DNA from: Bordetella sp. LUAb4 | Lineage (GTDB): Bacteria; Pseudomonadota; Gammaproteobacteria; Burkholderiales; Burkholderiaceae_B | Assembly: GCF_021325795.1 (NCBI RefSeq) | Contig: NZ_JAHPZX010000007.1 | Span: 124,001-188,000 of the forward strand | DNA length: 64,000 bases | Direction of reading: 5' to 3' | Shown: piece after piece, positions 1 through 64,000 of the stretch | Layout: every line of letters begins with the position of its first letter | Numbering within the stretch: position 1 is the first letter of the stretch | The notes under the pieces: model-generated | What the model saw: only the letters and a program-made list of their open reading frames with translations | Databases searched by the model: none | What the model was told of the DNA's origin: nothing | Program-made: the position numbers and the translations under genes

Positions 1-520
1 CATTGACTTCGAGAATACGCAGCAGCTTCTCGTCGATGACGCCATCGCGCATCAGCAGCATGGGCGGGATGCGGATGCCTTCCTGATGCACTTCGGTGAG
101 TGTGCGCGACAACGAGGCCGGGACGGCGCCGCCCATGTCGGTATTGTGGATGTGCGTGCCGACGAAGCACACCAGCCGGCCGTCGCGGAAGATGGGCTTC
201 CACACGTGCATGTCGGGTGTATGGGTGGAAACGAAGCCGCTGTATGGGTCGTTCGTCAGGTAGATATCGCCTTCGCGGTAGTCGTCGGTCATCTGGATCA
301 CGCGGCCGTAGTCCAGCCCCGTGTACCAGGTCGCGCCAAAGGTCTTGGGCGATGCGAAGGTCTTGCCGGACGGTGTCATCAACTGGGCCGAGAAGTCCTC
401 GGTTTCCTTGACGAAGGTGGAATAGGCCGTGCGCATCAGCGTGTAGCCCATGGCCTCGGCGGCCGCGGTGCAGTGGTTGGCCAGCACCTGCAAACGGAAA
501 TTATCCACGGTATGGCTCAC
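1..520 (-). CDS. hyuB: Hydantoinase/oxoprolinase subunit B, 3' part outside window
   Basis: The N-terminal 173 residues of the B subunit of an ATP-dependent N-methylhydantoinase/5-oxoprolinase. The reading frame is open from a GTG at 520 to the window edge. It shows family sequence such as ANHCTAAAEAMGYTLMRTAYS, followed by SGFVSTHTPDMH and GTHIHNTDMGG, the conserved N-terminal blocks of HyuB. The GTG overlaps the stop of the upstream hyuA by four bases (GTGA), so the two are translationally coupled. Together they would open a cyclic amide such as a hydantoin or 5-oxoproline at the cost of ATP. The substrate cannot be read from the sequence. Confidence 0.9.
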   Translation of the reverse strand, partial: MSHTVDNFRLQVLANHCTAAAEAMGYTLMRTAYSTFVKETEDFSAQLMTPSGKTFASPKTFGATWYTGLDYGRVIQMTDDYREGDIYLTNDPYSGFVSTHTPDMHVWKPIFRDGRLVCFVGTHIHNTDMGGAVPASLSRTLTEVHQEGIRIPPMLLMRDGVIDEKLLRILEVN

Positions 521-2568
521 GACGCGTCTCCTTCGGCGCTGATGCGCAGATTGGCGTATTCATCGACCCGGCAGACATGGCCGGCGGGAATGACCGTAGT
601 GCAATCATCCTGGGTGACGATGGCGGGCCCCTGGAACTGCTGGCCGGCGCTCAAGCCCGTGCGGCTATAAAGATCGACCTGGCGCGAGGCGCCGTCCAGC
701 CAGACGCGTACCTGGCGTTCCGACGCGGGTGTGCCCGAGCGCGGTTCCTGACGTGGAAAGCGCGGCTTGTCATTGTTGCCGGAAATCACCACCCGCAGAC
801 TGACGACCTGCACTGGTGCGCGTTCATCGGCGTGCCCGTAGAGGCGGCGATGCATGGCGTGGAACGCCTGGCCCACCGCCGCGACATCGCCGGCGGCCAG
901 ATGCGCGGGGTCCAGTTGCGTGTCGATTTCATAGGATTGGCCGCGGTAGCGCATCTCCGCTGAATAGATCAGTTCGGCCTGGTCGATGTGACCCTGTTCC
1001 TGGCGCAGCCATGCTTCGGCGCGCGCACGCAGCGTGGCGAACTCAGCGTGGATGGTAGCCAGGTTGGCGGGATTCAGGTCGGTATAGACGGTCTTGAGAA
1101 AGTCGCTCTTGAGATCAGCGATCAGGCCGCCCAACGCGCTGAGCGTACCGGGCGAGGGTGGTATGACGATTTCCTTGACCTTGATTTCGCGGGCCAGAAA
1201 GCAGCCCAGCATGGGACCGGCGCCGCCGAAAGCGAGCACGGCGTATTCGCGCGGGTCAATGCCGTAGCGTGACACCAGGCCGCTGACTTCCGAATACATG
1301 CCCGATACGGCGATCTGGATGATGGCTTCGGCGGTTTCCTCGATGCCGCGCCCCAAGCGATCAGCCAGTTCGCCGACGGCCTTGCGCGAGGCCTCGACAT
1401 CGACTTCGACCGCTTTGTAGCCGAGGTCGGAATGACCCACCAGGCCGCAGCAGACGAAGGCGTCGGTGATGGTGGCACGCGTGCCGCCGCGCCGGTAGCA
1501 GGCGGGGCCGGGACGCGAGCCGGCGCTTTCCGGGCCGACCTTGAGCACGCCTAGCGGATCAACCCAGGCGATGGATCCGCCGCCTTCGCCGACCGACGAC
1601 ACGGATACGGAAGGGATGTGGATCTGGAAGTCGCCGATCAATTCGCCGACACCGTATTGGGGCTTGCCGTCGATGATGACCGCGATGTCGGCGCTGGTGC
1701 CGCCGATGTCCAGGCTGAGGCAGCGGGGAATGCCGGCGGTGGCGGCGACGTGCGCCGCACCGATCACGCCGGCGGCGGTGCCGGACAGGATCATCTGCAC
1801 GCAATCGCGCTTGCCTTGCTCGGCCGTCATCACGCCGCCGTTGGACTTGGTCAGGCGCGGCTCGGGCTGCACGCCGACGTTTTTCAAGGCGGCTTGCAAG
1901 GATCCCAGATAGTGGGCCACGCGTGGCTGGACATAGCCGCCTATGACCGCGGTGATGGTGCGCTCGTATTCCCGGATGATGGGCCAGGTTTCGCTGGAGC
2001 ACGACACAGGCAGATCGGGCGCCAGCGTGGCGATGAGTTCCTTGACGCGCAATTCGTGCGCGGGGTTGCGGTAGGCGTGCAGCAAAGAAATGACGATGCC
2101 CTCGGCGCCCGCGGCCTGGGCCGCCCGTACCGCGCGTTGCACGCTAGCCTCGTCCAGCGGCTTCCGTATCGAGCCGTCCGGCGCCATTCGCTCGTCGATG
2201 CCGAACACCATGCTGCGCTTGATGAGCGGCGCCGGCCGGCGCGACAGCAGGTGGTACATATCCGGCGTCTTCAGCCGTGCCAGCTCCAGCACATCGCAAA
2301 AATTCTGCGTGGCGAAGAGCGCCAGCTTCAGCCCCTTGCGCTGGATGACCGTGTTGATGCCCACGGTCGTGCCATGCGTGAAGTAGCTGATCTGGCTGGG
2401 TTGGATGCCGTAGCGCTCGCCCAGCATGCGCACCCCGGCAATCACTTCCTCGCCCGGCTGATCGGGGCGGGAGAAAACTTTCAGGCTCTTGATTTCGCCG
2501 CTGTCTTCATCGAAGACGGCAAAGTCCGTGAATGAGCCGCCAATGTCGACGCCAACTCGATACCCCAT
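517..2568 (-). CDS. hyuA: Hydantoinase/oxoprolinase subunit A
   Basis: ATP-binding A subunit, 683 residues, normal for the family. The actin-like phosphate loops are visible: DIGGSFTDF at about residues 8-16 and DIGGTSADIAV at about 287. THGTTVGINTVI at about 65 is the conserved hydantoinase A signature. I place the start at 2568 (MGYRVGVDIGG), because a GGGGGG Shine-Dalgarno lies five bases upstream; an in-frame ATG at 2625 would add 19 unconserved residues and overlap the divergent regulator's promoter. It forms an operon with hyuB through a GTGA overlap. The divergent IclR gene at 2678 is the probable regulator. Confidence 0.93.
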   Translation of the reverse strand: MGYRVGVDIGGSFTDFAVFDEDSGEIKSLKVFSRPDQPGEEVIAGVRMLGERYGIQPSQISYFTHGTTVGINTVIQRKGLKLALFATQNFCDVLELARLKTPDMYHLLSRRPAPLIKRSMVFGIDERMAPDGSIRKPLDEASVQRAVRAAQAAGAEGIVISLLHAYRNPAHELRVKELIATLAPDLPVSCSSETWPIIREYERTITAVIGGYVQPRVAHYLGSLQAALKNVGVQPEPRLTKSNGGVMTAEQGKRDCVQMILSGTAAGVIGAAHVAATAGIPRCLSLDIGGTSADIAVIIDGKPQYGVGELIGDFQIHIPSVSVSSVGEGGGSIAWVDPLGVLKVGPESAGSRPGPACYRRGGTRATITDAFVCCGLVGHSDLGYKAVEVDVEASRKAVGELADRLGRGIEETAEAIIQIAVSGMYSEVSGLVSRYGIDPREYAVLAFGGAGPMLGCFLAREIKVKEIVIPPSPGTLSALGGLIADLKSDFLKTVYTDLNPANLATIHAEFATLRARAEAWLRQEQGHIDQAELIYSAEMRYRGQSYEIDTQLDPAHLAAGDVAAVGQAFHAMHRRLYGHADERAPVQVVSLRVVISGNNDKPRFPRQEPRSGTPASERQVRVWLDGASRQVDLYSRTGLSAGQQFQGPAIVTQDDCTTVIPAGHVCRVDEYANLRISAEGDAS

Positions 2569-2677
2569 GAATACCCCCCGATTCTGCTGATCTCGAAAGG
2601 GAAGGCCCCTTGCGGGCCCTCGCAAGATGCACTATCATTTTTCACTAGATGAACAATACTTTCACCCAGTGATCAAA

Positions 2678-3325
2678 ATGAATGATAATAGGTCGGTCCA
2701 GAGGTGTCTAGCCGTTTTGCGCGCTTTTCGCGCCGGCCCAGGGCAATCCCTAACCACGCTGTCGCAGACCGTCGATCTGCCGCATGCCACCGTATTGCGG
2801 CTGCTGAATACGCTGCAAGGGGAGGGCTATGTGCGCAAGGAAGGGACACGTTGGTCACTGACGCCGCAACTGCTGGAGATAGGGTTCGCGGCGCTGGCCA
2901 ACACGGGCGTTGATGATCTGATCCAGGCTTCCCTGCAGGCGCTGGCGGACCGTTGTGACGGCACGGTCAATATCGGCGAGCAGGCCAAGGACAACGTGAT
3001 CATCATTGCGCGCGCCAGTTCGGCATCGGAACGCCGCAAAATCCTGGTCGTCAATTTACGGGTGGGCAGTTCGCTGCCCGCTGACAGCGCCTTGGGTTCG
3101 GCCTTGGGGTTGCCACGGGAGCAATGGGCCATTGCCAAGTATCCCGACCGCCGGGTGACGACGGTGGGCATTGCCTTGTTCACCAGCGAGGCACGGGCCT
3201 TGTCGCTGGGCTTGTCGGTCAATGACGAGGACTACGATGCGGCCCGCATCGAGGCCGAATTGCTGCCGCTGATGCGCAACGAGCGCGACCAGATACTGCG
3301 ACTAATGCATCTCGGTACGGTCTGA
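2678..3325 (+). CDS. IclR-family transcriptional regulator, short effector domain
   Basis: N-terminal winged helix (SVQRCLAVLRAF, then LPHATVLRLLNTLQGEGYV at about residues 33-51) typical of IclR. The C-terminal effector domain starts normally (LADRCDGTVNIGEQ, then RVGSSLPAD). It then jumps almost directly to the final helix, so the protein is about 215 residues instead of the usual 250-270. A stretch of around 40 residues around the ligand pocket seems to be missing. It is divergent from hyuAB and probably controls it. I prefer the ATG at 2678 over the one at 2627, since homology begins there. Confidence 0.85.
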   Translation: MNDNRSVQRCLAVLRAFRAGPGQSLTTLSQTVDLPHATVLRLLNTLQGEGYVRKEGTRWSLTPQLLEIGFAALANTGVDDLIQASLQALADRCDGTVNIGEQAKDNVIIIARASSASERRKILVVNLRVGSSLPADSALGSALGLPREQWAIAKYPDRRVTTVGIALFTSEARALSLGLSVNDEDYDAARIEAELLPLMRNERDQILRLMHLGTV

Positions 3326-3421
3326 GACGTTAATCGAGTTCGGGTTACAGACCTGTCGGCGCGTGCAAGACTGCGGCGCGCGGGGACTGTTCCTTCTAAC
3401 TTGGTCGCGGAAGCCGTAAAA

Positions 3422-3673
3422 ATGTCTTATCAGTTCAAACTTATCTATAACTTGCAGGACGCTTCACGCCATGAAAATTTGACGAGCGAGTTGTTGAGAT
3501 TGTTGAAGTACAACGGCTGCGAGGAAGTCGAATTGGCGTGGAAGCAGGGGAATTTTGTCGCGCTCGCGTTCGATCGCGACGCGTCCAGCATGGACGATGC
3601 GGTGGCGCAGGCCGTGCTGGAGGTCAGCCGCGTGGTGCGCGTCGATCAGCTGGTACGGGTGCAGGCGGGCTAG
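3422..3673 (+). CDS. Small hypothetical protein (83 aa)
   Basis: I do not recognise this 83-residue protein. It begins MSYQFKLIYNLQDASRHE, is acidic, has no signal peptide or membrane segment, and would fold as a compact alpha/beta domain (YNGCEEVELAWKQGNFVALAFDR looks like a beta-hairpin). GGAA lies about ten bases before the ATG. Its last 50 bases overlap the 3' end of the convergent AraC gene, an unusually long tail-to-tail overlap that lowers confidence a little. Reading-frame length and codon use look genuine. Confidence 0.6.
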   Translation: MSYQFKLIYNLQDASRHENLTSELLRLLKYNGCEEVELAWKQGNFVALAFDRDASSMDDAVAQAVLEVSRVVRVDQLVRVQAG

Positions 3674-4511
3674 CGATGGCCGCGAAATACTTCCCCGGCG
3701 GTTTGCCCAATGATTTCTTGAACATGCTGATGAAAGCCGTGACCGAGTCGTAGCCCAGGGCTTCCGCCACGCGCTGCACGGACTGGCCGGCGGACAACTG
3801 ATGCAGCGCAACGATCAGGTGCAGCTGCTGGCGCCATCGTCCGAAGGTCAAGCCGGTCTCGTGCCGGATCAGGCGGGCAAGTGTTCGTTCGCTGGTGGCT
3901 ACCACCTGGCCCCATTCGGACAGGGTGCGGCGGTCGGCGGGATTGTCCGTCAGCATCTTGGCGATACGTTGCAGGCGCGGTTCGGCGGACGTCGGCAGGC
4001 GCAGATGTTCTTGCGGCATACGCGCCAATTCCTCCAGCAGAACCATGGCCAGGCGGCCGGTCGGGCTGTCCACTTCGTACTCGGAGGGCAGATCCGCCAG
4101 GTGCAGCACCAGTTCGCGCACCAGCGGCGAGATGGCCAGGGTGCAGCAGTGATCGGGCAGGCTGGACGCGCCCGGCTGGACGAATAGATAGCCCATGTGG
4201 GCATTCGCGGTGGCCCGGATGCTGTGCGGGAGCTCGCTAGGTACCCAGATGGCGCACGCCGGCGGCACCATCCAGACGCCGTCGGGAACTTCGCACACCA
4301 CGCCGCCGCGTAGTGCCACCACTAATTGCCCTTGAGGGTGACGGTGTGTCGGAACCTCCGCGCGATGATCCGCGGCCCGCACGCGCACCCCGAATATCGG
4401 CCCCAGCCGGGGGCTTTCCTCGAAGATCTTCAGGGGGCCCAGCAACACGCCGTCCGGGGCCGAGGGGACGTTGAGGACTAGGCGGGGGGCGGGGCGGGCG
4501 CGGGTGGGCAT
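3624..4511 (-). CDS. AraC-family regulator with N-terminal cupin
   Basis: 295 residues. The N-terminal half is a cupin sensor (PTHRHPQGQLVVALRGGV at about 54-71, metal-type His pair). The C-terminal half is the AraC double helix-turn-helix (LSEWGQVVATSERTLARLIRHETGL, then VQRVAEALGYDSVTAFISMFKKSLGKPPGKYF). It is divergent from the CynX-like MFS exporter starting 110 bp away. AraC/cupin regulators next to such exporters normally control them in response to a small aromatic or amide compound; here that link is inference from context. Confidence 0.9.
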   Translation of the reverse strand: MPTRARPAPRLVLNVPSAPDGVLLGPLKIFEESPRLGPIFGVRVRAADHRAEVPTHRHPQGQLVVALRGGVVCEVPDGVWMVPPACAIWVPSELPHSIRATANAHMGYLFVQPGASSLPDHCCTLAISPLVRELVLHLADLPSEYEVDSPTGRLAMVLLEELARMPQEHLRLPTSAEPRLQRIAKMLTDNPADRRTLSEWGQVVATSERTLARLIRHETGLTFGRWRQQLHLIVALHQLSAGQSVQRVAEALGYDSVTAFISMFKKSLGKPPGKYFAAIASPPAPVPADRRAPRG

Positions 4512-4621
4512 TGCTAGGGGCGGCGCATGGTGGCGCTGCAGCGGACGCTTGGCAGGATTTAGCGATTTCTTGTCATCTTAGCTGAATTCATATCCTTCCC
4601 GCCGGCGTTAAGGTTACGCCC

Positions 4622-5836
4622 ATGACAAAAACCGATACCCCGTACCAATCACTCGCGCGGCCGGCAGTCCTGATCATTGGCCTGCTGCTGCTTGCCAGCA
4701 ATCTCCGCGCACCGGTCACCGGGCTGGCGCCCATTCTCGACCTGCTGCAGGCTCACTTTGCTTTGTCGCCCGCGCAGGCGGGAATGCTGACGACGCTACC
4801 GCTGCTGGCGTTCGGTTTCATCTCCCCCTTTGCCGCCTTGCTCGCGCGCGAATATGGCCTGGAACGTACGTTGTTCGCTGCCATGTGGCTGGTGGCCGTC
4901 GGCCTGATGGTGCGTTCCGCCGGCCCGCTCTGGTGCCTGTACCTGGGGACGGCGATCAGTGGCGCGGGCATTGCCGTGGGCAACGTGCTGTTGCCCAGCC
5001 TGGTGAAGCGGGACTTCCCGTTGAAGGTGCCTGTCGTCATGGGCATCTGCGCGCTGGTCATGGGCGGTACCGCGGCCCTGGTATCGGCTTGCGTGGTGCC
5101 CTTGACGGCGGCTTGGGGTTGGCAGGGCGCGCTGGTCGGCATCATCATTTTTCCCATCGCCGCCGTGGCGGTCTGGACCACCCAGCTCGGCGCGCACACC
5201 GGCCCGGCCCGCGATACGGCGGCGCCGCCGCACGGCGGTCCGGTCTGGCATTCCGCCCTGGCCTGGCAGGTGACGCTGTTCATGGGCATCAATTCCTTGC
5301 TCTATTACGTCTTGATCGGCTGGCTGCCTTCCATCCTGGCCGATGCCGGGTATACGCCGGCCCATGCCGGCGCCGTGCATGGCGGCATGCAGCTCGCATC
5401 GGCCATCCCCGGGATCGTGCTGGCGCCGCTGGTGGGGCGTATGAAGGACCAGACGCGTGTAGCAGCCGCCATGGCGCTGATGATGGCCGTCGGCCTGCTG
5501 GGCTTGCTGTTCGTCCCGGCAGGCGCCACCGCCTGGGCCGTGTTGTTCGGCTTCGGTTCGGGTGGCGGCATACTGCTGGCGCTGATCTTCATGGGCTTGC
5601 GCGCCACCAATGCGCGCCAGGCCGCGGCACTGTCCGGCATGGCTCAGTGCGTGGGCTATACCCTGGCCGCTTGCGGCCCCACCTTGACGGGCAAGCTGCA
5701 CACGCTGACCGGTGACTGGACCTTGCCGCTGGCGATAGGCGTGGCCCTGTCCCTGCTGATGGCGGCGTTCGGTACGCTGGCCGGGCGGGCACGGCAGATC
5801 GGTGATCTTGCGGTGGGCACGAAGCGCACCGCATGA
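4622..5836 (+). CDS. MFS transporter, CynX/NimT family
   Basis: 404 residues with about 12 hydrophobic spans. Features of the cyanate/2-nitroimidazole transporter family are present: SNLRAPVTGLAPILDLLQ near residue 25, then LTTLPLLAFGFISPFAALLAREYG, and GNVLLPSLVKRDFP in the fourth helix. It would sit in the inner membrane and move a small organic anion or drug; the substrate is not readable. It is divergent from the AraC/cupin regulator at 4511, with the shared 110-bp gap holding both promoters. Confidence 0.88.
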   Translation: MTKTDTPYQSLARPAVLIIGLLLLASNLRAPVTGLAPILDLLQAHFALSPAQAGMLTTLPLLAFGFISPFAALLAREYGLERTLFAAMWLVAVGLMVRSAGPLWCLYLGTAISGAGIAVGNVLLPSLVKRDFPLKVPVVMGICALVMGGTAALVSACVVPLTAAWGWQGALVGIIIFPIAAVAVWTTQLGAHTGPARDTAAPPHGGPVWHSALAWQVTLFMGINSLLYYVLIGWLPSILADAGYTPAHAGAVHGGMQLASAIPGIVLAPLVGRMKDQTRVAAAMALMMAVGLLGLLFVPAGATAWAVLFGFGSGGGILLALIFMGLRATNARQAAALSGMAQCVGYTLAACGPTLTGKLHTLTGDWTLPLAIGVALSLLMAAFGTLAGRARQIGDLAVGTKRTA

Positions 5837-5843
5837 GCCCGTA

Positions 5844-7223
5844 TCAGCGCGCGAAGGCGGAGAAGTCCACTTTTTCGCTGTCGAACACTTTGTCGATGTG
5901 AGCCAGCAGGGCGGCGCTGTCGGTGGCCGTGAGTCCTCCGTAGGCGCAGTTCGCGTGGAACTTGCGGGTCAGGTCGTCATCGCTGAGCGGATGGTCGACG
6001 CCACCCTTGAAATAGCCTTGGCGGAACTCGTGGATCTTGCCGTCCGTCAAGGTCACCTTCACGTGGCCGGTGAACTGCTTGGGATAAGGATTGTCGGGGT
6101 CGACGACATACGTCACCTTGCGTGCCAGGCCGATGATGGAGGGCTCCTTGACGATCTCATCGTCGTATTCGCCCAAGCCGGCGTCGCCACGCAGGATGGC
6201 CACGGCGATGGCGTAAGGGACGCTGAACTTGGCGGCATAACCGTTGGGCGGCGCCTGCTTCAAGTCCAGCGGCTCCCACAGGCGATGCAGCACGCCTTCG
6301 GCCGCTTCGCATTCGATGCTGGCGATGGTGGCCGGATCCAGGCCCAGCTTGCCGAATTCGCGTGCGCAATCGATATAAGGGTGGCACATCGTGCCGCAGG
6401 CATAGGGTTTGAACGCGATGGTGGGCCAGATCCACTTCTGGCCGAAGCCGTCCAGCATGGCGTCGAAGTTGCCGTCCAGGGTATTGGCGAAACCATGGAA
6501 GACGCCGTGGCTGCCTTCGAATACCGTGCGCGGGCCTTTGAAGCCGCCTAGCGCCAGGCGCACCGCGCGATAGCCGGATTGCGCCGCCCAGCCCGGGTGC
6601 AGGCGTTTGGTCCAGGAGCCGTCGGCCAGGTACTCGATGATGCCCGACGACAGGCTGCCGGCAATGCCGAACGCGTCGGTCAATTGCTGCTCCGTCAGGC
6701 GCAGGGCCGCGCCGATGCCCGCCACGGCGCCGAACACGCCGAACACCGCGGTCGGATGAAAGCCCGCTTTGTGAACCTTGGTCGGCGCCACGGCACATAA
6801 ACGGCACATTACTTCCGCGCCAACGGCCACCCCACGCAGGAAATCGCTGCCGCGCATGCCATGACGCTCGGCGGCAGCCAACAGGGCCGGCACGATGACC
6901 ACGCCGGCGTGCACCGGACCGCCTTCATACGTGTCGTCGAAGTCTTCGCCGTGCGCGGCGGTGCCGTTGACGAAAGCGGCGCCTTCCGCGCCCAGACGGC
7001 GCGTATGGCCGAAGACGGTGCAGGGGCCATCCTGGTCGAGCGCGTCCAGCGCCGCGCGCACATAGGGTTGGGCACGCGCGGCAACGGCGATGCCGGCGAT
7101 GTCCATCAACATGCGGCGGCCGGTGCTGCGGGCTTCTGGCGACTGCTCAGGCCGCGCGTCGACGATGCCTTGGGCCAGGCGTTGCGAGATCGAGACTTCG
7201 GGTACGGAATGCTTATCGGACAT
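5844..7223 (-). CDS. MmgE/PrpD-family dehydratase
   Basis: 459-residue member of the MmgE/PrpD family (2-methylcitrate dehydratase and relatives such as cis-aconitate decarboxylase). Family blocks seen: GTAAHGEDFDDTYEGGPVHAGVVIVPALLA near residue 95, GFHPTAVFGVFGAVAGIGAALRL near 155, and LHPGWAAQSGYRAVRLA near 205. Start chosen at 7223 (MSDKHSVPEV), eight bases after the stop of the Bug gene, whose last codons supply the ribosome site. An upstream ATG at 7262 would lie inside the Bug gene. Co-transcription with a tricarboxylate-binding protein suggests it acts on an imported di- or tricarboxylate. Confidence 0.9.
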   Translation of the reverse strand: MSDKHSVPEVSISQRLAQGIVDARPEQSPEARSTGRRMLMDIAGIAVAARAQPYVRAALDALDQDGPCTVFGHTRRLGAEGAAFVNGTAAHGEDFDDTYEGGPVHAGVVIVPALLAAAERHGMRGSDFLRGVAVGAEVMCRLCAVAPTKVHKAGFHPTAVFGVFGAVAGIGAALRLTEQQLTDAFGIAGSLSSGIIEYLADGSWTKRLHPGWAAQSGYRAVRLALGGFKGPRTVFEGSHGVFHGFANTLDGNFDAMLDGFGQKWIWPTIAFKPYACGTMCHPYIDCAREFGKLGLDPATIASIECEAAEGVLHRLWEPLDLKQAPPNGYAAKFSVPYAIAVAILRGDAGLGEYDDEIVKEPSIIGLARKVTYVVDPDNPYPKQFTGHVKVTLTDGKIHEFRQGYFKGGVDHPLSDDDLTRKFHANCAYGGLTATDSAALLAHIDKVFDSEKVDFSAFAR

Positions 7224-7230
7224 GATGGGT

Positions 7231-8229
7231 TCAATCCAGGGAAATATTGTTCTCGTGGGCAACGCGCTTCCAGGTGTCGATGTCCTGGGCGATGTAGTCG
7301 CCGAATTGTTGGGACGTCATCGACATCGCATCCACACCCAGGTTTTGCAAACGTTGAGTGAAGGCGTCGGACTTCAGGATGTCGTTGACGGTTTCGTTCA
7401 GCTTGGCGGTGATCTCGGGGGACATGCCGGCGGGGCCCATCAGGCCGTACCAGGTCGTGGCCTGCATCTTGGGATAGCCCTGCTCGGCGAACGTGGGCAC
7501 ATCGGGAATGATGGCGTTGCGCTTGTCGCCCGTCACCGCCAGCGGCACGGCCTTGCCGGACTTGATGACGGCCAGCCCCGCGGCCACACCTGGGAAAACC
7601 GACTGCACCCGCCCACCGATCATGTCGGTTTGCGCTTCGGTCATGCTTTTGTAGGGCACGGGCAAGTCCTTGAAGCCGGCTTCGGACTTGAACTCCTCCA
7701 TGGCCAGATGGTTGAGCGTGCCGTTGCCGGAGGTGCCGTAGCTCAAGGTGTCGCCATGCGCTTTGGCATAGGCCACGAATTCCTGCAGCGTCTTGGCGGG
7801 CACGGCGGGCGTGGTGAGCAGCACGTTGGCGGTGCCGCCGATCATGGCGATGGGCGTGAAGCTCTTGACGGGGTCATAAGGGGTCTTGCGCACGGCGGGG
7901 TTGGTGCCATGGGTGGCCACGTACGCCACCATCAAGGTGTAGCCGTCCGGTTTGGCGCGCGCCGTATCCGTAGCGCCTATGGTTCCGCCGGCGCCGCCCT
8001 GATTGTCGACGTAGAACGTCTGTCCCAGGCGCTTGCTCAATTGCTCGGCCAGCGAGCGCGCCATGATGTCGACGCCGCCACCCGCACCCTGGGGGGCGAT
8101 GACGCGGACTTTGTGATCGGGATACGTGGCTTGCGCCTGGGCCAGCGGGGGCAGCGGGGCGAGCGCCAGCAGGGCCAGCGCGGACAAGGCGCGCGTCAGC
8201 CTGCGGGCCGGTGGAAGGGGCTTGTGCAT
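7231..8229 (-). CDS. Tripartite tricarboxylate transporter substrate-binding protein (Bug family)
   Basis: 332 residues with a Sec signal peptide (positively charged start, then ALSALALLALAPLPPLAQAQA, cleaved near residue 33). Mature part shows Bug hallmarks: YPDHKVRVIAPQGAGGGVDIMAR, VDNQGGAGGTIG and AKPDGYTLM. Bug proteins are periplasmic receptors, very numerous in Bordetella and its relatives, and often lack adjacent membrane genes, as here. First gene of a two-gene operon with the MmgE/PrpD enzyme. Divergent from the MFS gene at 8458, with a perfect GTATAC-centred palindrome between them. Confidence 0.93.
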   Translation of the reverse strand: MHKPLPPARRLTRALSALALLALAPLPPLAQAQATYPDHKVRVIAPQGAGGGVDIMARSLAEQLSKRLGQTFYVDNQGGAGGTIGATDTARAKPDGYTLMVAYVATHGTNPAVRKTPYDPVKSFTPIAMIGGTANVLLTTPAVPAKTLQEFVAYAKAHGDTLSYGTSGNGTLNHLAMEEFKSEAGFKDLPVPYKSMTEAQTDMIGGRVQSVFPGVAAGLAVIKSGKAVPLAVTGDKRNAIIPDVPTFAEQGYPKMQATTWYGLMGPAGMSPEITAKLNETVNDILKSDAFTQRLQNLGVDAMSMTSQQFGDYIAQDIDTWKRVAHENNISLD

Positions 8230-8328
8230 GGGGTGGTCTCCTCTCTAACTCCGCGGGGGGACGGAGCGTGTTCAAAAAATGGTGCCTCGGGCTCTTTTTG
8301 GCCTGAAGATTGTTATCGAATTGTCTGA

Positions 8329-8338
8329 TCGTATACGA
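8329..8338. promoter_or_regulatory. Perfect palindrome, probable operator between Bug/PrpD operon and MFS gene
   Basis: TCGTATACGA is perfectly self-complementary and lies in the 228-bp divergent gap, 100 bp before the Bug start and 120 bp before the MFS start. GTATAC-centred sites are characteristic of GntR/FCD regulators of organic-acid catabolism. No GntR-FCD gene is in the window, so the regulator would be elsewhere. That it is an operator is inference. Confidence 0.5.
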
Positions 8339-8457
8339 AATACAATTTTCAAAACAGGGGGAGCAAACCCGGCATGCCCCGCTTCTGTGACATCATCGGT
8401 AGGACTGCCTGTCAGTCTTCTTGTCAGTTTCCTCTCAGCTTTTGCTTTCCCCGTTTC

Positions 8458-9651
8458 ATGAAAAGCAGCGAAAACGTCTTACCGAATGCGTCCGCGGGCG
8501 CCGATCTCCAGGCTGCCCGGCGAGCGACCTGGGCCACCATGGCGCAGTTTTTCGTCAATGGCGCCACCTTCGCCACCTGGGGCGTGTGGATTCCCGTGCT
8601 CAAGGCCAACTTCCAGGTCTCCGATGCCGTGCTGTCCCTGGCCATGCTCGCCGTCTCGTTCGGCGCCATCCTGGCGATGAACGGTGTCGGCCGCTGGGTG
8701 GGACGGGCGGGCAGCGCCCGTGTGCTGGCGCTCAGCGGCGTGGCCTATTCGATCTTGCTCGTTGTCATTCCTTGGGCGACGTATTTCCCCGTGCTACTGC
8801 TGGTCCTGGTCCTGTTTGGCATGGGCATGGCCGCGTTCGACGTCGCCATGAACGTGCAGGCGGCTACCGTCGAGGCACGCCTGGGCAAGCCGGTCATGTC
8901 CACGCTGCATGGCATGTTCAGCCTGGGCGGCATGGCCGGCGCGGGTCTGGGCGGCCTGCTGATGGGGGCGGGCGTGTCGCTGCAGGTCCACGGCTTCATC
9001 ATCGCTTCGATGACGGTGCTTGCAGCGCTGCTGGCAACGTCCTATTTGTTGACTGATGCCGAATCGCATGTGGCCGAGGGCGAAGCCGCGGCCGGCAGCG
9101 GCATTCCACGGGTGCTATGGATCCTGGGCACCGTGGCCTTTTTGGGATTGGTGTGCGAAGGCGCCATGTACGACTGGGCTGCCGTGTATATGCGCGACGT
9201 GGCCGGCGCGCCGACGGCGCAGAGCGGCTACGGGTATGCGACCTTTGCCACCGGCATGGCGGTGGGCCGATTCAGCGCGGACCTGCTGCGGCGCCGCTTC
9301 AGCGACGAACGATTGATGACGGTCAGCGCCTGGCTGGGCTGCATCGGCATGACGCTGGTGATCGCCGCGCCGTGGCCCTGGCCCAGCTTGGTCGGCTTCA
9401 CCCTGATGGGCCTGGGCGTGGCCAATCTGATGCCATTCTTTTTCCTGGCGGGCGCCAAGCTGCCGGGCCTGAGCCCGGCAGTGGGTGTCGCCGGCGTGGC
9501 GCGTTTTGCATACGTCGGCATGCTGCTGGGGCCGCCCTTGATTGGCGGCATCACCCACGCAACGTCGTTGCGCATCGCCTTGGCGCTGGTGGCGCTGACG
9601 ATGGGATGGATCGCGCTGGCGGGGATCAAACGGGTGTGCCGCCTGGGATAG
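8458..9651 (+). CDS. MFS transporter
   Basis: 397 residues with about 12 membrane spans, resembling the YbjJ/fucose-permease branch of the major facilitator superfamily. Motifs: FVNGATFATWGVWIPVLK in helix 1, then GVGRWVGRAGSARVLA between helices 2 and 3, and MSTLHGMFSLGGMAGAG in helix 5. Start set at 8458 (MKSSENV), where the charged N-terminus and homology begin; an in-frame ATG at 8374 adds an unlikely leader. Divergent from the Bug/PrpD operon, so it may export or import a related compound. Substrate unknown. Confidence 0.85.
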   Translation: MKSSENVLPNASAGADLQAARRATWATMAQFFVNGATFATWGVWIPVLKANFQVSDAVLSLAMLAVSFGAILAMNGVGRWVGRAGSARVLALSGVAYSILLVVIPWATYFPVLLLVLVLFGMGMAAFDVAMNVQAATVEARLGKPVMSTLHGMFSLGGMAGAGLGGLLMGAGVSLQVHGFIIASMTVLAALLATSYLLTDAESHVAEGEAAAGSGIPRVLWILGTVAFLGLVCEGAMYDWAAVYMRDVAGAPTAQSGYGYATFATGMAVGRFSADLLRRRFSDERLMTVSAWLGCIGMTLVIAAPWPWPSLVGFTLMGLGVANLMPFFFLAGAKLPGLSPAVGVAGVARFAYVGMLLGPPLIGGITHATSLRIALALVALTMGWIALAGIKRVCRLG

Positions 9652-9660
9652 GCCCTTTCG

Positions 9661-10608
9661 TCAATCCACCGCCAAGGTCCTGGCATTTGGGACGGTGAAT
9701 CCGTCCGCTTGCAAGGCCGCGGACAATTTGGCGGCTTGGGCGTCGTCCAATTCCACCAGCGGGGGCCGCACAGTCGCCCAGGCCGCATCGCCCGAATGGT
9801 CTGCCAGGGTGCGTTTCATGGCGGGGATGATGGGCACGGACTGGAAAATGGCGCGGGTCTTGTCCAGCGCGGCCTGTTGCGCGTCGGCCGCCTTGGCGTC
9901 CTCGTTCCATGTCCGGTAGAGCCGGTTGATGGCGCCTGGGTTGACATTGCCCGTGGCGGTGATGCACCCGGCGCCGCCGCCGCGCATATTCGCCAGCAGG
10001 AAGGTCTCGCTGCCGGCGAACACGCTGAAGTCGGCGCTTTGAAAGTGCTTCAGCATCAACTGCGTGTTGTTCCAGTCGCCTGAGCTGTCCTTGATGCCGG
10101 CGATGATCTTGCCATGGCGGGCGATCAGCCGTTCGATCAGGTTGGCGGACAGGGGCACCTGGCTGACTGGGGGAATGTGATAGACGTACAGGCGTAGCCT
10201 GTCATCGCCGACCTTATCGATGACGGTCGAGAAAAAGCGGAACAGGCCTTCGTCGCTGACGCCCTTGTAGTAGAACGGCGGCAGCATCAGCACGCCGGCG
10301 CAGCCGGCTTGCACGGCGTGGGAGGTCAACGCAACCGTCTCGGGCAGATTGCACAGGCCGGTGCCTGGCATCAGTACATTGCCTGGGATGCCGGCTTCCA
10401 GCAGCGCCTGCAGCAGATCCTGTTTTTCCTGCATTGACAGGGAGTTGGCTTCGGAATTCGTCCCGAATATGGACAGGCCCACGCCCTGGTCCACCAGCCA
10501 GCGGCAATGCTTGATGAAGCGCTTGGCGGACGTCGTGCCTTGCTGATCGAAAGGGGTCAGGACAGGTGAGAACACGCCGGTGAGTGCGCCGGGCTTGCTT
10601 GCGGTCAT
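9661..10608 (-). CDS. Dihydrodipicolinate synthase family aldolase (DapA/NanA-like)
   Basis: 315-residue TIM-barrel class I aldolase. Diagnostic residues: SIFGTNSEANSLS (substrate carboxylate loop, near 50), LYVYHIPPVSQ with the catalytic Tyr near 140, and IIAGIKDSSGDWNN with the Schiff-base Lys near 170. The position beside a LysR regulator and away from lysine genes argues for a catabolic member rather than true DapA. AGGAGACC sits four bases before the ATG at 10608, which fixes the start. It is divergent from the LysR gene at 10741. Confidence 0.9.
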   Translation of the reverse strand: MTASKPGALTGVFSPVLTPFDQQGTTSAKRFIKHCRWLVDQGVGLSIFGTNSEANSLSMQEKQDLLQALLEAGIPGNVLMPGTGLCNLPETVALTSHAVQAGCAGVLMLPPFYYKGVSDEGLFRFFSTVIDKVGDDRLRLYVYHIPPVSQVPLSANLIERLIARHGKIIAGIKDSSGDWNNTQLMLKHFQSADFSVFAGSETFLLANMRGGGAGCITATGNVNPGAINRLYRTWNEDAKAADAQQAALDKTRAIFQSVPIIPAMKRTLADHSGDAAWATVRPPLVELDDAQAAKLSAALQADGFTVPNARTLAVD

Positions 10609-10693
10609 TGCTGGTCTCCTGTTTTTGTCGTGGATGCGACGATGGTAGCCGGCCATTATTCCTTGGCCGTCCTGGATCATGGCATCACTCCGC

Positions 10694-10718
10694 TAATATT
10701 CAAACATCAAAAATATTA
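10694..10718. promoter_or_regulatory. LysR-type binding site (T-N11-A dyad)
   Basis: TAATATT at 10694-10700 and AATATTA at 10712-10718 form a perfect 7-bp inverted repeat separated by 11 bases, which matches the T-N11-A box of LysR regulators. It lies between the aldolase start (10608) and the LysR start (10741), close to the LysR start, as expected for an autoregulated divergent pair. Confidence 0.7.
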
Positions 10719-10740
10719 ATGATCGAGACAAGGGCCTGCC

Positions 10741-11610
10741 ATGGACACGCGTTATCTGCAAAGCTTTGTGGCCATTTGCGACCACGGGTCTTTCGCGGAG
10801 GCGGCGCGCTATTTGAATCTGACGCCGGCGGCGCTGGCAGCGCGCATCAAGACCTTGGAAGAGGAGATCGGCACGCCTTTGGTGACCCGCGCAGGACGGG
10901 TGGCGCGGCCTACCGAGGCGGGCGTGCGCGTGTTGGAACGAGTGCGCGCGATGCTGAAAGACGCGCGGTCCCTGCGCGCCATCGCCAACAACGATGAACA
11001 GTTGGGTGAGTTGCGGCTGGGCGTGGCGACGTCCACGCTGGCGGAATTGACGCCGCAATTGCTGAAGCGGCTATATCGGCTGCATCCGACATTGCGTATC
11101 TATGTCGAGTCCGGGGCGTCCACGTATCTCTACAACCGGGTGGTATCGCGTGACATCGACGCGGCGATCATGGCCGAGCCGGTCCATGCCTCGCCCAAAG
11201 GGTTCGAATGGCGGCTGCTGAAGGAAGAGAGACTGGTCCTGATAGCACCCGCGGAGATGAAGGGAATGGAGCCGGATCATCTGCTGGCCACGCAGCCCTT
11301 TCTGCGTTTCGACCGGTCCTTGCGCGGGGGGCAGGCCGTGGAAACCTATTTGCGGCGTCACGGCATACAGCCGCGGGAACGGCTGGAGATCGATACGCTG
11401 ATCACCATCGCCTATCTCGTGCGGGATGGCGTCGGCGTAGCGCTGGTCCCCGACTGGTCGCCGGGGTGGCTCGATAGCCTGGGGCTGGCGCGCATGGTAC
11501 TGCCGCAGGCCACGCCGATGCGGCGCATGGGCGTATTCTGGGATGCCAACGGAGTCAATGCAGCAATGGTGCGCACCCTGCTCGACGAGGCGCGGCAGTT
11601 GCCTGTGTAA
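10741..11610 (+). CDS. LysR-family regulator of the aldolase gene
   Basis: 289 residues. N-terminal helix-turn-helix MDTRYLQSFVAICDHGSFAEAARYLNLTPAALAARIKTLEEEIGTPL is typical of LysR. The C-terminal part is the two-lobed effector-binding fold (LRLGVATSTLAELTPQLLKR near residue 90). Divergent from the DapA-family aldolase, with a textbook dyad between them, so it very likely controls that gene. Inducer unknown. Confidence 0.92.
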   Translation: MDTRYLQSFVAICDHGSFAEAARYLNLTPAALAARIKTLEEEIGTPLVTRAGRVARPTEAGVRVLERVRAMLKDARSLRAIANNDEQLGELRLGVATSTLAELTPQLLKRLYRLHPTLRIYVESGASTYLYNRVVSRDIDAAIMAEPVHASPKGFEWRLLKEERLVLIAPAEMKGMEPDHLLATQPFLRFDRSLRGGQAVETYLRRHGIQPRERLEIDTLITIAYLVRDGVGVALVPDWSPGWLDSLGLARMVLPQATPMRRMGVFWDANGVNAAMVRTLLDEARQLPV

Positions 11611-11760
11611 GGGCCGAATCCGGGCAACTGGGCATCCTCGTGCCTGTTGTCCATACATGCTTGCGCATAGAATGAATGGCTCGGCGAAGCCGCTGGGGCT
11701 TCCTTGAGCGCTGCCTGAAGGAAGAGCACCGGGCCACGAGGATGTTCGACAAGGAGACCA

Positions 11761-12243
11761 ATGATGATCAGCAAGAACACGATTTGCCTTTGGTTTGACG
11801 GGACTGCGCTGGACGCCGCGACGTTTTATGCGAAGACCTTTCCCGACAGTGAGGTGGTCGCGGTACATCATGCGCCGGGCGATTTTCCTTCGGGCACGCA
11901 GGGCAGCATCTTGATGGTGCAGTTCACCGTGCTGGGCATTCCCTGTGTGGGATTGAACGGTGGGCCGGCCTTCAAGCATACGGAAGCGTTTTCGTTCCAG
12001 GTGTCCACCGAAGACCAGGCCGAGACGGACCGTTATTGGAACGCCATCGTCGACAACGGCGGCAGTGAGAGCGATTGCGGGTGGTGCAAGGACAAATGGG
12101 GCTTGTCGTGGCAGATCACGCCTCGGGTCTTGATGGAGGCGGTGACCGATGCCGATCGGGCGGCGGCGCAGCGGGCCTTCACGGCAATGATGCAGATGAA
12201 GAAAATCGATGTCGCCGCGATCGAAGCGGCGCGACGTGGGTGA
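11761..12243 (+). CDS. VOC-family protein (PhnB/3-demethylubiquinone methyltransferase-like)
   Basis: 160 residues of the PhnB-type vicinal oxygen chelate fold: ICLWFDGTALDAATFYAKTFPDSEV at the start, FTVLGIPCVGLNGGPAFKHTEAFSF mid-protein, and GWCKDKWGLSWQITPR near 108. These proteins are often labelled 3-demethylubiquinone-9 3-methyltransferase but lack a methyltransferase fold, so I give no enzymatic name. Start is ATG 11761 or the next codon; GACAAGGAGACCA gives a good ribosome site. Followed four bases later by a GNAT gene, probably co-transcribed. Confidence 0.87.
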   Translation: MMISKNTICLWFDGTALDAATFYAKTFPDSEVVAVHHAPGDFPSGTQGSILMVQFTVLGIPCVGLNGGPAFKHTEAFSFQVSTEDQAETDRYWNAIVDNGGSESDCGWCKDKWGLSWQITPRVLMEAVTDADRAAAQRAFTAMMQMKKIDVAAIEAARRG

Positions 12244-12247
12244 GCCG

Positions 12248-12757
12248 ATGAGTGCAGTAGTGCTTAGCCGGGTCACGCCCGCCGATGCCGCGGCTTTGAT
12301 CGCCGCCAACCGCGCAAGCCAGGCGCATCACCTGCCTTGGGTGCCGTCGTTCACGGACCAGGCGGGTTTCGACGCCTGGTTCAACAAGACATTGACTGGC
12401 CCGAATGTCGGCCTGGTGGCGCGCGAGGCCGGCTCGGGCGAAATAGTGGGCGTCATCAACATCAACGAGATTGTCGCGGGGATCTTTCTCAGCGCTTATC
12501 TCGGGTATTACGGCATGGCGGCGCACGCGCGCAAGGGATTGATGACGACGGCTCTGCGCACGGCGGTGCGCTTCGCTTTCGATGAGCTGGGCCTGCATCG
12601 ATTGGAAGCCAATATCCAACCCGCCAACCACGCGTCCATCGCGCTGGTGCGTCGCGTGGGATTCAAGCAGGAAGGGTATTCACCCCAATATCTCCGCATC
12701 AACGGCGCGTGGCAGGACCACGAGCGCTGGGCCTTGATCAACGATAAGGCGGATTAG
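12248..12757 (+). CDS. GNAT N-acetyltransferase, RimJ/RimL type
   Basis: 169 residues. Acetyl-CoA-binding region is clear: YLGYYGMAAHARKGLMTTALRTAVRFAFDELGLHRLEANIQPANHASIALVRRVGFKQEGY, with the R/Q-x-x-G-x-G/A loop represented by AHARKGLM. The WQDHERWAL ending is characteristic of ribosomal-protein alanine acetyltransferase (RimJ) relatives. Starts four bases after the VOC gene stop, so it is the second gene of a small operon. The acceptor is unknown. Confidence 0.88.
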   Translation: MSAVVLSRVTPADAAALIAANRASQAHHLPWVPSFTDQAGFDAWFNKTLTGPNVGLVAREAGSGEIVGVININEIVAGIFLSAYLGYYGMAAHARKGLMTTALRTAVRFAFDELGLHRLEANIQPANHASIALVRRVGFKQEGYSPQYLRINGAWQDHERWALINDKAD

Positions 12758-12890
12758 CGCCGCAAGCAGCCTTCCAGCCTGGTACGTAACCCTTGCGGTC
12801 TTGCGCGATGGCTACGGCGTCGGCGCCGGCGGGCATGCGCATGGGAATGCTCGGGTCGGTGGCGGCCCGCTAAACCATCGACGAAGGCAC

Positions 12891-12918
12891 TTGACGAAGG
12901 CGGTGTTGCGCCTATAAT
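12891..12918 (+). promoter_or_regulatory. Sigma-70 promoter of the TetR gene
   Basis: TTGACG at 12891-12896 and TATAAT at 12913-12918 are separated by 16 bp, an almost consensus promoter. The start point would fall inside the adjacent inverted repeat, so the regulator can block its own transcription. Confidence 0.75.
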
Positions 12919-12932
12919 TGAGTGACCACTCA
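12919..12932. promoter_or_regulatory. TetR autoregulatory operator
   Basis: TGAGTG-AC-CACTCA, 6-bp perfect arms, immediately follows the -10 box. Its right half with flank, CACTCATTTAAA (12927-12938), recurs in inverse orientation as TTTAAATGAGTG at 13587-13598, in front of the SDR gene that follows the TetR gene. Confidence 0.65.
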
Positions 12933-12950
12933 TTTAAAGTCATCCGCGCC

Positions 12951-13532
12951 ATGGCCCGACCACGCAGTGAAGATAAACGCAACGCCATTCTTGCCGCCGC
13001 CGCACGCGTGGTGTCGAGTGAGGGCGTGAGCGCTGCCACTGCGCGGATTTCCAAGGATGCAGGCGTTGCGGAAGGCACTTTGTTCACCTATTTCGAGAAC
13101 AAGGATGTGCTGTTCAACGAGCTGTACTTGTATTTGAAGGCAGGCGTGCGCGAGTCGATGATGAAGGGGTTTACCACCAAGGGTTCAGCCGAACACCGTG
13201 TGCGGCAAGCCTGGAATGGTTATCTGGATTGGGGCGTGGCCTATCCCGACGGGCATCGGGCCCTGCGCCAGCTGGGTTTCTGCGACCGTATCGACGCGCA
13301 GCACCGGGCGGCGGGGGCGGAAGGGTTCAGCGCACTGAGCCAGTTGCTGTTGGAAAAGCTGTCCGGCAGTTCCGTACCGGCCATGGATGCCCTGGCTTTC
13401 ATCGGATCCGTGTTCAACACCATGGCCGACAACGCGTTGGATTTCATCGCACGGGATGGTGCAAAAGCAGACTATTACCGCGAAGCGGGTTTTCGTGCCT
13501 TTTGGGGCGCGGTGAAGGGGGGCGGCCGCTGA
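12951..13532 (+). CDS. TetR-family repressor
   Basis: 193 residues. N-terminal TetR helix-turn-helix: ILAAAARVVSSEGVSAATARISKDAGVAEGTLFTYFENKDVLFNELY. The ligand domain is undefined. ATG 12951 (MARPRSEDKRN) begins the domain; an upstream in-frame TTG would lie in the -10 box. The gene has a near-consensus promoter overlapped by a palindrome, and the downstream SDR gene has a copy of the half-site, so the likely targets are itself and the SDR. Confidence 0.9.
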   Translation: MARPRSEDKRNAILAAAARVVSSEGVSAATARISKDAGVAEGTLFTYFENKDVLFNELYLYLKAGVRESMMKGFTTKGSAEHRVRQAWNGYLDWGVAYPDGHRALRQLGFCDRIDAQHRAAGAEGFSALSQLLLEKLSGSSVPAMDALAFIGSVFNTMADNALDFIARDGAKADYYREAGFRAFWGAVKGGGR

Positions 13533-13586
13533 CGTACCGAGCTATCGGAGTCCCAGGATATGCAAAGCCAGCAAAATTTTTTGATC

Positions 13587-13598
13587 TTTAAATGAGTG
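13587..13598. promoter_or_regulatory. Second TetR half-site before the SDR gene
   Basis: TTTAAATGAGTG is an exact 12-base inverse match to the TetR-gene operator flank. It is followed by AGTACGTAGTCA, a weaker second half. It lies about 90 bp upstream of the SDR start at 13690. Confidence 0.55.
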
Positions 13599-13689
13599 AG
13601 TACGTAGTCAACTAAAGAGTGTACCCATGCCGCCGTGGAATGGTCATCCCACTATCCAGGCCACTCAACCGCAAGAACAGGAGTCAACG

Positions 13690-14574
13690 ATGTCCCACAA
13701 TTCCCATCCCAAAATCTGGTTGGTCACCGGCGCCGCGCGCGGCCTGGGACGTAGTATCAGTGAAGCAGTACTGGCCGCCGGTGACCACCTGGTCGCTGGC
13801 GCAAGGAAGACCGATAGCCTGCAAGACCTCGTGCAACGCTACGGCGATCGCATTCTTCCCGTGCAGCTCGACGTCACCGACGCGGCGGCGGGCCAGCGCG
13901 CCGTGCAAGCGGCGTTGCGGCAGTTCGGCCGTCTGGATGTCCTGGTCAACAACGCGGGCTACGGCCATGCGCTGCCTTTCGAGCAGATGACGGCGGATGA
14001 CTTCCGCGGCCAGATAGACACGAATTTCTTCGGCGTGGTGAATCTCACGCGGGCGGCGGTGCCGGTGATGCGCGAGCAGGGCAGCGGCCACATCTTCCAG
14101 GTGTCTTCGGTAGGCGGCCGTACCGCCACCGCCGGCATGTCCGCCTACCAGGCCGCGAAATGGGCGGTGGGCGGCTTCAGCGACGTGGTGGCCAAGGAAG
14201 TGGCGCCCCTGGGGATCCGTGTTTGCACGCTGGAGCCGGGCGGCATGCGCACGGAATGGGCCGGCGAGGCCCGCCGTGACGGGACGGCGGTCATGCCGGC
14301 TTACGAACCGTCGGTAGGCAAGATCCTGGAATTGCTGGCGGCCTACGGCGGCAATGAAGTCAGTGATCCGGCCAGGATAGGCGCGCTGATCGTGGACCTG
14401 TCCCGCCGCGATGATCTGCCACAGCGCCTGCTGCTGGGTGGTGACGCGCTGTTCGTCTGCGAGCAGGCCGAAACCCAGCGCGCCGCGCAACAGGCGCATT
14501 GGCGCGATGTGACGCTGTCGACCCATTTTCCGGATGCGCAATTGCCGGCCGGTTTGGAAAACCTGAAGCATTGA
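13690..14574 (+). CDS. Short-chain dehydrogenase/reductase
   Basis: 294 residues, classical SDR. NADP-type glycine loop TGAARGLGRSI near residue 14, NNAG motif (VLVNNAGYGHA near 85), catalytic Ser in QVSSVGG and Tyr/Lys in SAYQAAKWAVGGF near 153. The C-terminal extension beyond 250 residues is common in the oxidoreductase subgroup acting on bulky ketones. An AGGAG site precedes ATG 13690. Probably regulated by the upstream TetR through the shared half-site. Convergent with the LysR gene ending at 14579. Confidence 0.9.
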   Translation: MSHNSHPKIWLVTGAARGLGRSISEAVLAAGDHLVAGARKTDSLQDLVQRYGDRILPVQLDVTDAAAGQRAVQAALRQFGRLDVLVNNAGYGHALPFEQMTADDFRGQIDTNFFGVVNLTRAAVPVMREQGSGHIFQVSSVGGRTATAGMSAYQAAKWAVGGFSDVVAKEVAPLGIRVCTLEPGGMRTEWAGEARRDGTAVMPAYEPSVGKILELLAAYGGNEVSDPARIGALIVDLSRRDDLPQRLLLGGDALFVCEQAETQRAAQQAHWRDVTLSTHFPDAQLPAGLENLKH

Positions 14575-14578
14575 CTGC

Positions 14579-15460
14579 TCATGCCAATTTTTTCAACGCT
14601 TGAGCGAGAAAATCGACAAATAGCCGAGCGCGCGCGGGCGATTGGCGGCCGAAAGCGTGCAATACCGACACGGGAACGCGAGGAAGCGGGACGTCGGGCA
14701 ATAGCACGTGCAAGCTGCCGTCATCGATATCGTTTTGCACGGCCAGCCGCAATATTTGCGTGATGCCCAAGCCTGCCACCGCGGCAATGCGCAGTGCCGC
14801 GCCGCTGTCGGCATCCAGTACGCCAGGTGGCGTCAATTCCGTGCCATTCTCGAATGTGATTGGATAGGGCTTGCCATCCAGCGTATAGCGGATATGCGCG
14901 TGCTCACGCAGATCCTGGATGGTACGCGGTACGCCATGGCGCTCGAGGTAAACCGGGGCGGCCACCAGCACCAAGGGCAGCCGCGCCAATTCCCGCACCG
15001 TCAGTTCCGAGGCACCTATATTGCCAGCCCGCAGCGCGATGTCGTAGCCCTCGCGGAGCAGATCCACATGCCTGTCCACCAGGCTCATCTCCAGCTTCAG
15101 TGCCGGATGCGCGGGCAGGAAATGGCGGACGATGGGCTCCATCAAGAGCCGGCCCAGATCACCCGGCGCGGACACCCGCAATACGCCCTGTGCCGTGGCC
15201 GAAGGATGCAGCACGTCGCTGGCATCGTCCAGGGCGCGCAGGAGTGGCGCAATGCGTTCGTAATACGCCGCGCCCTCCTGGGTAAGCGACAGCACGCGCG
15301 TGGACCGCTGGAACAGGCGCATGCCGAAGCGCCGCTCCAGGCGCGCAACCGCCTTGGAAATTGCCGAAGGCGTAGTGTCCAGGGACCTGGCGGCGGCGCT
15401 GAAGGATCCCGCTTCTACCGTCGTGACAAAGGCGATGAGGGCGGGCGCGTAGGGGAGCAT
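14579..15460 (-). CDS. LysR-family regulator
   Basis: 293 residues. Helix-turn-helix LIAFVTTVEAGSFSAAARSLDTTPSAISKAVARLERRFGMRLFQRSTRVLSLT at the N-terminus, followed by the effector domain (VLRVSAPGDLGRLLMEPIV). Belongs to the CrgA/DmlR-like branch. Divergent from the SDR gene at 15591; a TCCTGCAGGA perfect palindrome at 15541-15550 lies in the gap. Likely regulates that SDR. Confidence 0.9.
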   Translation of the reverse strand: MLPYAPALIAFVTTVEAGSFSAAARSLDTTPSAISKAVARLERRFGMRLFQRSTRVLSLTQEGAAYYERIAPLLRALDDASDVLHPSATAQGVLRVSAPGDLGRLLMEPIVRHFLPAHPALKLEMSLVDRHVDLLREGYDIALRAGNIGASELTVRELARLPLVLVAAPVYLERHGVPRTIQDLREHAHIRYTLDGKPYPITFENGTELTPPGVLDADSGAALRIAAVAGLGITQILRLAVQNDIDDGSLHVLLPDVPLPRVPVSVLHAFGRQSPARARLFVDFLAQALKKLA

Positions 15461-15590
15461 ATTGACCTGGAGCGAGGCATATTTAGGACTTATTCCGGAC
15501 TATATGGCACAAATGATGTTCCGCCGCGAATATATTCCAATCCTGCAGGACTAGATAGAGTCGGGATTCCAACAATCAGCGGGAATCATC

Positions 15591-16340
15591 ATGAAACAGC
15601 TCTCCGGCAAAGTCGCCGTCGTCACCGGCGGAAACAGCGGCATAGGCCTGGCTATCGCAACGGCGTTCGCTCGAGCCGGGGCGCAGGTCGTCATCCTGGG
15701 CCGGCGCCAGGATGCGGTCGACGCGGCGGTCGCTCGTATCGGCGCGGACACCGTCGGCATCGTTGGCGACGTGGCCGATCTGGCCACGCACGATCGCTTG
15801 ATCGCCGAGGTGCATCAACGCTTTGGCGGCCTGGATATTTATGTCGCGAATGCGGGGACGGCGATCCTCGAGCCCTCCGCGGCCGTCTCGGTCGATAATT
15901 TCGATACCCAGTTTTCGATCAATACGCGAGGCACGTTCTTCGGCGTGATGAAGGCGCTGCCCAAGATGCAGGATGGCGCAAGCATCATTTTGATCAGCTC
16001 CATCGCCAGCGCCAAGGTGTTGGATGGACACGCGGTGTACGCCGGCACGAAGGCGGCCATCGAGGCATTCGCGCGCAGTTGGGCCCTGGAGCTCAAGGAT
16101 CGGAAGATAAGGGTAAATGTCATCAGCCCCGGCCCCGTGGATACGCCCATCCTGGCCAAACTGGGCATCGATGACGGCGCTCGCGCGGCTTTCGATAGCG
16201 CCATGGCGCAAGCCATACCGCTGGGACGCATGGGCCAAGCCGATGAATTGGCAAGCGCGGCCCTGTTTCTCGCCAGCGACGAAAGCCGTTTCGTGACGGG
16301 TACGAATATCAGGGTGGACGGGGGCATGGCGCTGACCTGA
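15591..16340 (+). CDS. SDR-family oxidoreductase
   Basis: 249 residues, the normal length of a classical SDR. Cofactor loop TGGNSGIGLAIA at 12, NAG motif in YVANAGTAIL near 85, Ser in LISSIASA near 137, catalytic YxxxK in VYAGTKAAIEAF near 150, and the FVTGTNIRVDGGMAL C-terminus. Arg-rich LGRRQD after beta-2 suggests NADPH preference. Divergent from the LysR gene at 15460 and probably under its control. Substrate unknown. Confidence 0.92.
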   Translation: MKQLSGKVAVVTGGNSGIGLAIATAFARAGAQVVILGRRQDAVDAAVARIGADTVGIVGDVADLATHDRLIAEVHQRFGGLDIYVANAGTAILEPSAAVSVDNFDTQFSINTRGTFFGVMKALPKMQDGASIILISSIASAKVLDGHAVYAGTKAAIEAFARSWALELKDRKIRVNVISPGPVDTPILAKLGIDDGARAAFDSAMAQAIPLGRMGQADELASAALFLASDESRFVTGTNIRVDGGMALT

Positions 16341-16451
16341 GCGTCCCGATTGTTGTCTTGCGGACAACATGGTGCATCCGCTCGAAGGTCTACCGTCGCT
16401 CGAGTGCCGCCTCTACGATTCCCATGCCGACAAACACACGAGCGCGCTGTC

Positions 16452-17456
16452 ATGCACCTGGGAAAATCCTATCGTCCATTCGAGTTCGTGGTTTGGACTC
16501 GCAGGAACATCTATGGTCTGCTGGCGCTCAGCGTGCTGCCGGCATTGCTGTATCAAGTGCTGGGCTTCAAATGGCTGTCGCTGCCATTGTCCGTGGTCTC
16601 GTTGCTGGGCACGGCGGCGACCTTCGTGGTGGGTTTCAAGAATGTGCAGACCTACACGCGGACGGTCGAGGCACAAAAGATCTGGATGAACATCGTCAGC
16701 ACCAGCCGCTTCTGGGGGCTGATCGTGCGCAATTTTGTCGGCGACGCGGAGCAGGGCGCGCGGCTGGTCGACCGCCATATGGCCTGGCTGACGGCACTGC
16801 GCTACCAATTGCGAGCCTACCGCGTGTGGGAAAGCGCGGACAGCCGGTCCAATGCCGAGTATCAGAAGAACTACGTCATCCCGGAGCGGACCGAATCCCT
16901 GGACGCGGCGTTGGCGCGTTACCTGCCTACTGACGAAATCCGCTCCCTTGCACTGGCCGACAGCAAGGCGGTGCAACTGCTGGCGGCGCAAGGAGCGGCT
17001 TTGCGGGAACTGCTTGGCGCCGGCGTGATCACCACGTCGGAATACGCCGAATGCAACAGCCGCCTGCGGGAACTGCTGGACCTGCAAGGGCAAGCCGAGC
17101 GCATCAAGAATTTTCCCTATCCACGCCAGTACGCCGTGGTCGACCGGCTTTTCGTGCGGTTCTTCTGCGTGGTGCTGCCTTTTGGCCTGACCAGTCAGTT
17201 CGACCAGCTCAATCAGAGCGTCGGCGGTTTCATGCAAGGCCATATGGTGTGGCTCTCGGTGCCGTTCAGCCTGATTGTTTCGTGGATCTATACCTCGCTG
17301 GAGCAGGTGGGCGAGAGTACCGAGAATCCCTTCGAAGGCGGTGCCAACGACGTTCCCATCAGCCAGTTGAGCACCTTCATCGAGCGTGACGTCAAGCAGA
17401 TGCACGGCCGCGCGGACTTGCCGGTGCTGATCAAGGACAGGGACATCGTGCTGTAG
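16452..17456 (+). CDS. Bestrophin-like (UPF0187/YneE) membrane protein
   Basis: 334 residues. The N-terminus YRPFEFVVWTRRNIYGLLALSVLPALLYQ, the block FVVGFKNVQTYTRTVEAQKIWMNIVSTSR and the late ENPFEGGANDVP motif are those of bacterial bestrophins, pentameric anion (or cation) channels of the inner membrane. Four membrane spans are expected. Its stop is directly followed by the stop of the convergent SIP gene. The ATG at 16452 is chosen since homology begins at HLGKSYRPF. Confidence 0.87.
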   Translation: MHLGKSYRPFEFVVWTRRNIYGLLALSVLPALLYQVLGFKWLSLPLSVVSLLGTAATFVVGFKNVQTYTRTVEAQKIWMNIVSTSRFWGLIVRNFVGDAEQGARLVDRHMAWLTALRYQLRAYRVWESADSRSNAEYQKNYVIPERTESLDAALARYLPTDEIRSLALADSKAVQLLAAQGAALRELLGAGVITTSEYAECNSRLRELLDLQGQAERIKNFPYPRQYAVVDRLFVRFFCVVLPFGLTSQFDQLNQSVGGFMQGHMVWLSVPFSLIVSWIYTSLEQVGESTENPFEGGANDVPISQLSTFIERDVKQMHGRADLPVLIKDRDIVL

Positions 17457-18230
17457 TCAGTCCTCGAATTTTTCGTGAGCGTCCGCGTGCCCTTTTTTCC
17501 AGTAGCCGACTACCTTGGTCGCGGCGCGCGGATGGTCGATCTCCTCGCGTAGATAGGTGCGTATGACCTTTGCCACACCTGCTTCCGCAGCGGCCCATAC
17601 ATAGCCTTCACCCTGCGGCAGTGCCAGGGATTTCAGGGCCTGCAGCACCGGCCCCGCGTCATCGGCGTGATCGGGCGAGCGGTGTACCCACAAGGCAGTG
17701 TGCTGGGCGCGCGTGTCGAAGCGCTGTTCATCTTCCGGACCAGGGACGATGCCGATGGTGATGATGCGCGTGCCGGCAGGCGCTTCCTCCACCCGGCGGC
17801 CAATGGCGGGCAGGGCGGTCTCGTCGCCGATCAGCAGCCACCAGTCGTAGGTCCATTCGACCACCATGGATCCGCGCGGCCCACCGAAGTCCAGGGTGTC
17901 GCCGGCCTTGGCCTGCAGGGCCCAATGCGTGGCGGGGCCGGCATCGTGCAAGGCGAAATCGATGGTCAGCGACTGCGCCTTGGCGTCGTACCGGCGCGGC
18001 GTGTAGTCACGCCGTTCGACGGGCGCGCCATCGTGGTGGCCGCCATCGCGGCGGCCGTTGCCGGGAAAGAATAGCTTGACGTGGTCGTCGGGGGAGAGGC
18101 TGGCGAAATCCGCCAGGTCCTGGCCGCTGAAGACGATGCGCTGCATATGCGGGGTAAGCCGTTCGGTGCTCTGCACGACGACTCGACGACTCTTCAATTC
18201 GAAACGGACGCGTTGGGTGGGGTGATCCAC
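17457..18230 (-). CDS. Siderophore-interacting protein (ferric-siderophore reductase)
   Basis: 257 residues of the SIP/ViuB flavoprotein family. N-terminal FAD domain with RDYTPRRYD near residue 75 (the RxYTxR flavin motif). C-terminal SIP domain with GDETALPAIGRRVEEAPAG near 135 and VWAAAEAGVAKVIRTYLREE near 215. It would reduce ferric siderophores in the cytosol to release iron. The start is a GTG at 18230 with AAGGAG eight bases upstream; longer readings add an improbable 66-residue leader over the operator. Divergent from a TetR gene. Confidence 0.9.
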   Translation of the reverse strand: MDHPTQRVRFELKSRRVVVQSTERLTPHMQRIVFSGQDLADFASLSPDDHVKLFFPGNGRRDGGHHDGAPVERRDYTPRRYDAKAQSLTIDFALHDAGPATHWALQAKAGDTLDFGGPRGSMVVEWTYDWWLLIGDETALPAIGRRVEEAPAGTRIITIGIVPGPEDEQRFDTRAQHTALWVHRSPDHADDAGPVLQALKSLALPQGEGYVWAAAEAGVAKVIRTYLREEIDHPRAATKVVGYWKKGHADAHEKFED

Positions 18231-18276
18231 GAAGCATCTCCTTGAGTAAAAGCTGGCTAGGAGCAGGGTATTTCGA

Positions 18277-18309
18277 ATACTATACAGTATCTGGATACCC
18301 AAAAGTATC
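18277..18309. promoter_or_regulatory. Operator cluster between SIP and TetR genes
   Basis: Three AGTATC-type half-sites are visible. ATACT-N4-AGTAT at 18277-18290 and GTATC-TG-GATAC at 18287-18298 are overlapping inverted repeats, and AGTATC recurs at 18304-18309. They lie midway in the 118-bp divergent gap, as expected for the TetR protein acting on both genes. Confidence 0.6.
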
Positions 18310-18348
18310 TTAAATAATGAAGTGTTATTGCAGGGAGAGACAAACCTC

Positions 18349-18960
18349 ATGGCCACGCGCATGTCACGGGAAGAAAGCCAGGCGGCGACGCGATGTAAGC
18401 TGCTGGCCGCGGCCTCGAAGCTGTTCACGCGCGAAGGCTACGGCGCCGCGTCGGTGGACCGCATTGCCGCGGCCGCAGGGTTCAGCAAAGGCGCGTTCTA
18501 CTCGAACTTCGACAGCAAGGAACAAATTTTCCTGGAGTTGCTCGAGGCCCATGGCGAAGCCAGCCTGAGCGCGTTGCTGGTTGCGCTGGATGATGTTCGT
18601 AGCGCCAAAGCCGCCATCGATGCGGCGACCGAAGCCGCGATCGAAGCCGTGGCGGCTTGGGCGGACGTTACCGCCCGGGAAGGAAACTGGTCCTTGCTGG
18701 TGCTGGAGCATCAACGCTATGCCAAGCCCGGCAAGCGTTTCGAAAAAACCCAGGAGGCGGTCTTCCGGTCGCATTGGAAGCGCCTGGGCGAGCGCCTGGC
18801 CGCCTTCGCGCCGAGTCGTGTCGCTGATGCGGAAACGCTGGGCGCGGTGGTGTTCGAGCTGACACACGCACCCGCCATGACGTTCGTGCGATCGCCCTCG
18901 GCGGGGGATCTGGTGCGTCATGTCTTGGGCGCGCTGCTCCTGCCGGCGCGTCACCACTGA
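18349..18960 (+). CDS. TetR-family repressor, divergent to SIP
   Basis: 203 residues. TetR DNA-binding domain LLAAASKLFTREGYGAASVDRIAAAAGFSKGAFYSNFDSKEQIFLELLEAHG at about 17-68. GGGAGAG precedes ATG 18349. The divergent SIP gene and the overlapping inverted repeats in the gap make SIP its probable target, which would put an iron-release reductase under small-molecule rather than Fur control; no Fur box was recognised. Confidence 0.9.
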   Translation: MATRMSREESQAATRCKLLAAASKLFTREGYGAASVDRIAAAAGFSKGAFYSNFDSKEQIFLELLEAHGEASLSALLVALDDVRSAKAAIDAATEAAIEAVAAWADVTAREGNWSLLVLEHQRYAKPGKRFEKTQEAVFRSHWKRLGERLAAFAPSRVADAETLGAVVFELTHAPAMTFVRSPSAGDLVRHVLGALLLPARHH

Positions 18961-19003
18961 CACCGCCGCCGGGACACGTGGGAGCGATCAAGCGTGGACT
19001 GCT

Positions 19004-20008
19004 CTATGAGTCGGTTGGGACGGACGCCATTTGCTGGCCAGCGGTATGCACCCGCCAAGGCGGCTGCGGGCGGAAGGCTTTGCGCAACAGATCGATGAAG
19101 CGCCGGGCACGTGGGGATTCGACGTGCGCGGCGGGGACCAGAGCGACGACGTCGGCATCGGGCAGGCGGTAGTGGGGTAGCAGCGCGACCAGCTTGCCTG
19201 TCGTGAGGTTGGACGCGACGTCCCACTCGGAACGGATCATGACGCCCTGGCCGGCCAGGCACCATTGGTGGATGACGTCGCCGTCATTGCTTTCCAGGGT
19301 GGGATGGACCCGGATGGTGTGCGGCTGCGCATTTGCCACGCTACCGCCACGGCTCTCCTTTCTGGCCCCTTTCGCGTAAGCGAAGCGCCACAGCGTAACG
19401 TCCTCGTCGTTCTCGCGCAGCACCAGGCAAGCATGGGCCGCCAGGTCTTGCGGGCTGTCCAACGCGGGGGCGTGTGCCAGATAAGCCGGCGCGGCACAGA
19501 GCAGGCGCCGGTTCGGCGCGACAGGATGCGACACCCACCTGATATCGGGCAATTCGCCTATGCTGATGACCACGTCGAAGGCATCGCGGCCGTGCGCGCT
19601 GGGCGGGGGCAGCAGGCTGTCGGAGAGAGAAAGCTGGACCTCGACGTTGGGATGATCTTCGTGGAAGCGGGCCAGCAAGGGCGCCAGATAACGCCGCCCG
19701 AAGCCGAAGGGCGCATGGACCTTGAGCTTGCCGGAGATCACCTGGCTGCGTTCCTGCAGGGCGTCCTCGATGGCCTGCATGCGGTCCAGCACGTCCGTCG
19801 CATGGCGCGTGAGCAGATGGCCTTCGTGGGTCAGCTGCAGGCGGCGCGTGGTGCGCAAGGCCAGGCGCAGGCCCAGACGGGCTTCCAACTGGTTCAGGCG
19901 CTTGGTGATGGCCGGCGGCGTGACATTCTCCGCGCGCGCCAGCGCCGCCAGGCTGCCGTGCTGCGCCAGGGCAAGGATGAAGCGCAGGTCTTCGATGTCG
20001 AGTTTCAT
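19004..20008 (-). CDS. LysR-family regulator
   Basis: 334 residues, slightly long for LysR. Helix-turn-helix MKLDIEDLRFILALAQHGSLAALARAENVTPPAITKRLNQLEARLGL, then effector domain (KLKVHAPFGFGRRYLAPLLARFHEDHP near 92). Divergent from the DSD1-type PLP enzyme at 20293, and the probable regulator of it. The 284-bp gap contains a hexanucleotide repeat tract. Confidence 0.9.
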   Translation of the reverse strand: MKLDIEDLRFILALAQHGSLAALARAENVTPPAITKRLNQLEARLGLRLALRTTRRLQLTHEGHLLTRHATDVLDRMQAIEDALQERSQVISGKLKVHAPFGFGRRYLAPLLARFHEDHPNVEVQLSLSDSLLPPPSAHGRDAFDVVISIGELPDIRWVSHPVAPNRRLLCAAPAYLAHAPALDSPQDLAAHACLVLRENDEDVTLWRFAYAKGARKESRGGSVANAQPHTIRVHPTLESNDGDVIHQWCLAGQGVMIRSEWDVASNLTTGKLVALLPHYRLPDADVVALVPAAHVESPRARRFIDLLRKAFRPQPPWRVHTAGQQMASVPTDS

Positions 20009-20155
20009 GGGAGCACGTCTGGGATGGCTTGCGGCGGCGCTGCATGGCGGCCGTCCCGTAGGTTGGGATTATTAACCCATAGGTTAATGCAAGAATGATA
20101 TTGAATTAACCTTCAGATGGATCCGGCGTCCTACACTAGGTCACCGGGCCTCACT

Positions 20156-20215
20156 GCCGCAGCCGCAGCCGCAGCCGCAGCCATAGCCATAGCCGTAGCC
20201 GTAGCCGTAGCCGTA
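20156..20215. repeat. Ten-unit hexanucleotide tandem repeat
   Basis: Ten uninterrupted 6-bp units: four GCCGCA, two GCCATA and four GCCGTA, 60 bp in all. The tract lies between the LysR start (20008) and the PLP-enzyme start (20293), 78 bp upstream of the latter. Unit-type blocks show growth by slippage. On the minus strand it could be read as repeated Tyr-Gly and Cys-Gly, but that frame has no other sign of being a gene. Confidence 0.95.
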
Positions 20216-20292
20216 GGCACGGCCAGCGCCAAGCGCCAATGGCACTAATGGCCCATCGCCAGATTCCATCCACCTCCAAAATACCTCTCGCC

Positions 20293-21429
20293 ATGCAACT
20301 CGCCGACCTCGAAACCCCGCAACTGATTCTCGACCGTGATCGCCTGGATCGGAATGTCGAACGCCTGCGTGCCCGCCTGGCGCCCTTCGGCGTGACGCTA
20401 CGTCCACACGTCAAGACGAACAAATCCGCGGACGTGACGCGGCGTCTGGGTGGGACCGATACGCCCATCACCGTGTCGACGCTGAAGGAGGCTGAGTATT
20501 TCCTCGATCACGGCTGGCACGACATCCTTTACGCCGTCGGCATCGCCCCTACCAAGCTGCCGCATGTCGAGCGCTTGATCCGGCGTGGCGCGCGGCTGAC
20601 CATCATTCTCGACAACGAAGAAACCGCCGCAGCGGTGGCGGCGTTCGCCAGCGCGCGCGGCCTTGACCTGCCAGTGCTGATCGAAATCGATACCGACGGC
20701 CATCGTTCAGGCGTGCAACCGGAGGACGAGGTGTTGTTGCGGATCGGCGCGCACCTGCGTGGCGCGCCAGGCCAGGGGGCGTGGCTGGCCGGCGTGCTGA
20801 CGCATGCGGGCGAGTCCTACAACTGCCGGTCGCGCGACGCCATCGTGGCGTGCGCCGAGCAGGAACGTGCCGGTGCAGTGCGCGCCGCCGAGCGTTTGCG
20901 CGCGGACGGGCACGCGGCGCCGGTAGTCAGCGTGGGTAGCACGCCCACCGCGCATTTCGCCAAATCCCTGGATGGCGTGACCGAGGTGCGCGCGGGCGTC
21001 TACGTGTTCTTCGATCTGGTGATGCATGGCATAGGCGTATGCGCCGTCGAGGACATCGCGCTGTCGGTGCTATGCACCGTAATTGGTCATCAGCGGGAAA
21101 AGGGCTGGCTGATCACGGACGCCGGCTGGATGGCCTTGTCGCGCGACCGTGGCACGGCCAAGCAGCCGGTCGATCAGGGCTATGGCCTGGTGTGCGACGA
21201 GGCCGGACGGATCATCGCGGATCTTGTGATGACAGACGCCAATCAGGAGCACGGCATCTTGCGCAATCGTAATGACGCCGCAAAGACTCCCATGTTGCCG
21301 GTGGGTACGCTGCTGCGCATCGTTCCCAACCACGCTTGCGCCACGGCGGCGCAATTCGGTGCGTACACGGTGGTAGCGGGCGGGACGGACGTGCAAGCGA
21401 ACTGGCCGCGCTTCAGCGGCTGGCAGTAA
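20293..21429 (+). CDS. DSD1-family PLP enzyme (D-threonine aldolase/D-serine dehydratase-like)
   Basis: 378 residues with an alanine-racemase-type barrel. LETPQLILDRDRLDRNVERL at the start and LRPHVKTNKSADVTRR near 39, where the Lys carries PLP. VSVGSTPTAHFA near 215 and EVRAGVYVFFDLVMHG near 235 are fold landmarks of the D-threonine aldolase/D-threo-3-hydroxyaspartate dehydratase group. Metal-site and substrate distinctions cannot be made here. ATG 20293 is preferred, as homology begins at MQLADLETP; 20239 would add 18 residues. Regulated probably by the divergent LysR. Confidence 0.85.
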   Translation: MQLADLETPQLILDRDRLDRNVERLRARLAPFGVTLRPHVKTNKSADVTRRLGGTDTPITVSTLKEAEYFLDHGWHDILYAVGIAPTKLPHVERLIRRGARLTIILDNEETAAAVAAFASARGLDLPVLIEIDTDGHRSGVQPEDEVLLRIGAHLRGAPGQGAWLAGVLTHAGESYNCRSRDAIVACAEQERAGAVRAAERLRADGHAAPVVSVGSTPTAHFAKSLDGVTEVRAGVYVFFDLVMHGIGVCAVEDIALSVLCTVIGHQREKGWLITDAGWMALSRDRGTAKQPVDQGYGLVCDEAGRIIADLVMTDANQEHGILRNRNDAAKTPMLPVGTLLRIVPNHACATAAQFGAYTVVAGGTDVQANWPRFSGWQ

Positions 21430-21467
21430 GCCAAGATTGCATGAAACGCATCCCACATAAAGATAAA

Positions 21468-22400
21468 ATGCGCTTCATGCAATTCCCTGACCTGAACCTG
21501 CTCTACGCCCTCGACACGCTTCTGGAGGAAGGTTCCGTGGCCGCCGCCGCGCGCCGCATGAACCTTAGCGCTCCCGCCATGAGCCGCACCCTGGCTCGTA
21601 TCCGTGCAACCGTGGGCGACCCCATCCTGGTGAAATCGGGCCGTGGCCTGACGCCCACGCCGCGTGCTCTCGCCCTGCGCGAAGAGGTGCGTAATGCGGT
21701 GGAGCAGTCCCGCCAATTGCTGCGTCCGCAAGCCGACCTCGACTTGTCCACGCTGGAACGCAGTTTCAATGTGCGCGCCAACGATATTTATACCGGCGCC
21801 TTCGGACAGGCCTTGATCGAACGGGTGCGGGCCGAAGCGCCGCTCGTGCGAGTACGCTTCTCGCCGGAAAACGACAGCGCGGAGCCCGTGCTGCGTGACG
21901 GGTCCGTCGATATTTTCATCACCTCGCTGCGGCCGCTGGGCCCTGACATGCACGTCCAGACCATGTTCACGACGCGCATAGTCGGGGTTGCCCGGGAAGG
22001 CCATCCTATTTTTTCGGCGGGGATAAGCCCCCAATCCGTAGCCGCTTTCGACCATATCAGCGTGTCGCGCCTGGGCAAGATCAGTGGCCCCATCGATACC
22101 GAGCTGGCTGCGCTTGGCCTGTCGCGACGGGTTTCGGTGGTGGTGCCCAATTCGCTTGCCGGCATATTCATGCTGCGCGACAGCGATCTGATCGTCGCGG
22201 TCCCGGATCTGATGGCCGCCGAGGCGCAACGCCAGGGGCTTAAAGTGCGGGCGTTCGCCATGTTTCCCCTGGAGCCCTTGGTCGTGGTGCAAAGCTGGCA
22301 TCCCAGATATCAGAACGATGCCGCGCACCGATGGATACGCAAGATCGTGCGTGAAGTCTGCGCGCCCGATGCCGCGGTGCCTGGCAGTCCTAAACCCTGA
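21468..22400 (+). CDS. LysR-family regulator
   Basis: About 310 residues. The helix-turn-helix PDLNLLYALDTLLEEGSVAAAARRMNLSAPAMSRTLARIRATVGDPILVKSGRGLTPTPRA is typical of the NodD/LinR-like LysR branch. Starts at 21468 or 21477 are both possible; no strong ribosome site decides. It follows the DSD1 gene by 38 bp in the same direction and precedes the efflux operon, either of which could be its target. Confidence 0.88.
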   Translation: MRFMQFPDLNLLYALDTLLEEGSVAAAARRMNLSAPAMSRTLARIRATVGDPILVKSGRGLTPTPRALALREEVRNAVEQSRQLLRPQADLDLSTLERSFNVRANDIYTGAFGQALIERVRAEAPLVRVRFSPENDSAEPVLRDGSVDIFITSLRPLGPDMHVQTMFTTRIVGVAREGHPIFSAGISPQSVAAFDHISVSRLGKISGPIDTELAALGLSRRVSVVVPNSLAGIFMLRDSDLIVAVPDLMAAEAQRQGLKVRAFAMFPLEPLVVVQSWHPRYQNDAAHRWIRKIVREVCAPDAAVPGSPKP

Positions 22401-22461
22401 TCCATGCGTCCAGCGCATGCCTGCGCTGCAAAATTATCAATTTTCAAACGGATAGCACCTG

Positions 22462-22489
22462 CCTAAGATGAGATCTTCTCTCATTTAGG
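22462..22489 (+). promoter_or_regulatory. Inverted repeat touching the efflux operon ribosome site
   Basis: CCTAA-g-ATGAGA, five-base loop, TCTCAT-TTAGG: eleven complementary pairs with one bulged base. The right arm ends in TTAGG, sharing GG with the AGGAAGG ribosome site of the EmrB gene. It could be a repressor site or an RNA hairpin that covers the ribosome site. Confidence 0.5.
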
Positions 22490-22499
22490 AAGGTTTGCA

Positions 22500-24071
22500 G
22501 TGAACACCCTGACGAGCGCCGGGCTGTCCATGCCGGCTCCGGCGGTTACCCCCGCCTACGGTGGCAGACGCATCGCCGCCGGTCTCGCCGGCGTCTTGCT
22601 GGCAGTGGTCAGCGCGCAGATCAATGATCATGTCACCGAGATCGCGCTGCCGGATCTGCGCGGCATCTTCGGTGTCAGCCACGACGATGGCACCTGGCTG
22701 ACCACCCTCTATCACGCCACCCAGGTCATCGCGGCGATGTACGCGCCCTGGTGCTCGGCCACGTTTACCTTGCGCCGTCTGACACTAGCCGCGTTGACGG
22801 CGTTCGCCCTGCTTGGCCTGTGCATGCCGTTCGCGCCCAGCCTCGGCTCACTCTATCTGCTGCGCGGCTTGCAAGGCCTGGCTGGCGGCTGCTTGCCGCC
22901 TATGCTGATGACCGTGGCGCTGCGCTTCCTGCCCGCCAGCATCAAGCTTTATGGGCTGGGCGCTTATGCGCTGACCGCCACCTTCGCCCCGAATCTGGGC
23001 ACGCCGCTGGCGGCGTTTTGGGGTGACTACGTCGGCTGGCGCTGGTTGTTCTGGCAAATCGTGCCCATGGCCTTGCTGGCCGCTGCCCTGGTGGCGTGGG
23101 GTCTACCGCAGGATCCGCCTCGCTATGAACGGCTGAAGCAATTCAATTGGCGCGGCGTGCTTCTGGGTGCGCCGGGCATGGCCATGCTGGTGGTCGCGTT
23201 GGAGCATGGCACGCGGCTGGGATGGCTGGACTCGCCGTTTATCGTCCTGATGTTCGCGGCTTCCGCGCTTCTGCTGGTCCTGTTCGTCATCAATGAATGG
23301 TTCCACCCGCTGCCTTTCTTCAAGATCCAATTCCTGGCGCGCCGCAATCTGACGTTCGGCTTGGTGACGGTGGGCGGCGTGTTGCTGGTGCTGGTCGCGT
23401 GGGGCGCGGTACCGGCGGCTTATCTGGCCGAGATCCAGGGCTATCGGCCCTTGCAGATGGCACCGTTGGCATTGATCGTGGCCGTGCCGCAGCTGATCGC
23501 GTTGCCCGCCGTGGCCGCGCTGTGCAATATGCGGCGGGTCGACTGCCGCTGGGTATTAGCTTCAGGACTGGGCTTGATCGCGCTTAGCTGCCTCGGCGCC
23601 AGTTTCATGACGCGTGACTGGATACGCGACAACTTCTACCTGCTGCAAATGCTGCAGGTGCTGGGCCAGCCCATGGCTGTGATTCCGCTGTTGATGCTCT
23701 CCACGCATGGCATGGCACCGACGGAAGGGCCGTTTGCCTCGGCCTGGTTCAACACGGTCAAGGGTTTTGCCGGGGTGCTCGGGGCCGGGGTCACCGAAGG
23801 TCTCTACACCTGGCGCGAACACCTGCATTCCCATGTGCTGGTGGACCAGATGGGTAATCGTCCACAGGCCTGGACGTGGGCACTGCGCGAAGTGTCCAGT
23901 CGTCTGAACATCGATGCCCATGCGGCCCTGGCCATCATGGACGAACGCATCCGCGCCCAGGCATCGATTCTGGCATCCGCCGATGTGTTGCGGACCATGG
24001 CCGTGATCGCGGTGTTGTTCATCCTGGCGATCCCTTTCGTGCCGACTCGAATCGAGCCGCCCAAAGGGTGA
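22500..24071 (+). CDS. DHA2-family MFS drug exporter (EmrB-like)
   Basis: 523 residues, about 14 membrane spans. DHA2 features: NDHVTEIALPDLRGIFGVSHDDGTWLTTLYHATQVI in helices 1-2, LRGLQGLAGGCLPPMLMTVAL in helix 4, and NLGTPLAAFWGDYVGWRWLFWQ in helix 5 (the PxxGxxxGG-like drug-antiporter motif C region is degenerate). GTG start with AGGAAGG upstream. It forms a complete tripartite exporter with the fusion protein and outer-membrane channel that follow. Substrates unknown. Confidence 0.9.
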   Translation: MNTLTSAGLSMPAPAVTPAYGGRRIAAGLAGVLLAVVSAQINDHVTEIALPDLRGIFGVSHDDGTWLTTLYHATQVIAAMYAPWCSATFTLRRLTLAALTAFALLGLCMPFAPSLGSLYLLRGLQGLAGGCLPPMLMTVALRFLPASIKLYGLGAYALTATFAPNLGTPLAAFWGDYVGWRWLFWQIVPMALLAAALVAWGLPQDPPRYERLKQFNWRGVLLGAPGMAMLVVALEHGTRLGWLDSPFIVLMFAASALLLVLFVINEWFHPLPFFKIQFLARRNLTFGLVTVGGVLLVLVAWGAVPAAYLAEIQGYRPLQMAPLALIVAVPQLIALPAVAALCNMRRVDCRWVLASGLGLIALSCLGASFMTRDWIRDNFYLLQMLQVLGQPMAVIPLLMLSTHGMAPTEGPFASAWFNTVKGFAGVLGAGVTEGLYTWREHLHSHVLVDQMGNRPQAWTWALREVSSRLNIDAHAALAIMDERIRAQASILASADVLRTMAVIAVLFILAIPFVPTRIEPPKG

Positions 24072-24174
24072 ACGCGATTGCCTGAGCACGCCGCGGATTG
24101 AGCAGGATCTGGGTCGGACACCTTTGTGCGGCGCCAAGTCTTTATCCCAAGATTTATTTGAAGGTTTTACTGGT

Positions 24175-25221
24175 ATGTTCCATCGCAACAAGAAATTGAA
24201 GATCGTCCTGACGCTGGGCGCGCCGCTGGTGCTTTGCGGCCTGCTGGGTGCGTATCGCATGGAGGCGCGCGGCGGCCAGACCACCAACGACGCATACGTC
24301 GGCGCCGACTACACCGTGCTGGCGCCACGTGTCGCCGGCCAGGTCAGCGAAGTGCTGGTCGATGACAACGCGCAAGTGCACGCCGGCCAATTGCTGGCGC
24401 GTATCGATGATCGTGACTACGTGGCAGCGGTCGATGCGGCGCGGGCCGATGTCGCGGTGGCCCAGGCGACGGTGGCCAGTGCCGCCGCCGCGCTGACGCA
24501 GCAGCAATCCGTGATCGCCCAGGCGCAGGCTGCCTTGTCCGCGGCCCGCGCCGCCCGGGTGTTCGCCCGCTCGGACTACGAACGCTACGCGGACCTGGCC
24601 AAGCACGGCGCGGGTAGCATGCAGAACGCCCAACAAGCCCGCGCGCGCATCGATACCGCGTCCGCCGAGGTCGAACGTCAGGAGGCCGCTCTGCAGGCCG
24701 CGCGGCAGCAAGTGAATCTGCTGCAAGCGCAGCGCCAGCATGCGGATGCGACCTTGCAGCGGGGCAATGCGGCGCTGGAAAGCGCCGGACTGAGTCTGTC
24801 GTGGACACGCATCGAGGCGCCGGTGGATGGCATGGTTGGCCAACGTTCGGTGCGCGTCGGGGCTTACGTCACACCGGGTACGCCGCTGCTGGCGGTGGTG
24901 CCGTTGAAGCAGGCCTATGTCATCGCCAATTTCCAGGAAACGCAATTGGCGGACGTGCGGGCAGGGCAGGGGGCCGACATCCGCGTGGATACCTTTCCCG
25001 ACGCGGTGCTGCACGGCACGGTGGACAGCGTGGCGCCGGCCACCGGAGTCACGTTTGCCGCGCTGGCGCCGGACAATGCCACGGGCAACTTCACCAAGGT
25101 CGTCCAGCGGCTGCCGGTGAAGATACGGTTGGACGCGGGACAGCCGGGGCTGGATCGTTTGCGGGTCGGCATGTCGGTGGAGGCGACGCTGCATGCGGCT
25201 GAAGCAGGAGGTTCGCAATGA
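24175..25221 (+). CDS. Membrane fusion protein (EmrA/HlyD family)
   Basis: 348 residues. One N-terminal membrane helix (KIVLTLGAPLVLCGLLGAY), then the lipoyl half-motif TNDAYVGADYTVLAPRVAGQVSEVLVDDNAQVHAGQLLARID. A long Ala/Gln-rich coiled coil spans about residues 85-200, and the second lipoyl half LSWTRIEAPVDGMVGQRSVRVGAYV follows near 205. Links EmrB in the inner membrane with the outer channel. ATG 24175 follows a GAAGG site; a TTG at 24124 is unlikely. Overlaps the next gene by ATGA. Confidence 0.92.
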   Translation: MFHRNKKLKIVLTLGAPLVLCGLLGAYRMEARGGQTTNDAYVGADYTVLAPRVAGQVSEVLVDDNAQVHAGQLLARIDDRDYVAAVDAARADVAVAQATVASAAAALTQQQSVIAQAQAALSAARAARVFARSDYERYADLAKHGAGSMQNAQQARARIDTASAEVERQEAALQAARQQVNLLQAQRQHADATLQRGNAALESAGLSLSWTRIEAPVDGMVGQRSVRVGAYVTPGTPLLAVVPLKQAYVIANFQETQLADVRAGQGADIRVDTFPDAVLHGTVDSVAPATGVTFAALAPDNATGNFTKVVQRLPVKIRLDAGQPGLDRLRVGMSVEATLHAAEAGGSQ

Positions 25222-26720
25222 AGCATCCAATACCTATGCCCGCGCAGGCGCGCTTGCCCACGGGGGCCATCCGCTGGGTGGCGACGGCCTTGACGGGCTT
25301 ATTGCTGGCGCAGATGGCGGGTTGCGCTGTCGGGCCGGATTTCCAGGCTCCCCAGGCTGTGTTGCCGGCGCAGTGGGACACGAGCAAGACCGTGGTCACG
25401 GCTGAATCCCCAGATGCCGCGTGGTGGCAGGCGTTCAAGGATCCCATTCTGGATGGGTTGCTGGCGCGAGTCGCCGGCGCCAACCTGGATGTTCAGGCCG
25501 CGGCAGCGCGCCTTCTGCAAGCGCGCGCGGCACTGCGGGTGGCGGACGCGAGTCGCCTGCCCGACATCAACGCGGACGCGTCCTATCGCCATGCGCGTGC
25601 GAGCGCCAATGGCTTGTCCGATGCTTCGAACCGCGAGGGCAAGGCGGATTACGATCTGTGGCAAGGCGGCTTCGACGCGGCGTGGGAAATGGACTTGTGG
25701 GGGCGCGTGCGGCGCCAGTCGGAAGTGGCGGGCGCCGCTGCGCAGGCCAGCGCCGAGCTGCAACGCGACGTTCTGCTGGCGGCCCTGGCGGACACCGCGC
25801 AAGACTATATGTCCTTGCGCGGTGTTCAGACCGAGCGGGCGATCGTCGAGCAGAACCTGGATATCGCACGCCATAGCCAGGCATTGACCCAGCGTCGCTA
25901 TGACGATGGCGTGGCAACTGGCGTGGACGTCGCCGAAGCCGCGGCGCAAGTGAGCACCATCGAAGCGCGCTTGCCGGACTTGGATAATCGCGCCGACCGT
26001 TTGATCAACGCCCTGAGCCAACTGCTGGCGTTGCCGCCCGCCGGCTTGGCGAACGAGTTGCGGGCAGCCGCGCCCATTCCCACGCCACCCGCCGTGGCAA
26101 GGGTTGGCCTGCCCGCCGAGCTGGCGCGGCGCCGGCCGGACATCCGTGCCGCGGAGGTCCGCTTGCACCAGGCGACCGCGAGCATAGGCGTGGCGGTGGC
26201 GGATTTTTATCCGCGCATCACCTTGTCCGGTGATTTTGGATTGCAGGCGTTGCAGTTGAACGATCTTGGCGACTGGGGTTCACGCATTTTCGGCATTGGA
26301 CCGGTATTGCATGTACCGCTGTTCGACGGCGGTCGGCTGCGTGGTCAATTGGCCTTGAGCCAGGCACGCCAGCAGGAGGCCATGATCGACTATCAGCGCG
26401 TCGTCCTGCGGGCCTGGCATGAGGTCGCGGATGCGTTGGGCGATTACGGCGCTTTGCAGCGCCAACGTGAAAAACTTGGCGCGGCGGTGGCGCAGAACCA
26501 GACCGCGCTGGTGCAGGCCCGCCGGCAGTACGTGGCCGGTGCCGCGGATTTTCTCAATGTGCTGGCCTTGCAGAAGGATCTGCTGGCCACGCAACAAGCC
26601 TTGGCGCGCAGCGATACCGGGATGGACCTGGCATTGGTGCGCCTGTTCAAAGCGCTAGGCGGCGGCTGGGAATCGAGTTTCCCCCTTGCTGCCGCAAACG
26701 CTGATGGAGATCATTCATGA
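25218..26720 (+). CDS. Outer-membrane efflux lipoprotein (NodT/OprM family)
   Basis: 500 residues. Lipoprotein signal with LLLAQMAGCAVGPDFQAP, lipidated Cys near residue 35, and the CAVGPDF motif typical of NodT/OprM channels. Two repeated OEP domains follow: AARLLQARAALRVADASRLPDI and later LARRRPDIRAAEVRLHQATASIGVAVADFYPRITLSG. Forms the trimeric outer-membrane duct of the EmrAB-type pump. Coupled to the upstream emrA-like gene by a 4-base overlap and to the next gene by another ATGA. Confidence 0.93.
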   Translation: MKHPIPMPAQARLPTGAIRWVATALTGLLLAQMAGCAVGPDFQAPQAVLPAQWDTSKTVVTAESPDAAWWQAFKDPILDGLLARVAGANLDVQAAAARLLQARAALRVADASRLPDINADASYRHARASANGLSDASNREGKADYDLWQGGFDAAWEMDLWGRVRRQSEVAGAAAQASAELQRDVLLAALADTAQDYMSLRGVQTERAIVEQNLDIARHSQALTQRRYDDGVATGVDVAEAAAQVSTIEARLPDLDNRADRLINALSQLLALPPAGLANELRAAAPIPTPPAVARVGLPAELARRRPDIRAAEVRLHQATASIGVAVADFYPRITLSGDFGLQALQLNDLGDWGSRIFGIGPVLHVPLFDGGRLRGQLALSQARQQEAMIDYQRVVLRAWHEVADALGDYGALQRQREKLGAAVAQNQTALVQARRQYVAGAADFLNVLALQKDLLATQQALARSDTGMDLALVRLFKALGGGWESSFPLAAANADGDHS

Positions 26721-27154
26721 AAACTTTGGACCACGATTTCTTTACTGTCCACGATGTGACGCGCTTCCCCGCCGTCATCGTGCGACCCACTGCCATCGAG
26801 CCGGGTTATGCGCAGCAATGGGCAGCGGAGATGGAGATGCTGCTGCAATATGGCGAACCGTTCTCGGTGCTCTATCTGGAGACGCCCGCGGAGGAACCGC
26901 ATGAGGACTATAAGCGGCGCGGCATCTGGCTGAAGGAGCACCGCGACGCCTTGGCGCGGATGTGCGCCGCTTTGGTGGTGATCGAGGCGGATGCGCAACG
27001 GCGGGAAGCGGCGGCACAGCGGGGGCGCGGGGCCAGCAAGGCTTTCGGCATCGCGCACTATGCGGTGGGTAGCTTGAGCGAAGGCTTGGCCATAAGTTTC
27101 GGCCATGCGGCGCGCCGTCCGCCGCAGGATGACAGGGCGATGGCGTATGGGTGA
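26717..27154 (+). CDS. Hypothetical protein, fourth gene of efflux operon
   Basis: 145 residues, soluble, without signal peptide or membrane spans. The fold looks alpha/beta (FPAVIVRPTAIEPGYAQQWAAEMEMLLQYGEPFSVLYLE, then WLKEHRDALARMCAALVVIEADAQRREAAAQRG). I do not recognise a named family. An ATGA overlap with the outer-membrane channel gene ties it to the pump operon, so a cytosolic accessory or sensing role is possible but unproven. It is convergent with a LysR gene. Confidence 0.75.
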   Translation: MKTLDHDFFTVHDVTRFPAVIVRPTAIEPGYAQQWAAEMEMLLQYGEPFSVLYLETPAEEPHEDYKRRGIWLKEHRDALARMCAALVVIEADAQRREAAAQRGRGASKAFGIAHYAVGSLSEGLAISFGHAARRPPQDDRAMAYG

Positions 27155-27173
27155 TGCCACTACCGTGATGCCG

Positions 27174-28067
27174 CTATATTTCGAGCCCTTCGATTTCCCG
27201 CATGGGGTGTTCGCACAGCATGTCGACAAGTCGCTGCGCCCGGGCCGACAAGGGCCATTCTCCCCGCCAGGTCCACCACAGGGTGTCCACGACCGGCGCC
27301 CTGCAGTCGACAACATTGATCCTGTCCTGATGCCTGAATACCATGCGCGCATATTGGGGCAGGACGGTGAAGCCCAGGCCGCGCGCGACCGGTTCCAGAA
27401 TCAGGCCAACCTGATTGGTATAGCCGTTGCAGCGCAGGGAGCGGATGCCGGGGTTGCCGGGAAAATGGCGGCTCAATAAGCGGGTCGCCATCGCCTGTCC
27501 GTCCGGATGGTCGATATAGCCCAGCGCTTCGAGGTCGCTCCAGTCGTCCACCCGGGTCCCGGCCGGCGTCACCATCTCAAGCGGCTCTTCGGTATAGCGC
27601 GCGGACGCCAGGCGTGGATCATCAGGACGCAGCGTCACCAATCCCAATTCGTATTTGCGGTCTAGTACCGCCGTAAGGATTTCCGGATCCGGGGCGAAGC
27701 GATGGCGGATGATCAGGCCGGGATGGCGTTGTTGCAGATCCAGCAGGCGAGGGTAAAGCGCCAGGCCCACGCTACCGGGGGTGACCAGCGTGATCAGCCC
27801 GGTCGTTGCGTCGGCGTCGGTGAGCCGCGCGCGCAAGCGTTGGTCAGCCTGTTCGACCTCCGCGCAATACGCCAGGAAGGCCGTGCCCGCCGGTGTCAGC
27901 TCCAGCTGGCGGGGGCGGCGGATCAACAGGGGGCCTAATTCATCTTCCAATGCACGGACGTGCTGGCTGACTGCCGCCTGTGTCAAGCCCAGGCGTTCGC
28001 TCGCGCGTGTAAAGCTGCCCAGGTCGGCCACCGCCGCGAAAGTACGCAGCCATTGCGGATTTAGCAT
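27174..28067 (-). CDS. LysR-family regulator, ArgP/IciA-like
   Basis: About 297 residues. N-terminal domain NPQWLRTFAAVADLGSFTRASERLGLTQAAVSQHVRALEDELGPLLIRR is classical; QAAVSQHVRALE resembles the ArgP/IciA branch. Effector domain from TGLITLVTPGSVGLALYPRLLD. ATG 28067 sits six bases after AAGAG; ATG 28073 is an alternative. Divergent from the Old Yellow Enzyme gene at 28234, its probable target. An inverted repeat overlaps its start region. Confidence 0.9.
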   Translation of the reverse strand: MLNPQWLRTFAAVADLGSFTRASERLGLTQAAVSQHVRALEDELGPLLIRRPRQLELTPAGTAFLAYCAEVEQADQRLRARLTDADATTGLITLVTPGSVGLALYPRLLDLQQRHPGLIIRHRFAPDPEILTAVLDRKYELGLVTLRPDDPRLASARYTEEPLEMVTPAGTRVDDWSDLEALGYIDHPDGQAMATRLLSRHFPGNPGIRSLRCNGYTNQVGLILEPVARGLGFTVLPQYARMVFRHQDRINVVDCRAPVVDTLWWTWRGEWPLSARAQRLVDMLCEHPMREIEGLEI

Positions 28068-28076
28068 AAGCATCTC

Positions 28077-28091
28077 TTATCGATTTGATAA
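28077..28091. promoter_or_regulatory. Inverted repeat before LysR start
   Basis: TTATC-GATTT-GATAA, perfect 5-bp arms, directly upstream of the LysR start and 140 bp from the divergent flavin oxidoreductase start. Compatible with autoregulation; function inferred. Confidence 0.4.
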
Positions 28092-28233
28092 CGTCCCATT
28101 AGTTTACGACTAGGTATGAGACAGGTAGTCTGGACACCTTCCCAAGTTCCGTTCATGGCTTTCCAGTTTTTGGGCCCATGGCCGCGCAACGCGTCATGCG
28201 GAACTTCCTGTTTCTTGATTTTCCTGGATCACA

Positions 28234-29349
28234 ATGGCTGCTTTATTCACCCCTTTCTCTCTGAAAGACGTCACGCTCCGCAATCGCATCGCCGTCCCGC
28301 CCATGTGCCAATACAGCGCTGTCGACGGCATGGTCAATGAATGGCACGACGCCCACTACGCCGGCCTGGCGCGCGGCGGCGCGGGCCTGGTCATCGTCGA
28401 AGCCACGGCAGTGTCGCCGGAAGGCCGTATCACGCCGGGATGCACCGGTTTGTGGAACGATGCCCAGGCTGAGGGCATGGCGCGCATTGCCGCGCGTATC
28501 AAGGCGGCGGGCGCGGTGCCCGGCATCCAGATCGGCCATGCAGGACGCAAGGCCAGCGCCAATCTGCCGTGGGAGGGCGACGATCACATCGCCGAGGGCA
28601 ACCCGCGCGGCTGGCCGACGATCTCGCCGTCGGCCGTGGCGTTTGGCGGTGGCCTGCCCAAGGTGCCCCGTGCGATGACCCTGGAAGACATCGACCGTGT
28701 ACGCGGCGACTTCGTGGCTGCGGCGCGCCGGGCGCGCGATGCCGGATTCCAGTGGCTGGAACTGCACTTCGCGCATGGTTATCTGGCGCAAAGCTTCTTC
28801 TCGGTGCATGCCAACAAGCGCAACGATATGTATGGCGGCAGTGCCGAAAACCGCGGCCGCTTCCTGCTTGAGACGCTGGCGGCCGTGCGCGAAGTGTGGC
28901 CGGAGAATCTACCGCTGACCGCGCGTTTCGGCGTCATCGAGTTCGATGGTCGCGATGAGGAAACGCTGGTCGAGTCCATCGAATTGGTGCGCAAGATGCA
29001 CGCGGGCGGCTTGGACATGCTGAATGCGAGCATCGGCTTTTCGACGATCGAAGGGCGTGCGCCGTGGGGTTCCGGCTTCCTGGCACCGGTGGCCGCGCGT
29101 GTACGCCGCGAAACCGGCATGCCGGTGGCGTCGGGCTGGTGCATGGATGACCCGCAGGTCGCCGAGCGCGCGATAGCCGAAGGCCAGATGGACCTGGTCA
29201 TGATCGCTCGCGCGCATCTGGCCGATCCTCATTATCCGTATGCCTTGGCGGTGGCGCTGGGCCAGGAGAACCCCGCCTGGGTGCTGCCCGCGCCTTACGC
29301 GCATTGGCTGTCACGCTACAAAGGACCGGGGAAGGGCGCGGCGCAGTAA
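28234..29349 (+). CDS. NADH:flavin oxidoreductase (Old Yellow Enzyme, YqjM/XenA class)
   Basis: 371-residue FMN barrel. RIAVPPMCQYSAVDGMVNEWH near residue 19 has the Cys of the thermophilic-like YqjM/XenA class, IQIGHAGRKAS near 100 has the flavin and substrate His, and ELHFAHGYLAQSFFSVHANKRNDMYGG near 173 completes the active site. Members reduce activated alkenes such as enones, nitroesters or maleimides using NAD(P)H. Divergent from the LysR gene, which probably senses the same type of electrophile. Confidence 0.93.
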   Translation: MAALFTPFSLKDVTLRNRIAVPPMCQYSAVDGMVNEWHDAHYAGLARGGAGLVIVEATAVSPEGRITPGCTGLWNDAQAEGMARIAARIKAAGAVPGIQIGHAGRKASANLPWEGDDHIAEGNPRGWPTISPSAVAFGGGLPKVPRAMTLEDIDRVRGDFVAAARRARDAGFQWLELHFAHGYLAQSFFSVHANKRNDMYGGSAENRGRFLLETLAAVREVWPENLPLTARFGVIEFDGRDEETLVESIELVRKMHAGGLDMLNASIGFSTIEGRAPWGSGFLAPVAARVRRETGMPVASGWCMDDPQVAERAIAEGQMDLVMIARAHLADPHYPYALAVALGQENPAWVLPAPYAHWLSRYKGPGKGAAQ

Positions 29350-29461
29350 AAGGGAACGGTGGTGTAGCAGCATGGTTGGCGAGCCGTGTTGCAAGCCACA
29401 TGTTGCAAGCCGGTGCGTTGCCGTGATGGCGCGTGCGGGCGGTCGGCTTTCCTCGCTCCAC

Positions 29462-30940
29462 TCATGGCGGAAAGCCTTCTATCGTTTCGCGCACGGCCCG
29501 CAATACGCGTGGCAGATCTTCCAGCGACACCGAACTGAGTCCCAGGCGCAAGGCGTGCGGGGCATGCCGGGTGGTGGCATAGGCCTCGCCCCTGGAAACC
29601 GCGATGTCCCGTTGTGTAAGTGCTTCGGCGATGCGGTCCATGCGTACCTCCGGCGGTAAGGGCAGCCACGCGAACAGCGAGTCCGGGTGTCCGATCAAGC
29701 CCATGCCCTCGAATACCTGCCGCGCACAGTGCTGGCGTTGCCGGGCATCGCCGCGTTGGCGTTGCTCCAGGCGTGCCAAGGTGCCATCGGCTATCCAGCG
29801 CGTCCCCAATGCGGTCACCAGCGTGGGCAGGCTCCAATGGCTGGCGCGGATATGGGCTTTCACGCGTCCGGCGGCTTCTCGCGGGACGGACACGTAGCCG
29901 TAGCGCAAACCGCTGGCCAGGCTTTTCGACAGGCTCGACACATAGGCGGTTCGTTCCGGCGCGCGCGCCGCCAAGGACGCGGGCGCGTTCGCGGCCAGGT
30001 GCGCGTAGACACCATCCTCGATGATCAGGATGTCGTGTTGGCGGGCCAATGCGACCAGGCGCTGGCGTTGCGCGTCGGACATGACCCAGCCCAGCGGGTT
30101 GTGCAGGGTGGGCATGGTGTAGATGGCGCTGATGCGATGCCGACGGCAAAGGATTTCGAGGGCATCCAGGTCGGGGCCAGTGTTTACGTTGGCGGTCGGC
30201 GCGCGATGCTGCTTATTGGATCGCTTCGAGTCACTGGATCGATGGGGGCGATGGGATCCACTCTCGGATCGGTGGGATTCATGGGGTCCACTATCCAGGA
30301 CCGGGATGGGATGCAGCGTCAGGCCGTGCGCCTGCGCTGCCATCTTGAAGCCGGGATAGGTCAATGCGTCGACGGCTACCGCGTCGCCGGGCGACAGCAA
30401 GGCACGTATCACGCAATCCAGGCCATGCTGCGCGCCGTTGACCAGGAACAGCCTTTCCACGTCGGTGTCGATGCCGCGTTCCCTCAACAGGAAGTCACGC
30501 AGGACGGCGCGGTCATGGCGGCGGCCGCCGGGTGGCTGTTGATGCAACAGCGCGGCCAGGTCGCCACCCATGGCCAGTTGGCGCAGGGCATCGCGCAGCA
30601 TGTCGCCCTGGCCGGGCCAGTCCGGATGATTGAACGAGAGATCCGCGGCACTGGCGCCGCGCCGTGTCTCGTCACCGGGGTCCCATTCATGTTGCGGCGG
30701 TCGATCACGCACGAACGTGCCCCGGCCGGTTTCGCCGACGGCCAGGCCCATGGCCTTGAGCCGCGCATAGACGCTGGTGGCGGTGGCGACGGCCACGCCA
30801 TGCCGCGTGGCCAGTTCACGGTGGGTGGGCAGCCGCGTGCCGGGCACCAGGCGGCCGTTGCGAATGTCGGCGGCCAGCAGGCGGGCGATTGCGTCGGCGC
30901 CGCGGTCGTTGTCACCGTACTCGATCACTCGATTGGCCAT
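29462..30940 (-). CDS. MocR/PdxR-type regulator (GntR helix-turn-helix plus aminotransferase domain)
   Basis: 492 residues. N-terminal GntR winged helix (LVPGTRLPTHRELATRHGVAVATATSVYARLKAMGL, about 31-66). C-terminal fold-type I aminotransferase domain with NGAQHGLDCVIRALLSPGD, MPTLHNPLGWVM and the PLP Lys in SSLSKSLASGLRYGY. An insert of about 35 residues rich in Ser, His and Arg (SHRS/PHRS) interrupts the domain near residue 225. It is encoded by an imperfect 30-bp tandem repeat. Divergent from the thioesterase gene at 31035. The effector is likely PLP or a PLP-amino acid adduct. Confidence 0.9.
   Translation of the reverse strand: MANRVIEYGDNDRGADAIARLLAADIRNGRLVPGTRLPTHRELATRHGVAVATATSVYARLKAMGLAVGETGRGTFVRDRPPQHEWDPGDETRRGASAADLSFNHPDWPGQGDMLRDALRQLAMGGDLAALLHQQPPGGRRHDRAVLRDFLLRERGIDTDVERLFLVNGAQHGLDCVIRALLSPGDAVAVDALTYPGFKMAAQAHGLTLHPIPVLDSGPHESHRSESGSHRPHRSSDSKRSNKQHRAPTANVNTGPDLDALEILCRRHRISAIYTMPTLHNPLGWVMSDAQRQRLVALARQHDILIIEDGVYAHLAANAPASLAARAPERTAYVSSLSKSLASGLRYGYVSVPREAAGRVKAHIRASHWSLPTLVTALGTRWIADGTLARLEQRQRGDARQRQHCARQVFEGMGLIGHPDSLFAWLPLPPEVRMDRIAEALTQRDIAVSRGEAYATTRHAPHALRLGLSSVSLEDLPRVLRAVRETIEGFPP
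30218..30295. repeat. Imperfect 30-bp coding tandem repeat in the MocR gene
   Basis: Two adjacent 30-bp units (30236-30265 and 30266-30295) match at 23 of 30 positions, preceded by a partial unit from 30218 that also begins GGATCG. On the coding strand they give consecutive decapeptides DSGPHESHRS and ESGSHRPHRS, so length changes stay in frame. Confidence 0.8.
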
Positions 30941-31034
30941 GACGCGTACCTAGGACAATTTTTTGATTGTCATAGTCTACGTCGGTACGCTGCCGGAATC
31001 ATCCACTGAATCACATCTTGGAGAACGCTCCGTC

Positions 31035-31517
31035 ATGGATACGCCCGCGCCCCTGCCCATCCTGGATTTTCTGCGCCGCCAGATCGACGGAACCTTACAC
31101 GCAGGGGCGCAAACCCTCTTGCGCTATCCCACCGCGATATCCCAATTTCTGGATTTCCGCCTGATCGATGTGGGACCGGCAATGGCGGTGATAGAACTGG
31201 ACGCGGATGCCGCGCGCCATGGTAACCAGCAGGGCACGGTACACGGGGGCATGCTGTGCGAACTTGCGGACGCCGCCATCGGCACCGCGCATTCCACGGT
31301 GATGCAGGAAGGGGAGTCATTTACCAGCATCGACCTGAAGGCGACCTTCCTGCGGCCGGTGTGGAAGGAACGCTTGCGCGCCCATGCGCGCGTGGCGCAT
31401 GGGGGGCGTACCGTCAGCCATTACGTCTGTGACATCCTGCGGGAAGACGGCAAGCCCGTTGCGACCATCGCCAGCGTGGTGATGACCTTGCGCGGCGATG
31501 GGGCAAAGGGGCGCTAG
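31035..31517 (+). CDS. PaaI-type thioesterase (hotdog fold)
   Basis: 160 residues. The hotdog signature GTVHGGMLCELADAAIGTA near 73 holds the HGG catalytic loop, followed by SIDLKATFLRPVW and the last strand ATIASVVMTLRG. Would hydrolyse acyl-CoA thioesters, perhaps aromatic. Start at ATG 31035; a 30963 start would overlap the promoter of the divergent MocR gene. Acid and alcohol partner genes are not adjacent. Confidence 0.9.
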   Translation: MDTPAPLPILDFLRRQIDGTLHAGAQTLLRYPTAISQFLDFRLIDVGPAMAVIELDADAARHGNQQGTVHGGMLCELADAAIGTAHSTVMQEGESFTSIDLKATFLRPVWKERLRAHARVAHGGRTVSHYVCDILREDGKPVATIASVVMTLRGDGAKGR

Positions 31518-31566
31518 GAAATGCCTGTGAGCGACGTCTTGCGCTGCGACGGCTTATCCAAGTTGC

Positions 31567-32355
31567 TTACTTGCCGAGCCACTTCGCGCTCAACTGCGCA
31601 TACTCCCCGGTGGCCTGGGCCAGATGCAGCCATTGGTCGACGTAGTGCTTGAAGACTTCGTCGCCGCTGGGCAGCAGATAGGCCATCTCGGCATATTGCA
31701 GCGGTTTGTCGGGATTGACCGCACACAATTCGGGATGCAGCTTGCTTTGCGCGATCGCTTCGGCCGCTTCGGTGACGAAGATGTCCGCGTTGCCTTTGAT
31801 AATCTCGTCAAAGATGGTGACGTTCTCGCCATGCAGTGTCAGTTTGGCGTTGGCCAGCTTGGTTCGGGCGAACTTCTCGTTGCTGCCGCCCGGATTGAAG
31901 ATAACCCGCACGTCAGGCTTGTTGATGTCGGCAATGCTCTGGTACTTCGACACGTTCTCGCAGCGTGTGATGGGCGTCTTGCCGTTGATCATGTAGGGCG
32001 CGCTGAAATAGGCCTGTTTCTGCCGTTCCAGCGAAACGGATATCCCGCCCACGGCGATATCGCATTTTCCAGCCCCGAAGTCGGGCAGCAGATTGGCCCA
32101 TGTCGTCTTGATGAACTGCGGCTTGGCATTGAGAGATGCCGCCAGCGACTGCGCCAGATCGATATCCAGTCCTTCGAACTCGCCGGGTGCATGCTGGAAG
32201 CTGAAAGGCTTGTAGTCACCCGGTGTGCACACACGCAAAGTGGCGCTTTGGGTGACTCGTGCCAGCGTGCCGGGCGCGGTTTGCGCCTGCGCCGTGACGG
32301 CGGCACCCAGCGCGAAGGTGGATAGCAGCAATGCGGCAATCTTTTGAATTTTCAT
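31567..32355 (-). CDS. Periplasmic cyclohexadienyl dehydratase-like protein (PheC/solute-binding fold)
   Basis: 262 residues with a Sec signal peptide (IAALLLSTFALGAAVTAQAQ). The mature sequence follows PheC closely: LRVCTPGDYKPFSF near 41, FEGLDIDLAQSLAASL, TTWANLLPDFGAGKCDIAVGGISVSLERQ, NPGGSNEKFAR and VTIFDEIIKGNADIFVTEAAEA. PheC evolved from amino-acid-binding proteins and converts prephenate or arogenate to phenylpyruvate or phenylalanine in the periplasm. A plain amino-acid receptor is the alternative; no ABC transporter genes are adjacent, which favours the enzyme. Confidence 0.78.
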   Translation of the reverse strand: MKIQKIAALLLSTFALGAAVTAQAQTAPGTLARVTQSATLRVCTPGDYKPFSFQHAPGEFEGLDIDLAQSLAASLNAKPQFIKTTWANLLPDFGAGKCDIAVGGISVSLERQKQAYFSAPYMINGKTPITRCENVSKYQSIADINKPDVRVIFNPGGSNEKFARTKLANAKLTLHGENVTIFDEIIKGNADIFVTEAAEAIAQSKLHPELCAVNPDKPLQYAEMAYLLPSGDEVFKHYVDQWLHLAQATGEYAQLSAKWLGK

Positions 32356-32653
32356 GGCCAGTCCGAGATCCAGGATAAAGAAACAGCGAGCTTTTCTCGC
32401 CAGGATGAGATTTCCGCGAAATAAATTGTTCTAGGAGTGAAATGCAAAGGCGGATATTGTCAGCAATATTTGGTGAATCTGACAATTGCATCTGAAATCA
32501 ATTTCCGTGCCGGCCCATATTAATCGAGGGTCTCCAGCCAGGCGAGCTAGGGCTGGCCCGGAGTAAAAAGGTAATTAACGCAATCACCTGTAGCCCGTTG
32601 CGGCATTTTTATTTGCTAAATTCGCGGCATGTAGTTTGTCTGCAAGGTGAGTC
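32356..32653. other. Intergenic gap between PheC-like and GGDEF genes
   Basis: About 300 bp, more AT-rich than its surroundings, between two divergent genes. It must hold both promoters. I see no convincing operator, small gene or RNA; AAGGTGA before 32654 is the ribosome site of the cyclase gene. Confidence 0.5.
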
Positions 32654-33715
32654 TTGGACAGTCTTCTTTCCCAACTATCGAATGCGCTACCTCAAGCCAA
32701 GTCGCTCGATGAATTGGCGCGCCCCATGCTTCAAATGCTGGGAGACGCCACCGGATTGGAATCCACCTTCCTGACATCTGTCGACCTTGAGCGTGGCGTC
32801 CAGCAGACGCGTTATGCGCGCAATGATGGCGCCTTGACCATTCCCGAAGGCATGGCGGTACCCTGGGGGGACACCCTGTGCAAGCGCGCACTCGATGATG
32901 GGCGCATGTACACGGACGATGTACCCGGCAAATGGGGGGACTCGGACGCCGCGCGTGCCTTGGGTATCAAGACCTATATCAGCGCGCCTATACGCAAGGA
33001 AAACGGTGAGATCCTGGGCACCTTGTGCGCTTGCAGCGCCTCGCGCAAGCCCCTGCGCCCGGGGACGGACGAATTGCTGCAATTGTTCTCCAACCTTGTT
33101 GGGATTTTCATCCAGCGGGAAGAATTGGTGGAACAACTTCAGGTCGCCAATGAACGGTTGACGTCCTATGCCTTGACCGACGCGTTGACAGGTTTACCCA
33201 ACCGGCGTGCGCTCTACGACGAATTGGTGCGGCTGCTGTCGCGCGGCCGCCGTGCCAACAGCAGCGTGATGGTAGGGATGCTGGATCTGGATGGCTTCAA
33301 GTCCATCAACGACACCTATGGCCACCAGGCTGGCGACATCTTCCTGCAGGAGATTGCCCGGCGCCTGACCGGCGGAATCCGCTCCAGCGACATGGTTGGA
33401 CGCATGGGCGGGGATGAGTTCCTGTTCGTCGGCCCCGGCCCTGAGCTGGACCACGGCAAGGCGGGCGCTGACATGGCGGTGGGCGATGCCGCCTCCGCCG
33501 CGCAAGCCGTCCTGCTCGTGCAGAATCGCCTGATCGAATCGACGGCGGGGCAATATCACGTTCTCGCCCATGATATCGACTACGGCGGTGCCAGCGCTGG
33601 CGTCGTCGCGATCGACCCCCGAGAGCTGACCGCGGAAGCCGCCGTGCGGGTGGCCGACCGTCGCATGTACGAGATCAAGCGCATCCGCAAGGAAGGCGAG
33701 GGCGGCGTCAGGTAA
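32654..33715 (+). CDS. GAF-GGDEF diguanylate cyclase
   Basis: 353 residues, cytosolic. The GAF-type sensor spans roughly 15-155 (GDATGLESTFLTSVD, then SAPIRKENGEILGTLCACS). A short coiled linker (REELVEQLQVANERL) leads to the GGDEF domain: LTGLPNRRALYDEL near 181 and an intact GGDEF in GRMGGDEFLFVG near 252. An RxxD product-inhibition site (RSSD) lies just before it. Therefore probably an active, feedback-inhibited c-di-GMP synthase. Start is TTG at 32654 with AAGGTGA four bases upstream. Confidence 0.9.
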   Translation: MDSLLSQLSNALPQAKSLDELARPMLQMLGDATGLESTFLTSVDLERGVQQTRYARNDGALTIPEGMAVPWGDTLCKRALDDGRMYTDDVPGKWGDSDAARALGIKTYISAPIRKENGEILGTLCACSASRKPLRPGTDELLQLFSNLVGIFIQREELVEQLQVANERLTSYALTDALTGLPNRRALYDELVRLLSRGRRANSSVMVGMLDLDGFKSINDTYGHQAGDIFLQEIARRLTGGIRSSDMVGRMGGDEFLFVGPGPELDHGKAGADMAVGDAASAAQAVLLVQNRLIESTAGQYHVLAHDIDYGGASAGVVAIDPRELTAEAAVRVADRRMYEIKRIRKEGEGGVR

Positions 33716-33754
33716 GCGGCGGCCAGATGCCCTCTGACCGGAAAAATCCGCTAC

Positions 33755-34624
33755 CTAGATGGTCACCGTTCCCCGTCCGATCTCGATCACGCGTCCGCCG
33801 ACCTGCACCTGCTGGTCTTGCGTGACGTGCAAATGCAGCGTGCAGGGCCGGTCGACTGCCTCGCCCTGGCTGACCAGATAGCGCGCGGGCAAGGCGCGGC
33901 CCTGCTGCAACAGCCAGCCCCCCAGATTGGCGCAGGCCGAACCGGTGCCAGGGTCCTCCACCACCGCGCCGCCCTTGCTGAAGAAGTAGCGTGCCAGGAC
34001 GCGGCCAGGCTGGCCGCCGGCGGGCTCCTCTTCGAAGGCAAACACATAGGCGGTCTTGCGGCCCAGGCTGCTGGCCGGCCATGCGTCGAACAGCGCGGTA
34101 TCGGGCACGGCGCGGCGTACCGCCGCGGCGTTGCGCACAGGGACCAGCAGTTGATCGGCGCCAGTGTCGATCCAGCGCGGCGCGTCGAGCAAGTCGCCTT
34201 CTTCCAGTCCCAGCATCGCAGCCAGTTGCGCGGGCGGTGTCGGTTCGGCGCGATGCTTGAGCGGCCCGGATTGGGGTGCCGTGAAGGTCCAGACATCGTC
34301 TTGCGCCCACACCGGCACCACGCCGGCAAGGAATTCCAACTTCAGCGTTGGCCCCGTGCCGCGCAGATCGCGCACGACCTGCGAGGTGCCCAGAGTCGGG
34401 TGGCCGGCGAACCGCATCTCATAGCCTGGCGTGAAGATGCGCACCCGCGCATCGGCCTGATCCGACGGCAGGATGAAGGTGGTTTCCGACAGATTGAACT
34501 GCAGCGTCAACGCCGCCATGGTGGCATCGTCCAGTCCGCGCGCGTCCTCGAATACGCACAACTGATTGCCGCCGAATGTTGATTCAGCGAAGACGTTGAT
34601 AAGACGGAAAGCGTAGGTAGCCAT
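33755..34624 (-). CDS. PhzF-family isomerase-like protein
   Basis: 289 residues. PhzF signatures: INVFAESTFGGNQLCVFED near residue 9, FNLSETTFILPS near 43 with the catalytic Glu, IFTPGYEMRFAGHPTLGTSQVV near 62, and EDPGTGSACANLGGWLL near 220. The family covers phenazine biosynthesis isomerase and many uncharacterised epimerase-like proteins; no phenazine genes are near. ATG 34624 (MATYAFRLINVF) is preferred over 34639. Confidence 0.9.
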   Translation of the reverse strand: MATYAFRLINVFAESTFGGNQLCVFEDARGLDDATMAALTLQFNLSETTFILPSDQADARVRIFTPGYEMRFAGHPTLGTSQVVRDLRGTGPTLKLEFLAGVVPVWAQDDVWTFTAPQSGPLKHRAEPTPPAQLAAMLGLEEGDLLDAPRWIDTGADQLLVPVRNAAAVRRAVPDTALFDAWPASSLGRKTAYVFAFEEEPAGGQPGRVLARYFFSKGGAVVEDPGTGSACANLGGWLLQQGRALPARYLVSQGEAVDRPCTLHLHVTQDQQVQVGGRVIEIGRGTVTI

Positions 34625-34873
34625 GACGTGGGCAGCCAAATGTTGGGAAAAGGCATTGTAGGGGCTTAGCGGTGTTCGCCTGTCATGCTAAAACGTTGCG
34701 GTCGTGGGGATCAGCGTATCAGTTGTGGGCGGACCAGGCAGCCTGGTACGGGGCGCCCTCAAGCGTGTCCCAAATACCGTAAAAAGCGCGGCAAACGATG
34801 AATCATGCGGATTGAAGTTCAAAGGCGATGCCGGTAATAGAATCGCGTTTTGCGGGCCCAACCATGGAGCGAT

Positions 34874-36643
34874 ATGCCTACAACGATACTGCCACCTGTC
34901 GTTCCACCGCCTCGCCGGCGTCCTACCGATCTGATCTACGGCGCCGACGATCGTCTTCCGCGGACCACCCTGGGTCTGCTGGCAGTGCAGCATCTGGCGA
35001 CGGCGCTGGCGTTGATTGCCTATCTGTTGGCTGCCGCGCGTAGCGCGCAACTGAATATCGCGGATACTCAATCGCTGTTGTCGGTGACGCTGATCGGCAT
35101 GGCTTTGGCCACTGCCATGCAGGCATGGGGTGGCCGATTGGGCGCGGGGCGCTTGCTGGTGCATATGCCCAATCCCTTCATGATCACTTTTGCCGCCATC
35201 GCCATGCAGCGCCACGGCATGGGCGGCATGGCGACGTTGACCTTCGTCGGTGGCGTGGTCGCCCTGGCGATCAGCCCTTTGATGCAGCGGCTGCGGGCTG
35301 TGTTTCCGCCTACCGTGGCTGGTGTGGTGGTGTGCTTTGTCGGCATCTCCTTGATCGGGGTGTCGGTGCGGCATGCCGTGGGTTTGGATGCGGACGGCAG
35401 CATGGACGGCGTCAGTCTCACCATCGCGGGCGTCACCTTGGGGGCCATCATCCTGTGTTCGGTATGGGGCGCCCGCAGTGTGCGCCTGCTGGCGTTGTTG
35501 GTCGGCATCGGCGCGGGGGTGATAACGGCCGCGCTATTCGGCCAGATTCATGGCGGCCTAGCGTTGTCGCAGGCGCCGTGGATGGCTTTGCCGGTCATAC
35601 ATCCGCCCGATTTTTCGGTGACGTCGGACCTGTTGATCGCGGTGGCATTGATCTCCGTGCTGTCGCAGCTGGACACCGTGGGCAGCGTCATCATGATGGA
35701 GAAAATCGAGGATGCCGAGTGGCGTCGCGCGGACATGCGCAGTATCGGGCGCGGCGTCCAGGCCAACGGCCTGGGAGATATGTTGGGAAGCTTGCTGGGC
35801 GGCTATCCCACGGCGATCTCGTCGGCCAACATCGCGCTGTGCCATGCCACGCGGTCGACCGCGCGCCGCATAGGATTGTTGACGGCGGTATTCATGGCGG
35901 CCATCGCCTTTTTACCGCAGGTGACCTTGGCGCTGACCTTGATCCCCACTGCCGTTCTGGGCGCGGTGGAGTTGTATGCGGCGGCTTTCCTTATCGTGTC
36001 CGGTATCGAGCTGATCGCCTCGCGGGCGGTGGATAGCCGGGGGATCTTCACGGTGGGTTTGTCCATGTGCGCCGGGCTGGCCGTCATGTTCATTCCTTCC
36101 ATGTCCAAGCACGCGCCGGATTCCATGCAATTGCTGGTTGGCAGTGGTTTCATCGTCGCCGGTATCACGGCGATCACATTGAATCTGTTTTTCCGCCTGG
36201 GTACGGCGCGGCAGGTGGAACGTGCCATTGAACCGGAAGGAAACCCGGTAGGCGAGCAGGTGATCGCTTTCGTCGAGCGTCAGGGTGGCGCATGGGGCGC
36301 ACGGCGTGATGTCGTGCAACGCGCCGCCATGGCCGCGCTTGAGGCCGTGGATGTCTTGCAGCAAGACGAGCGGCGACAGATACGCGGGGTGCGCGGGATG
36401 TTCGACGAATTCAATTTCGATATCGAGCTGCTGTATGAAGGCCCGGCCCTGGTGTTGCCCAGCAAGCAGGGCGGTGCCACGCCCAAGCTGTCAGTGGACG
36501 ATCTCGATGACAAGGGTTTCGATGCCGCCATTGAAGAAGCGGTGGCGCGGGTGTCGAGCACCTTGGTGCGGCATTGGGCGGATCGCGTGGTCAATGGCAT
36601 GCGAGGCAAGGAAGGGCATCTGCTGCTGCATTTCGATCATTGA
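34874..36643 (+). CDS. NCS2 uracil/xanthine permease with C-terminal cytosolic domain
   Basis: 589 residues. The first 430 form an NCS2 (NAT) permease: LLAVQHLATALALIAYL in helix 1, then GLGDMLGSLLGGYPTAISSANIALCHATRS near 305, the family motif region. About 150 further soluble residues follow (VGEQVIAFVERQGGAWGARRDVVQRAAMAALEAVDVLQ...). These look like a histidine-kinase-type ATPase fold lacking clear ATP-lid motifs. Such an extension is absent from model permeases. ATG 34874 has GGAG four bases upstream. Overlaps the convergent map gene by seven bases. Confidence 0.82.
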   Translation: MPTTILPPVVPPPRRRPTDLIYGADDRLPRTTLGLLAVQHLATALALIAYLLAAARSAQLNIADTQSLLSVTLIGMALATAMQAWGGRLGAGRLLVHMPNPFMITFAAIAMQRHGMGGMATLTFVGGVVALAISPLMQRLRAVFPPTVAGVVVCFVGISLIGVSVRHAVGLDADGSMDGVSLTIAGVTLGAIILCSVWGARSVRLLALLVGIGAGVITAALFGQIHGGLALSQAPWMALPVIHPPDFSVTSDLLIAVALISVLSQLDTVGSVIMMEKIEDAEWRRADMRSIGRGVQANGLGDMLGSLLGGYPTAISSANIALCHATRSTARRIGLLTAVFMAAIAFLPQVTLALTLIPTAVLGAVELYAAAFLIVSGIELIASRAVDSRGIFTVGLSMCAGLAVMFIPSMSKHAPDSMQLLVGSGFIVAGITAITLNLFFRLGTARQVERAIEPEGNPVGEQVIAFVERQGGAWGARRDVVQRAAMAALEAVDVLQQDERRQIRGVRGMFDEFNFDIELLYEGPALVLPSKQGGATPKLSVDDLDDKGFDAAIEEAVARVSSTLVRHWADRVVNGMRGKEGHLLLHFDH

Positions 36644-37410
36644 TGCCCAGGCGCTTTTTCCCCGGGCCGCAAGGTCAGTACCCGCACGCCGTTGCGGGTC
36701 ACCGCCACCGTATGTTCGAACTGTGCGGATAGCTTGCCGTCACTCGTGACGACCGTCCAGCCGTCCTCTTCGGTATGAACGGCATGCTGGCCTTGGTTGA
36801 TCATCGGCTCGATGGTGAACACCATGCCCTCGCGCAGCATGAGACCGGTTTTCGGCTTGCCCCAATGCAGCACTTCGGGCGATTCATGCATTTCCCGGCC
36901 GATGCCGTGGCCGCAATATTCTCGCACGACGGTGTAGCCGTTCTTGCGTGCGTGGCGCTCGATGGCATAGCCGACGTCGCCCAGTCTTGCGCCCGGGCGC
37001 ACGGCCTTGATGCCTTTCCACATGGCATCGTAGGTGCCTTCCACCAGGCGTTTGGCCGGCGCCGAGACGGTGCCGACAAGATAGGTCTTGCTGGAATCGG
37101 CGATATAGCCGTTGGCCTCCAGCGTGATGTCGAAATTGACGATGTCGCCGCTTTGCAGAATCTCCGTGGGAGACGGAACGCCATGGCAGACGACATTGTT
37201 GCGCGAGGAATTCAGCGCGTAAGCGTAGCCGTATTGCCCTTTGCTGGCGGGGCGCGCGTTCAACTGGTTGACGATGAAGCTGTCTACCAGATCGTTGACC
37301 TGCATGGTTGACATGCCGATCAGGTCCAGGCTGTCCAATTGGCTGAACACTTGCGCCAGCAACTCGCCTGACTTCGCCATCAAGGCGATTTCTTCTGGCC
37401 GTTTGATCAT
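36637..37410 (-). CDS. map: Methionine aminopeptidase, type I
   Basis: 257 residues. All five metal ligands appear present: VNFDITLEANGYIADSSKTY (two Asp), CGHGIGREMHESP (His), FTIEPM (Glu) and QFEHTVAVT (Glu). Removes the initiator Met from new proteins. Unlike the housekeeping map, which sits near rpsB/tsf, this copy lies behind a ParD-like antitoxin gene with a 4-base ATGA overlap, so it is probably a second, specialised copy. Confidence 0.93.
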   Translation of the reverse strand: MIKRPEEIALMAKSGELLAQVFSQLDSLDLIGMSTMQVNDLVDSFIVNQLNARPASKGQYGYAYALNSSRNNVVCHGVPSPTEILQSGDIVNFDITLEANGYIADSSKTYLVGTVSAPAKRLVEGTYDAMWKGIKAVRPGARLGDVGYAIERHARKNGYTVVREYCGHGIGREMHESPEVLHWGKPKTGLMLREGMVFTIEPMINQGQHAVHTEEDGWTVVTSDGKLSAQFEHTVAVTRNGVRVLTLRPGEKAPGHQ

Positions 37411-37619
37411 GCCGCCGCGACCTTCATGGCTTGCGGTGCCACGCCTGCAGCGCGTAGTTCACGCGCGACGATTTCATTGAAACTCTGCGTTGGATGCATT
37501 TCGCACAGCATGCCGATCTTGATCCAGAATGCGGCTTGCGCGTTGATGGACCGGCACGATACGCCACTCGCTTTGCGTATCTGGTCATGCAGGTCGTCAT
37601 CGATGTTCACGATACCCAT
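37407..37619 (-). CDS. ParD-like antitoxin-family protein
   Basis: 70 residues: MGIVNIDDDLHDQIRKASGVSCRSINAQAAFWIKIGMLCEMHPTQSFNEIV. The IVNIDDDLHDQIRKAS stretch is the ribbon-helix-helix DNA-binding unit, and the rest matches the ParD_like group. No ParE toxin is present; the gene instead overlaps map by ATGA. The dyad 13 bp upstream of the ATG suggests autoregulation. Confidence 0.85.
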   Translation of the reverse strand: MGIVNIDDDLHDQIRKASGVSCRSINAQAAFWIKIGMLCEMHPTQSFNEIVARELRAAGVAPQAMKVAAA

Positions 37620-37631
37620 GGCTTACTCTCT

Positions 37632-37655
37632 ATATGAAACGTATACGAATCATAT
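37632..37655. promoter_or_regulatory. 24-bp dyad operator upstream of ParD-like/map operon
   Basis: ATATG (37632-37636), CGTATACG (37640-37647) and CATAT (37651-37655) are arranged symmetrically; ten of twelve base pairs are complementary around the centre. The spacing to the ParD-like start suits repression by a ribbon-helix-helix protein. Binding is inferred. Confidence 0.65.
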
Positions 37656-37835
37656 GTTGGGACAAGCGAGGTCGGCAAGTGGACTTTGCTCGTCCCAAGC
37701 GAAATGTTGTCAGTTTGTCGTCAGTCATGCGCGTCCACATGTAAAACTGCCCGTCGCGCTCCTCCGCACACGCAAGGCCGCGTTGAACTTCCCCTTTCCG
37801 GCCCTATCTTATGAAGGGTTATGGGAGGGCTCACT

Positions 37836-38840
37836 ATGTACCCCGCACACGCGAAATCATTTGCCGGATCGTTACTGCTGGCTAGCTGCTTGCTGTTCAG
37901 CGGCAGCGTCCTGGCTGCCGATGCGACGCCGGATCAGGTCTATCAGGCCGCGCAGGCCGGAAATTACCGTCAAGCCCAGGAGATGATGGATCAGATCCTG
38001 CGCGATCATCCCAACAGCGCCAAGGCGCATTTCGTGCAGGCCGAGTTGCTGGCCAAGCAGGGCAAGCTGCCGCAGGCGCAGGGGGAGTTGAACAATGCGC
38101 TGCGTCTGGATCCCAACCAGCGCTTCGCTAAACCCGGCGCTGTGGATGAACTGCGCACGCGCATCTCGGCCAACAACGTGTCGAACGGCGCATCCCGTGC
38201 CGGCGGCACGTTCGGCGGCATTCCTTGGGGGATGGTGCTGGGCATTGCGGCGGTGGTGATCATTGCGTCGCTGGTGCTGCAGGCGCGTCGCCGTGCCGCG
38301 TATGCCGCTGCGGGTCGCGGTCCTTATGATTACGGGGGCGGCATGCGTGGTTCAACGCCTTACGGCGGTCAGCCTCCCATGGGTCCTAACCAATACGGCG
38401 GGCAAGGGGGCTATGGTTATCCCGGCGCTGCGGGACCAGGGCAGGCCGGTGGCGGCTTGGGCTCGGGCATCATGGGCGGTCTGGCTACCGGTGCGGCGGT
38501 CGGCGCGGGCGTGGTCGCGGGTGAGGCCTTGATGAATCGCGTGCTGCACGGCGGCTCGTCAGGCTCCGCTGTGGACACCAGTGGAGCACGCGATACTGCA
38601 TCGGCTTCGAATGCCGCGGATTCCAGCTATGACATGGGCGGCAAGGACTTTGGCCTTCGCGATGCCAATTCTTGGGACGACGATGATCCGACCCGTAAGT
38701 TGAAGGGCAACGACGATGACGGTAACGGCCAGACCTGGAATATCGACTATCCCTGGAACAACAGCAGCGACTCGTCCGGCGACAGTGGCGGTGGCGATTC
38801 CTGGGATAGCGGTGGCGGTTCCGATGATGACTGGACCTGA
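37836..38840 (+). CDS. TPR-containing secreted/membrane protein with low-complexity tail
   Basis: 334 residues: a signal peptide (SFAGSLLLASCLLFSGSVLAADA), then one or two TPR-like repeats (QVYQAAQAGNYRQAQEMMDQILRDHPNSAKAHFVQAELLAKQGK). A membrane helix IPWGMVLGIAAVVIIASLVLQARRR lies near 130, followed by a Gly/Tyr/Pro-rich stretch, a Gly-rich hydrophobic stretch (GLGSGIMGGLATGAAVGAGVVAGEAL) and an Asp/Ser/Gly tail ending DSGGGSDDDWT. GGGAGGG seven bases before 37836 fixes the start. Role unknown; possibly cell-envelope assembly. Confidence 0.85.
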   Translation: MYPAHAKSFAGSLLLASCLLFSGSVLAADATPDQVYQAAQAGNYRQAQEMMDQILRDHPNSAKAHFVQAELLAKQGKLPQAQGELNNALRLDPNQRFAKPGAVDELRTRISANNVSNGASRAGGTFGGIPWGMVLGIAAVVIIASLVLQARRRAAYAAAGRGPYDYGGGMRGSTPYGGQPPMGPNQYGGQGGYGYPGAAGPGQAGGGLGSGIMGGLATGAAVGAGVVAGEALMNRVLHGGSSGSAVDTSGARDTASASNAADSSYDMGGKDFGLRDANSWDDDDPTRKLKGNDDDGNGQTWNIDYPWNNSSDSSGDSGGGDSWDSGGGSDDDWT

Positions 38841-39042
38841 GCAAACCGCATATCGTCGTTGAGCTGTTCCGAGCTCACTTACCCTTTTTCGCCTGATAGG
38901 CTGCCTGCCGTGTTCCGTTCGACTGATAAGGAAGTGGGCGCATAATCTTGCTCACGCCAAGCATCGTGTCTTTGAGCGCTGCTCCTGCCTCGGAGTAGCC
39001 GTAGACCACGGGGCGGTCACCCACGGAGTCGGAGAACAGCCT

Positions 39043-39561
39043 ATGTCGCTTCCCAGTGTCGAACAACGTCGTTGTTCATTAATGCCGGCCCGCGTGTTCG
39101 CGGGCCTCGTTTTGGCCTTGTTTGCGTTCTCCGCACATGCCAGCGACGCGCGGGAGTGCCGGGCGGCCGGTGGCAAGCTGTTGATCGGCGAGGTCGTTTC
39201 GCCGCCGAAATTCAAACACGGCATGTACAAGAAGGGTGTCGAGCTGTCGCATACGCATCTGACGCTGCGGGATAAGGCGGGAGAGAAGTACGACGTGGCG
39301 ATCGACAACGTCTTCGCGTCGGGATACCGGCCGAACTCAAAGGCCGTGCCGGCGCCCTTGGATACGATCGAGGTGGGCGACAAGCTCGAGGTCTGCGGCA
39401 TCCCCTTCGATGGCGGAATCCATTGGGTACATAACAACTGCGGCGATACGCCGACGAAGTCGGATCCCAATGGTTGGATCAAAGTGGTCCGGGCGGACGG
39501 CAGTACTGGCCCAAATCTTGAAGAGAGCCAGACCTATTGCAGGTTGTGGCCGCATCGATAA
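39043..39561 (+). CDS. Secreted hypothetical protein (DUF3465-like)
   Basis: 172 residues with a signal peptide (MPARVFAGLVLALFAFSAHASDA at 14-36; GGAG precedes ATG 39043). The mature part starts with a Cys and holds HTHLTLRDKAGEKYDVAIDNVFASGYRP and HWVHNNCGDTPTKSDPNGWIKV. The W-H-N-N-C-x-D ending resembles DUF3465, a possible periplasmic OB fold. Its last 12 codons are repeated 3.5 kb downstream, suggesting that an element integrated into its 3' end. Confidence 0.75.
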   Translation: MSLPSVEQRRCSLMPARVFAGLVLALFAFSAHASDARECRAAGGKLLIGEVVSPPKFKHGMYKKGVELSHTHLTLRDKAGEKYDVAIDNVFASGYRPNSKAVPAPLDTIEVGDKLEVCGIPFDGGIHWVHNNCGDTPTKSDPNGWIKVVRADGSTGPNLEESQTYCRLWPHR

Positions 39562-39566
39562 ACACG
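39523..39566 (+). repeat. Direct repeat copy 1 (gene 3' end)
   Basis: 44 bp that match 43043-43086 at 41 positions. It is the end of the secreted-protein gene plus five following bases. Confidence 0.9.
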
Positions 39567-39670
39567 ACGCGCCGGACTTACGAAAGATTGCGCCCTCGTC
39601 TCATATCGCTGATCGTCGAGCCGCAGTATATAAAGAACGAGCGGGCTGACCCTGCGGTTCGGAGATTCAT

Positions 39671-40057
39671 ATGAAGCGAGTGACGGGCATCGGCGGCATC
39701 TTTTTCCAAGCGAAAGACCCCGTGGCTTTGCGCGCCTGGTACAAGCGGCATTTGGGCATAGACGTGCAGGAGTGGGGCGGAACGGCCTTCGCGTGGACCG
39801 ATGGAGCAGGCAATCCCGTGCGCGGCACCACCATCTGGTCGATAGCCGCTGCCGACAGCGATACCTTTGCGCCGGGCAGATCTCCCTTCATGGTGAACTA
39901 CTGGGTCACGGAGCTGGAGCCGTTGCTGCAAGTGCTGAAGGAGGAGGGCTGCCAGGTGCTGGATAAAGCCGAAGACTCCGAGTTCGGCAAGTTCGGCTGG
40001 GTCATCGATCCGGAAGGGAACAAGGTCGAACTATGGGAACCGCCGTCTGGGGGTTAG
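39671..40057 (+). CDS. VOC-family (glyoxalase-like) protein
   Basis: 128 residues of two beta-alpha-beta-beta-beta modules: GIGGIFFQAKDPVALRAWYKRHLGI at the start, FMVNYWVTELEPLLQVLKEEGCQVL mid-protein, and FGKFGWVIDPEGNKVELWEPP at the end, where Glu is the usual metal ligand. Enzymatic activity cannot be assigned. GGAG lies eight bases before the ATG. Confidence 0.88.
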   Translation: MKRVTGIGGIFFQAKDPVALRAWYKRHLGIDVQEWGGTAFAWTDGAGNPVRGTTIWSIAAADSDTFAPGRSPFMVNYWVTELEPLLQVLKEEGCQVLDKAEDSEFGKFGWVIDPEGNKVELWEPPSGG

Positions 40058-40227
40058 TTACTTGAGTGGGGCGGCTGCGCGAAGGTTCGGATGTAAATCG
40101 ATTGCGGCCCGTACCGACGCGGCTATATGAGCGGTCAACTGCCATCCTATTACCTGGAGCGGGCGATCGAATGGGATAGCGGTAACTCACTAGTTATGAA
40201 GAGGGTTTCAAGATTGTCTGAAGCGAC

Positions 40228-40821
40228 ATGAGTCCCGATTGTCCGCTGCGATTCGATTTCGTCCCCTCGGACGATGACGTTGCCCGCAACAATGGGTGGG
40301 GCCACGGGTCCCTATACGTTCTAGGCGTTCCATATTGGTACGCCAACAACAACGCCCAACCTGAGCCCATCGAATGGACTTGGGTAGATTTCCTTGAGTA
40401 CGTCGCGGCCAACTGGGGCGCGTTGGCTTTCGAACAATCTTATCCTTTCCCTTGGCTCAATGAGGCTGCTCATCCGGGAGATGTCTGGAATGTGGCGGAG
40501 CGAAGATGGGCCAGACTAGGTGAGGATATCGCTGATGCGGAAGAGCTTGCAGTTCTCGCTTTTGAACGAAGGCACAATCTAGCGTCGGCTTGGAAGGGAC
40601 TCTCGTTGCCCTCGCTGACGTTGATGCGCAACGGAAAAATGTGCTGGGTTTATGCCGACGGCTTGCCCCCGCTGATAGTTCCCTTTGACGAGTGTCGAAG
40701 AGCATTGGTGTCGATATGCGAAACCTTGGCGCAATGCTTCGAAGGCTCCTCGAATTCTGGGGTGGCGAATGCCGTTGACAGTTGGCGCAATCGCGGTCGC
40801 AACGGAAAAACAGAACATTGA
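40228..40821 (+). CDS. Hypothetical protein (197 aa)
   Basis: Not recognised. Aromatic-rich N-terminus (NNGWGHGSLYVLGVPYWYANNN, then PIEWTWVDFLEYVAANWGALAFEQSYPFPW), no signal peptide. I have a vague similarity in mind to N-terminal regions of proteins near ImmA/IrrE-type peptidases, but no HExxH is present. GC content is below that of its neighbours, consistent with acquired DNA. The following small gene may be its partner. Confidence 0.6.
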   Translation: MSPDCPLRFDFVPSDDDVARNNGWGHGSLYVLGVPYWYANNNAQPEPIEWTWVDFLEYVAANWGALAFEQSYPFPWLNEAAHPGDVWNVAERRWARLGEDIADAEELAVLAFERRHNLASAWKGLSLPSLTLMRNGKMCWVYADGLPPLIVPFDECRRALVSICETLAQCFEGSSNSGVANAVDSWRNRGRNGKTEH

Positions 40822-40874
40822 GGACGAGTTCGTCGAAAATCCACGAACTAGCTCTCAGGGAGGACGTTGAAGTA

Positions 40875-41321
40875 ATGAAAACAACTTACCGGTTCCAGGC
40901 GATCACTGAGCGCTCCACGCTTGAAGGCACCGCATATGTTGAACTCATGGGAGGTGCTTACGAAAATCAGTGTTGGAACGAGGGTTCGCTGTTCTTTCAT
41001 GAGGAAGTGTTCGGCTATCTCGAACCAACGATCGAAAATTACGTATCGTCTTACGACCATTTCGCTTTCACGCAGATAAATATGACTGATTGGAGAAAAA
41101 TTGTCGCGGAACTTTCGAACGTGAGTGAATTGCTAAACATCGAAGCTTCGCGGTCGACGGCGTTAGATCAGATTGGTTTTATCTTCATGAATTCAAGACA
41201 CGAATTCACAGAGCATGCGGATCAAAACTGCGCAGCGTTCGGTGCCCTGATACGACAAATTGAAGAATGGACCAAGCGACAGCAATCGGCGTATGACTGT
41301 GTCACGGTTCTGGGAATTTAG
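40875..41321 (+). CDS. Hypothetical protein (148 aa)
   Basis: Not recognised. Acidic soluble protein (MKTTYRFQAITERSTLEGTAYVELMGGAYENQCWNEG, later QIGFIFMNSRHEFTEHADQNCAAFGALIRQIEEW). Composition resembles contact-toxin immunity proteins, but no toxin is visible. GC content is low for the genome. It sits directly before the integrase remnant inside the repeat-bounded element. Confidence 0.6.
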   Translation: MKTTYRFQAITERSTLEGTAYVELMGGAYENQCWNEGSLFFHEEVFGYLEPTIENYVSSYDHFAFTQINMTDWRKIVAELSNVSELLNIEASRSTALDQIGFIFMNSRHEFTEHADQNCAAFGALIRQIEEWTKRQQSAYDCVTVLGI

Positions 41322-41357
41322 GGACTTCATCACTGCCGGCTTTGGCTCGGGAGCGGG

Positions 41358-41715
41358 CCGCAGCGTACCCGCAAAGTAATACTCGGTACCAGCCGGACCT
41401 CCGGCCAGTATGGAGAACTGACCATCGATCAGGCGCACGAATGGCTAGCCGACGTGCGCAAAGGTGGCAACCTCGGTCGCCGCTGGCGTGCCGCACTCCG
41501 GTACGCATGGCATCTGCTACCGGGCGATGACCGAAATTGCCAGCTCAGGCGTTCCGACCAAGGTGGGCATGAAGCTCACGGGCCACAAGACCGTGGCGAT
41601 GTTTATGCATTATGTTCTTACCGAGGACAAGCTGGTGCGGGATGCGGTCGAATTGGTGGCGAATCGGCGGCTGGCGATTACCGGGGCGTTGGGTTCTATG
41701 GAGGTGACGGCGTGA
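41358..41715 (+). pseudogene. Internally deleted tyrosine integrase
   Basis: From 41358 one frame reads RTRKVILGTSRTSGQYGELTIDQAHEWLADVRKGGN, an N-terminal integrase arm. Around 41455-41500 the homology moves to another frame: THGICYRAMTEIASSGVPTKVGMKLTGHKT (catalytic HxxR-like block and GH) and FMHYVLTEDKLVRDAVELV (near the Tyr). The core between them is missing, so about 200 residues were deleted. Non-functional. Confidence 0.8.
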
Positions 41716-41737
41716 CAAGGAAGACGTCTGCGGTGGC

Positions 41738-42757
41738 GGGGAGATTGGCCGCCGGGTCGTCGAAGCCGAGCAGAAAGGCAGGCGGCGGGCCGGTTACGGC
41801 GAGCAGTTGATGGAGCGGTTGTCCGCCGACCTGACGGCTCGATTTGGGCGCGGGTTCAGCCCGGACAACCTGGAAAACATGCGGCGCTTCTTCCTCGCAT
41901 ACCCTCTCACTGCAATTTCCGAGACACTGTCTCGGAAATCAGGAGAAGGACAGTCCGTCGGGAATTCCGAGACGGTGTTTCGGAAATTCGACCTCTCCGA
42001 ACTGTCGCAAGTCTTCACCCTGCCGTGGTCGGCGTATGTCCGGCTGTTATCGGTCAAGGATGACCACGCCCGTCGGTTCTATGAGGTCGAGGCTCTGCGT
42101 GGTGGCTGGAGCGTGCGTCAGCTCGACCGACAGATCGGCAGTCAGTTCTACGAGCGCACGGCCTTATCCAAGGACAAGGCGGCGATGCTGGTCAAGGGTT
42201 CCGTGGCCAAGCCTGAGGATGTCGTCACGCCCAATGACGCGATCAAAGACCCGTATGTGCTGGAGTTTCTCGACCTCAAGGACGAGTATTCGGAATCCGA
42301 TCTGGAAGCGGCTTTGATCCAGCGGTTGGAAGACTTCCTTCTGGAATTGGGCGAAGGATTCACCTTCGTCGGACGGCAGCGCCGGTTACGCATCGACCAG
42401 ACCTGGTATCGGGTGGATCTGCTGTTCTTCCATCGCAAGTTGCGCTGCCTGGTCATCATTGACCTGAAGCTGGGTAGCCTGACCCATGCCGATGTTGGGC
42501 AGATGCACATGTACTGCAACTATGCCAAGGAGCATTGGGCCTACCCGGATGAGAACCCGCCGGTAGGCCTGATCCTGTGCGCTGACAAGGGCCATGCTCT
42601 TGCACGGTATGCACTGGATGGCCTGCCGACCAAAGTGATGGCGGCCAACTATCGGACGGTGTTGCCGGATGCCGAGTTACTGCAAAGAGAGCTGGAGAAA
42701 ACGCGGCGTCTGCTCGAATCTCGCGGCGCGCTGTCCCTCAAGGACGACAAGGCATAG
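41738..42757 (+). pseudogene. PDDEXK nuclease-family protein (DUF1016/YhcG-like), 5' truncated
   Basis: Recognisable family sequence begins at GEIGRRVVEAEQKGRRRAGYGEQL (41738 on), but the frame is stopped at 41705-41707 and has no start codon before TTG 41807/ATG 41810. The first part of the DUF1016 N-terminal domain is gone. The rest is intact to 42757: LTARFGRGFSPDNLENMRRFF and the C-terminal nuclease VDLLFFHRKLRCLVIIDLKLGSLTHADVGQMHMYCNYA, carrying D and DLK of the PD-(D/E)xK site. Initiation at 41810 would give a 315-residue protein that keeps the nuclease domain. Confidence 0.8.
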
Positions 42758-42969
42758 CCGTGTATCCGAGCGTTCCGCCGTCGGGCTCGAGGGCTACGCC
42801 CCGCGCTTCGTGTCGAATCGCCGTATGCGGCGCTGATCGCTGACGCCTCCAGTCTGGATCGTTGCGTAAGCGCCCCGACTGGGTAGACATCGGCGAGCAG
42901 AATTTCGGTGCCTCCTTGAATCGGGGATTTCTTTGAGGAAAAGCAGGTTTACAGAGAAAGAGGCCAACA
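42758..42969. other. Degraded DNA without a gene
   Basis: Between the DUF1016 gene and the transposase scrap I find only short broken frames. No promoter, terminator or RNA is evident. Confidence 0.5.
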
Positions 42970-43044
42970 CCGGCATCTGAACGGGATGCGCAAGTGATCG
43001 ACGCGCTCAGCGCCATCGTTACCCGGCATGCGCGCTGGGGATGA
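42970..43044 (+). pseudogene. IS3-family transposase OrfB fragment
   Basis: Reads PASERDAQVIDALSAIVTRHARWG-stop, matching the start of OrfB of a different IS3 subgroup from the intact element at 52.3 kb. Only about 25 codons remain. It abuts the second direct repeat at 43043. Confidence 0.65.
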
Positions 43045-43086
43045 GAGCCAGACGTATTGCCGGTTGTGGCCGCATCGATAAGCACG
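43043..43086 (+). repeat. Direct repeat copy 2 (gene 3' end)
   Basis: Matches 39523-39566 at 41 of 44 bases. In frame it encodes ESQTYCRLWPHR-stop; two of the three differences are synonymous (ACC/ACG, AGG/CGG) and the third is after the stop. Confidence 0.9.
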
Positions 43087-43183
43087 GGCGCACACGATCG
43101 TCGAAGCGCGCCTTGATATCCGAAAGCGCGAGTTCATTGCGCCCGGGTGCGACGACGCAGCGCGCGACCAGACATGTCTGCTA

Positions 43184-44182
43184 TTAACCCAGCATCGCCC
43201 GCGAAACCTGCTCTGGCAAATCGAACTGCGGCCAATGCTCGGCCTGTAGCGAAGTAAGGCTGGCGTTCGGGAAATGCGCCGCAATGTCGTTGGCGACGGG
43301 AAGACTTAGATATTTATCCCAAGCTCCCCAGATGAGTTTGACTGACTTGTCGAACTTCCTCATTTCAGGTACTCGCCGATCGTTCGCCGCCAGATTGGCA
43401 TAGGCGTCGCCCGTCATCGCCAGGAACGCCGGCATGGCGCTGGGTGTTTGAGTAAAGTTTTCCGCAATGATGGGCTGCAGTCGGCTATCCCAACGCGCCT
43501 TGATCGCCGGCGTCATGTTCGTCCTGAGCAGGCTTTGCTGAAATTGAAATAGATAAGCCGCCTCTTTAGGATCGGACATCATGGCGTGAGCCAGCAGCCG
43601 GGTTTTTGGATTACTGCACAGCTCTATGAAGTCGGGAAATGCCAGCACAGGCGAGTTGGCGTAATAGCAATTGAAAAGCACCAGTGAGTCGACTCGATCC
43701 GGATTATCCAACGCAAAGTTGACTGCCGCAGGGCCACCGGCGTCATGCCCTACCGGAATTACCGAGCGAAGGCCTAGGCTGTTTACGACTGCCTTCAGGT
43801 CTTCCAATTGCTGGGCAAAACTGTACTGAAAGTTCATCGGCTTGTCCGAGGCGCCAAAGCCGAGGAAGTCGAATTCAATCACCCGATGTCCGGCCGCGGA
43901 AAGCAAAGGGGCCAGGTCCTCATAAATGCGGCAGTTATCCGGGAAGCCGTGAATCATCACGTATGCAGGACCTTCGCCGGGATAGTCGCGGACATAGATG
44001 CGGTTATCCGCACGCGTAACGTAATGCTCGCCGAATCCCGGCGGCGACGGATCCGCGCTCGATGGGATGGTCGATTGTGCAAGCACGGATCTGGGCGTGG
44101 CAATGGCGGATGCCGCCATCAGCCCAAGAGATTGCCTTAAAAAATCCCGGCGCCGCGGCGTAACAGTCAAAAGATTACTCAT
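43184..44182 (-). CDS. Tat-exported alpha/beta hydrolase with Asp nucleophile
   Basis: 332 residues. Twin-arginine signal RRRDFLRQSLGLMAASAIATPRSVLA. Hydrolase fold: HGFPDNCRIYEDLAPLL (oxyanion region), FDFLGFGASDKP, nucleophile elbow GHDAGGPAAVNFA with Asp instead of Ser, and the late His in AEHWPQFDLPEQ. An Asp nucleophile is typical of haloalkane dehalogenases and epoxide hydrolases, so it may act on halogenated or epoxide compounds in the periplasm. AAGGAGCAAGGC precedes ATG 44182. Confidence 0.87.
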   Translation of the reverse strand: MSNLLTVTPRRRDFLRQSLGLMAASAIATPRSVLAQSTIPSSADPSPPGFGEHYVTRADNRIYVRDYPGEGPAYVMIHGFPDNCRIYEDLAPLLSAAGHRVIEFDFLGFGASDKPMNFQYSFAQQLEDLKAVVNSLGLRSVIPVGHDAGGPAAVNFALDNPDRVDSLVLFNCYYANSPVLAFPDFIELCSNPKTRLLAHAMMSDPKEAAYLFQFQQSLLRTNMTPAIKARWDSRLQPIIAENFTQTPSAMPAFLAMTGDAYANLAANDRRVPEMRKFDKSVKLIWGAWDKYLSLPVANDIAAHFPNASLTSLQAEHWPQFDLPEQVSRAMLG

Positions 44183-44549
44183 GCCTTGCTCCTTTGTAGG
44201 ACTGCGGAACCATAGTGCTGATGCCGCCGTGCGCCTCACGCCGGGCGCGCAATTGGAAAATCCAAACCGGGAATTTTTCTTCCGAGGCTGCGCGAGTAGG
44301 GGCGCTGGTGCGATTACTCCGATCTCCCGGACGAAACCGCCTCCTCAATATATATGGGCCGTGCGAGTCTTCCTAGATGCCGCCGGCACATTTCAGTTAT
44401 CCATGTCCCGTATGAATATATCGATCTTCCAGGGACTATATTGACCTACCGAATCGGTGCGACGCTCGTGGCGCCTTCGCAGCGACACTGCCGGAGAAAA
44501 TCTCGAGCAACCTCTCCACCGCAACAGCAATTCACAGGAAAGAACAGCG
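44183..44549. other. Intergenic gap between hydrolase and YciI-like genes
   Basis: 367 bp separating divergent genes. Apart from the hydrolase ribosome site I see AT-rich stretches (for example CTCAATATATATGGG near 44343) that may be promoters, but no convincing dyad or small gene. Confidence 0.4.
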
Positions 44550-44879
44550 ATGATCGACGAAAACGGCCCCCATTATTTCGTGGCGTTCCAAAGCCCCGGC
44601 CCTAAGTGGGTGCAGGGCGTGAAATACAACGAGCAACCCGAATTCATGGACCATGTGAACTACATGCTCCAACTGCAGGAAAGAGGATTGACCGTTCTCA
44701 GCGGCCCGTTCATGGAACAGGCAGGCGGCTTGAATGGCGTACTGGCAGACGGAGGCATGACGATCTTCAAGGCCGCCGATTGGGCTGAAGCCATCAGGAT
44801 CGGAACCGAGGATCCCACCGTCCAGTCGGGCATGCTGAATGTCGAAGTGAAAATGTTCTGGGTGCCGTTTCACACTTGA
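44550..44879 (+). CDS. YciI-family protein
   Basis: 109 residues. YCII-type ferredoxin-like fold: HYFVAFQSPGPKWVQG, then FMDHVNYMLQLQERGLTVLSGPFMEQAGGLNGVL and MTIFKAADWAEAIRIGTEDP with the usual His and Asp. Proteins of this family are small putative enzymes or ligand-binding domains. AAAGAACAGCG before ATG 44550 is a fair ribosome site. Leads a run with the SDR gene. Confidence 0.85.
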   Translation: MIDENGPHYFVAFQSPGPKWVQGVKYNEQPEFMDHVNYMLQLQERGLTVLSGPFMEQAGGLNGVLADGGMTIFKAADWAEAIRIGTEDPTVQSGMLNVEVKMFWVPFHT

Positions 44880-44974
44880 AAATGCGTGATGATGGAAGGC
44901 ACCCGCCCCGAATGACACACGAAGAAACCGCTGCACGAATGGCACAGCGGATGGAAAATATTCAGGAAAAAACA

Positions 44975-45739
44975 ATGAGCGCCTCGTCGAAGCCGCTAAC
45001 AGGAAAGGTTGCCTTGGTCACAGGCGGAGCTCGCGGCCTGGGTGCCGCGACCGCCAGGAAATTGGCGGAAATGGGCGCCGACATCGCCATCACCTTCGTT
45101 TCACCATCATCGGTGTCGAAAGCAGCGGCAATCGTGGCCGGAATCGAGCAGTTGGGCGGGCGCGGCATCGCCTTGCAGGCCGACCAGGGTGATGTGAGCA
45201 CTGCGCCGCAAATGATCGGGTCGATCATCGAGCGCTTCGGCCGACTCGACATCGTGATCAATAACGCTTCGATAGACCGATTTGGCAACGTCGACGACCC
45301 GCAACGCGACGACGAGGATTTCGAGCGGTATTGGGCCGTGGCCAACACCGGCTTGCGCGCCATCGTGCGTGCCGCATCAAGGGTAATGACCGACGGCGGC
45401 CGTTTCGTTTTCGTGGGATCGAACCTGAGCGTGCGCCCTGGCGCGGCGGGCATGTCGGACATGGCGTCGATCAAGGCGTCGATCGACGGCTATGCACGCG
45501 GGGTCGCCCGAGACCTTGCGGATCGCGCGATCACGGTGAACGTCGTTCACGCCGGTTTCATGGAAACCGACATCAACATTGATTTTCGCGATTCGATCCG
45601 CCCGCTGCTGCAAAACCTGTGTTTCAAGCGATTTGGCCGCCTGGAAGAAGTTGTCGCGCCGATCGCATTCCTGGCCAGCCCCGCCGCCTCCTACATCACA
45701 GGCACGATCATCGATGCCGATGGAGGCTACAACGTGTAA
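44975..45739 (+). CDS. SDR-family protein lacking the catalytic Tyr
   Basis: 254 residues. Cofactor loop TGGARGLGAATARKL near 14, VINNASIDRFG near 92 and C-terminus ASYITGTIIDADGGYNV fit a classical SDR. In the active-site helix, however, the sequence is GMSDMASIKASIDGYARG, so the YxxxK position is MASIK: Lys is kept and Tyr replaced by Met. The Ser position (FVGSNLSVRPG) seems present. Dehydrogenase activity is therefore doubtful; a binding role is possible. AGGAAAA precedes ATG 44975. Confidence 0.82.
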   Translation: MSASSKPLTGKVALVTGGARGLGAATARKLAEMGADIAITFVSPSSVSKAAAIVAGIEQLGGRGIALQADQGDVSTAPQMIGSIIERFGRLDIVINNASIDRFGNVDDPQRDDEDFERYWAVANTGLRAIVRAASRVMTDGGRFVFVGSNLSVRPGAAGMSDMASIKASIDGYARGVARDLADRAITVNVVHAGFMETDINIDFRDSIRPLLQNLCFKRFGRLEEVVAPIAFLASPAASYITGTIIDADGGYNV

Positions 45740-45891
45740 GGACGCGCATCCGGCGCAAGCCGCGGTGCGGGGCATAGGCATGACGCGGCCATCCACCGGC
45801 CATCGGTGAAAACGCGCTCGTCGACCGATCTATACTTGGAGCCTGCATGCAGCCAATCGGGCACGACGACCTACCCCTATGCTCATATTTA

Positions 45892-46786
45892 ATGAATGAT
45901 TATCTTGCCGCGCTGAAATTGTTCGTGCGCGTCGCCAGGCGGGGGAGCTTTTCGGCTGCGGGCCGCGACTTGAACATTCCTCAGCCCACGGTGTCTCGCA
46001 TCATTTCGTCCCTCGAGCAAGAGGTCGGCGTGCTGCTGATCAATCGAACGACGCGTGCCGTCAGCCTTACCGAAGCAGGCACGGAATTCCTTGAACGGCT
46101 CGACCCCATACTTGCCGCGCTGGAAAGAAGCGGAGGAATCCATTCGCGGCGACGGGCAGTTGCGCGGCACATTGCGGCTTGGCCTTTCATCATCGTTTGC
46201 GCTACGCGCTGTTGTTCCAACGATGACGAACTTCCTGGCCGGCCACCCCGAATTGCGCGTGGAGTATATGTTGGATGACATGCGCCAGAACCTTACCGCC
46301 TCGGCCGTCGACGTCAGCGTACGCTTCGGGCCCCTTGCCGACTCTACCGCAGTCACACGCAAGCTGGGTACTACACCCCGTGTCATCGTGGCTTCGCCGT
46401 CCTACCTGGCGCAGCTTGGCACGCCGCAGGAACCGGATGACCTGAACCGACATCGCATCATCATCGGCCCGATGACGACGGGGCAATCGTGGTCATTCCG
46501 TCGTGGTGGCCAAGTCGTGTCCGTACGATTCGAAGGCACGGTCACGACAACTTTCAACGAAGCAGCCACCGGAAGTGCCGTTGCCGGGATCGGTATCACG
46601 TGCTTGAGCTTGGCCGGATGCCAGCGCGAGATCAATGCCGGTGAACTGGTGCGCCTGCTACCGGATTGGGATATGGGCTCGATCGAAATCAATGCGCTTT
46701 TCCCTGCCGGCCGCTCCGCGAAACCTGCAGCAAAGGCCTACATCGAATATCTGCGCGGACAGGTCGGACAATTCGGCATCGGTTGA
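45892..46786 (+). pseudogene. LysR-family regulator with a frameshift
   Basis: The first frame gives MNDYLAALKLFVRVARRGSFSAAGRDLNIPQPTVSRIISSLEQEVGVLLINRTTRAVSLTEAGTEFLERLDPILAALE. The effector domain continues in another frame as EAEESIRGDGQLRGTLRLGLSSSFALRAVVPTMTNFLAGHPELRVEYM to 46786. The break is at the AAA of 46124-46126: removing one A restores a normal 298-residue CrgA-like LysR. So either a recent inactivation or a sequencing slip. It would regulate the YciI/SDR genes or the reductase at 47013. Confidence 0.85.
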
Positions 46787-47012
46787 CCCGACGGCATGCA
46801 CTGCGCCGACATGGGCCAAATTGCGCGGGCAGACCGTGCATACCGCGCACTCATGTACCAAGTGAATAAGTGAAATACCGCCATGCCGTCTAGTGGGCCG
46901 CATGGCCAGTCTTTATCTTTCTCTTCAGGGGCAACACCGCGCCGCATTCAGGCGCTGTCTTCCGACCCATTACCAGTAGCGCAACCCTGTGCTGCTTCCT
47001 GAAGGAATTACC

Positions 47013-47990
47013 ATGCGCGCCATTCAAAATACCGCCTTCGGCAATCCGGCCGATACCCTTCAATTGATCGACTCCGAAGCGCCGGGCCAACCCGGGCCAG
47101 GGGAAGTCCTGATCGCCCTGGAGTTTGCGCCAATCAACGGCAACGATATGCTGGTGATCACTGGTCAGTTCAAGTTCGAGACTGCGCTCCCGTCGGTCGT
47201 AGGAAATGAAGGCGTTGGTCGCGTGATCGCCGTTGGAGCGAACGTCGATAACGTGGCGGCCGGCGATCTCGTCCTGGCACCCCTTTACAGCTGGACCTGG
47301 CGGGAACAGATGATCGTTCCGGCCGAAGGCTTGTTCGCCTTGCCCACCCACATTGATCCGCGCCAGCTTGCAATGCTGCGGATCAATCCAGTCACGGCAG
47401 TCCTCTTGCTCGAAAATTTTGTCGACCTGCAAGAAGGAGACTGGATCGTTCAGAACATGGGCAATTCAGGTATCGGCCGCACGATCATCGCGCTTGCGCG
47501 GGAGAAGGGCCTGCGAACGGTCAGTTTCGTGCGCCGCCAGGAGCTCGTCCAAGAATTGACCGACGCCGGCGGCGACCTGGTGCTGATCGACGGGCAGGAC
47601 GCAAACGATCGCATCCGCCAGATCATTGGCGATGGCAAAGTACGCCTGGCCATTGATGGTTTGTCCGGCTCCGGTGCGGCGCGGCTGATTGATCTGCTTT
47701 CACAGAACGGCGTGCTCGTGAGTTATTCCTTCCTCAGCGGCGAGACGGCCATACCGGTCAATGCGCTCGATCTTCAAGCGCGAGGCATCGTCGTTCGCGG
47801 CATCTACCAGGGACTGCCCGAATACGCTGCGGCAATTCCGCATGCAGTCCAGCTCTCCGTCGACCTGATGGCAAAAGGAAAACTGAAGCTGGCGGTCGAC
47901 GGGGTCTACCCGATGAAGGACTTCGCCCAGGCTATTGCCTATTCCCAGAATGGCGGCAAGGTGCTGCTGGATTTGCGGCGTTCAGCTTGA
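47013..47990 (+). CDS. Zinc-free MDR reductase (quinone/2-enoyl thioester reductase-like)
   Basis: 325 residues. MDR start MRAIQNTAFGNPADTLQLIDSEAPGQPGPGEVLIALEFAPINGNDMLVITG, and the nucleotide fold with VQNMGNSGIGRTIIALAREKGLRTVSFVRR near 140. The NSGIG loop and the VRR tail after beta-2 indicate NADPH and resemble the MECR/ETR1 branch. No zinc ligands. GAAGGAA precedes ATG 47013. The preceding LysR gene is frameshifted. Confidence 0.87.
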   Translation: MRAIQNTAFGNPADTLQLIDSEAPGQPGPGEVLIALEFAPINGNDMLVITGQFKFETALPSVVGNEGVGRVIAVGANVDNVAAGDLVLAPLYSWTWREQMIVPAEGLFALPTHIDPRQLAMLRINPVTAVLLLENFVDLQEGDWIVQNMGNSGIGRTIIALAREKGLRTVSFVRRQELVQELTDAGGDLVLIDGQDANDRIRQIIGDGKVRLAIDGLSGSGAARLIDLLSQNGVLVSYSFLSGETAIPVNALDLQARGIVVRGIYQGLPEYAAAIPHAVQLSVDLMAKGKLKLAVDGVYPMKDFAQAIAYSQNGGKVLLDLRRSA

Positions 47991-49217
47991 ACCGCCTTGT
48001 AGCTGGCTAAGCAACGGCAGGGCGGTCACCTCGGATCGCGTTCCGTCGAATTTTTCGCGCTTAAGAACGGCTATGGTCGCCGGCAATGTGGCGACACAAG
48101 CGGGTCGACCTGCGCCGATCCTATTCCGCGCGACGTCCCGGCTGGCCTGGTATACCGGGCATTTCAGGCGCTGTGCCTCCCGATGCCGCCAGGCGCTTGC
48201 CGGCCTCTACTCGAACAGACGTCTTGACCGCCTCCGGCGGCGCAGCGACCCAAGCTCGATGGCTTGGCGGTGACCGATATCGGCCATCTGTTGCCTTTCG
48301 ATATCATGACCCGATTTCGGTCCAATACAGCCATAAAAGCGCTGCCAACCACGACGCAGTATCCGATTACACCGCCGCGCAGGCCCGACAGAACCGTAGA
48401 TCCAGAAACCGATAGGGGCTTCATGAGAGGGATTTGGCTGTATTAAACAACGAGACGCGATAACCCACCTCAAGTGTGCTGAGCGCCACATCTAGATAGG
48501 GAAATATCAAGTTGGCGTCAGTGGAAACTAGTGCGGACGGTTGAAAACCTCGGCAGTACTGCAGGCCCGTAGCAGATTCTCCACGGCAACTTCATTGCAA
48601 CGCTAATTTTGGCGCCAGCTTACGTCGAGCACGATATCAGCGGCGCGCCACCATTGGCGCTCCTAGAGAAGCGAACTGCCACAATAACCGATGCTATCAA
48701 ACATTGTTACGCAGTTGTGCCGCTTCCAGAGGATCTACTGAATGGAGCTGCAGTTCTGAGCGACTTCCATAACCCGTTTGTGCACCGCAGAGAAGCAGAC
48801 GATCCGGGCATGATTGGCCGGCGAATTCGGAATCGCAGGTTACCCCGAGAATGATTCTTGAACAGGCCGCGCGAGGCGTTTTGGTCATATTCGGATTCTT
48901 CTGTTATCCATTCGATCCCCCATTGCAGTCTTAAACCGCAAGCGGTCGGTTGCTGAAGGACGGCCAGGTGCCATCGTCCTTAACCGCCTACTGAGCTATC
49001 GCATTGGAAGAAGCAACTAAGCCGACTGACCTGTCGTTCCAAGCGCAACCATCAACTCCCGATCGACTAGCGCTGAAAGACGTTCATGTTAGGCGCGACG
49101 CAGCCTAGATGGGACATGAGCGCGCTATCAGACCGGGAAATGTCCTTGATATCATTAACATTCAGGCGATTTCATCTACACTTTGCACCGAACTACGATC
49201 TCAACAGGCCGAAAACG
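47991..49217. other. 1.2-kb gene-poor junction at the island edge
   Basis: Only short frames without recognisable homology. GC content falls along it towards the TIR gene, which suggests the chromosome/island boundary lies here. A 15-base segment at about 48624 (TACGTCGAGCA-C-GAT) resembles the 50840 segment at the inner end of the retron-like RNA with one mismatch. No tRNA or att core was recognised. Confidence 0.5.
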
Positions 49218-50366
49218 ATGAGCGAGCATCAAATTTTTCTAAGCTATGGAAGCCCGGATCTTGCACAAGCCCGGACGCTCTATAATCGACTCAAAGCTCG
49301 GGGGCTAAACGTCTGGTTCGATAAAGAGGAATTGCTTCCTGGTCAGCGTTGGGACTTCGAAATTAAGCGTGCGCTTAGACAGTCTGACATTGTCCTGTTC
49401 TTGGTATCAAGCTCCTCTATTGAGCGCAGAGGTTACGTTCAACGGGAGATGAAACTGGCTATTAATCATTTAGAAGAAAAACTTCCTGGGGACATATATG
49501 CGATTCCCATTCTTTTAGACAAGGGCGTCAAGCTGGAAGGCCCTCTGAGTGATATCCAGTACATTTCCGCCAACGAAGCTGGTTTTGAAGATGTACTAGT
49601 TAGTGCCATCGAGAAGCAACTGAGCAATTTAGGGCACGATATAGCACAGACGGAAGAGCATCAGGAAGTCCGAATGTCTAAACGTCAAGTGCGAGAAAAT
49701 TGGGAGGGCCTCCCGGGTTATGACGTGGAATACTGGCTTCCTCAATTTCAATCCAACGTTTACTCGAGTTTGCAAGAGATCACCACGCTTATTGAAAGTG
49801 AGTTCCTGGCAATTCGACTGGCGCATCGAAAACAGAAACTTACCCAAGATACAAATGTATATCACTGGTCTGATCCGTCGTATCGTAGGACAAACTCATT
49901 CAGTGCAAATATCCTTGAGTATCGAGTGGTTGGTCGCCTTTTGTCGATTGTTTTTATACTTGATTTTTATGGTGCCGGTGCGGCTCACTCAAATTATGGC
50001 TTTAAAATATTCAATTTTTTTCTTAACCCTTTATGCCTGATCGATAATCTTAGGGGTGTCTTCGCGGATGAGGAAATCGCGTTTCCGCATTTGCAGAAAC
50101 TTATTCGAGAGTCACTAAAAAAGTCCCTTCTTGTTGATGAGGGAGAGACCGGTGACGCGGCGTTTATAGAGTGGATCACCGACGGGACAAGCTCTTGGGA
50201 GGACTTCCGTCACTTTTCTTTTTCGGATAAATCGATGTCGATTCACTTTCCACCTTACGCAGTCGCATCTTTCGCAGATGGCCCGCAACGTGCAGAGATC
50301 CCATTGGAGTCTATTCGTCACCTCCTCAGCCGAGATGTCAGGGGCTTCTTGGATATGCCAATGTGA
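49218..50366 (+). CDS. TIR domain fused to a DUF3298/RsiV-like domain
   Basis: 382 residues. N-terminal bacterial TIR domain (about 1-135): HQIFLSYGSPDLAQARTLYNRLKARGLNVWFDKEELLPGQRW with the putative NADase Glu in KEEL, then SDIVLFLVSSSSIERRGYVQREMKLAI. A linker is followed by about 200 residues like DUF3298: LEYRVVGRLLSIVFILDFYGAGAAHSNYGFKIFNF, and near the end IHFPPYAVASFADGPQRAEIPLESIRHLL. DUF3298 is usually extracytoplasmic (RsiV); here there is no signal or membrane helix. Low GC content. Candidate defence protein that depletes NAD upon sensing. Confidence 0.83.
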   Translation: MSEHQIFLSYGSPDLAQARTLYNRLKARGLNVWFDKEELLPGQRWDFEIKRALRQSDIVLFLVSSSSIERRGYVQREMKLAINHLEEKLPGDIYAIPILLDKGVKLEGPLSDIQYISANEAGFEDVLVSAIEKQLSNLGHDIAQTEEHQEVRMSKRQVRENWEGLPGYDVEYWLPQFQSNVYSSLQEITTLIESEFLAIRLAHRKQKLTQDTNVYHWSDPSYRRTNSFSANILEYRVVGRLLSIVFILDFYGAGAAHSNYGFKIFNFFLNPLCLIDNLRGVFADEEIAFPHLQKLIRESLKKSLLVDEGETGDAAFIEWITDGTSSWEDFRHFSFSDKSMSIHFPPYAVASFADGPQRAEIPLESIRHLLSRDVRGFLDMPM

Positions 50367-50449
50367 AGGCCCGTCGTGTGGACGGTCGACGTCGCTTGCC
50401 GCCGTATAAGTGGGGCTGGACCGGTTTGCCGTCCCTACACCAGTTCGTG

Positions 50450-50782
50450 TCACGTGAGCGGCGCAAGTGCATTAATAACCAAGCCGCCATTGAGGCTCTC
50501 TGGGTGTGATGCTGCGGCACCAACTCGTGCGTGGATAATCGCCGAAGTCAACTTGTAGCGAGAGTTGTTAATTCGACGTTGAATTCGCCGTACTTGACGA
50601 GCCGGGTTGTACACCACCCGAAAGGTGCCATCGTTTTTAGGTATTTCGATTCGAGTGTATTTTTCGGCGTTGGGAATTCCTAAGGCGAACTCCAGCTCGT
50701 CAATTCCGATATCTAACGCGCTACACAAGTTCTTTATACTTGCGATGGCGGCGTGTGAAGTCTTAATGGGTGCATTTGTCAT
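50450..50782 (-). pseudogene. Retron-type reverse transcriptase, N-terminal fragment
   Basis: 110 residues from ATG 50782. The first 75 match the start of retron reverse transcriptases: SIKNLCSALDIGIDELEFALGIPN, then YTRIEIPKNDGTFRVVYNPARQVRRIQRRINN (the IPKKDG...RxIxxP...L/VRxIQ block before RT motif 1). After RINN the sequence becomes unrelated and stops at 50450. The palm domain with YADD is absent and not found nearby, so the enzyme is truncated by a deletion. It follows a structured RNA region on the same strand. Confidence 0.75.
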
Positions 50783-50841
50783 GACGTAAATATAGGTCCG
50801 ACCATCCCATACTATAGAGAACAATGAAGAATGTGGTCTAC

Positions 50842-51007
50842 GTCGAGCATGATGCCGGCAACTGCCATTCCTCACTTGGTCGGGCCTATCGTCCAACTCT
50901 CCTCGGGGTCGCGAGGAGACGGAGAGTACGGCCATCCGCACTAGCCTGTCTGTCTGACAAGCGCCCATATCTCTATGGGCAAACGCCAACACTTTGCTTT
51001 GCTCGAC
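50842..51007 (-). ncRNA. Candidate retron msr-msd RNA
   Basis: 166 nt, minus strand, 60 nt before the reverse transcriptase start. The ends are perfect 8-bp inverted repeats, GTCGAGCA (a1, 51007-51000) and TGCTCGAC (a2, 50849-50842). Between them are two strong hairpins: a 7-bp stem GCCCATA with four-base loop (50963-50980) and an 8-bp stem TCTCCTCG with six-base loop (50898-50919). An AAGC follows a1, where retrons keep the branching G. Layout and size match retron RNAs; identity is inferred. Confidence 0.55.
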
Positions 51008-51040
51008 CGCGGCTAGTAGGCGGTACGCTTACGCAGAAAC

Positions 51041-51069
51041 AGAATATGCTAAATTCTATGTAGATGCAA
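51041..51069 (-). promoter_or_regulatory. Promoter for the retron-like RNA
   Basis: Minus strand TTGCAT (51069-51064), 17 bp, TATTCT (51046-51041). The expected start is near 51034, about 27 nt before the a1 repeat. Confidence 0.5.
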
Positions 51070-51137
51070 CATTAAAGCTGAGGCTACGTTTGCACAACGT
51101 GCGCGAAGTTACACCGGTGTGCGTATCCGACCTCAGC

Positions 51138-52097
51138 TTAAGAACTATGCAGTTCAGTTCCCACTCTAGGGTGGTTTGTAATTCCGAAGGGAATATGGAC
51201 TGACGGGACAACCGCGCTGGCAGCCTTTAAGTGTCCGGACTGGTCGTCAAAGAATATGTGTGGTCTTAGGATACCGAGGACTTTGCCCTTTTCAATCCCG
51301 CCTAGAAAGAAAGCATCGTTCGCCATGACTCCCCAACTCTTCAATGTTTTAAGCGCTCGCTCGTGGGAAGGCGCGTTTCGCGCGGTAACGATTGATACCC
51401 GAATCCTATTCTTGTAGTCTGGATTTTGTGTCTTATGCGCTTCTTCTATAGATTGAATTTTCGAAATACGAACCAAAAACTCTTTGAGCGGTCCGGGATT
51501 GTGAGGTTGCATTACATTTTTAACTTCATGATCATGAAACGCATTTAAGCCTGACGTCTGCATGACCGACTCGGATTCGTCTCCCGCCAAAACTCCGTCA
51601 AAATCGAACGCGATGCGCAGAGATTTATCATTATCGTCATCATCAAATTGCGAGTCCAACACTTGGCCGGCTGGGTGGCTAAGTCCGATAGCCGCGTCCA
51701 CGTCTGGTTTGTGGCGCGATAAGAACAGAGCAATGTTTAATGCTGGAATGTACTCATAAGGAGATTGTCCTTGCATGAAGATTGCTCTCGTCATGCTCAA
51801 ACTGTAGTGCTCAATTGTCTTCATAACCCGTAACCCGGTATCGGGATCGTTTCGTGAAAGCAGCACTACTTCGACTAATGGATCGGACGCATCAGGACTA
51901 AGGTCATTGAGTGCCAATAGACGTTTAATGAACGGGTAAGCAATTCCTTTGGGTAGGGGGACATCGAGATTGTGCTCTTGATATTTGCGATATTGCTGCT
52001 CGCCTTGTGTGCGAAATACTGTGTCCGATTCTCTTAGGTCAAATACCGCGCTAGACGCGACGCCAATAACAAGGCGGTTATCAAGTTCATATGCCAC
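51138..52097 (-). CDS. Cytosolic 5'-nucleotidase (NT5C1 family)
   Basis: 319 residues, GTG start at 52097. HAD motif I LRIAFDFDGVLAGDESE near 167, with the DESE that typifies NT5C1 enzymes; also ALNIALFLSRHKPDVDAAIGLSHPAG and DDQSGHLKAA (motif IV). Homologous to vertebrate cytosolic IMP/AMP 5'-nucleotidases. It would dephosphorylate nucleoside monophosphates. Placed upstream of the retron-like RNA on the same strand, in low-GC DNA, so a defence role by nucleotide depletion is conceivable. Confidence 0.87.
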   Translation of the reverse strand: MAYELDNRLVIGVASSAVFDLRESDTVFRTQGEQQYRKYQEHNLDVPLPKGIAYPFIKRLLALNDLSPDASDPLVEVVLLSRNDPDTGLRVMKTIEHYSLSMTRAIFMQGQSPYEYIPALNIALFLSRHKPDVDAAIGLSHPAGQVLDSQFDDDDNDKSLRIAFDFDGVLAGDESESVMQTSGLNAFHDHEVKNVMQPHNPGPLKEFLVRISKIQSIEEAHKTQNPDYKNRIRVSIVTARNAPSHERALKTLKSWGVMANDAFFLGGIEKGKVLGILRPHIFFDDQSGHLKAASAVVPSVHIPFGITNHPRVGTELHSS

Positions 52098-52344
52098 TTT
52101 TTTCTCAAACCTTTTTAAAGTCTATCCGAAAGTGAATCATTAGTTTACTACGTAGTTACATTAAGGTTGCACACTTCTCGATTGGTCGAACTTACCTGAA
52201 TCGGCGATAACGGGCAACTGCCCGAGCGACTATGTAAATGCACGGGCAAGAGCGCCTACTTGACCTGACCCTACCCCGATTTTTAGTCCCGTTCTAAATT
52301 AGAGAAATTCGGCGTAATTTCACGATATGGAAAGGGGCTTTGCC

Positions 52345-52611
52345 ATGAAGCGATCGAAGTACACCGAGGAGCAAATCGCCTTTGCGCTCAAGCAGGCCGA
52401 GCTGGGCACGGCAGTGCCCGAGGTTTGCCGCAAGATGGGCGTAAGCGAAGCGACGTTCTACAACTGGAAGAAGAAGTTCGGCGGCCTGGGGCCGTCCGAG
52501 TTACGGCGGCTGCGCCAGCTGGAAGAAGAATGCAATCGCCTCAAGCGGCTGGTCGCCGACCTGTCGCTGGACAAGGCGATGCTGCAGGACGTTCTGGCAA
52601 AAAAGCTCTGA
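52345..52611 (+). CDS. IS407-type transposase OrfA
   Basis: 88 residues: MKRSKYTEEQIAFALKQAE, helix-turn-helix TAVPEVCRKMGVSEATFYNWKKKFGGL, then leucine-zipper-like LRRLRQLEEECNRLKRLVADLSLDKAMLQDVL. AAGGGG lies upstream of ATG 52345. It ends just after A-AAA-AAG at 52599-52605, a classic -1 slippery heptamer that makes the OrfAB transposase. Confidence 0.93.
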   Translation: MKRSKYTEEQIAFALKQAELGTAVPEVCRKMGVSEATFYNWKKKFGGLGPSELRRLRQLEEECNRLKRLVADLSLDKAMLQDVLAKKL

Positions 52612-53486
52612 AGCCTTGGCGACGCCGCGCGCTCGTGGACGACCTGATGGGGCGCTACGGCGTGGGCGTGACCAAGGCATGTGCCGTGGTGATGATTTCC
52701 CGTTCGCTATATCGCTACGAGTCGTGCCGTCGCGAAAGTGGTGCCCTGGTCATGCGAATCCACGAGATCGCACATACGCGGGTGCACTATGGATACCGGC
52801 GTGTACACGTGATGCTGCGTCGCGAAGGCTACCGAGACAACCATAAGTGGGTTTATCGACTTTACCGCGAGCAGGGCCTGTCGCTACGGCACAAACGCCC
52901 TAAGCGAAACAAGTCGGCGCAACGACGCCAGCCGAAAGCGGTCGCACAGGCGATCAATGACATCTGGAGCATGGACTTCGTGATGGACCAACTATTTGAT
53001 GGCCGCCGGCTGCGTGCGCTGACCTTGGTCGACAACTACACGCGTGAATGCCTAGCCATAGATATCGGACAGAATCTGCGTGGGGACGACGTGGTAGCAG
53101 CCCTGACCCGTGTGTGTGCGACGCGCGGTATTCCGCGGGTCATCAAGGCAGACAATGGCAGCGAATTCATTTCCAAGACCATGGACAAATGGGCATACGA
53201 GAACGGCGTAGAAATCGACTTTAGTCGGCCGGGTAAGCCAACCGATAACGCGCAGTGCGAATCCTTCAACGGACGATTCCGGCAGGAGTGCCTGAACAGC
53301 CATTGGTTCTTGTCATTTGCTGACGCCAAGGAGAAAATTGACACCTGGCGGACGTACTATAACGAGGTTCGTCCCCACTCCGCGCTGAAGTGGCAGGCAC
53401 CTGCCGAATACGCGCGCCAGCGCTTGGCCGACGGCCAAAACGCCAACCTCAATGAGCCGGAAATCTCCACTTCTGATCCGGACTAA
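52599..53486 (+). CDS. IS407-type transposase OrfB (DDE integrase core)
   Basis: About 295 residues read by -1 frameshift from OrfA at 52599-52605. The DDE triad is visible: SMDFVMDQL (Asp), KADNGSEF (Asp) and CESFNGRFRQECL (Glu, 35 residues later). HTH_21 region VHYGYRRVHVMLRREGY near the start. End RPHSALKWQAPAEYARQ is typical. No disruption, so the element may still move. Confidence 0.92.
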   Translation, partial: KKALKPWRRRALVDDLMGRYGVGVTKACAVVMISRSLYRYESCRRESGALVMRIHEIAHTRVHYGYRRVHVMLRREGYRDNHKWVYRLYREQGLSLRHKRPKRNKSAQRRQPKAVAQAINDIWSMDFVMDQLFDGRRLRALTLVDNYTRECLAIDIGQNLRGDDVVAALTRVCATRGIPRVIKADNGSEFISKTMDKWAYENGVEIDFSRPGKPTDNAQCESFNGRFRQECLNSHWFLSFADAKEKIDTWRTYYNEVRPHSALKWQAPAEYARQRLADGQNANLNEPEISTSDPD

Positions 53487-53502
53487 TTCGGGGTTAGGGT
53501 CA

Positions 53503-53749
53503 CTGGATCGACGGGTTCTAGGTCTCATGCTGGACTGTCCACAACAGGTCGCAGGCGGGCGATTGCGAATCTCGGTATCACGACTGCTCCAGTTGCGGGG
53601 ACAAAATTTCATCCCCCGTAAACTTCGACAACTGTACTGCGGGCGAAGGCGCCCGATTATCGTCCGGAGCCCTGGTGCTCTGCCAGCACGATGCTGCAGG
53701 AGTTATCGTCTACGCTCTATTGAAGACGACATAGAACCGAAAGGCCGAT
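53503..53749. other. Gap between IS and ATPase gene
   Basis: About 250 bp of remnant DNA with one 107-codon frame lacking homology; no recognised gene or site. Confidence 0.4.
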
Positions 53750-55915
53750 CTAGCGACGTCGTCCCTTTCCCCTGAGCGGTTTTGTTGACTCTAGATTCAA
53801 ATATCGCCGTTCGTACTGGTCTAGGACGGCGGCTAGTGCAGTGTCAACAAAGTCATGGTTGTCAGGTTTTCGCAGCTTGCCAAGAACGCGTTGGAAAAAT
53901 TTCTGGGACAACCTGACAACGAGTTTTTTCTGGGTCGTGTAGATCTCGCGGACCCAATCGAGCTCTGATCCGTTGCGCAACGCTTCATCGTCATCTCTAG
54001 TGATAAGGAAACCTAGACGCCCGTACGCGCCATTCAGATATGTCGACATTTGCCTATACTCATCCCGAGCCACGCCGGCATAGTTTTTCACCTCAAAAAC
54101 GACCTGCCGAACCCCGTAGTCTTTTTCAATTCTTCCCCAGGCGGTGCTACGCGCCAAATTGGTTCCAATGATGTCACGTCGCTGGACCGCCATCCCATTC
54201 GCTTTGAGCTCAACATTGCCTAAATGCCCGGCGAAAACTGCTTGAACGGCAGTTAGTGCCCACTGTTCAAAATCGTTGTGGGGACCGAAGCCAGTCTCGA
54301 TCGTGCCGAGTTCAGCGATAAGACTTCCAATGCGTTGTGCGCGCAGCTCGGGCGAACTGGAGGTAACTTTAATTTCGTATTCATCATTAATCTGTTCCGC
54401 CTCCGCCGGCGCAAGCGCATCGCGTGTCAGATTAAGTGCAATCCAATAACAGGGATGGACGAGTATGCGATCACCCGGAACAAATTCTCTCTCTGCTTGT
54501 CGACCATCGTGACAGAACGTAAAGCTGTTGGATACTTCGTCATGTGTACCGAGAAATCCCACGCTATACAACGCCCTGAGGACGCCATCACTTTTGAGTA
54601 TCACGTAATCTTGCTGGGCGGCCGCACTGGCGCCCGCGGCGGTCATTGCAGCAGGTAGATCGTCTAGCACTCCGAGAGCATCCCCATAACTCAACTCTGG
54701 ACTGCCATGCTCGAACATCGAGACGGCGATCGGCAGCGAAGGGATGGCAGAACTGTATTCTTTCTTAAGATCACTGAGTCTGGTAGCGGAAATCGCCTTT
54801 GCTGTGCTCTCCACATCTTTAAGCACAATCGTTGAGCGATCTTCCTTGCCAGCATTGAAGAACGCGTGGTTCAAAAGCGAAAGAAGATCGCGCGGTCGAT
54901 ACAACGTAAACTGCAAACACTTTTTAAACCCATCCAGGCCTTGCAGTTCCCGACCGACACCCTCGTCCGCCGTGCATCGATCCCAAATTCGCTGCGCCTT
55001 TTCGAGGCCTAACGAAAAGGCCGAATTTAGCCGGCGCGCGACTAGAGTTTGTAGCTGATGCGTATCCCAATGAATTGTAAGAATCTCGCCCTCGATATTG
55101 CGACTGTAATCGGGATCGAATCTTTCCACCGAGCGCAGAATATTGTCACGCTGGAACAACACTGGCCGAATGTGCTCGTGTCGCTTGTTAATCTCCGCCA
55201 CCGCTGAAATGGCGCCAGAAATTATTGCTGCACCCGTCTCGTCGTTCTCGTTCCCTTCGTCCAGGCGGTCAATAAGAATATAAAAACGCACTGCGGCGCT
55301 GCCCATCAGCATCTTAAGCTCGGATTCAAGCGCACTGATGTCAAGCGCGGTGCTCAACGACCCGATAGCTTGCTCCAATTCGTCCTGCCCCTTGATGCAG
55401 GCACTCAACCGATCAGAAAGTTTGCTGAAGTAGTCTCCGGCCTGGGAATTCCATTTCTTCAAATGCTCGGTCGCTAGTTGGCATTGCGCTAGCAACTGCC
55501 TCGTCTTGAAGTGCTTGGCTAGGTGGGCCAACATCTCCATTATGAGGCCATACTTCCACGTCATTCGAGATACCGACCTCACATACGAGTACTTACCGTC
55601 CAAGGGGCGAAACGCAGCTCGAAATCGAATCGTCTGATAGTCCTCAGGCGCTATGGCAATTACATTTGTCGACTTCTGCAAGCTCCAAAAATCCCGTAGC
55701 TTAGCGAACATTGCGCTCTTGCCAGTTCCTCGCCTGCCGACAACTACAGTGCTGTCCTTGGTTTCGAGTAACGAACGGTACTCCGCAGTCTCAACGAAAT
55801 TTCCGATCAGCAGTTTCCCGTCATTCTCAGCAGTCTGCTCGCCTAGCAACGACATGCGCAGCCTGGAAGGTTGAGGAGGTGCCTCCTTCGGTATGGATTT
55901 CTTCTGCAAATGCAT
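53750..55915 (-). CDS. P-loop ATPase with C-terminal PDDEXK (Mrr-like) nuclease
   Basis: 721 residues. Walker A GRRGTGKSA near 60, Walker B FYILIDRLDEG near 220, and VLFQRDNILRSVERFDPDYSRN plus TLYRPRDLLSLLNHAF, which match STAND-like ATPases of the Sll1717 group. The C-terminal domain (about 550-660) FEQWALTAVQAVFAGHLGNVEL, RRDIIGTN and VVFEVKNYAGVARDEYRQMSTYL carries D-x(n)-ExK with a downstream Q, as in Mrr-type restriction nucleases. Likely an anti-phage ATPase-nuclease. Start 55915 (AGGCGG upstream); 55963 is the alternative. GC content is low. Confidence 0.82.
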   Translation of the reverse strand: MHLQKKSIPKEAPPQPSRLRMSLLGEQTAENDGKLLIGNFVETAEYRSLLETKDSTVVVGRRGTGKSAMFAKLRDFWSLQKSTNVIAIAPEDYQTIRFRAAFRPLDGKYSYVRSVSRMTWKYGLIMEMLAHLAKHFKTRQLLAQCQLATEHLKKWNSQAGDYFSKLSDRLSACIKGQDELEQAIGSLSTALDISALESELKMLMGSAAVRFYILIDRLDEGNENDETGAAIISGAISAVAEINKRHEHIRPVLFQRDNILRSVERFDPDYSRNIEGEILTIHWDTHQLQTLVARRLNSAFSLGLEKAQRIWDRCTADEGVGRELQGLDGFKKCLQFTLYRPRDLLSLLNHAFFNAGKEDRSTIVLKDVESTAKAISATRLSDLKKEYSSAIPSLPIAVSMFEHGSPELSYGDALGVLDDLPAAMTAAGASAAAQQDYVILKSDGVLRALYSVGFLGTHDEVSNSFTFCHDGRQAEREFVPGDRILVHPCYWIALNLTRDALAPAEAEQINDEYEIKVTSSSPELRAQRIGSLIAELGTIETGFGPHNDFEQWALTAVQAVFAGHLGNVELKANGMAVQRRDIIGTNLARSTAWGRIEKDYGVRQVVFEVKNYAGVARDEYRQMSTYLNGAYGRLGFLITRDDDEALRNGSELDWVREIYTTQKKLVVRLSQKFFQRVLGKLRKPDNHDFVDTALAAVLDQYERRYLNLESTKPLRGKGRRR

Positions 55916-56150
55916 GAGCCCGCCTTTTGGAGTCAAATTATTCACTGCACTGAAGCTGCCCAACCAGCGGCTGGCGTCGCAGGATGCTGAAAAGCAATGG
56001 CAACGAATTTACCCGTTATTCGGATTTCTCGGGAGGGGTTGCAACTACTAAGGGAATTTCAATGAAGTCGCAGCGAACATCCGTAATGGGTCGGATAGCG
56101 CCCCTCCGTAGGTGCACACTGAATCTCCCTTTACTCAAAAGGAGTGTGTC

Positions 56151-56777
56151 ATGGAATCCGAGAATGCCACCGTTGGCCGTCGTGCGCCATGGAACAAGGG
56201 AAAACTCACCGGGCAGAAGCCACCCCTAAAGCTCCGAGAAATTTGGGCTATCCCAATGAGACTTCAGATGGCGTCTAACATCCGCGAACTTGCAATGTTC
56301 AATCTCGCAATTGATAACAAGCTTCGAGCGTGCGAACTCACGCGATTGCAGGTGCAGGACATCCGTCACGGGAGCCGCGTGGCCGCGAGAGCCGCCGTCA
56401 TGCAACAAAAGACCCAGCGTCCGGTCCAATTCGAGATCACGGAGCAAACCCGTGAGAGCCTTGAAGCATAGATCGAGGCGCGAGGGCTAAAGTCGAGGGA
56501 TTTTCTGTTTCCGAGCCGGTTGCATACGTCGCCCCATCTGTCGACGCGGCAGTACGCCCGGAGTGTGCATCGGTGGGTCGCATCGATTGGCCTCGACCAC
56601 ACCGCATATGGCATCCACACTATGCGCCGTACAAAGGCCTCGCTAATCTACCGCCGGACGAAGAATCTTCGGGCGATACAGCTGCTGCTCGGGCATACGA
56701 AGCTGGAAAGCACTGTTCGCTATCTTGGCATCGAGGTCGACGATGCTCTTGAGATGGCGGAGCGAACGGAAGTTTGA
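56151..56777 (+). pseudogene. Tyrosine integrase with in-frame amber stop
   Basis: MESENATVGRRAPWNKGKLTG start behind AAAAGGAG. It is of the small (about 208-residue) integrase type: NKLRACELTRLQVQDIRHG (first Arg), HTMRRTKASLIYRR (H-x-x-R), and LLGHTKLESTVRYLGIEVDDALEMAE (His and Tyr). At 56469-56471 a TAG interrupts SLEA-stop-IEARGL while homology continues in the same frame to 56777. A TGG to TAG change would explain it. This probably mobilised the island and is now inactive unless suppressed. Confidence 0.88.
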
Positions 56778-56931
56778 TGCATCACGGCCGGAAGCAGACG
56801 CTCTCAGGCGGTTTCCGAGCTAAAGCTGCGCTTCGCGCAACTCAGCCTGAATTGCATTATCCACGCCTAGTCTTCCCGCAATCTTCGGGCCGCCGTGAAG
56901 CATCACTTCCAATCTGCGTGCGGAAACCAGA

Positions 56932-57378
56932 TCACGACTGGGCAGCGACAGGAAGCCGAAATGGCGCTCCCAGGCGATTGAACGCGTTCATTGCCGCGAT
57001 CGTGATCGTGAGGTCAACCAGATCCTTGGGCGTGAATTGTGCCGAGGCGGCGGCATACGCCTCATCAGAGGCGTGCGTCTCGCTGACACGGGTCACCTCC
57101 TCAGCCCAGGCCAGCGCGGCGCGCTCCTGGTCAGAGAATAGATGCTGCACCTCGTCCCATACCGGTACCAACGTGATCTTGTCGATCGACATGGTTTTCC
57201 TGAGATCGCGACTGTGCATGTCGATGCAGTGTGCGCAGCCGTTGATTTGCGAAACGCGGAGGAACACGAGGTGCACGAGTTCCTCGGGGAGGTTCGTCTT
57301 CTTCGTGACGTAGTGGTGGATACCGAAAAGTGCCTTCGCGCCTTCAGGTGCGATCTCTTGCCAGTTCAAGCGGGTCAT
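56932..57378 (-). CDS. AhpD-like carboxymuconolactone decarboxylase family protein
   Basis: 148 residues. The peroxidase-type CxxC-H motif sits in INGCAHCIDMHSRDLRK near 49, preceded by LVFLRVSQ and followed by LFSDQERAALAWAEEVT. Such proteins detoxify peroxides or act as thiol-disulphide partners. ATG 57378 follows AAAGGACTGTG. Divergent from the MocR gene at 57536, its presumed regulator. High GC content again, so this is probably back in the ancestral chromosome. Confidence 0.9.
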   Translation of the reverse strand: MTRLNWQEIAPEGAKALFGIHHYVTKKTNLPEELVHLVFLRVSQINGCAHCIDMHSRDLRKTMSIDKITLVPVWDEVQHLFSDQERAALAWAEEVTRVSETHASDEAYAAASAQFTPKDLVDLTITIAAMNAFNRLGAPFRLPVAAQS

Positions 57379-57535
57379 CACAGTCCTTTCATGTCGTTGA
57401 TGATGCGTAGGATCGCGGCCGGCGTGCCCCGGGGGCCGCCTATCGACTTTGGCCGCGATCCATGTCATAAGCAGACATTACTCCACCGGGTATTGGAAAA
57501 ATAGGCCCAAAAACTGCCGAAACGACTGACCCAAG

Positions 57536-58954
57536 ATGACTGACCCAAATACGTTAGATGTGCTATCCATCCAGGTGGACCGAGCCGCCGTCGCGCCAAT
57601 CGGCGACCAGATCCATGCGAGCCTCCGACAGGCGATCCTCGACGGCCGGCTTGCGCCGGGACAGCGTTTGCCTTCCGGTCGGGACCTCGCCGTGCAGCTT
57701 GGCGTTGCGCGCGGCACTATCCGCGTGGCTTACGATCGGCTAATCGCCGAGAACCTGGTATTCGGTGCCGGGCCCGCAGGCACGCGCGTATGCGCTCGGC
57801 CGCCCACCATAGAAGCGGTCGACGACGTGCCAATCGACCGGCCTCTGGCGGCGTTCACCCGTCCATTTTCGAGCGCTCCACTGCCGTTCCAAATGGGTGT
57901 GCCAGCTCACGACGCATTTCCCTCCAAGCTCTGGGCCCGAATGCGAGCGCGTGCCGTGCGCGACGACGCCATCACTGACACGGCCTACGCTGACCCGCGA
58001 GGCGAACCTATGCTGCGGGCCCAGATCGCGAGCCACCTTGCCATTAGTAGACAAATGCGATGCCATCCCGATCAAATCATCGTCACCGGTGGATACCGGC
58101 AGGGCCTGCTGCTTGCCCTGACGGCGCTACGCGCTCACGGGCGCAAGGCGTGGATCGAAGAGCCAGGCTATCCGCTGGGAAGACGCGGGCTCGAGCTGAT
58201 CGGCGCCGCGCTCGAACCCGTCGCCGTTGACGCCGAGGGGCTGCGCGTGGAAGATGGCATCGCCCGTGCGCCAGACGCCATGCTGGCACTGGTCACCCCA
58301 GGCCAACACGCGCCGCTAGGCGTGACCCTGTCGCGCGCAAGAAGACACGCTTTGCTCGACTGGGCGGCGTCAAGTGACGCCTGGATCATCGAAGATGACT
58401 ATCTCGGAGAACTTCAGCTCGACGGTCGGGCGGCACCGGCCCTTGCCTCAGGCGCAGGCGCCGAGCGCGTGGTTCACATCGGGTCGTTCAGCAAAACGCT
58501 CAGCCCGGCGCTTGGCCTCGGTTTCGTCGTCGCCCCACGTTCGCTGGCGGAACGTCTGGTCGAGGTCGCCGCTGTGTTGGCCCCGGCTCCGAACCGGACA
58601 ACTCAGTTGGCTGTTACGGAGTTTCTATCCAATGGGCACTTCCTGCGGCACCTGCGGCAGATGAAGGCTCTCTATATCGAGCGCCGCAACCTCGCGCTAA
58701 TGCATGTGAGCAGGCTTCTGCCGGGCACGCTGACGGCTGGCCTAGGCCTGATCGCACCGCTGCAACAGCCTGCCGACGACATGGCTGTGGTGCGAATCGC
58801 CCGCGCACATGGCCTCGCGCCTTCGGCGCTCTCCGCTTGGCACCTTCGCCGCGCTCACGCGCAACGTGGCTTGCTACTCAGCGTGACGAACCTGCACCGC
58901 GACAACATAAACACCGCATGCGCGACGCTTGCAAGAATCGTTGCATCTCATTGA
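57536..58954 (+). CDS. MocR/PdxR-type regulator
   Basis: 472 residues. GntR winged helix LDGRLAPGQRLPSGRDLAVQLGVARGTIRVAYDRLIAENLV (about 35-75), then the aminotransferase domain: YADPRGEPMLRAQIASHLAISR, VTGGYRQGLLLALTAL, PGQHAPLGVTLS, and PLP Lys in GSFSKTLSPALGLGF near 322. Senses PLP or an amino-acid derivative. Divergent from the AhpD-like gene with a 157-bp gap. Confidence 0.92.
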   Translation: MTDPNTLDVLSIQVDRAAVAPIGDQIHASLRQAILDGRLAPGQRLPSGRDLAVQLGVARGTIRVAYDRLIAENLVFGAGPAGTRVCARPPTIEAVDDVPIDRPLAAFTRPFSSAPLPFQMGVPAHDAFPSKLWARMRARAVRDDAITDTAYADPRGEPMLRAQIASHLAISRQMRCHPDQIIVTGGYRQGLLLALTALRAHGRKAWIEEPGYPLGRRGLELIGAALEPVAVDAEGLRVEDGIARAPDAMLALVTPGQHAPLGVTLSRARRHALLDWAASSDAWIIEDDYLGELQLDGRAAPALASGAGAERVVHIGSFSKTLSPALGLGFVVAPRSLAERLVEVAAVLAPAPNRTTQLAVTEFLSNGHFLRHLRQMKALYIERRNLALMHVSRLLPGTLTAGLGLIAPLQQPADDMAVVRIARAHGLAPSALSAWHLRRAHAQRGLLLSVTNLHRDNINTACATLARIVASH

Positions 58955-59183
58955 ATCGTAGACTACATATTCCTGTGCATCACGCACGCGGCGTCGGAGC
59001 GTCTGGTTCTCGCCGATAATGATGTCATCGGTCAGCGGCGAACTTCCGCCGACGGCCAGAAGCCGACGGGCAAGGATTCTGCAAGATCGACCCGCTCTGC
59101 CCGAGCGCCAGCTTCCTTACTATCCGCCTGCTTCGCACCGGCGCGGCAAATCGTTAGCCGACCTCCCCTCGAATGCGACCAAA

Positions 59184-60173
59184 CTAAACGGTCATCGTGA
59201 GAATAATTTTCCCCACGTTCTGCGCCGACTCCATCCGGCGATGTGCATCCGATGCACGTTCAAGCGGATAGGTACTGTCAACCACCGGAACCAGCCCAGC
59301 GCCGCTGGAAAAGCGGTCCAGCCAATGCTCGCGAAAGCGCTGCACCATGGCGTGCTTTTCAGCCTGCGGACGCGATTTCATGACGGTGCCAAAAATTTGC
59401 AGATGACGATACAGTATATCCTCCAACGCAATACTGACTTGGCCGCCGCCGCCTAGGATTCCCACCTGAACCAGCCGCCCACCGTTGGCCAACGAGGCAA
59501 CGTTGCGCGCAAAGTTGGGCGCGCCAATAAAGTCGATTACCACCTCTACACCACGCTTCGCGGTCTGTTTGGCCACGACCTGCGTAAAGTCCTGCGTGCG
59601 ATAGTCGATGCCGAAATCGGCTCCCAGTCGCTTGACCTGCTCAAGCTTGCTGGCCTCGGCCGTTGCGTACACGGTGGCGCCCGTTGCCCGGGCAAGCTGG
59701 ACCGCCGCCGACCCCACGCCGCCCGCTGCCGCGTGAATCAGCACCGAATCGCCGGCTTTTAGGCGCCCCAAGTGCAGCATGGCTTCGTGCGCGGTAACGA
59801 ACACTTCGGGGATGGCAGCGGCGTGGACGTAGTCCAGTTCCTTGGGAATGGGCAAGGCCATGCGCCAGTCCAATCTGGCGATCTCCGCATACGCACCGCC
59901 ACCCACCACGCCCATCACGCGGTCACCGGCTTTAAAGCCCCGTACGGCGCTGCCTGCTTGCAGCACTTCGCCCGCGATCTCCAGGCCGATGATGGTGGAG
60001 TCGCCGAAATTCGGACTGCCGTAACCGCCACGGCGGTGGGTCAGGTCGGCACGATTCACGCCGGCGGCATGGACCCGGACGATGAGATCGTCGGGCCGCA
60101 TTTCGGGCTGGGCAACATCGGCCACCCGGAGCACATCGGCCTCGCCAAATTGTTCAAAAACAATCGCTTTCAT
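59184..60173 (-). CDS. Quinone oxidoreductase-like MDR protein
   Basis: 329 residues. MKAIVFEQFGEADVLRVADVAQPEMRPDDLIVRVHAAGVNRADLTHRRG is the zinc-free quinone reductase N-terminus, and VLIHAAAGGVGSAAVQLARATGATVYATAEASKLE near 143 is the NADP-binding fold (AAAGGVGS). The closest known type is PIG3/QorA. Last gene of a three-gene operon; ATG overlaps the stop of the upstream CMD gene. Reduces quinones or enones. Confidence 0.9.
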   Translation of the reverse strand: MKAIVFEQFGEADVLRVADVAQPEMRPDDLIVRVHAAGVNRADLTHRRGGYGSPNFGDSTIIGLEIAGEVLQAGSAVRGFKAGDRVMGVVGGGAYAEIARLDWRMALPIPKELDYVHAAAIPEVFVTAHEAMLHLGRLKAGDSVLIHAAAGGVGSAAVQLARATGATVYATAEASKLEQVKRLGADFGIDYRTQDFTQVVAKQTAKRGVEVVIDFIGAPNFARNVASLANGGRLVQVGILGGGGQVSIALEDILYRHLQIFGTVMKSRPQAEKHAMVQRFREHWLDRFSSGAGLVPVVDSTYPLERASDAHRRMESAQNVGKIILTMTV

Positions 60174-60520
60174 TGCTTATCCTTCAGGTCGCTTTCGTGT
60201 GACACGGCCAATGTGGCTTGCGCAATCGCCGAGGCGGTAATGGCGCCGGGAAACCCGACGTAGAACGCCAGGTGCGTGATGGCGGCCGAGAGTTCATCCA
60301 GCGTCAGCCCATTGCCGACCGCGCGGCGCAGATGCGCGGGCAACTCATCCGTGTGGCCCGCGGCAATCAAGGTGGCCAGGGTAATCAGGCTACGGTCTCG
60401 CGGAGCCAAGGCGGGGTCGCTCCAGATATCGGGGTAAAGCGTGTTGTCGACGAAGGCCGACAGGGCCGGGGTGAAGGCACGCGCGGCTTCGCGCGGACGG
60501 CTGAAATCGATATTCGACAT
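60170..60520 (-). CDS. Carboxymuconolactone decarboxylase family protein
   Basis: 116 residues. WSDPALAPRDRSLITLATLIAAGHTDELPAHLRRAVGNGLTLDELSAAITHLAFYVGFPGAI is the gamma-CMD core with the conserved DRSLIT, HL and YVGFP segments and no CxxC. It lies between the aldehyde dehydrogenase and quinone reductase genes and overlaps the latter. True lactone decarboxylation is unproven. Confidence 0.9.
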   Translation of the reverse strand: MSNIDFSRPREAARAFTPALSAFVDNTLYPDIWSDPALAPRDRSLITLATLIAAGHTDELPAHLRRAVGNGLTLDELSAAITHLAFYVGFPGAITASAIAQATLAVSHESDLKDKQ

Positions 60521-60534
60521 GGGGGGCTCCTTGC

Positions 60535-61971
60535 TCAGGCCTGGCTGATGAATTTGTGCGTGAGGTAGTACTCGATGCCTTCCACGCCGCCCTCCGAGCC
60601 GTGTCCGCTTTCCTTCATGCCACCGAAGGGCAATTCCGTGGCCACAATGCGATATTGGTTGATGCCAATCATTCCGGCTTCCAGGCCGTCGGCCACGTCT
60701 ATCGCCGTACGGGCATCGCGGGTGAACGCATAGGCCGACAAGCCATAAGGCAGCCGGTTGGCTTCCTGCAAGCCGTCCACCAGTTCATCAAAGGGCATCA
60801 GCACCGCGATCGGGCCGAAGGGCTCTTCGTGCATGATCTTGGCGTGCATCGGCACATCGGCTAGCACCGTCGGTTCGAAGAAGTAGCCCGCGCCATCGAT
60901 GGGCTTGCCCCCGGTCAATACCGTGCCGCCACATGTCACCGCGTCAGCAATCAATGCCTGCATCTTTTCCAACTGGCGCGGGTTCGCCAGCGGCCCGACT
61001 TGCGTATCCGGATCAAGGCCGTTTCCGACCTTCAGAGCGCGAGTAGCCTTGACGAAGTGCTCGCGGAATTCGTCGTAGGCGCCGCGCTGAACCAGAAAGC
61101 GTGTGGACGAGATGCAGACCTGGCCGGTGCCACGGAATCGGTTGGCGGCGCCCTCGACCGCGGCGCGCTGGACGTCGGCATCGTCGAACACAAGAACCGG
61201 CCCATGTCCGCCCAGTTCCAGGGTGATGGGTTTCACGCCTTCGGCGGCGCGCGCCGACAGCAGCCTGCCGATCGGTACGGATCCCGTGAATGTCACCTTG
61301 CGGATCACCGGCGACGCAATCAAATGCCGGGAAACCTCGTCCGGGACGCCAAAAACCACTTGCAGCACCCCTTTGGGCAACCCTGCATCGTCCAGGGCAC
61401 GGGCAAGCGCCAGCGCAGTTGCCGGGCTTTCTTCACCCGGCTTGATGATGACGCTACAACCGGCGGCAAGCGCGGCGGCGAGTTTTCGCGCCGGGGTGAT
61501 CGCGGGAAAATTCCAGGGCGTGAACGCCGCCACCGGGCCGATCGCCTGCCGCTTGACCAATTGCTGCACTCCGGGACGATTGGCGGGCACGACACGACCG
61601 TCAATCCGCTTTGCTTCTTCGGCAAACCATTCGAAGTATTCCGCGGCGCGTAACACTTCATCGCGGCTTTCAGCCAGGGGCTTTCCCTCTTCAAGCGTCA
61701 TCAGCGTGGCAATGTGTTCGGCGCGCTCGCGCATCAATTCCGCCCCGCGCTTGAGAACGCGAGCGCGCTCGTTGGGAAATGCCGTGCGCCAGGCGTTGAA
61801 GGCCGGCTGCGTGGCGGCAAGCGCGCGGTCCAGATCCGCCGTCGTCGCAAGGGGCACGCGGCCCAGTTCCTTGCGCGTGGCAGGATTCACCACGCTGGCC
61901 GTGTCGCGTTGGCTAGCGGCGATCCATTCGCCATCGATGAAGAGGTAAAGCGGGTCATAGTTGCCGTTCAT
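60535..61971 (-). CDS. NAD(P)-dependent succinate-semialdehyde dehydrogenase-type ALDH
   Basis: 478 residues, standard ALDH length. FTPWNFPAITPARKLAAALAAGCSVIIKPGEESPATA near 152, catalytic Glu in TLELGGHGPVLVFDDAD near 253 and Cys in RGTGQVCISSTRFLV near 283. LPFGGMKESGHGSEGG near 450 ends the enzyme. GKP-type motifs and the REGV-like C-terminus suit GabD-like enzymes, though the true substrate is unknown. First gene of the operon with CMD and quinone reductase; regulated probably by the divergent LysR. Confidence 0.9.
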   Translation of the reverse strand: MNGNYDPLYLFIDGEWIAASQRDTASVVNPATRKELGRVPLATTADLDRALAATQPAFNAWRTAFPNERARVLKRGAELMRERAEHIATLMTLEEGKPLAESRDEVLRAAEYFEWFAEEAKRIDGRVVPANRPGVQQLVKRQAIGPVAAFTPWNFPAITPARKLAAALAAGCSVIIKPGEESPATALALARALDDAGLPKGVLQVVFGVPDEVSRHLIASPVIRKVTFTGSVPIGRLLSARAAEGVKPITLELGGHGPVLVFDDADVQRAAVEGAANRFRGTGQVCISSTRFLVQRGAYDEFREHFVKATRALKVGNGLDPDTQVGPLANPRQLEKMQALIADAVTCGGTVLTGGKPIDGAGYFFEPTVLADVPMHAKIMHEEPFGPIAVLMPFDELVDGLQEANRLPYGLSAYAFTRDARTAIDVADGLEAGMIGINQYRIVATELPFGGMKESGHGSEGGVEGIEYYLTHKFISQA

Positions 61972-62105
61972 GTCTACAAACTCCGATAAGATTGTTCGAT
62001 CCCTGGGAAAGAAGTCTAGACATGAGGGGCGCGCGGATTTAGCCCCGTACGGAAGAATGACTTTCCCTTTCAGAGGAAAAGTCGCACGAACATAATGGGC
62101 CCACG

Positions 62106-63050
62106 ATGGACAAGCTATACAACATGTCGGTTTTTACGAAAGTGGTGGAGATGGGCAGTTTCACTGCCGTGGCTAACCACCTTTCCACCACGGTCGGCAA
62201 CATTTCACGCGCCGTCACGGTGTTGGAAGAAGGCCTGAATGCCCGGCTGATTCAGCGCTCCACCCGCCGCCTGGTCGTCACCGACGTGGGGCATCGCTTC
62301 TATGATCGCTGCATCGCGATCCTGGGCGACGTCGAGCAAGCCGAAGCCGAAGCAGGCCATGCAACTGTCGCACCACGAGGCGTATTACGCGTTCACGCCG
62401 TGCCCGGCTTGGGGCGCACACTGGTCGCCCGAGCAGCCTTGGCCTATAGAAAGGCCTACCCCGACGTCTCGGTGGACCTTCTTCTATCTCAGCGCATGCC
62501 GAACCTGCTTGAAGAACAGCTTGATGTCGGGATCGTGATAGCGCGGGCCTTACCGGATTCCACCTACGTCAGCCAGAAGATTGGCGTCAGCCATTGCATC
62601 TTGGTGGCATCGCCTGGGTACCTTGAACAGCATCCCCTGGTGCAAACCCCCGAGGACCTTGCCCAGCACGCTTGCGTGTTGTTGACTACGGTGGACTATG
62701 CCCCGGACGAATGGCATCTTGAAGGCGAGGGCGGCACATTTTCCCATCGGCCATCGGGCGGCCATCTTGGCGTGAACGACATGGACGCCATGGCGACCGC
62801 GCTGCGCGATGGCGCCGGAATTGGTCTGCTGGCGGGCTTCTCAGCGATCGAGGATCTTCGCCGAGGTACGCTGGTGCGGGTATTGCCCGAGTACTACACG
62901 AACCAGCGCAACGTTTATACGCTGTACCCATCGCGTCAGTTCGTCGACTCCAAGATCAAGCTGTTCGTGGACACGCTGAAGCTATATGTGGGCGAGCAGC
63001 TTGCAGACTATGCCGCTGAACTGGGCATCTCGGCTAAAGGGACGACTTAA
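62106..63050 (+). CDS. LysR-family regulator (CrgA/DmlR-like)
   Basis: 314 residues. LYNMSVFTKVVEMGSFTAVANHLSTTVGNISRAVTVLEEGLNARLIQRSTRRLVVTD is the DNA-binding domain, followed by VLRVHAVPGLGRTLVARAALAYRKAYPDVSVDLLL. Divergent from the ALDH operon at 61971 and likely its regulator. GTCTAGAC (62015-62022) lies in the gap. Confidence 0.9.
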   Translation: MDKLYNMSVFTKVVEMGSFTAVANHLSTTVGNISRAVTVLEEGLNARLIQRSTRRLVVTDVGHRFYDRCIAILGDVEQAEAEAGHATVAPRGVLRVHAVPGLGRTLVARAALAYRKAYPDVSVDLLLSQRMPNLLEEQLDVGIVIARALPDSTYVSQKIGVSHCILVASPGYLEQHPLVQTPEDLAQHACVLLTTVDYAPDEWHLEGEGGTFSHRPSGGHLGVNDMDAMATALRDGAGIGLLAGFSAIEDLRRGTLVRVLPEYYTNQRNVYTLYPSRQFVDSKIKLFVDTLKLYVGEQLADYAAELGISAKGTT

Positions 63051-63293
63051 AAATAGCCATCGCCTCAAGGCGTTGTTCGGGGTTTGCGGGCCAAGAATCC
63101 TCCATCTTGGTTAGTCGGTCGGTTTAAGAGCTCACTGCGTTGGGACGTGAACGCAATATAGGGTAAACCCACGCTTGTAAGATAAGTTGATAGGCAGATA
63201 AGCTTGGCGCCAGATGTTCATTTGTGGCGCTGACTTGCCTTTGCGCGCCTCGCGTGGACGTCTCCAATAATTCCTATATGACGAGACAACACC

Positions 63294-64000
63294 ATGGCGA
63301 ATTCCAAGGAGGGGGCCGGCGCGTCCGCTGGTCGGGTGGTGATGTGCACAGGCGCGGCGCAAGGAATAGGACGCGCCATGCTCAATGCCTTCGCCGCCCA
63401 AGGCGAGCGGCTGGCTTTGCTGGATATTGACGCCGATGGCCTGGCGGCGGCGCAGAGTGAATTGCAGCGGGACTATCCCGACGTTGAGACGTTTTGCGTG
63501 ACGGCATCGGTTGCCGACGATGTCCAGGTCGCCCAGGCATTCGATGCCGTGCGCGCCCACTACGGCCGGCTCGATGTGCTGCTGAATAACGCCGGTATTT
63601 CCATGAATCGGCCGTCGCTGGAATTGACGCCGGCTGATTGGCGGCGCGCTATCGATATTGACCTCTCCGGGGTGTTCTATTGCTGCCAGCAGGCCGGGCG
63701 CTCGATGCAGGCCACCGGCGGCGGCGTGATCATCAATACGGCTTCGATGTATGGCGTGGTGGCGGCGCCCGAACGTGCCGCCTATTGCGCGGCCAAGGCA
63801 GGGGTCGTGGCATTGAGCAAATCGCTTGCCGTCGAATGGGCCGAGCTGGGCATACGCGTCAACGCCCTGTGCCCCGGCTACATCCGCACCGCGCTGGTGG
63901 ACTCCCTGATTGAACGGGGCGCGCTGGACGCGCAGCGCATCAGCGCGCGTACGCCGATGGGGCGCCTGGGCACGCCGGAAGACGTGGTCGCCGTCGCCTG
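63294..64000 (+). CDS. SDR-family oxidoreductase, 3' end outside window
   Basis: 235 residues are visible, open to the window end. VVMCTGAAQGIGRAMLNAFAAQGERLALLDIDADG carries the cofactor loop, with Asp after beta-2 suggesting NAD. LLNNAGISMNRP near 100, Ser in NTASMYGVV near 148, and catalytic RAAYCAAKAGVVALSKSLAVEW near 161. About 15-20 residues are missing. The ATG at 63294 has only a weak upstream site. No partner gene is in the window. Confidence 0.9.
   Translation, partial: MANSKEGAGASAGRVVMCTGAAQGIGRAMLNAFAAQGERLALLDIDADGLAAAQSELQRDYPDVETFCVTASVADDVQVAQAFDAVRAHYGRLDVLLNNAGISMNRPSLELTPADWRRAIDIDLSGVFYCCQQAGRSMQATGGGVIINTASMYGVVAAPERAAYCAAKAGVVALSKSLAVEWAELGIRVNALCPGYIRTALVDSLIERGALDAQRISARTPMGRLGTPEDVVAVA

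Follow-up and report, generated by a model that had tools for sequence, protein, structure and literature searches.

The locus at 50450-51069 of the window (the whole stretch of 64,000 nucleotides under analysis) is in all likelihood a decayed type IV (Ec48/Eco6-like) retron, in which the reverse transcriptase (RT) has been cut and the RNA looks intact. Type IV (Ec48-like) retrons are a known kind of bacterial anti-phage element; Eco6, Ec48 and type IV are taken by us to be labels for the same kind. As judged from the sequence, membership of both the RNA and the RT fragment in the type IV class is well supported. As a working type IV retron the locus fails, since neither an RT palm, with its catalytic motifs and regions X and Y, nor the two-transmembrane (2TM) effector was found. 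The remnant is most likely dead: with the RT cut before the palm and no effector found, neither msDNA nor defence is expected. The initial annotation had proposed a retron with the order msr-msd-RT, and this order was confirmed by the minus-strand layout, the RT_IV match and the type IV relatives. Its view of a dead retron or RNA-only locus lacking the RT palm also held, as RT homology stops at about residue 76.

The truncated reverse transcriptase

An open reading frame of 110 amino acids on the minus strand starts with ATG at 50782 and ends at 50450. It consists of two parts:

50555-50782, minus strand: RT fragment, the N-terminal ~76 residues of a type IV-like RT (PADLOC RT_IV; profile of five type IV RTs)
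50450-50554, minus strand: 34 unrelated residues and the stop, with a rearrangement junction near 50555 (no RT match)

Residues 5-76 matched the PADLOC model RT_IV at 1.4e-19 (68.5 bits), the next-best PADLOC class reaching 6.9e-9 (33.1 bits), and a profile based on five RTs of this type aligned the fragment with model positions 6-76 of 393. The N-terminal ~75 residues of a retron-type RT, as first described, were thus recovered. The last 34 residues gave no RT match with either RT_IV or the five-RT profile, and Pfam held no family for the 110-residue frame. Since no close relative was found, the class assignment is carried by this match of 72 residues; the best RT matches of the fragment showed 36-45% identity over 50-67 residues.

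The missing parts were sought in the window and in the genome. With the five-RT profile in six frames of the window, no RT palm was detected, the fragment being the single match above the inclusion threshold; a match of 0.44 to the C-terminal part of an RT, at 23635-23471, was taken as chance. Three 2TM effectors, used as tblastn queries at E 1, gave no match in the window. The 2TM_IV model gave no match in the genome, 14 control genomes being silent too, and does match L145 (the pro147 retron, below), L161 and L166. An RT supplied from elsewhere had also been considered, and this idea was not supported: the RT_IV model matched the window fragment alone in the whole genome, and the sole other RT found, with RVT_1, is a group II intron maturase (TIGR04416, 2.3e-124). 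The DNA around the rearrangement junction had no relative in 130 other genomes of the family (49086-50600) and no match in plasmids (50367-50640).

RNA anatomy and its counterparts in type IV loci

Upstream of the RT fragment, the following features were assigned, all on the minus strand:

51041-51069, minus strand: promoter-like pair, TTGCAT (51069-51064), 17 nt, TATTCT (51046-51041); from the sequence, weak
51012-51034, minus strand: H0, 5' leader hairpin TAAGCGTACCGCCTA (51031-51017) with short outer pairs
50984-51007, minus strand: a1, bipartite, outer part GTCGAGCA at 51007-51000 and inner part GTGTTGGCG at 50992-50984
50963-50980, minus strand: msr hairpin SL1 GCCCATAGAGATATGGGC (fold)
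50944-50962, minus strand: msr hairpin SL2 GCTTGTCAGACAGACAGGC, abutting SL1 (fold)
50925-50942, minus strand: hairpin SL3 AGTGCGGATGGCCGTACT (fold)
50893-50922, minus strand: hairpin SL4, core 50918-50899, the last before the putative msd (fold)
50861-50898, minus strand: putative msd template, 32-38 nt, between SL4 and a2 (from the layout)
50877-50889, minus strand: outer helix of a three-way junction, 5' strand
50842-50860, minus strand: a2, inner part TGCCGGCAT at 50860-50852 and outer part TGCTCGAC at 50849-50842; apical loop of the junction's inner stem
50836-50844, minus strand: motif GACGTAGAC at and after the a2 end (alignment A5)
50806-50813, minus strand: AGTATGGG, just before the outer helix 3' strand
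50792-50804, minus strand: outer helix 3' strand, ~10 nt before the RT start codon

Exactly as initially annotated, perfect 8-bp inverted repeats bound a region of 166 nt (51007-50842), and the a2 end is followed after 60 nt by the ATG at 50782. The repeats are part of a bipartite helix in which GTCGAGCA and GTGTTGGCG pair with TGCCGGCAT and TGCTCGAC, and a structured RNA with complementary a1 and a2 lies directly upstream of the RT. Two strong hairpins had been noted between the repeats; hairpins are indeed present there, but four, not two, stand between a1 and the putative msd. As described in PMC6868368, copying of retron RNA starts at a guanosine on the inner side of a1, the msr carries 1-3 hairpins, and the priming guanosine occurs in the contexts TAGC, CAGA, CAGC, GAGC and ACGC. 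By eye, a G is present at the inner end of a1 in the window, and these contexts are not clear there. The msd was placed between the last hairpin and a2 because the same stretch in pro147 is 48 nt long; the Ec48 RT-DNA was reported as 48 bases and found to be three shorter in the study of PMC8989520. That the outer helix is the true a1/a2 pair is considered less likely, since this reading accounts for neither the bipartite helix nor the msr hairpins nor the 48-nt fit of pro147. Rfam gave no match at gathering score for the whole window, and nothing relevant for 50780-51140 at E 10. As the RNA part keeps its full anatomy, loss of the RT was probably recent.

The promoter-like pair of the initial annotation, TTGCAT-17-TATTCT, is present 6-9 nt before H0, but it is weak and absent from the list of a sigma-70 consensus scan of 50300-52400, which gave three other sites, including one at 50840-50811, where 2.4 would be expected. 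At most, the RNA may be transcribed.

The fold of region 50820-51040 was more stable than that of shuffled sequences (z -2.57; 2 of 200 as good). In 400 dinucleotide shuffles of the 265-nt region, the score of the bipartite a1/a2 (12.85) was reached by four and that of the second repeat (50889-50877 with 50804-50792) by three, and no shuffle reached both jointly. Repeats of 8 bp alone are not rare, further ones being present in the window (I13, I15), and the score of H0 alone was reached by 148 of the 400 shuffles, which is not above shuffles. Of 142 control upstream regions taken from the window, 2 had a repeat close to the ATG that equalled the outer helix in score. Upstream of other RTs, repeats near the ATG scoring 10 or more were observed in 5 of 22 regions and are perhaps their own a1/a2; for this control 24 loci were given and 22 scored, L162 and L164 being skipped for wrong coordinates, with each start set at the first ATG of the frame and the class determined just for L007, L013 and L143. 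At L004-L008 (best class of L007, RT_V), a small open reading frame seems by eye to lie between a structured upstream stretch and the RT.

Relatives of the fragment are few. By tblastn at E 1, the 110-residue protein matched two phage records, both pro147, and one plasmid (Acinetobacter); at default limits no relative was found in plasmids, genome contigs or viral contigs. One weak match was obtained in 5 other genomes of the genus and two in 368 other genomes of the class. The window RNA region had no match in plasmids, and the RNA, present once in the genome, gave no match in 130 further genomes sampled from the family. Among 268 family genomes, 46 carried an RT_IV match at 0.001, the window fragment included; of these matches L007 (best RT_V) and L013 (best RT_VI) were re-classified, and none was used as type IV. 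No RT_IV match at 1e-60 was found in 369 class genomes, the controls being silent too, and the Acinetobacter RT had no match in viral contigs. Among plasmids, 35 and 37 records contained RTs related to those of Acinetobacter and pro147, respectively, of which the Acinetobacter plasmid locus L146 alone was taken further; L147-L153, 99-100% identical to pro147, were left out. The relatives pro147, L146, L154, L161 and L166 fall into RT_IV at 6e-116 to 3e-181 (pro147 RT, 1.1e-176; Acinetobacter RT, 1.4e-133), and L155 is classed as type IV solely through 74% identity to pro147. A 2TM_IV effector stands directly after the RT in all three loci checked (pro147, L161 and L166).

Much of the RNA layout of the window is common to the type IV loci pro147, L154, L155, L146, L161 and L166. 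The relatives with intact RT, inspected for the repeats and hairpins of the initial annotation, carried them in pro147, L154 and L161, and only partly in L166. The distance from the 5' hairpin to the RT ATG is 249 nt in the window, 248 nt in pro147 and 213 nt in L166, and the hairpin core reads GCG-TNC-CGC or similar, with ACG-TTT-CGT in Acinetobacter. RNAalifold on six relatives without the window gave the 5' hairpin and part of SL1 (13 pairs; weak energy, -5.0). In alignment A4, whose 6 distinct rows include the window, H0 has standard pairs in 47 of 54 cells and 4 of 9 pairs are changed on both sides; 28 of 500 shuffles reached this percentage and 26 the score. The bipartite a1/a2 scored 12.85 in the window, 14.3 in pro147, 14.0 in Acinetobacter, 13.4 in L154 and 9.9 in L161, shuffles having been made for the window alone. 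It carries an asymmetric bulge, and its outer part is in another register in pro147. The best a1/a2-like pair of L166 scored 10.1, as high as that of L161, and was excluded from the count because it uses letters of the 5' hairpin. Abutting SL1 and SL2 follow a1 at the same place in all five sequences folded (window, pro147, L154, L161 and L166), with z values of -2.64, -2.62, -1.69, -1.11 and -2.25 for these pieces. At the a2 end GTARRC occupies the same A5 columns in pro147, L154, L155 and L161 (compare GACGTAGAC in the window), and ahead of the 3' strand of the outer helix the A5 rows agree in a GTATGGG-like stretch.

Neighbourhood and alternative readings

The surroundings have the look of a defence island, with genes from different systems side by side. 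Upstream of the RNA lies a nucleotidase gene (51138-52097, minus strand; PF06189, 5.1e-126; PADLOC PDC-S08, 9.8e-139), and on the other side a gene for a TIR_2 and DUF3298 protein (49086-50366, plus strand) is convergent with the RT fragment. Directly behind the nucleotidase stop, a 9-bp inverted repeat (AAGCTGAGG/CCTCAGCTT, 51075-51139, 47 nt between the arms) was observed, which is absent from the list of a terminator scan. Farther away are transposase genes (52327-53486), which we take to be IS3-like, and an integrase-like piece at 56112, below the Pfam cut-off. A Sll1717-family P-loop ATPase (53750-55963), with a sub-threshold match to the anti-phage model DS41_1 and a PD-(D/E)XK trace at E 0.08, is a defence candidate.

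The adjacency of these genes suggested a new retron type with the TIR-DUF3298 protein and/or the 5'-nucleotidase as effector of the retron RNA, and the initial annotation had linked the retron with both the TIR-DUF3298 and the NT5C1 protein. The nucleotidase indeed stands upstream on the same strand and matches PDC-S08, and the TIR gene is next on the other side. However, four retron RT queries at 1e-5 (RTs truncated like that of the window would escape) found no RT in the 80 nucleotidase loci kept of at least 586 relatives, 63 of the 80 with ~6 kb on both sides, and on this ground a tie between nucleotidase and retron is unsupported. Besides the locus of the window, no nucleotidase or TIR gene was found in the RT loci L003-L033 within short flanks of ~1.5 kb; the TIR gene is convergent; and the three type IV loci checked use a 2TM effector. 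The proposed link was thus not upheld, and a new type of this kind is very unlikely.

The undamaged look of the RNA would also fit an RNA that has outlived its RT in an independent role, as a regulatory RNA, a decoy or a template for an RT in trans. This is improbable: the RNA is single copy and gave no match in the 130 further genomes sampled from the family, searches of the genome detected no retron RT, and recent truncation accounts equally well for the intactness; moreover, reverse transcription needs the cognate RT, with exceptions for close relatives, according to PMC6868368. Hardly any credence is given to a chance fold beside an RT fragment, the RNA not being msr-msd. The weak promoter, the score of H0 alone and the 2 of 142 control regions would allow it, but it is opposed by the joint shuffle test (0 of 400) and by the layout and covariation in common with type IV loci. 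A decayed type IV retron remains the preferred reading. Taken by itself the finding is ordinary, as it adds another decayed defence element to a set of defence genes. Its value lies in comparison: the RNA is an independent type IV example, distant from Ec48 in sequence, which helps to establish the anatomy common to the class and draws attention to a covarying helix that joins msd and RT leader.

The junction before the RT and the closest known systems

In intact relatives, the order is 5' hairpin, a1, msr hairpins, msd, a2, leader, RT and then the two-transmembrane effector. In retrons generally, the RT primes from a guanosine at the a1 end and copies the msd into short DNA, and the complex of RT, RNA and DNA restrains the effector until phage infection, in line with the sequestration of a toxic effector by RT, RNA and RT-DNA described in PMC12548924. 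For Ec48, a membrane protein of two helices is the predicted effector, with no toxicity seen in the study that reports this (PMC8989520), and Ec48 compromises membrane integrity (PMC12405507). In the window, a rearrangement would have cut the RT after residue ~76, before the catalytic palm.

Before the RT, the RNA is predicted to form a three-way junction composed of an outer helix of 11-13 bp, an inner stem whose apical loop contains a2, and a small hairpin. A junction of one shape was obtained for the window (z -2.83), pro147 (-6.36), L154 (-3.24) and L161 (-2.97), and a similar one for Acinetobacter (-4.14); the same region of L166 is a simple hairpin (-2.45). The outer helix was reached by none of 150 shuffles in pro147, L154 and Acinetobacter, by 2 of 150 in L161 and by 21 of 150 in L166, where it is just 8 bp long although the locus is otherwise a good example of type IV. 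Alignment A5 has 5 rows, 4 of them distinct and one of them the window; in it, 46 of 48 outer-helix cells are paired, and 8 of 12 pairs are changed on both sides among the 4 distinct rows. Together with the small hairpin, 92.2% of 64 cells are paired and 9 of 16 pairs changed on both sides; the inner stem is excluded from these counts because its register differs between rows. The observed covariation score was reached by none of 500 shuffles, and the number of further pair types by 339 of 500, the latter measure being not above shuffles. The covariation is carried by three distinct arm pairs, as the outer-helix arms of pro147 and L154 are identical. When the structure was slid, 24-41% of cells were paired versus 92%, a comparison in which the register is favoured because the piece ends and the structure were set from folds of the same sequences.

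We tentatively propose that in type IV retrons part of the msd template pairs with the leader just before the RT start codon, with a2 in the apical loop, and that the RNA might switch between the junction form and the a1/a2 form, coupling reverse transcription with RT translation. In the junction form the RT start would be hidden and a2 be busy or kissing a1; in the a1/a2 form the template would be competent. Such a switch, drawn from covariation in few sequences, is a bold reading and less likely than not. Although its retron is dead, the window provides one independent instance of the msd/leader pairing. No paper on an msd/RT-leader helix in retrons was found in the open-access literature searched, and such a covarying helix in type IV retrons would be mildly new.

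Three known systems come closest to the locus. The Acinetobacter towneri plasmid RT_IV locus (AP031567.1, L146) resembles the window in its bipartite a1/a2 and strong outer helix at like places, and differs in an RT of 330 amino acids followed by an IS30 element, with no effector annotated adjacent. In this record (L146:2474-4529), the IS30 stands directly after the RT and is followed by blaNDM-1, and the RT end looks short compared with the 396 amino acids of pro147. L161 and L166, from two genomes of one other genus, share with the window an RT N-terminus identical at 36% (55 residues) and 39% (67 residues) and a 5' hairpin with the identical letters GCGTACCGC; both differ in a full RT and a 2TM_IV effector, and L166 also in a shorter RNA without clear a1/a2 of the window's kind.

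The third is the retron of Escherichia phage pro147 (KR073660.1), a phage presumably P2-like. An AbiP2-class defence RT stands beside this retron (L145:385-1929; PADLOC, 5.1e-160). The pro147 retron is very probably Ec48 (Retron-Eco6), type IV, because Ec48 is placed by PMC8934634 in E. coli DE147, with equal RT length and an AbiP2 neighbour; against this identity, the pro147 record names the host DE048. The pro147 retron differs from the window in its own full RT of 396 amino acids (gene of 1191 bp) and its 2TM effector, neither of which was found in the window. The likeness lies in the RT N-terminus, 43.6% identical over 55 residues, and in the same order of parts, with the 5' hairpin, a1/a2 and a three-way junction with the AGTATGGG hairpin before the RT start.
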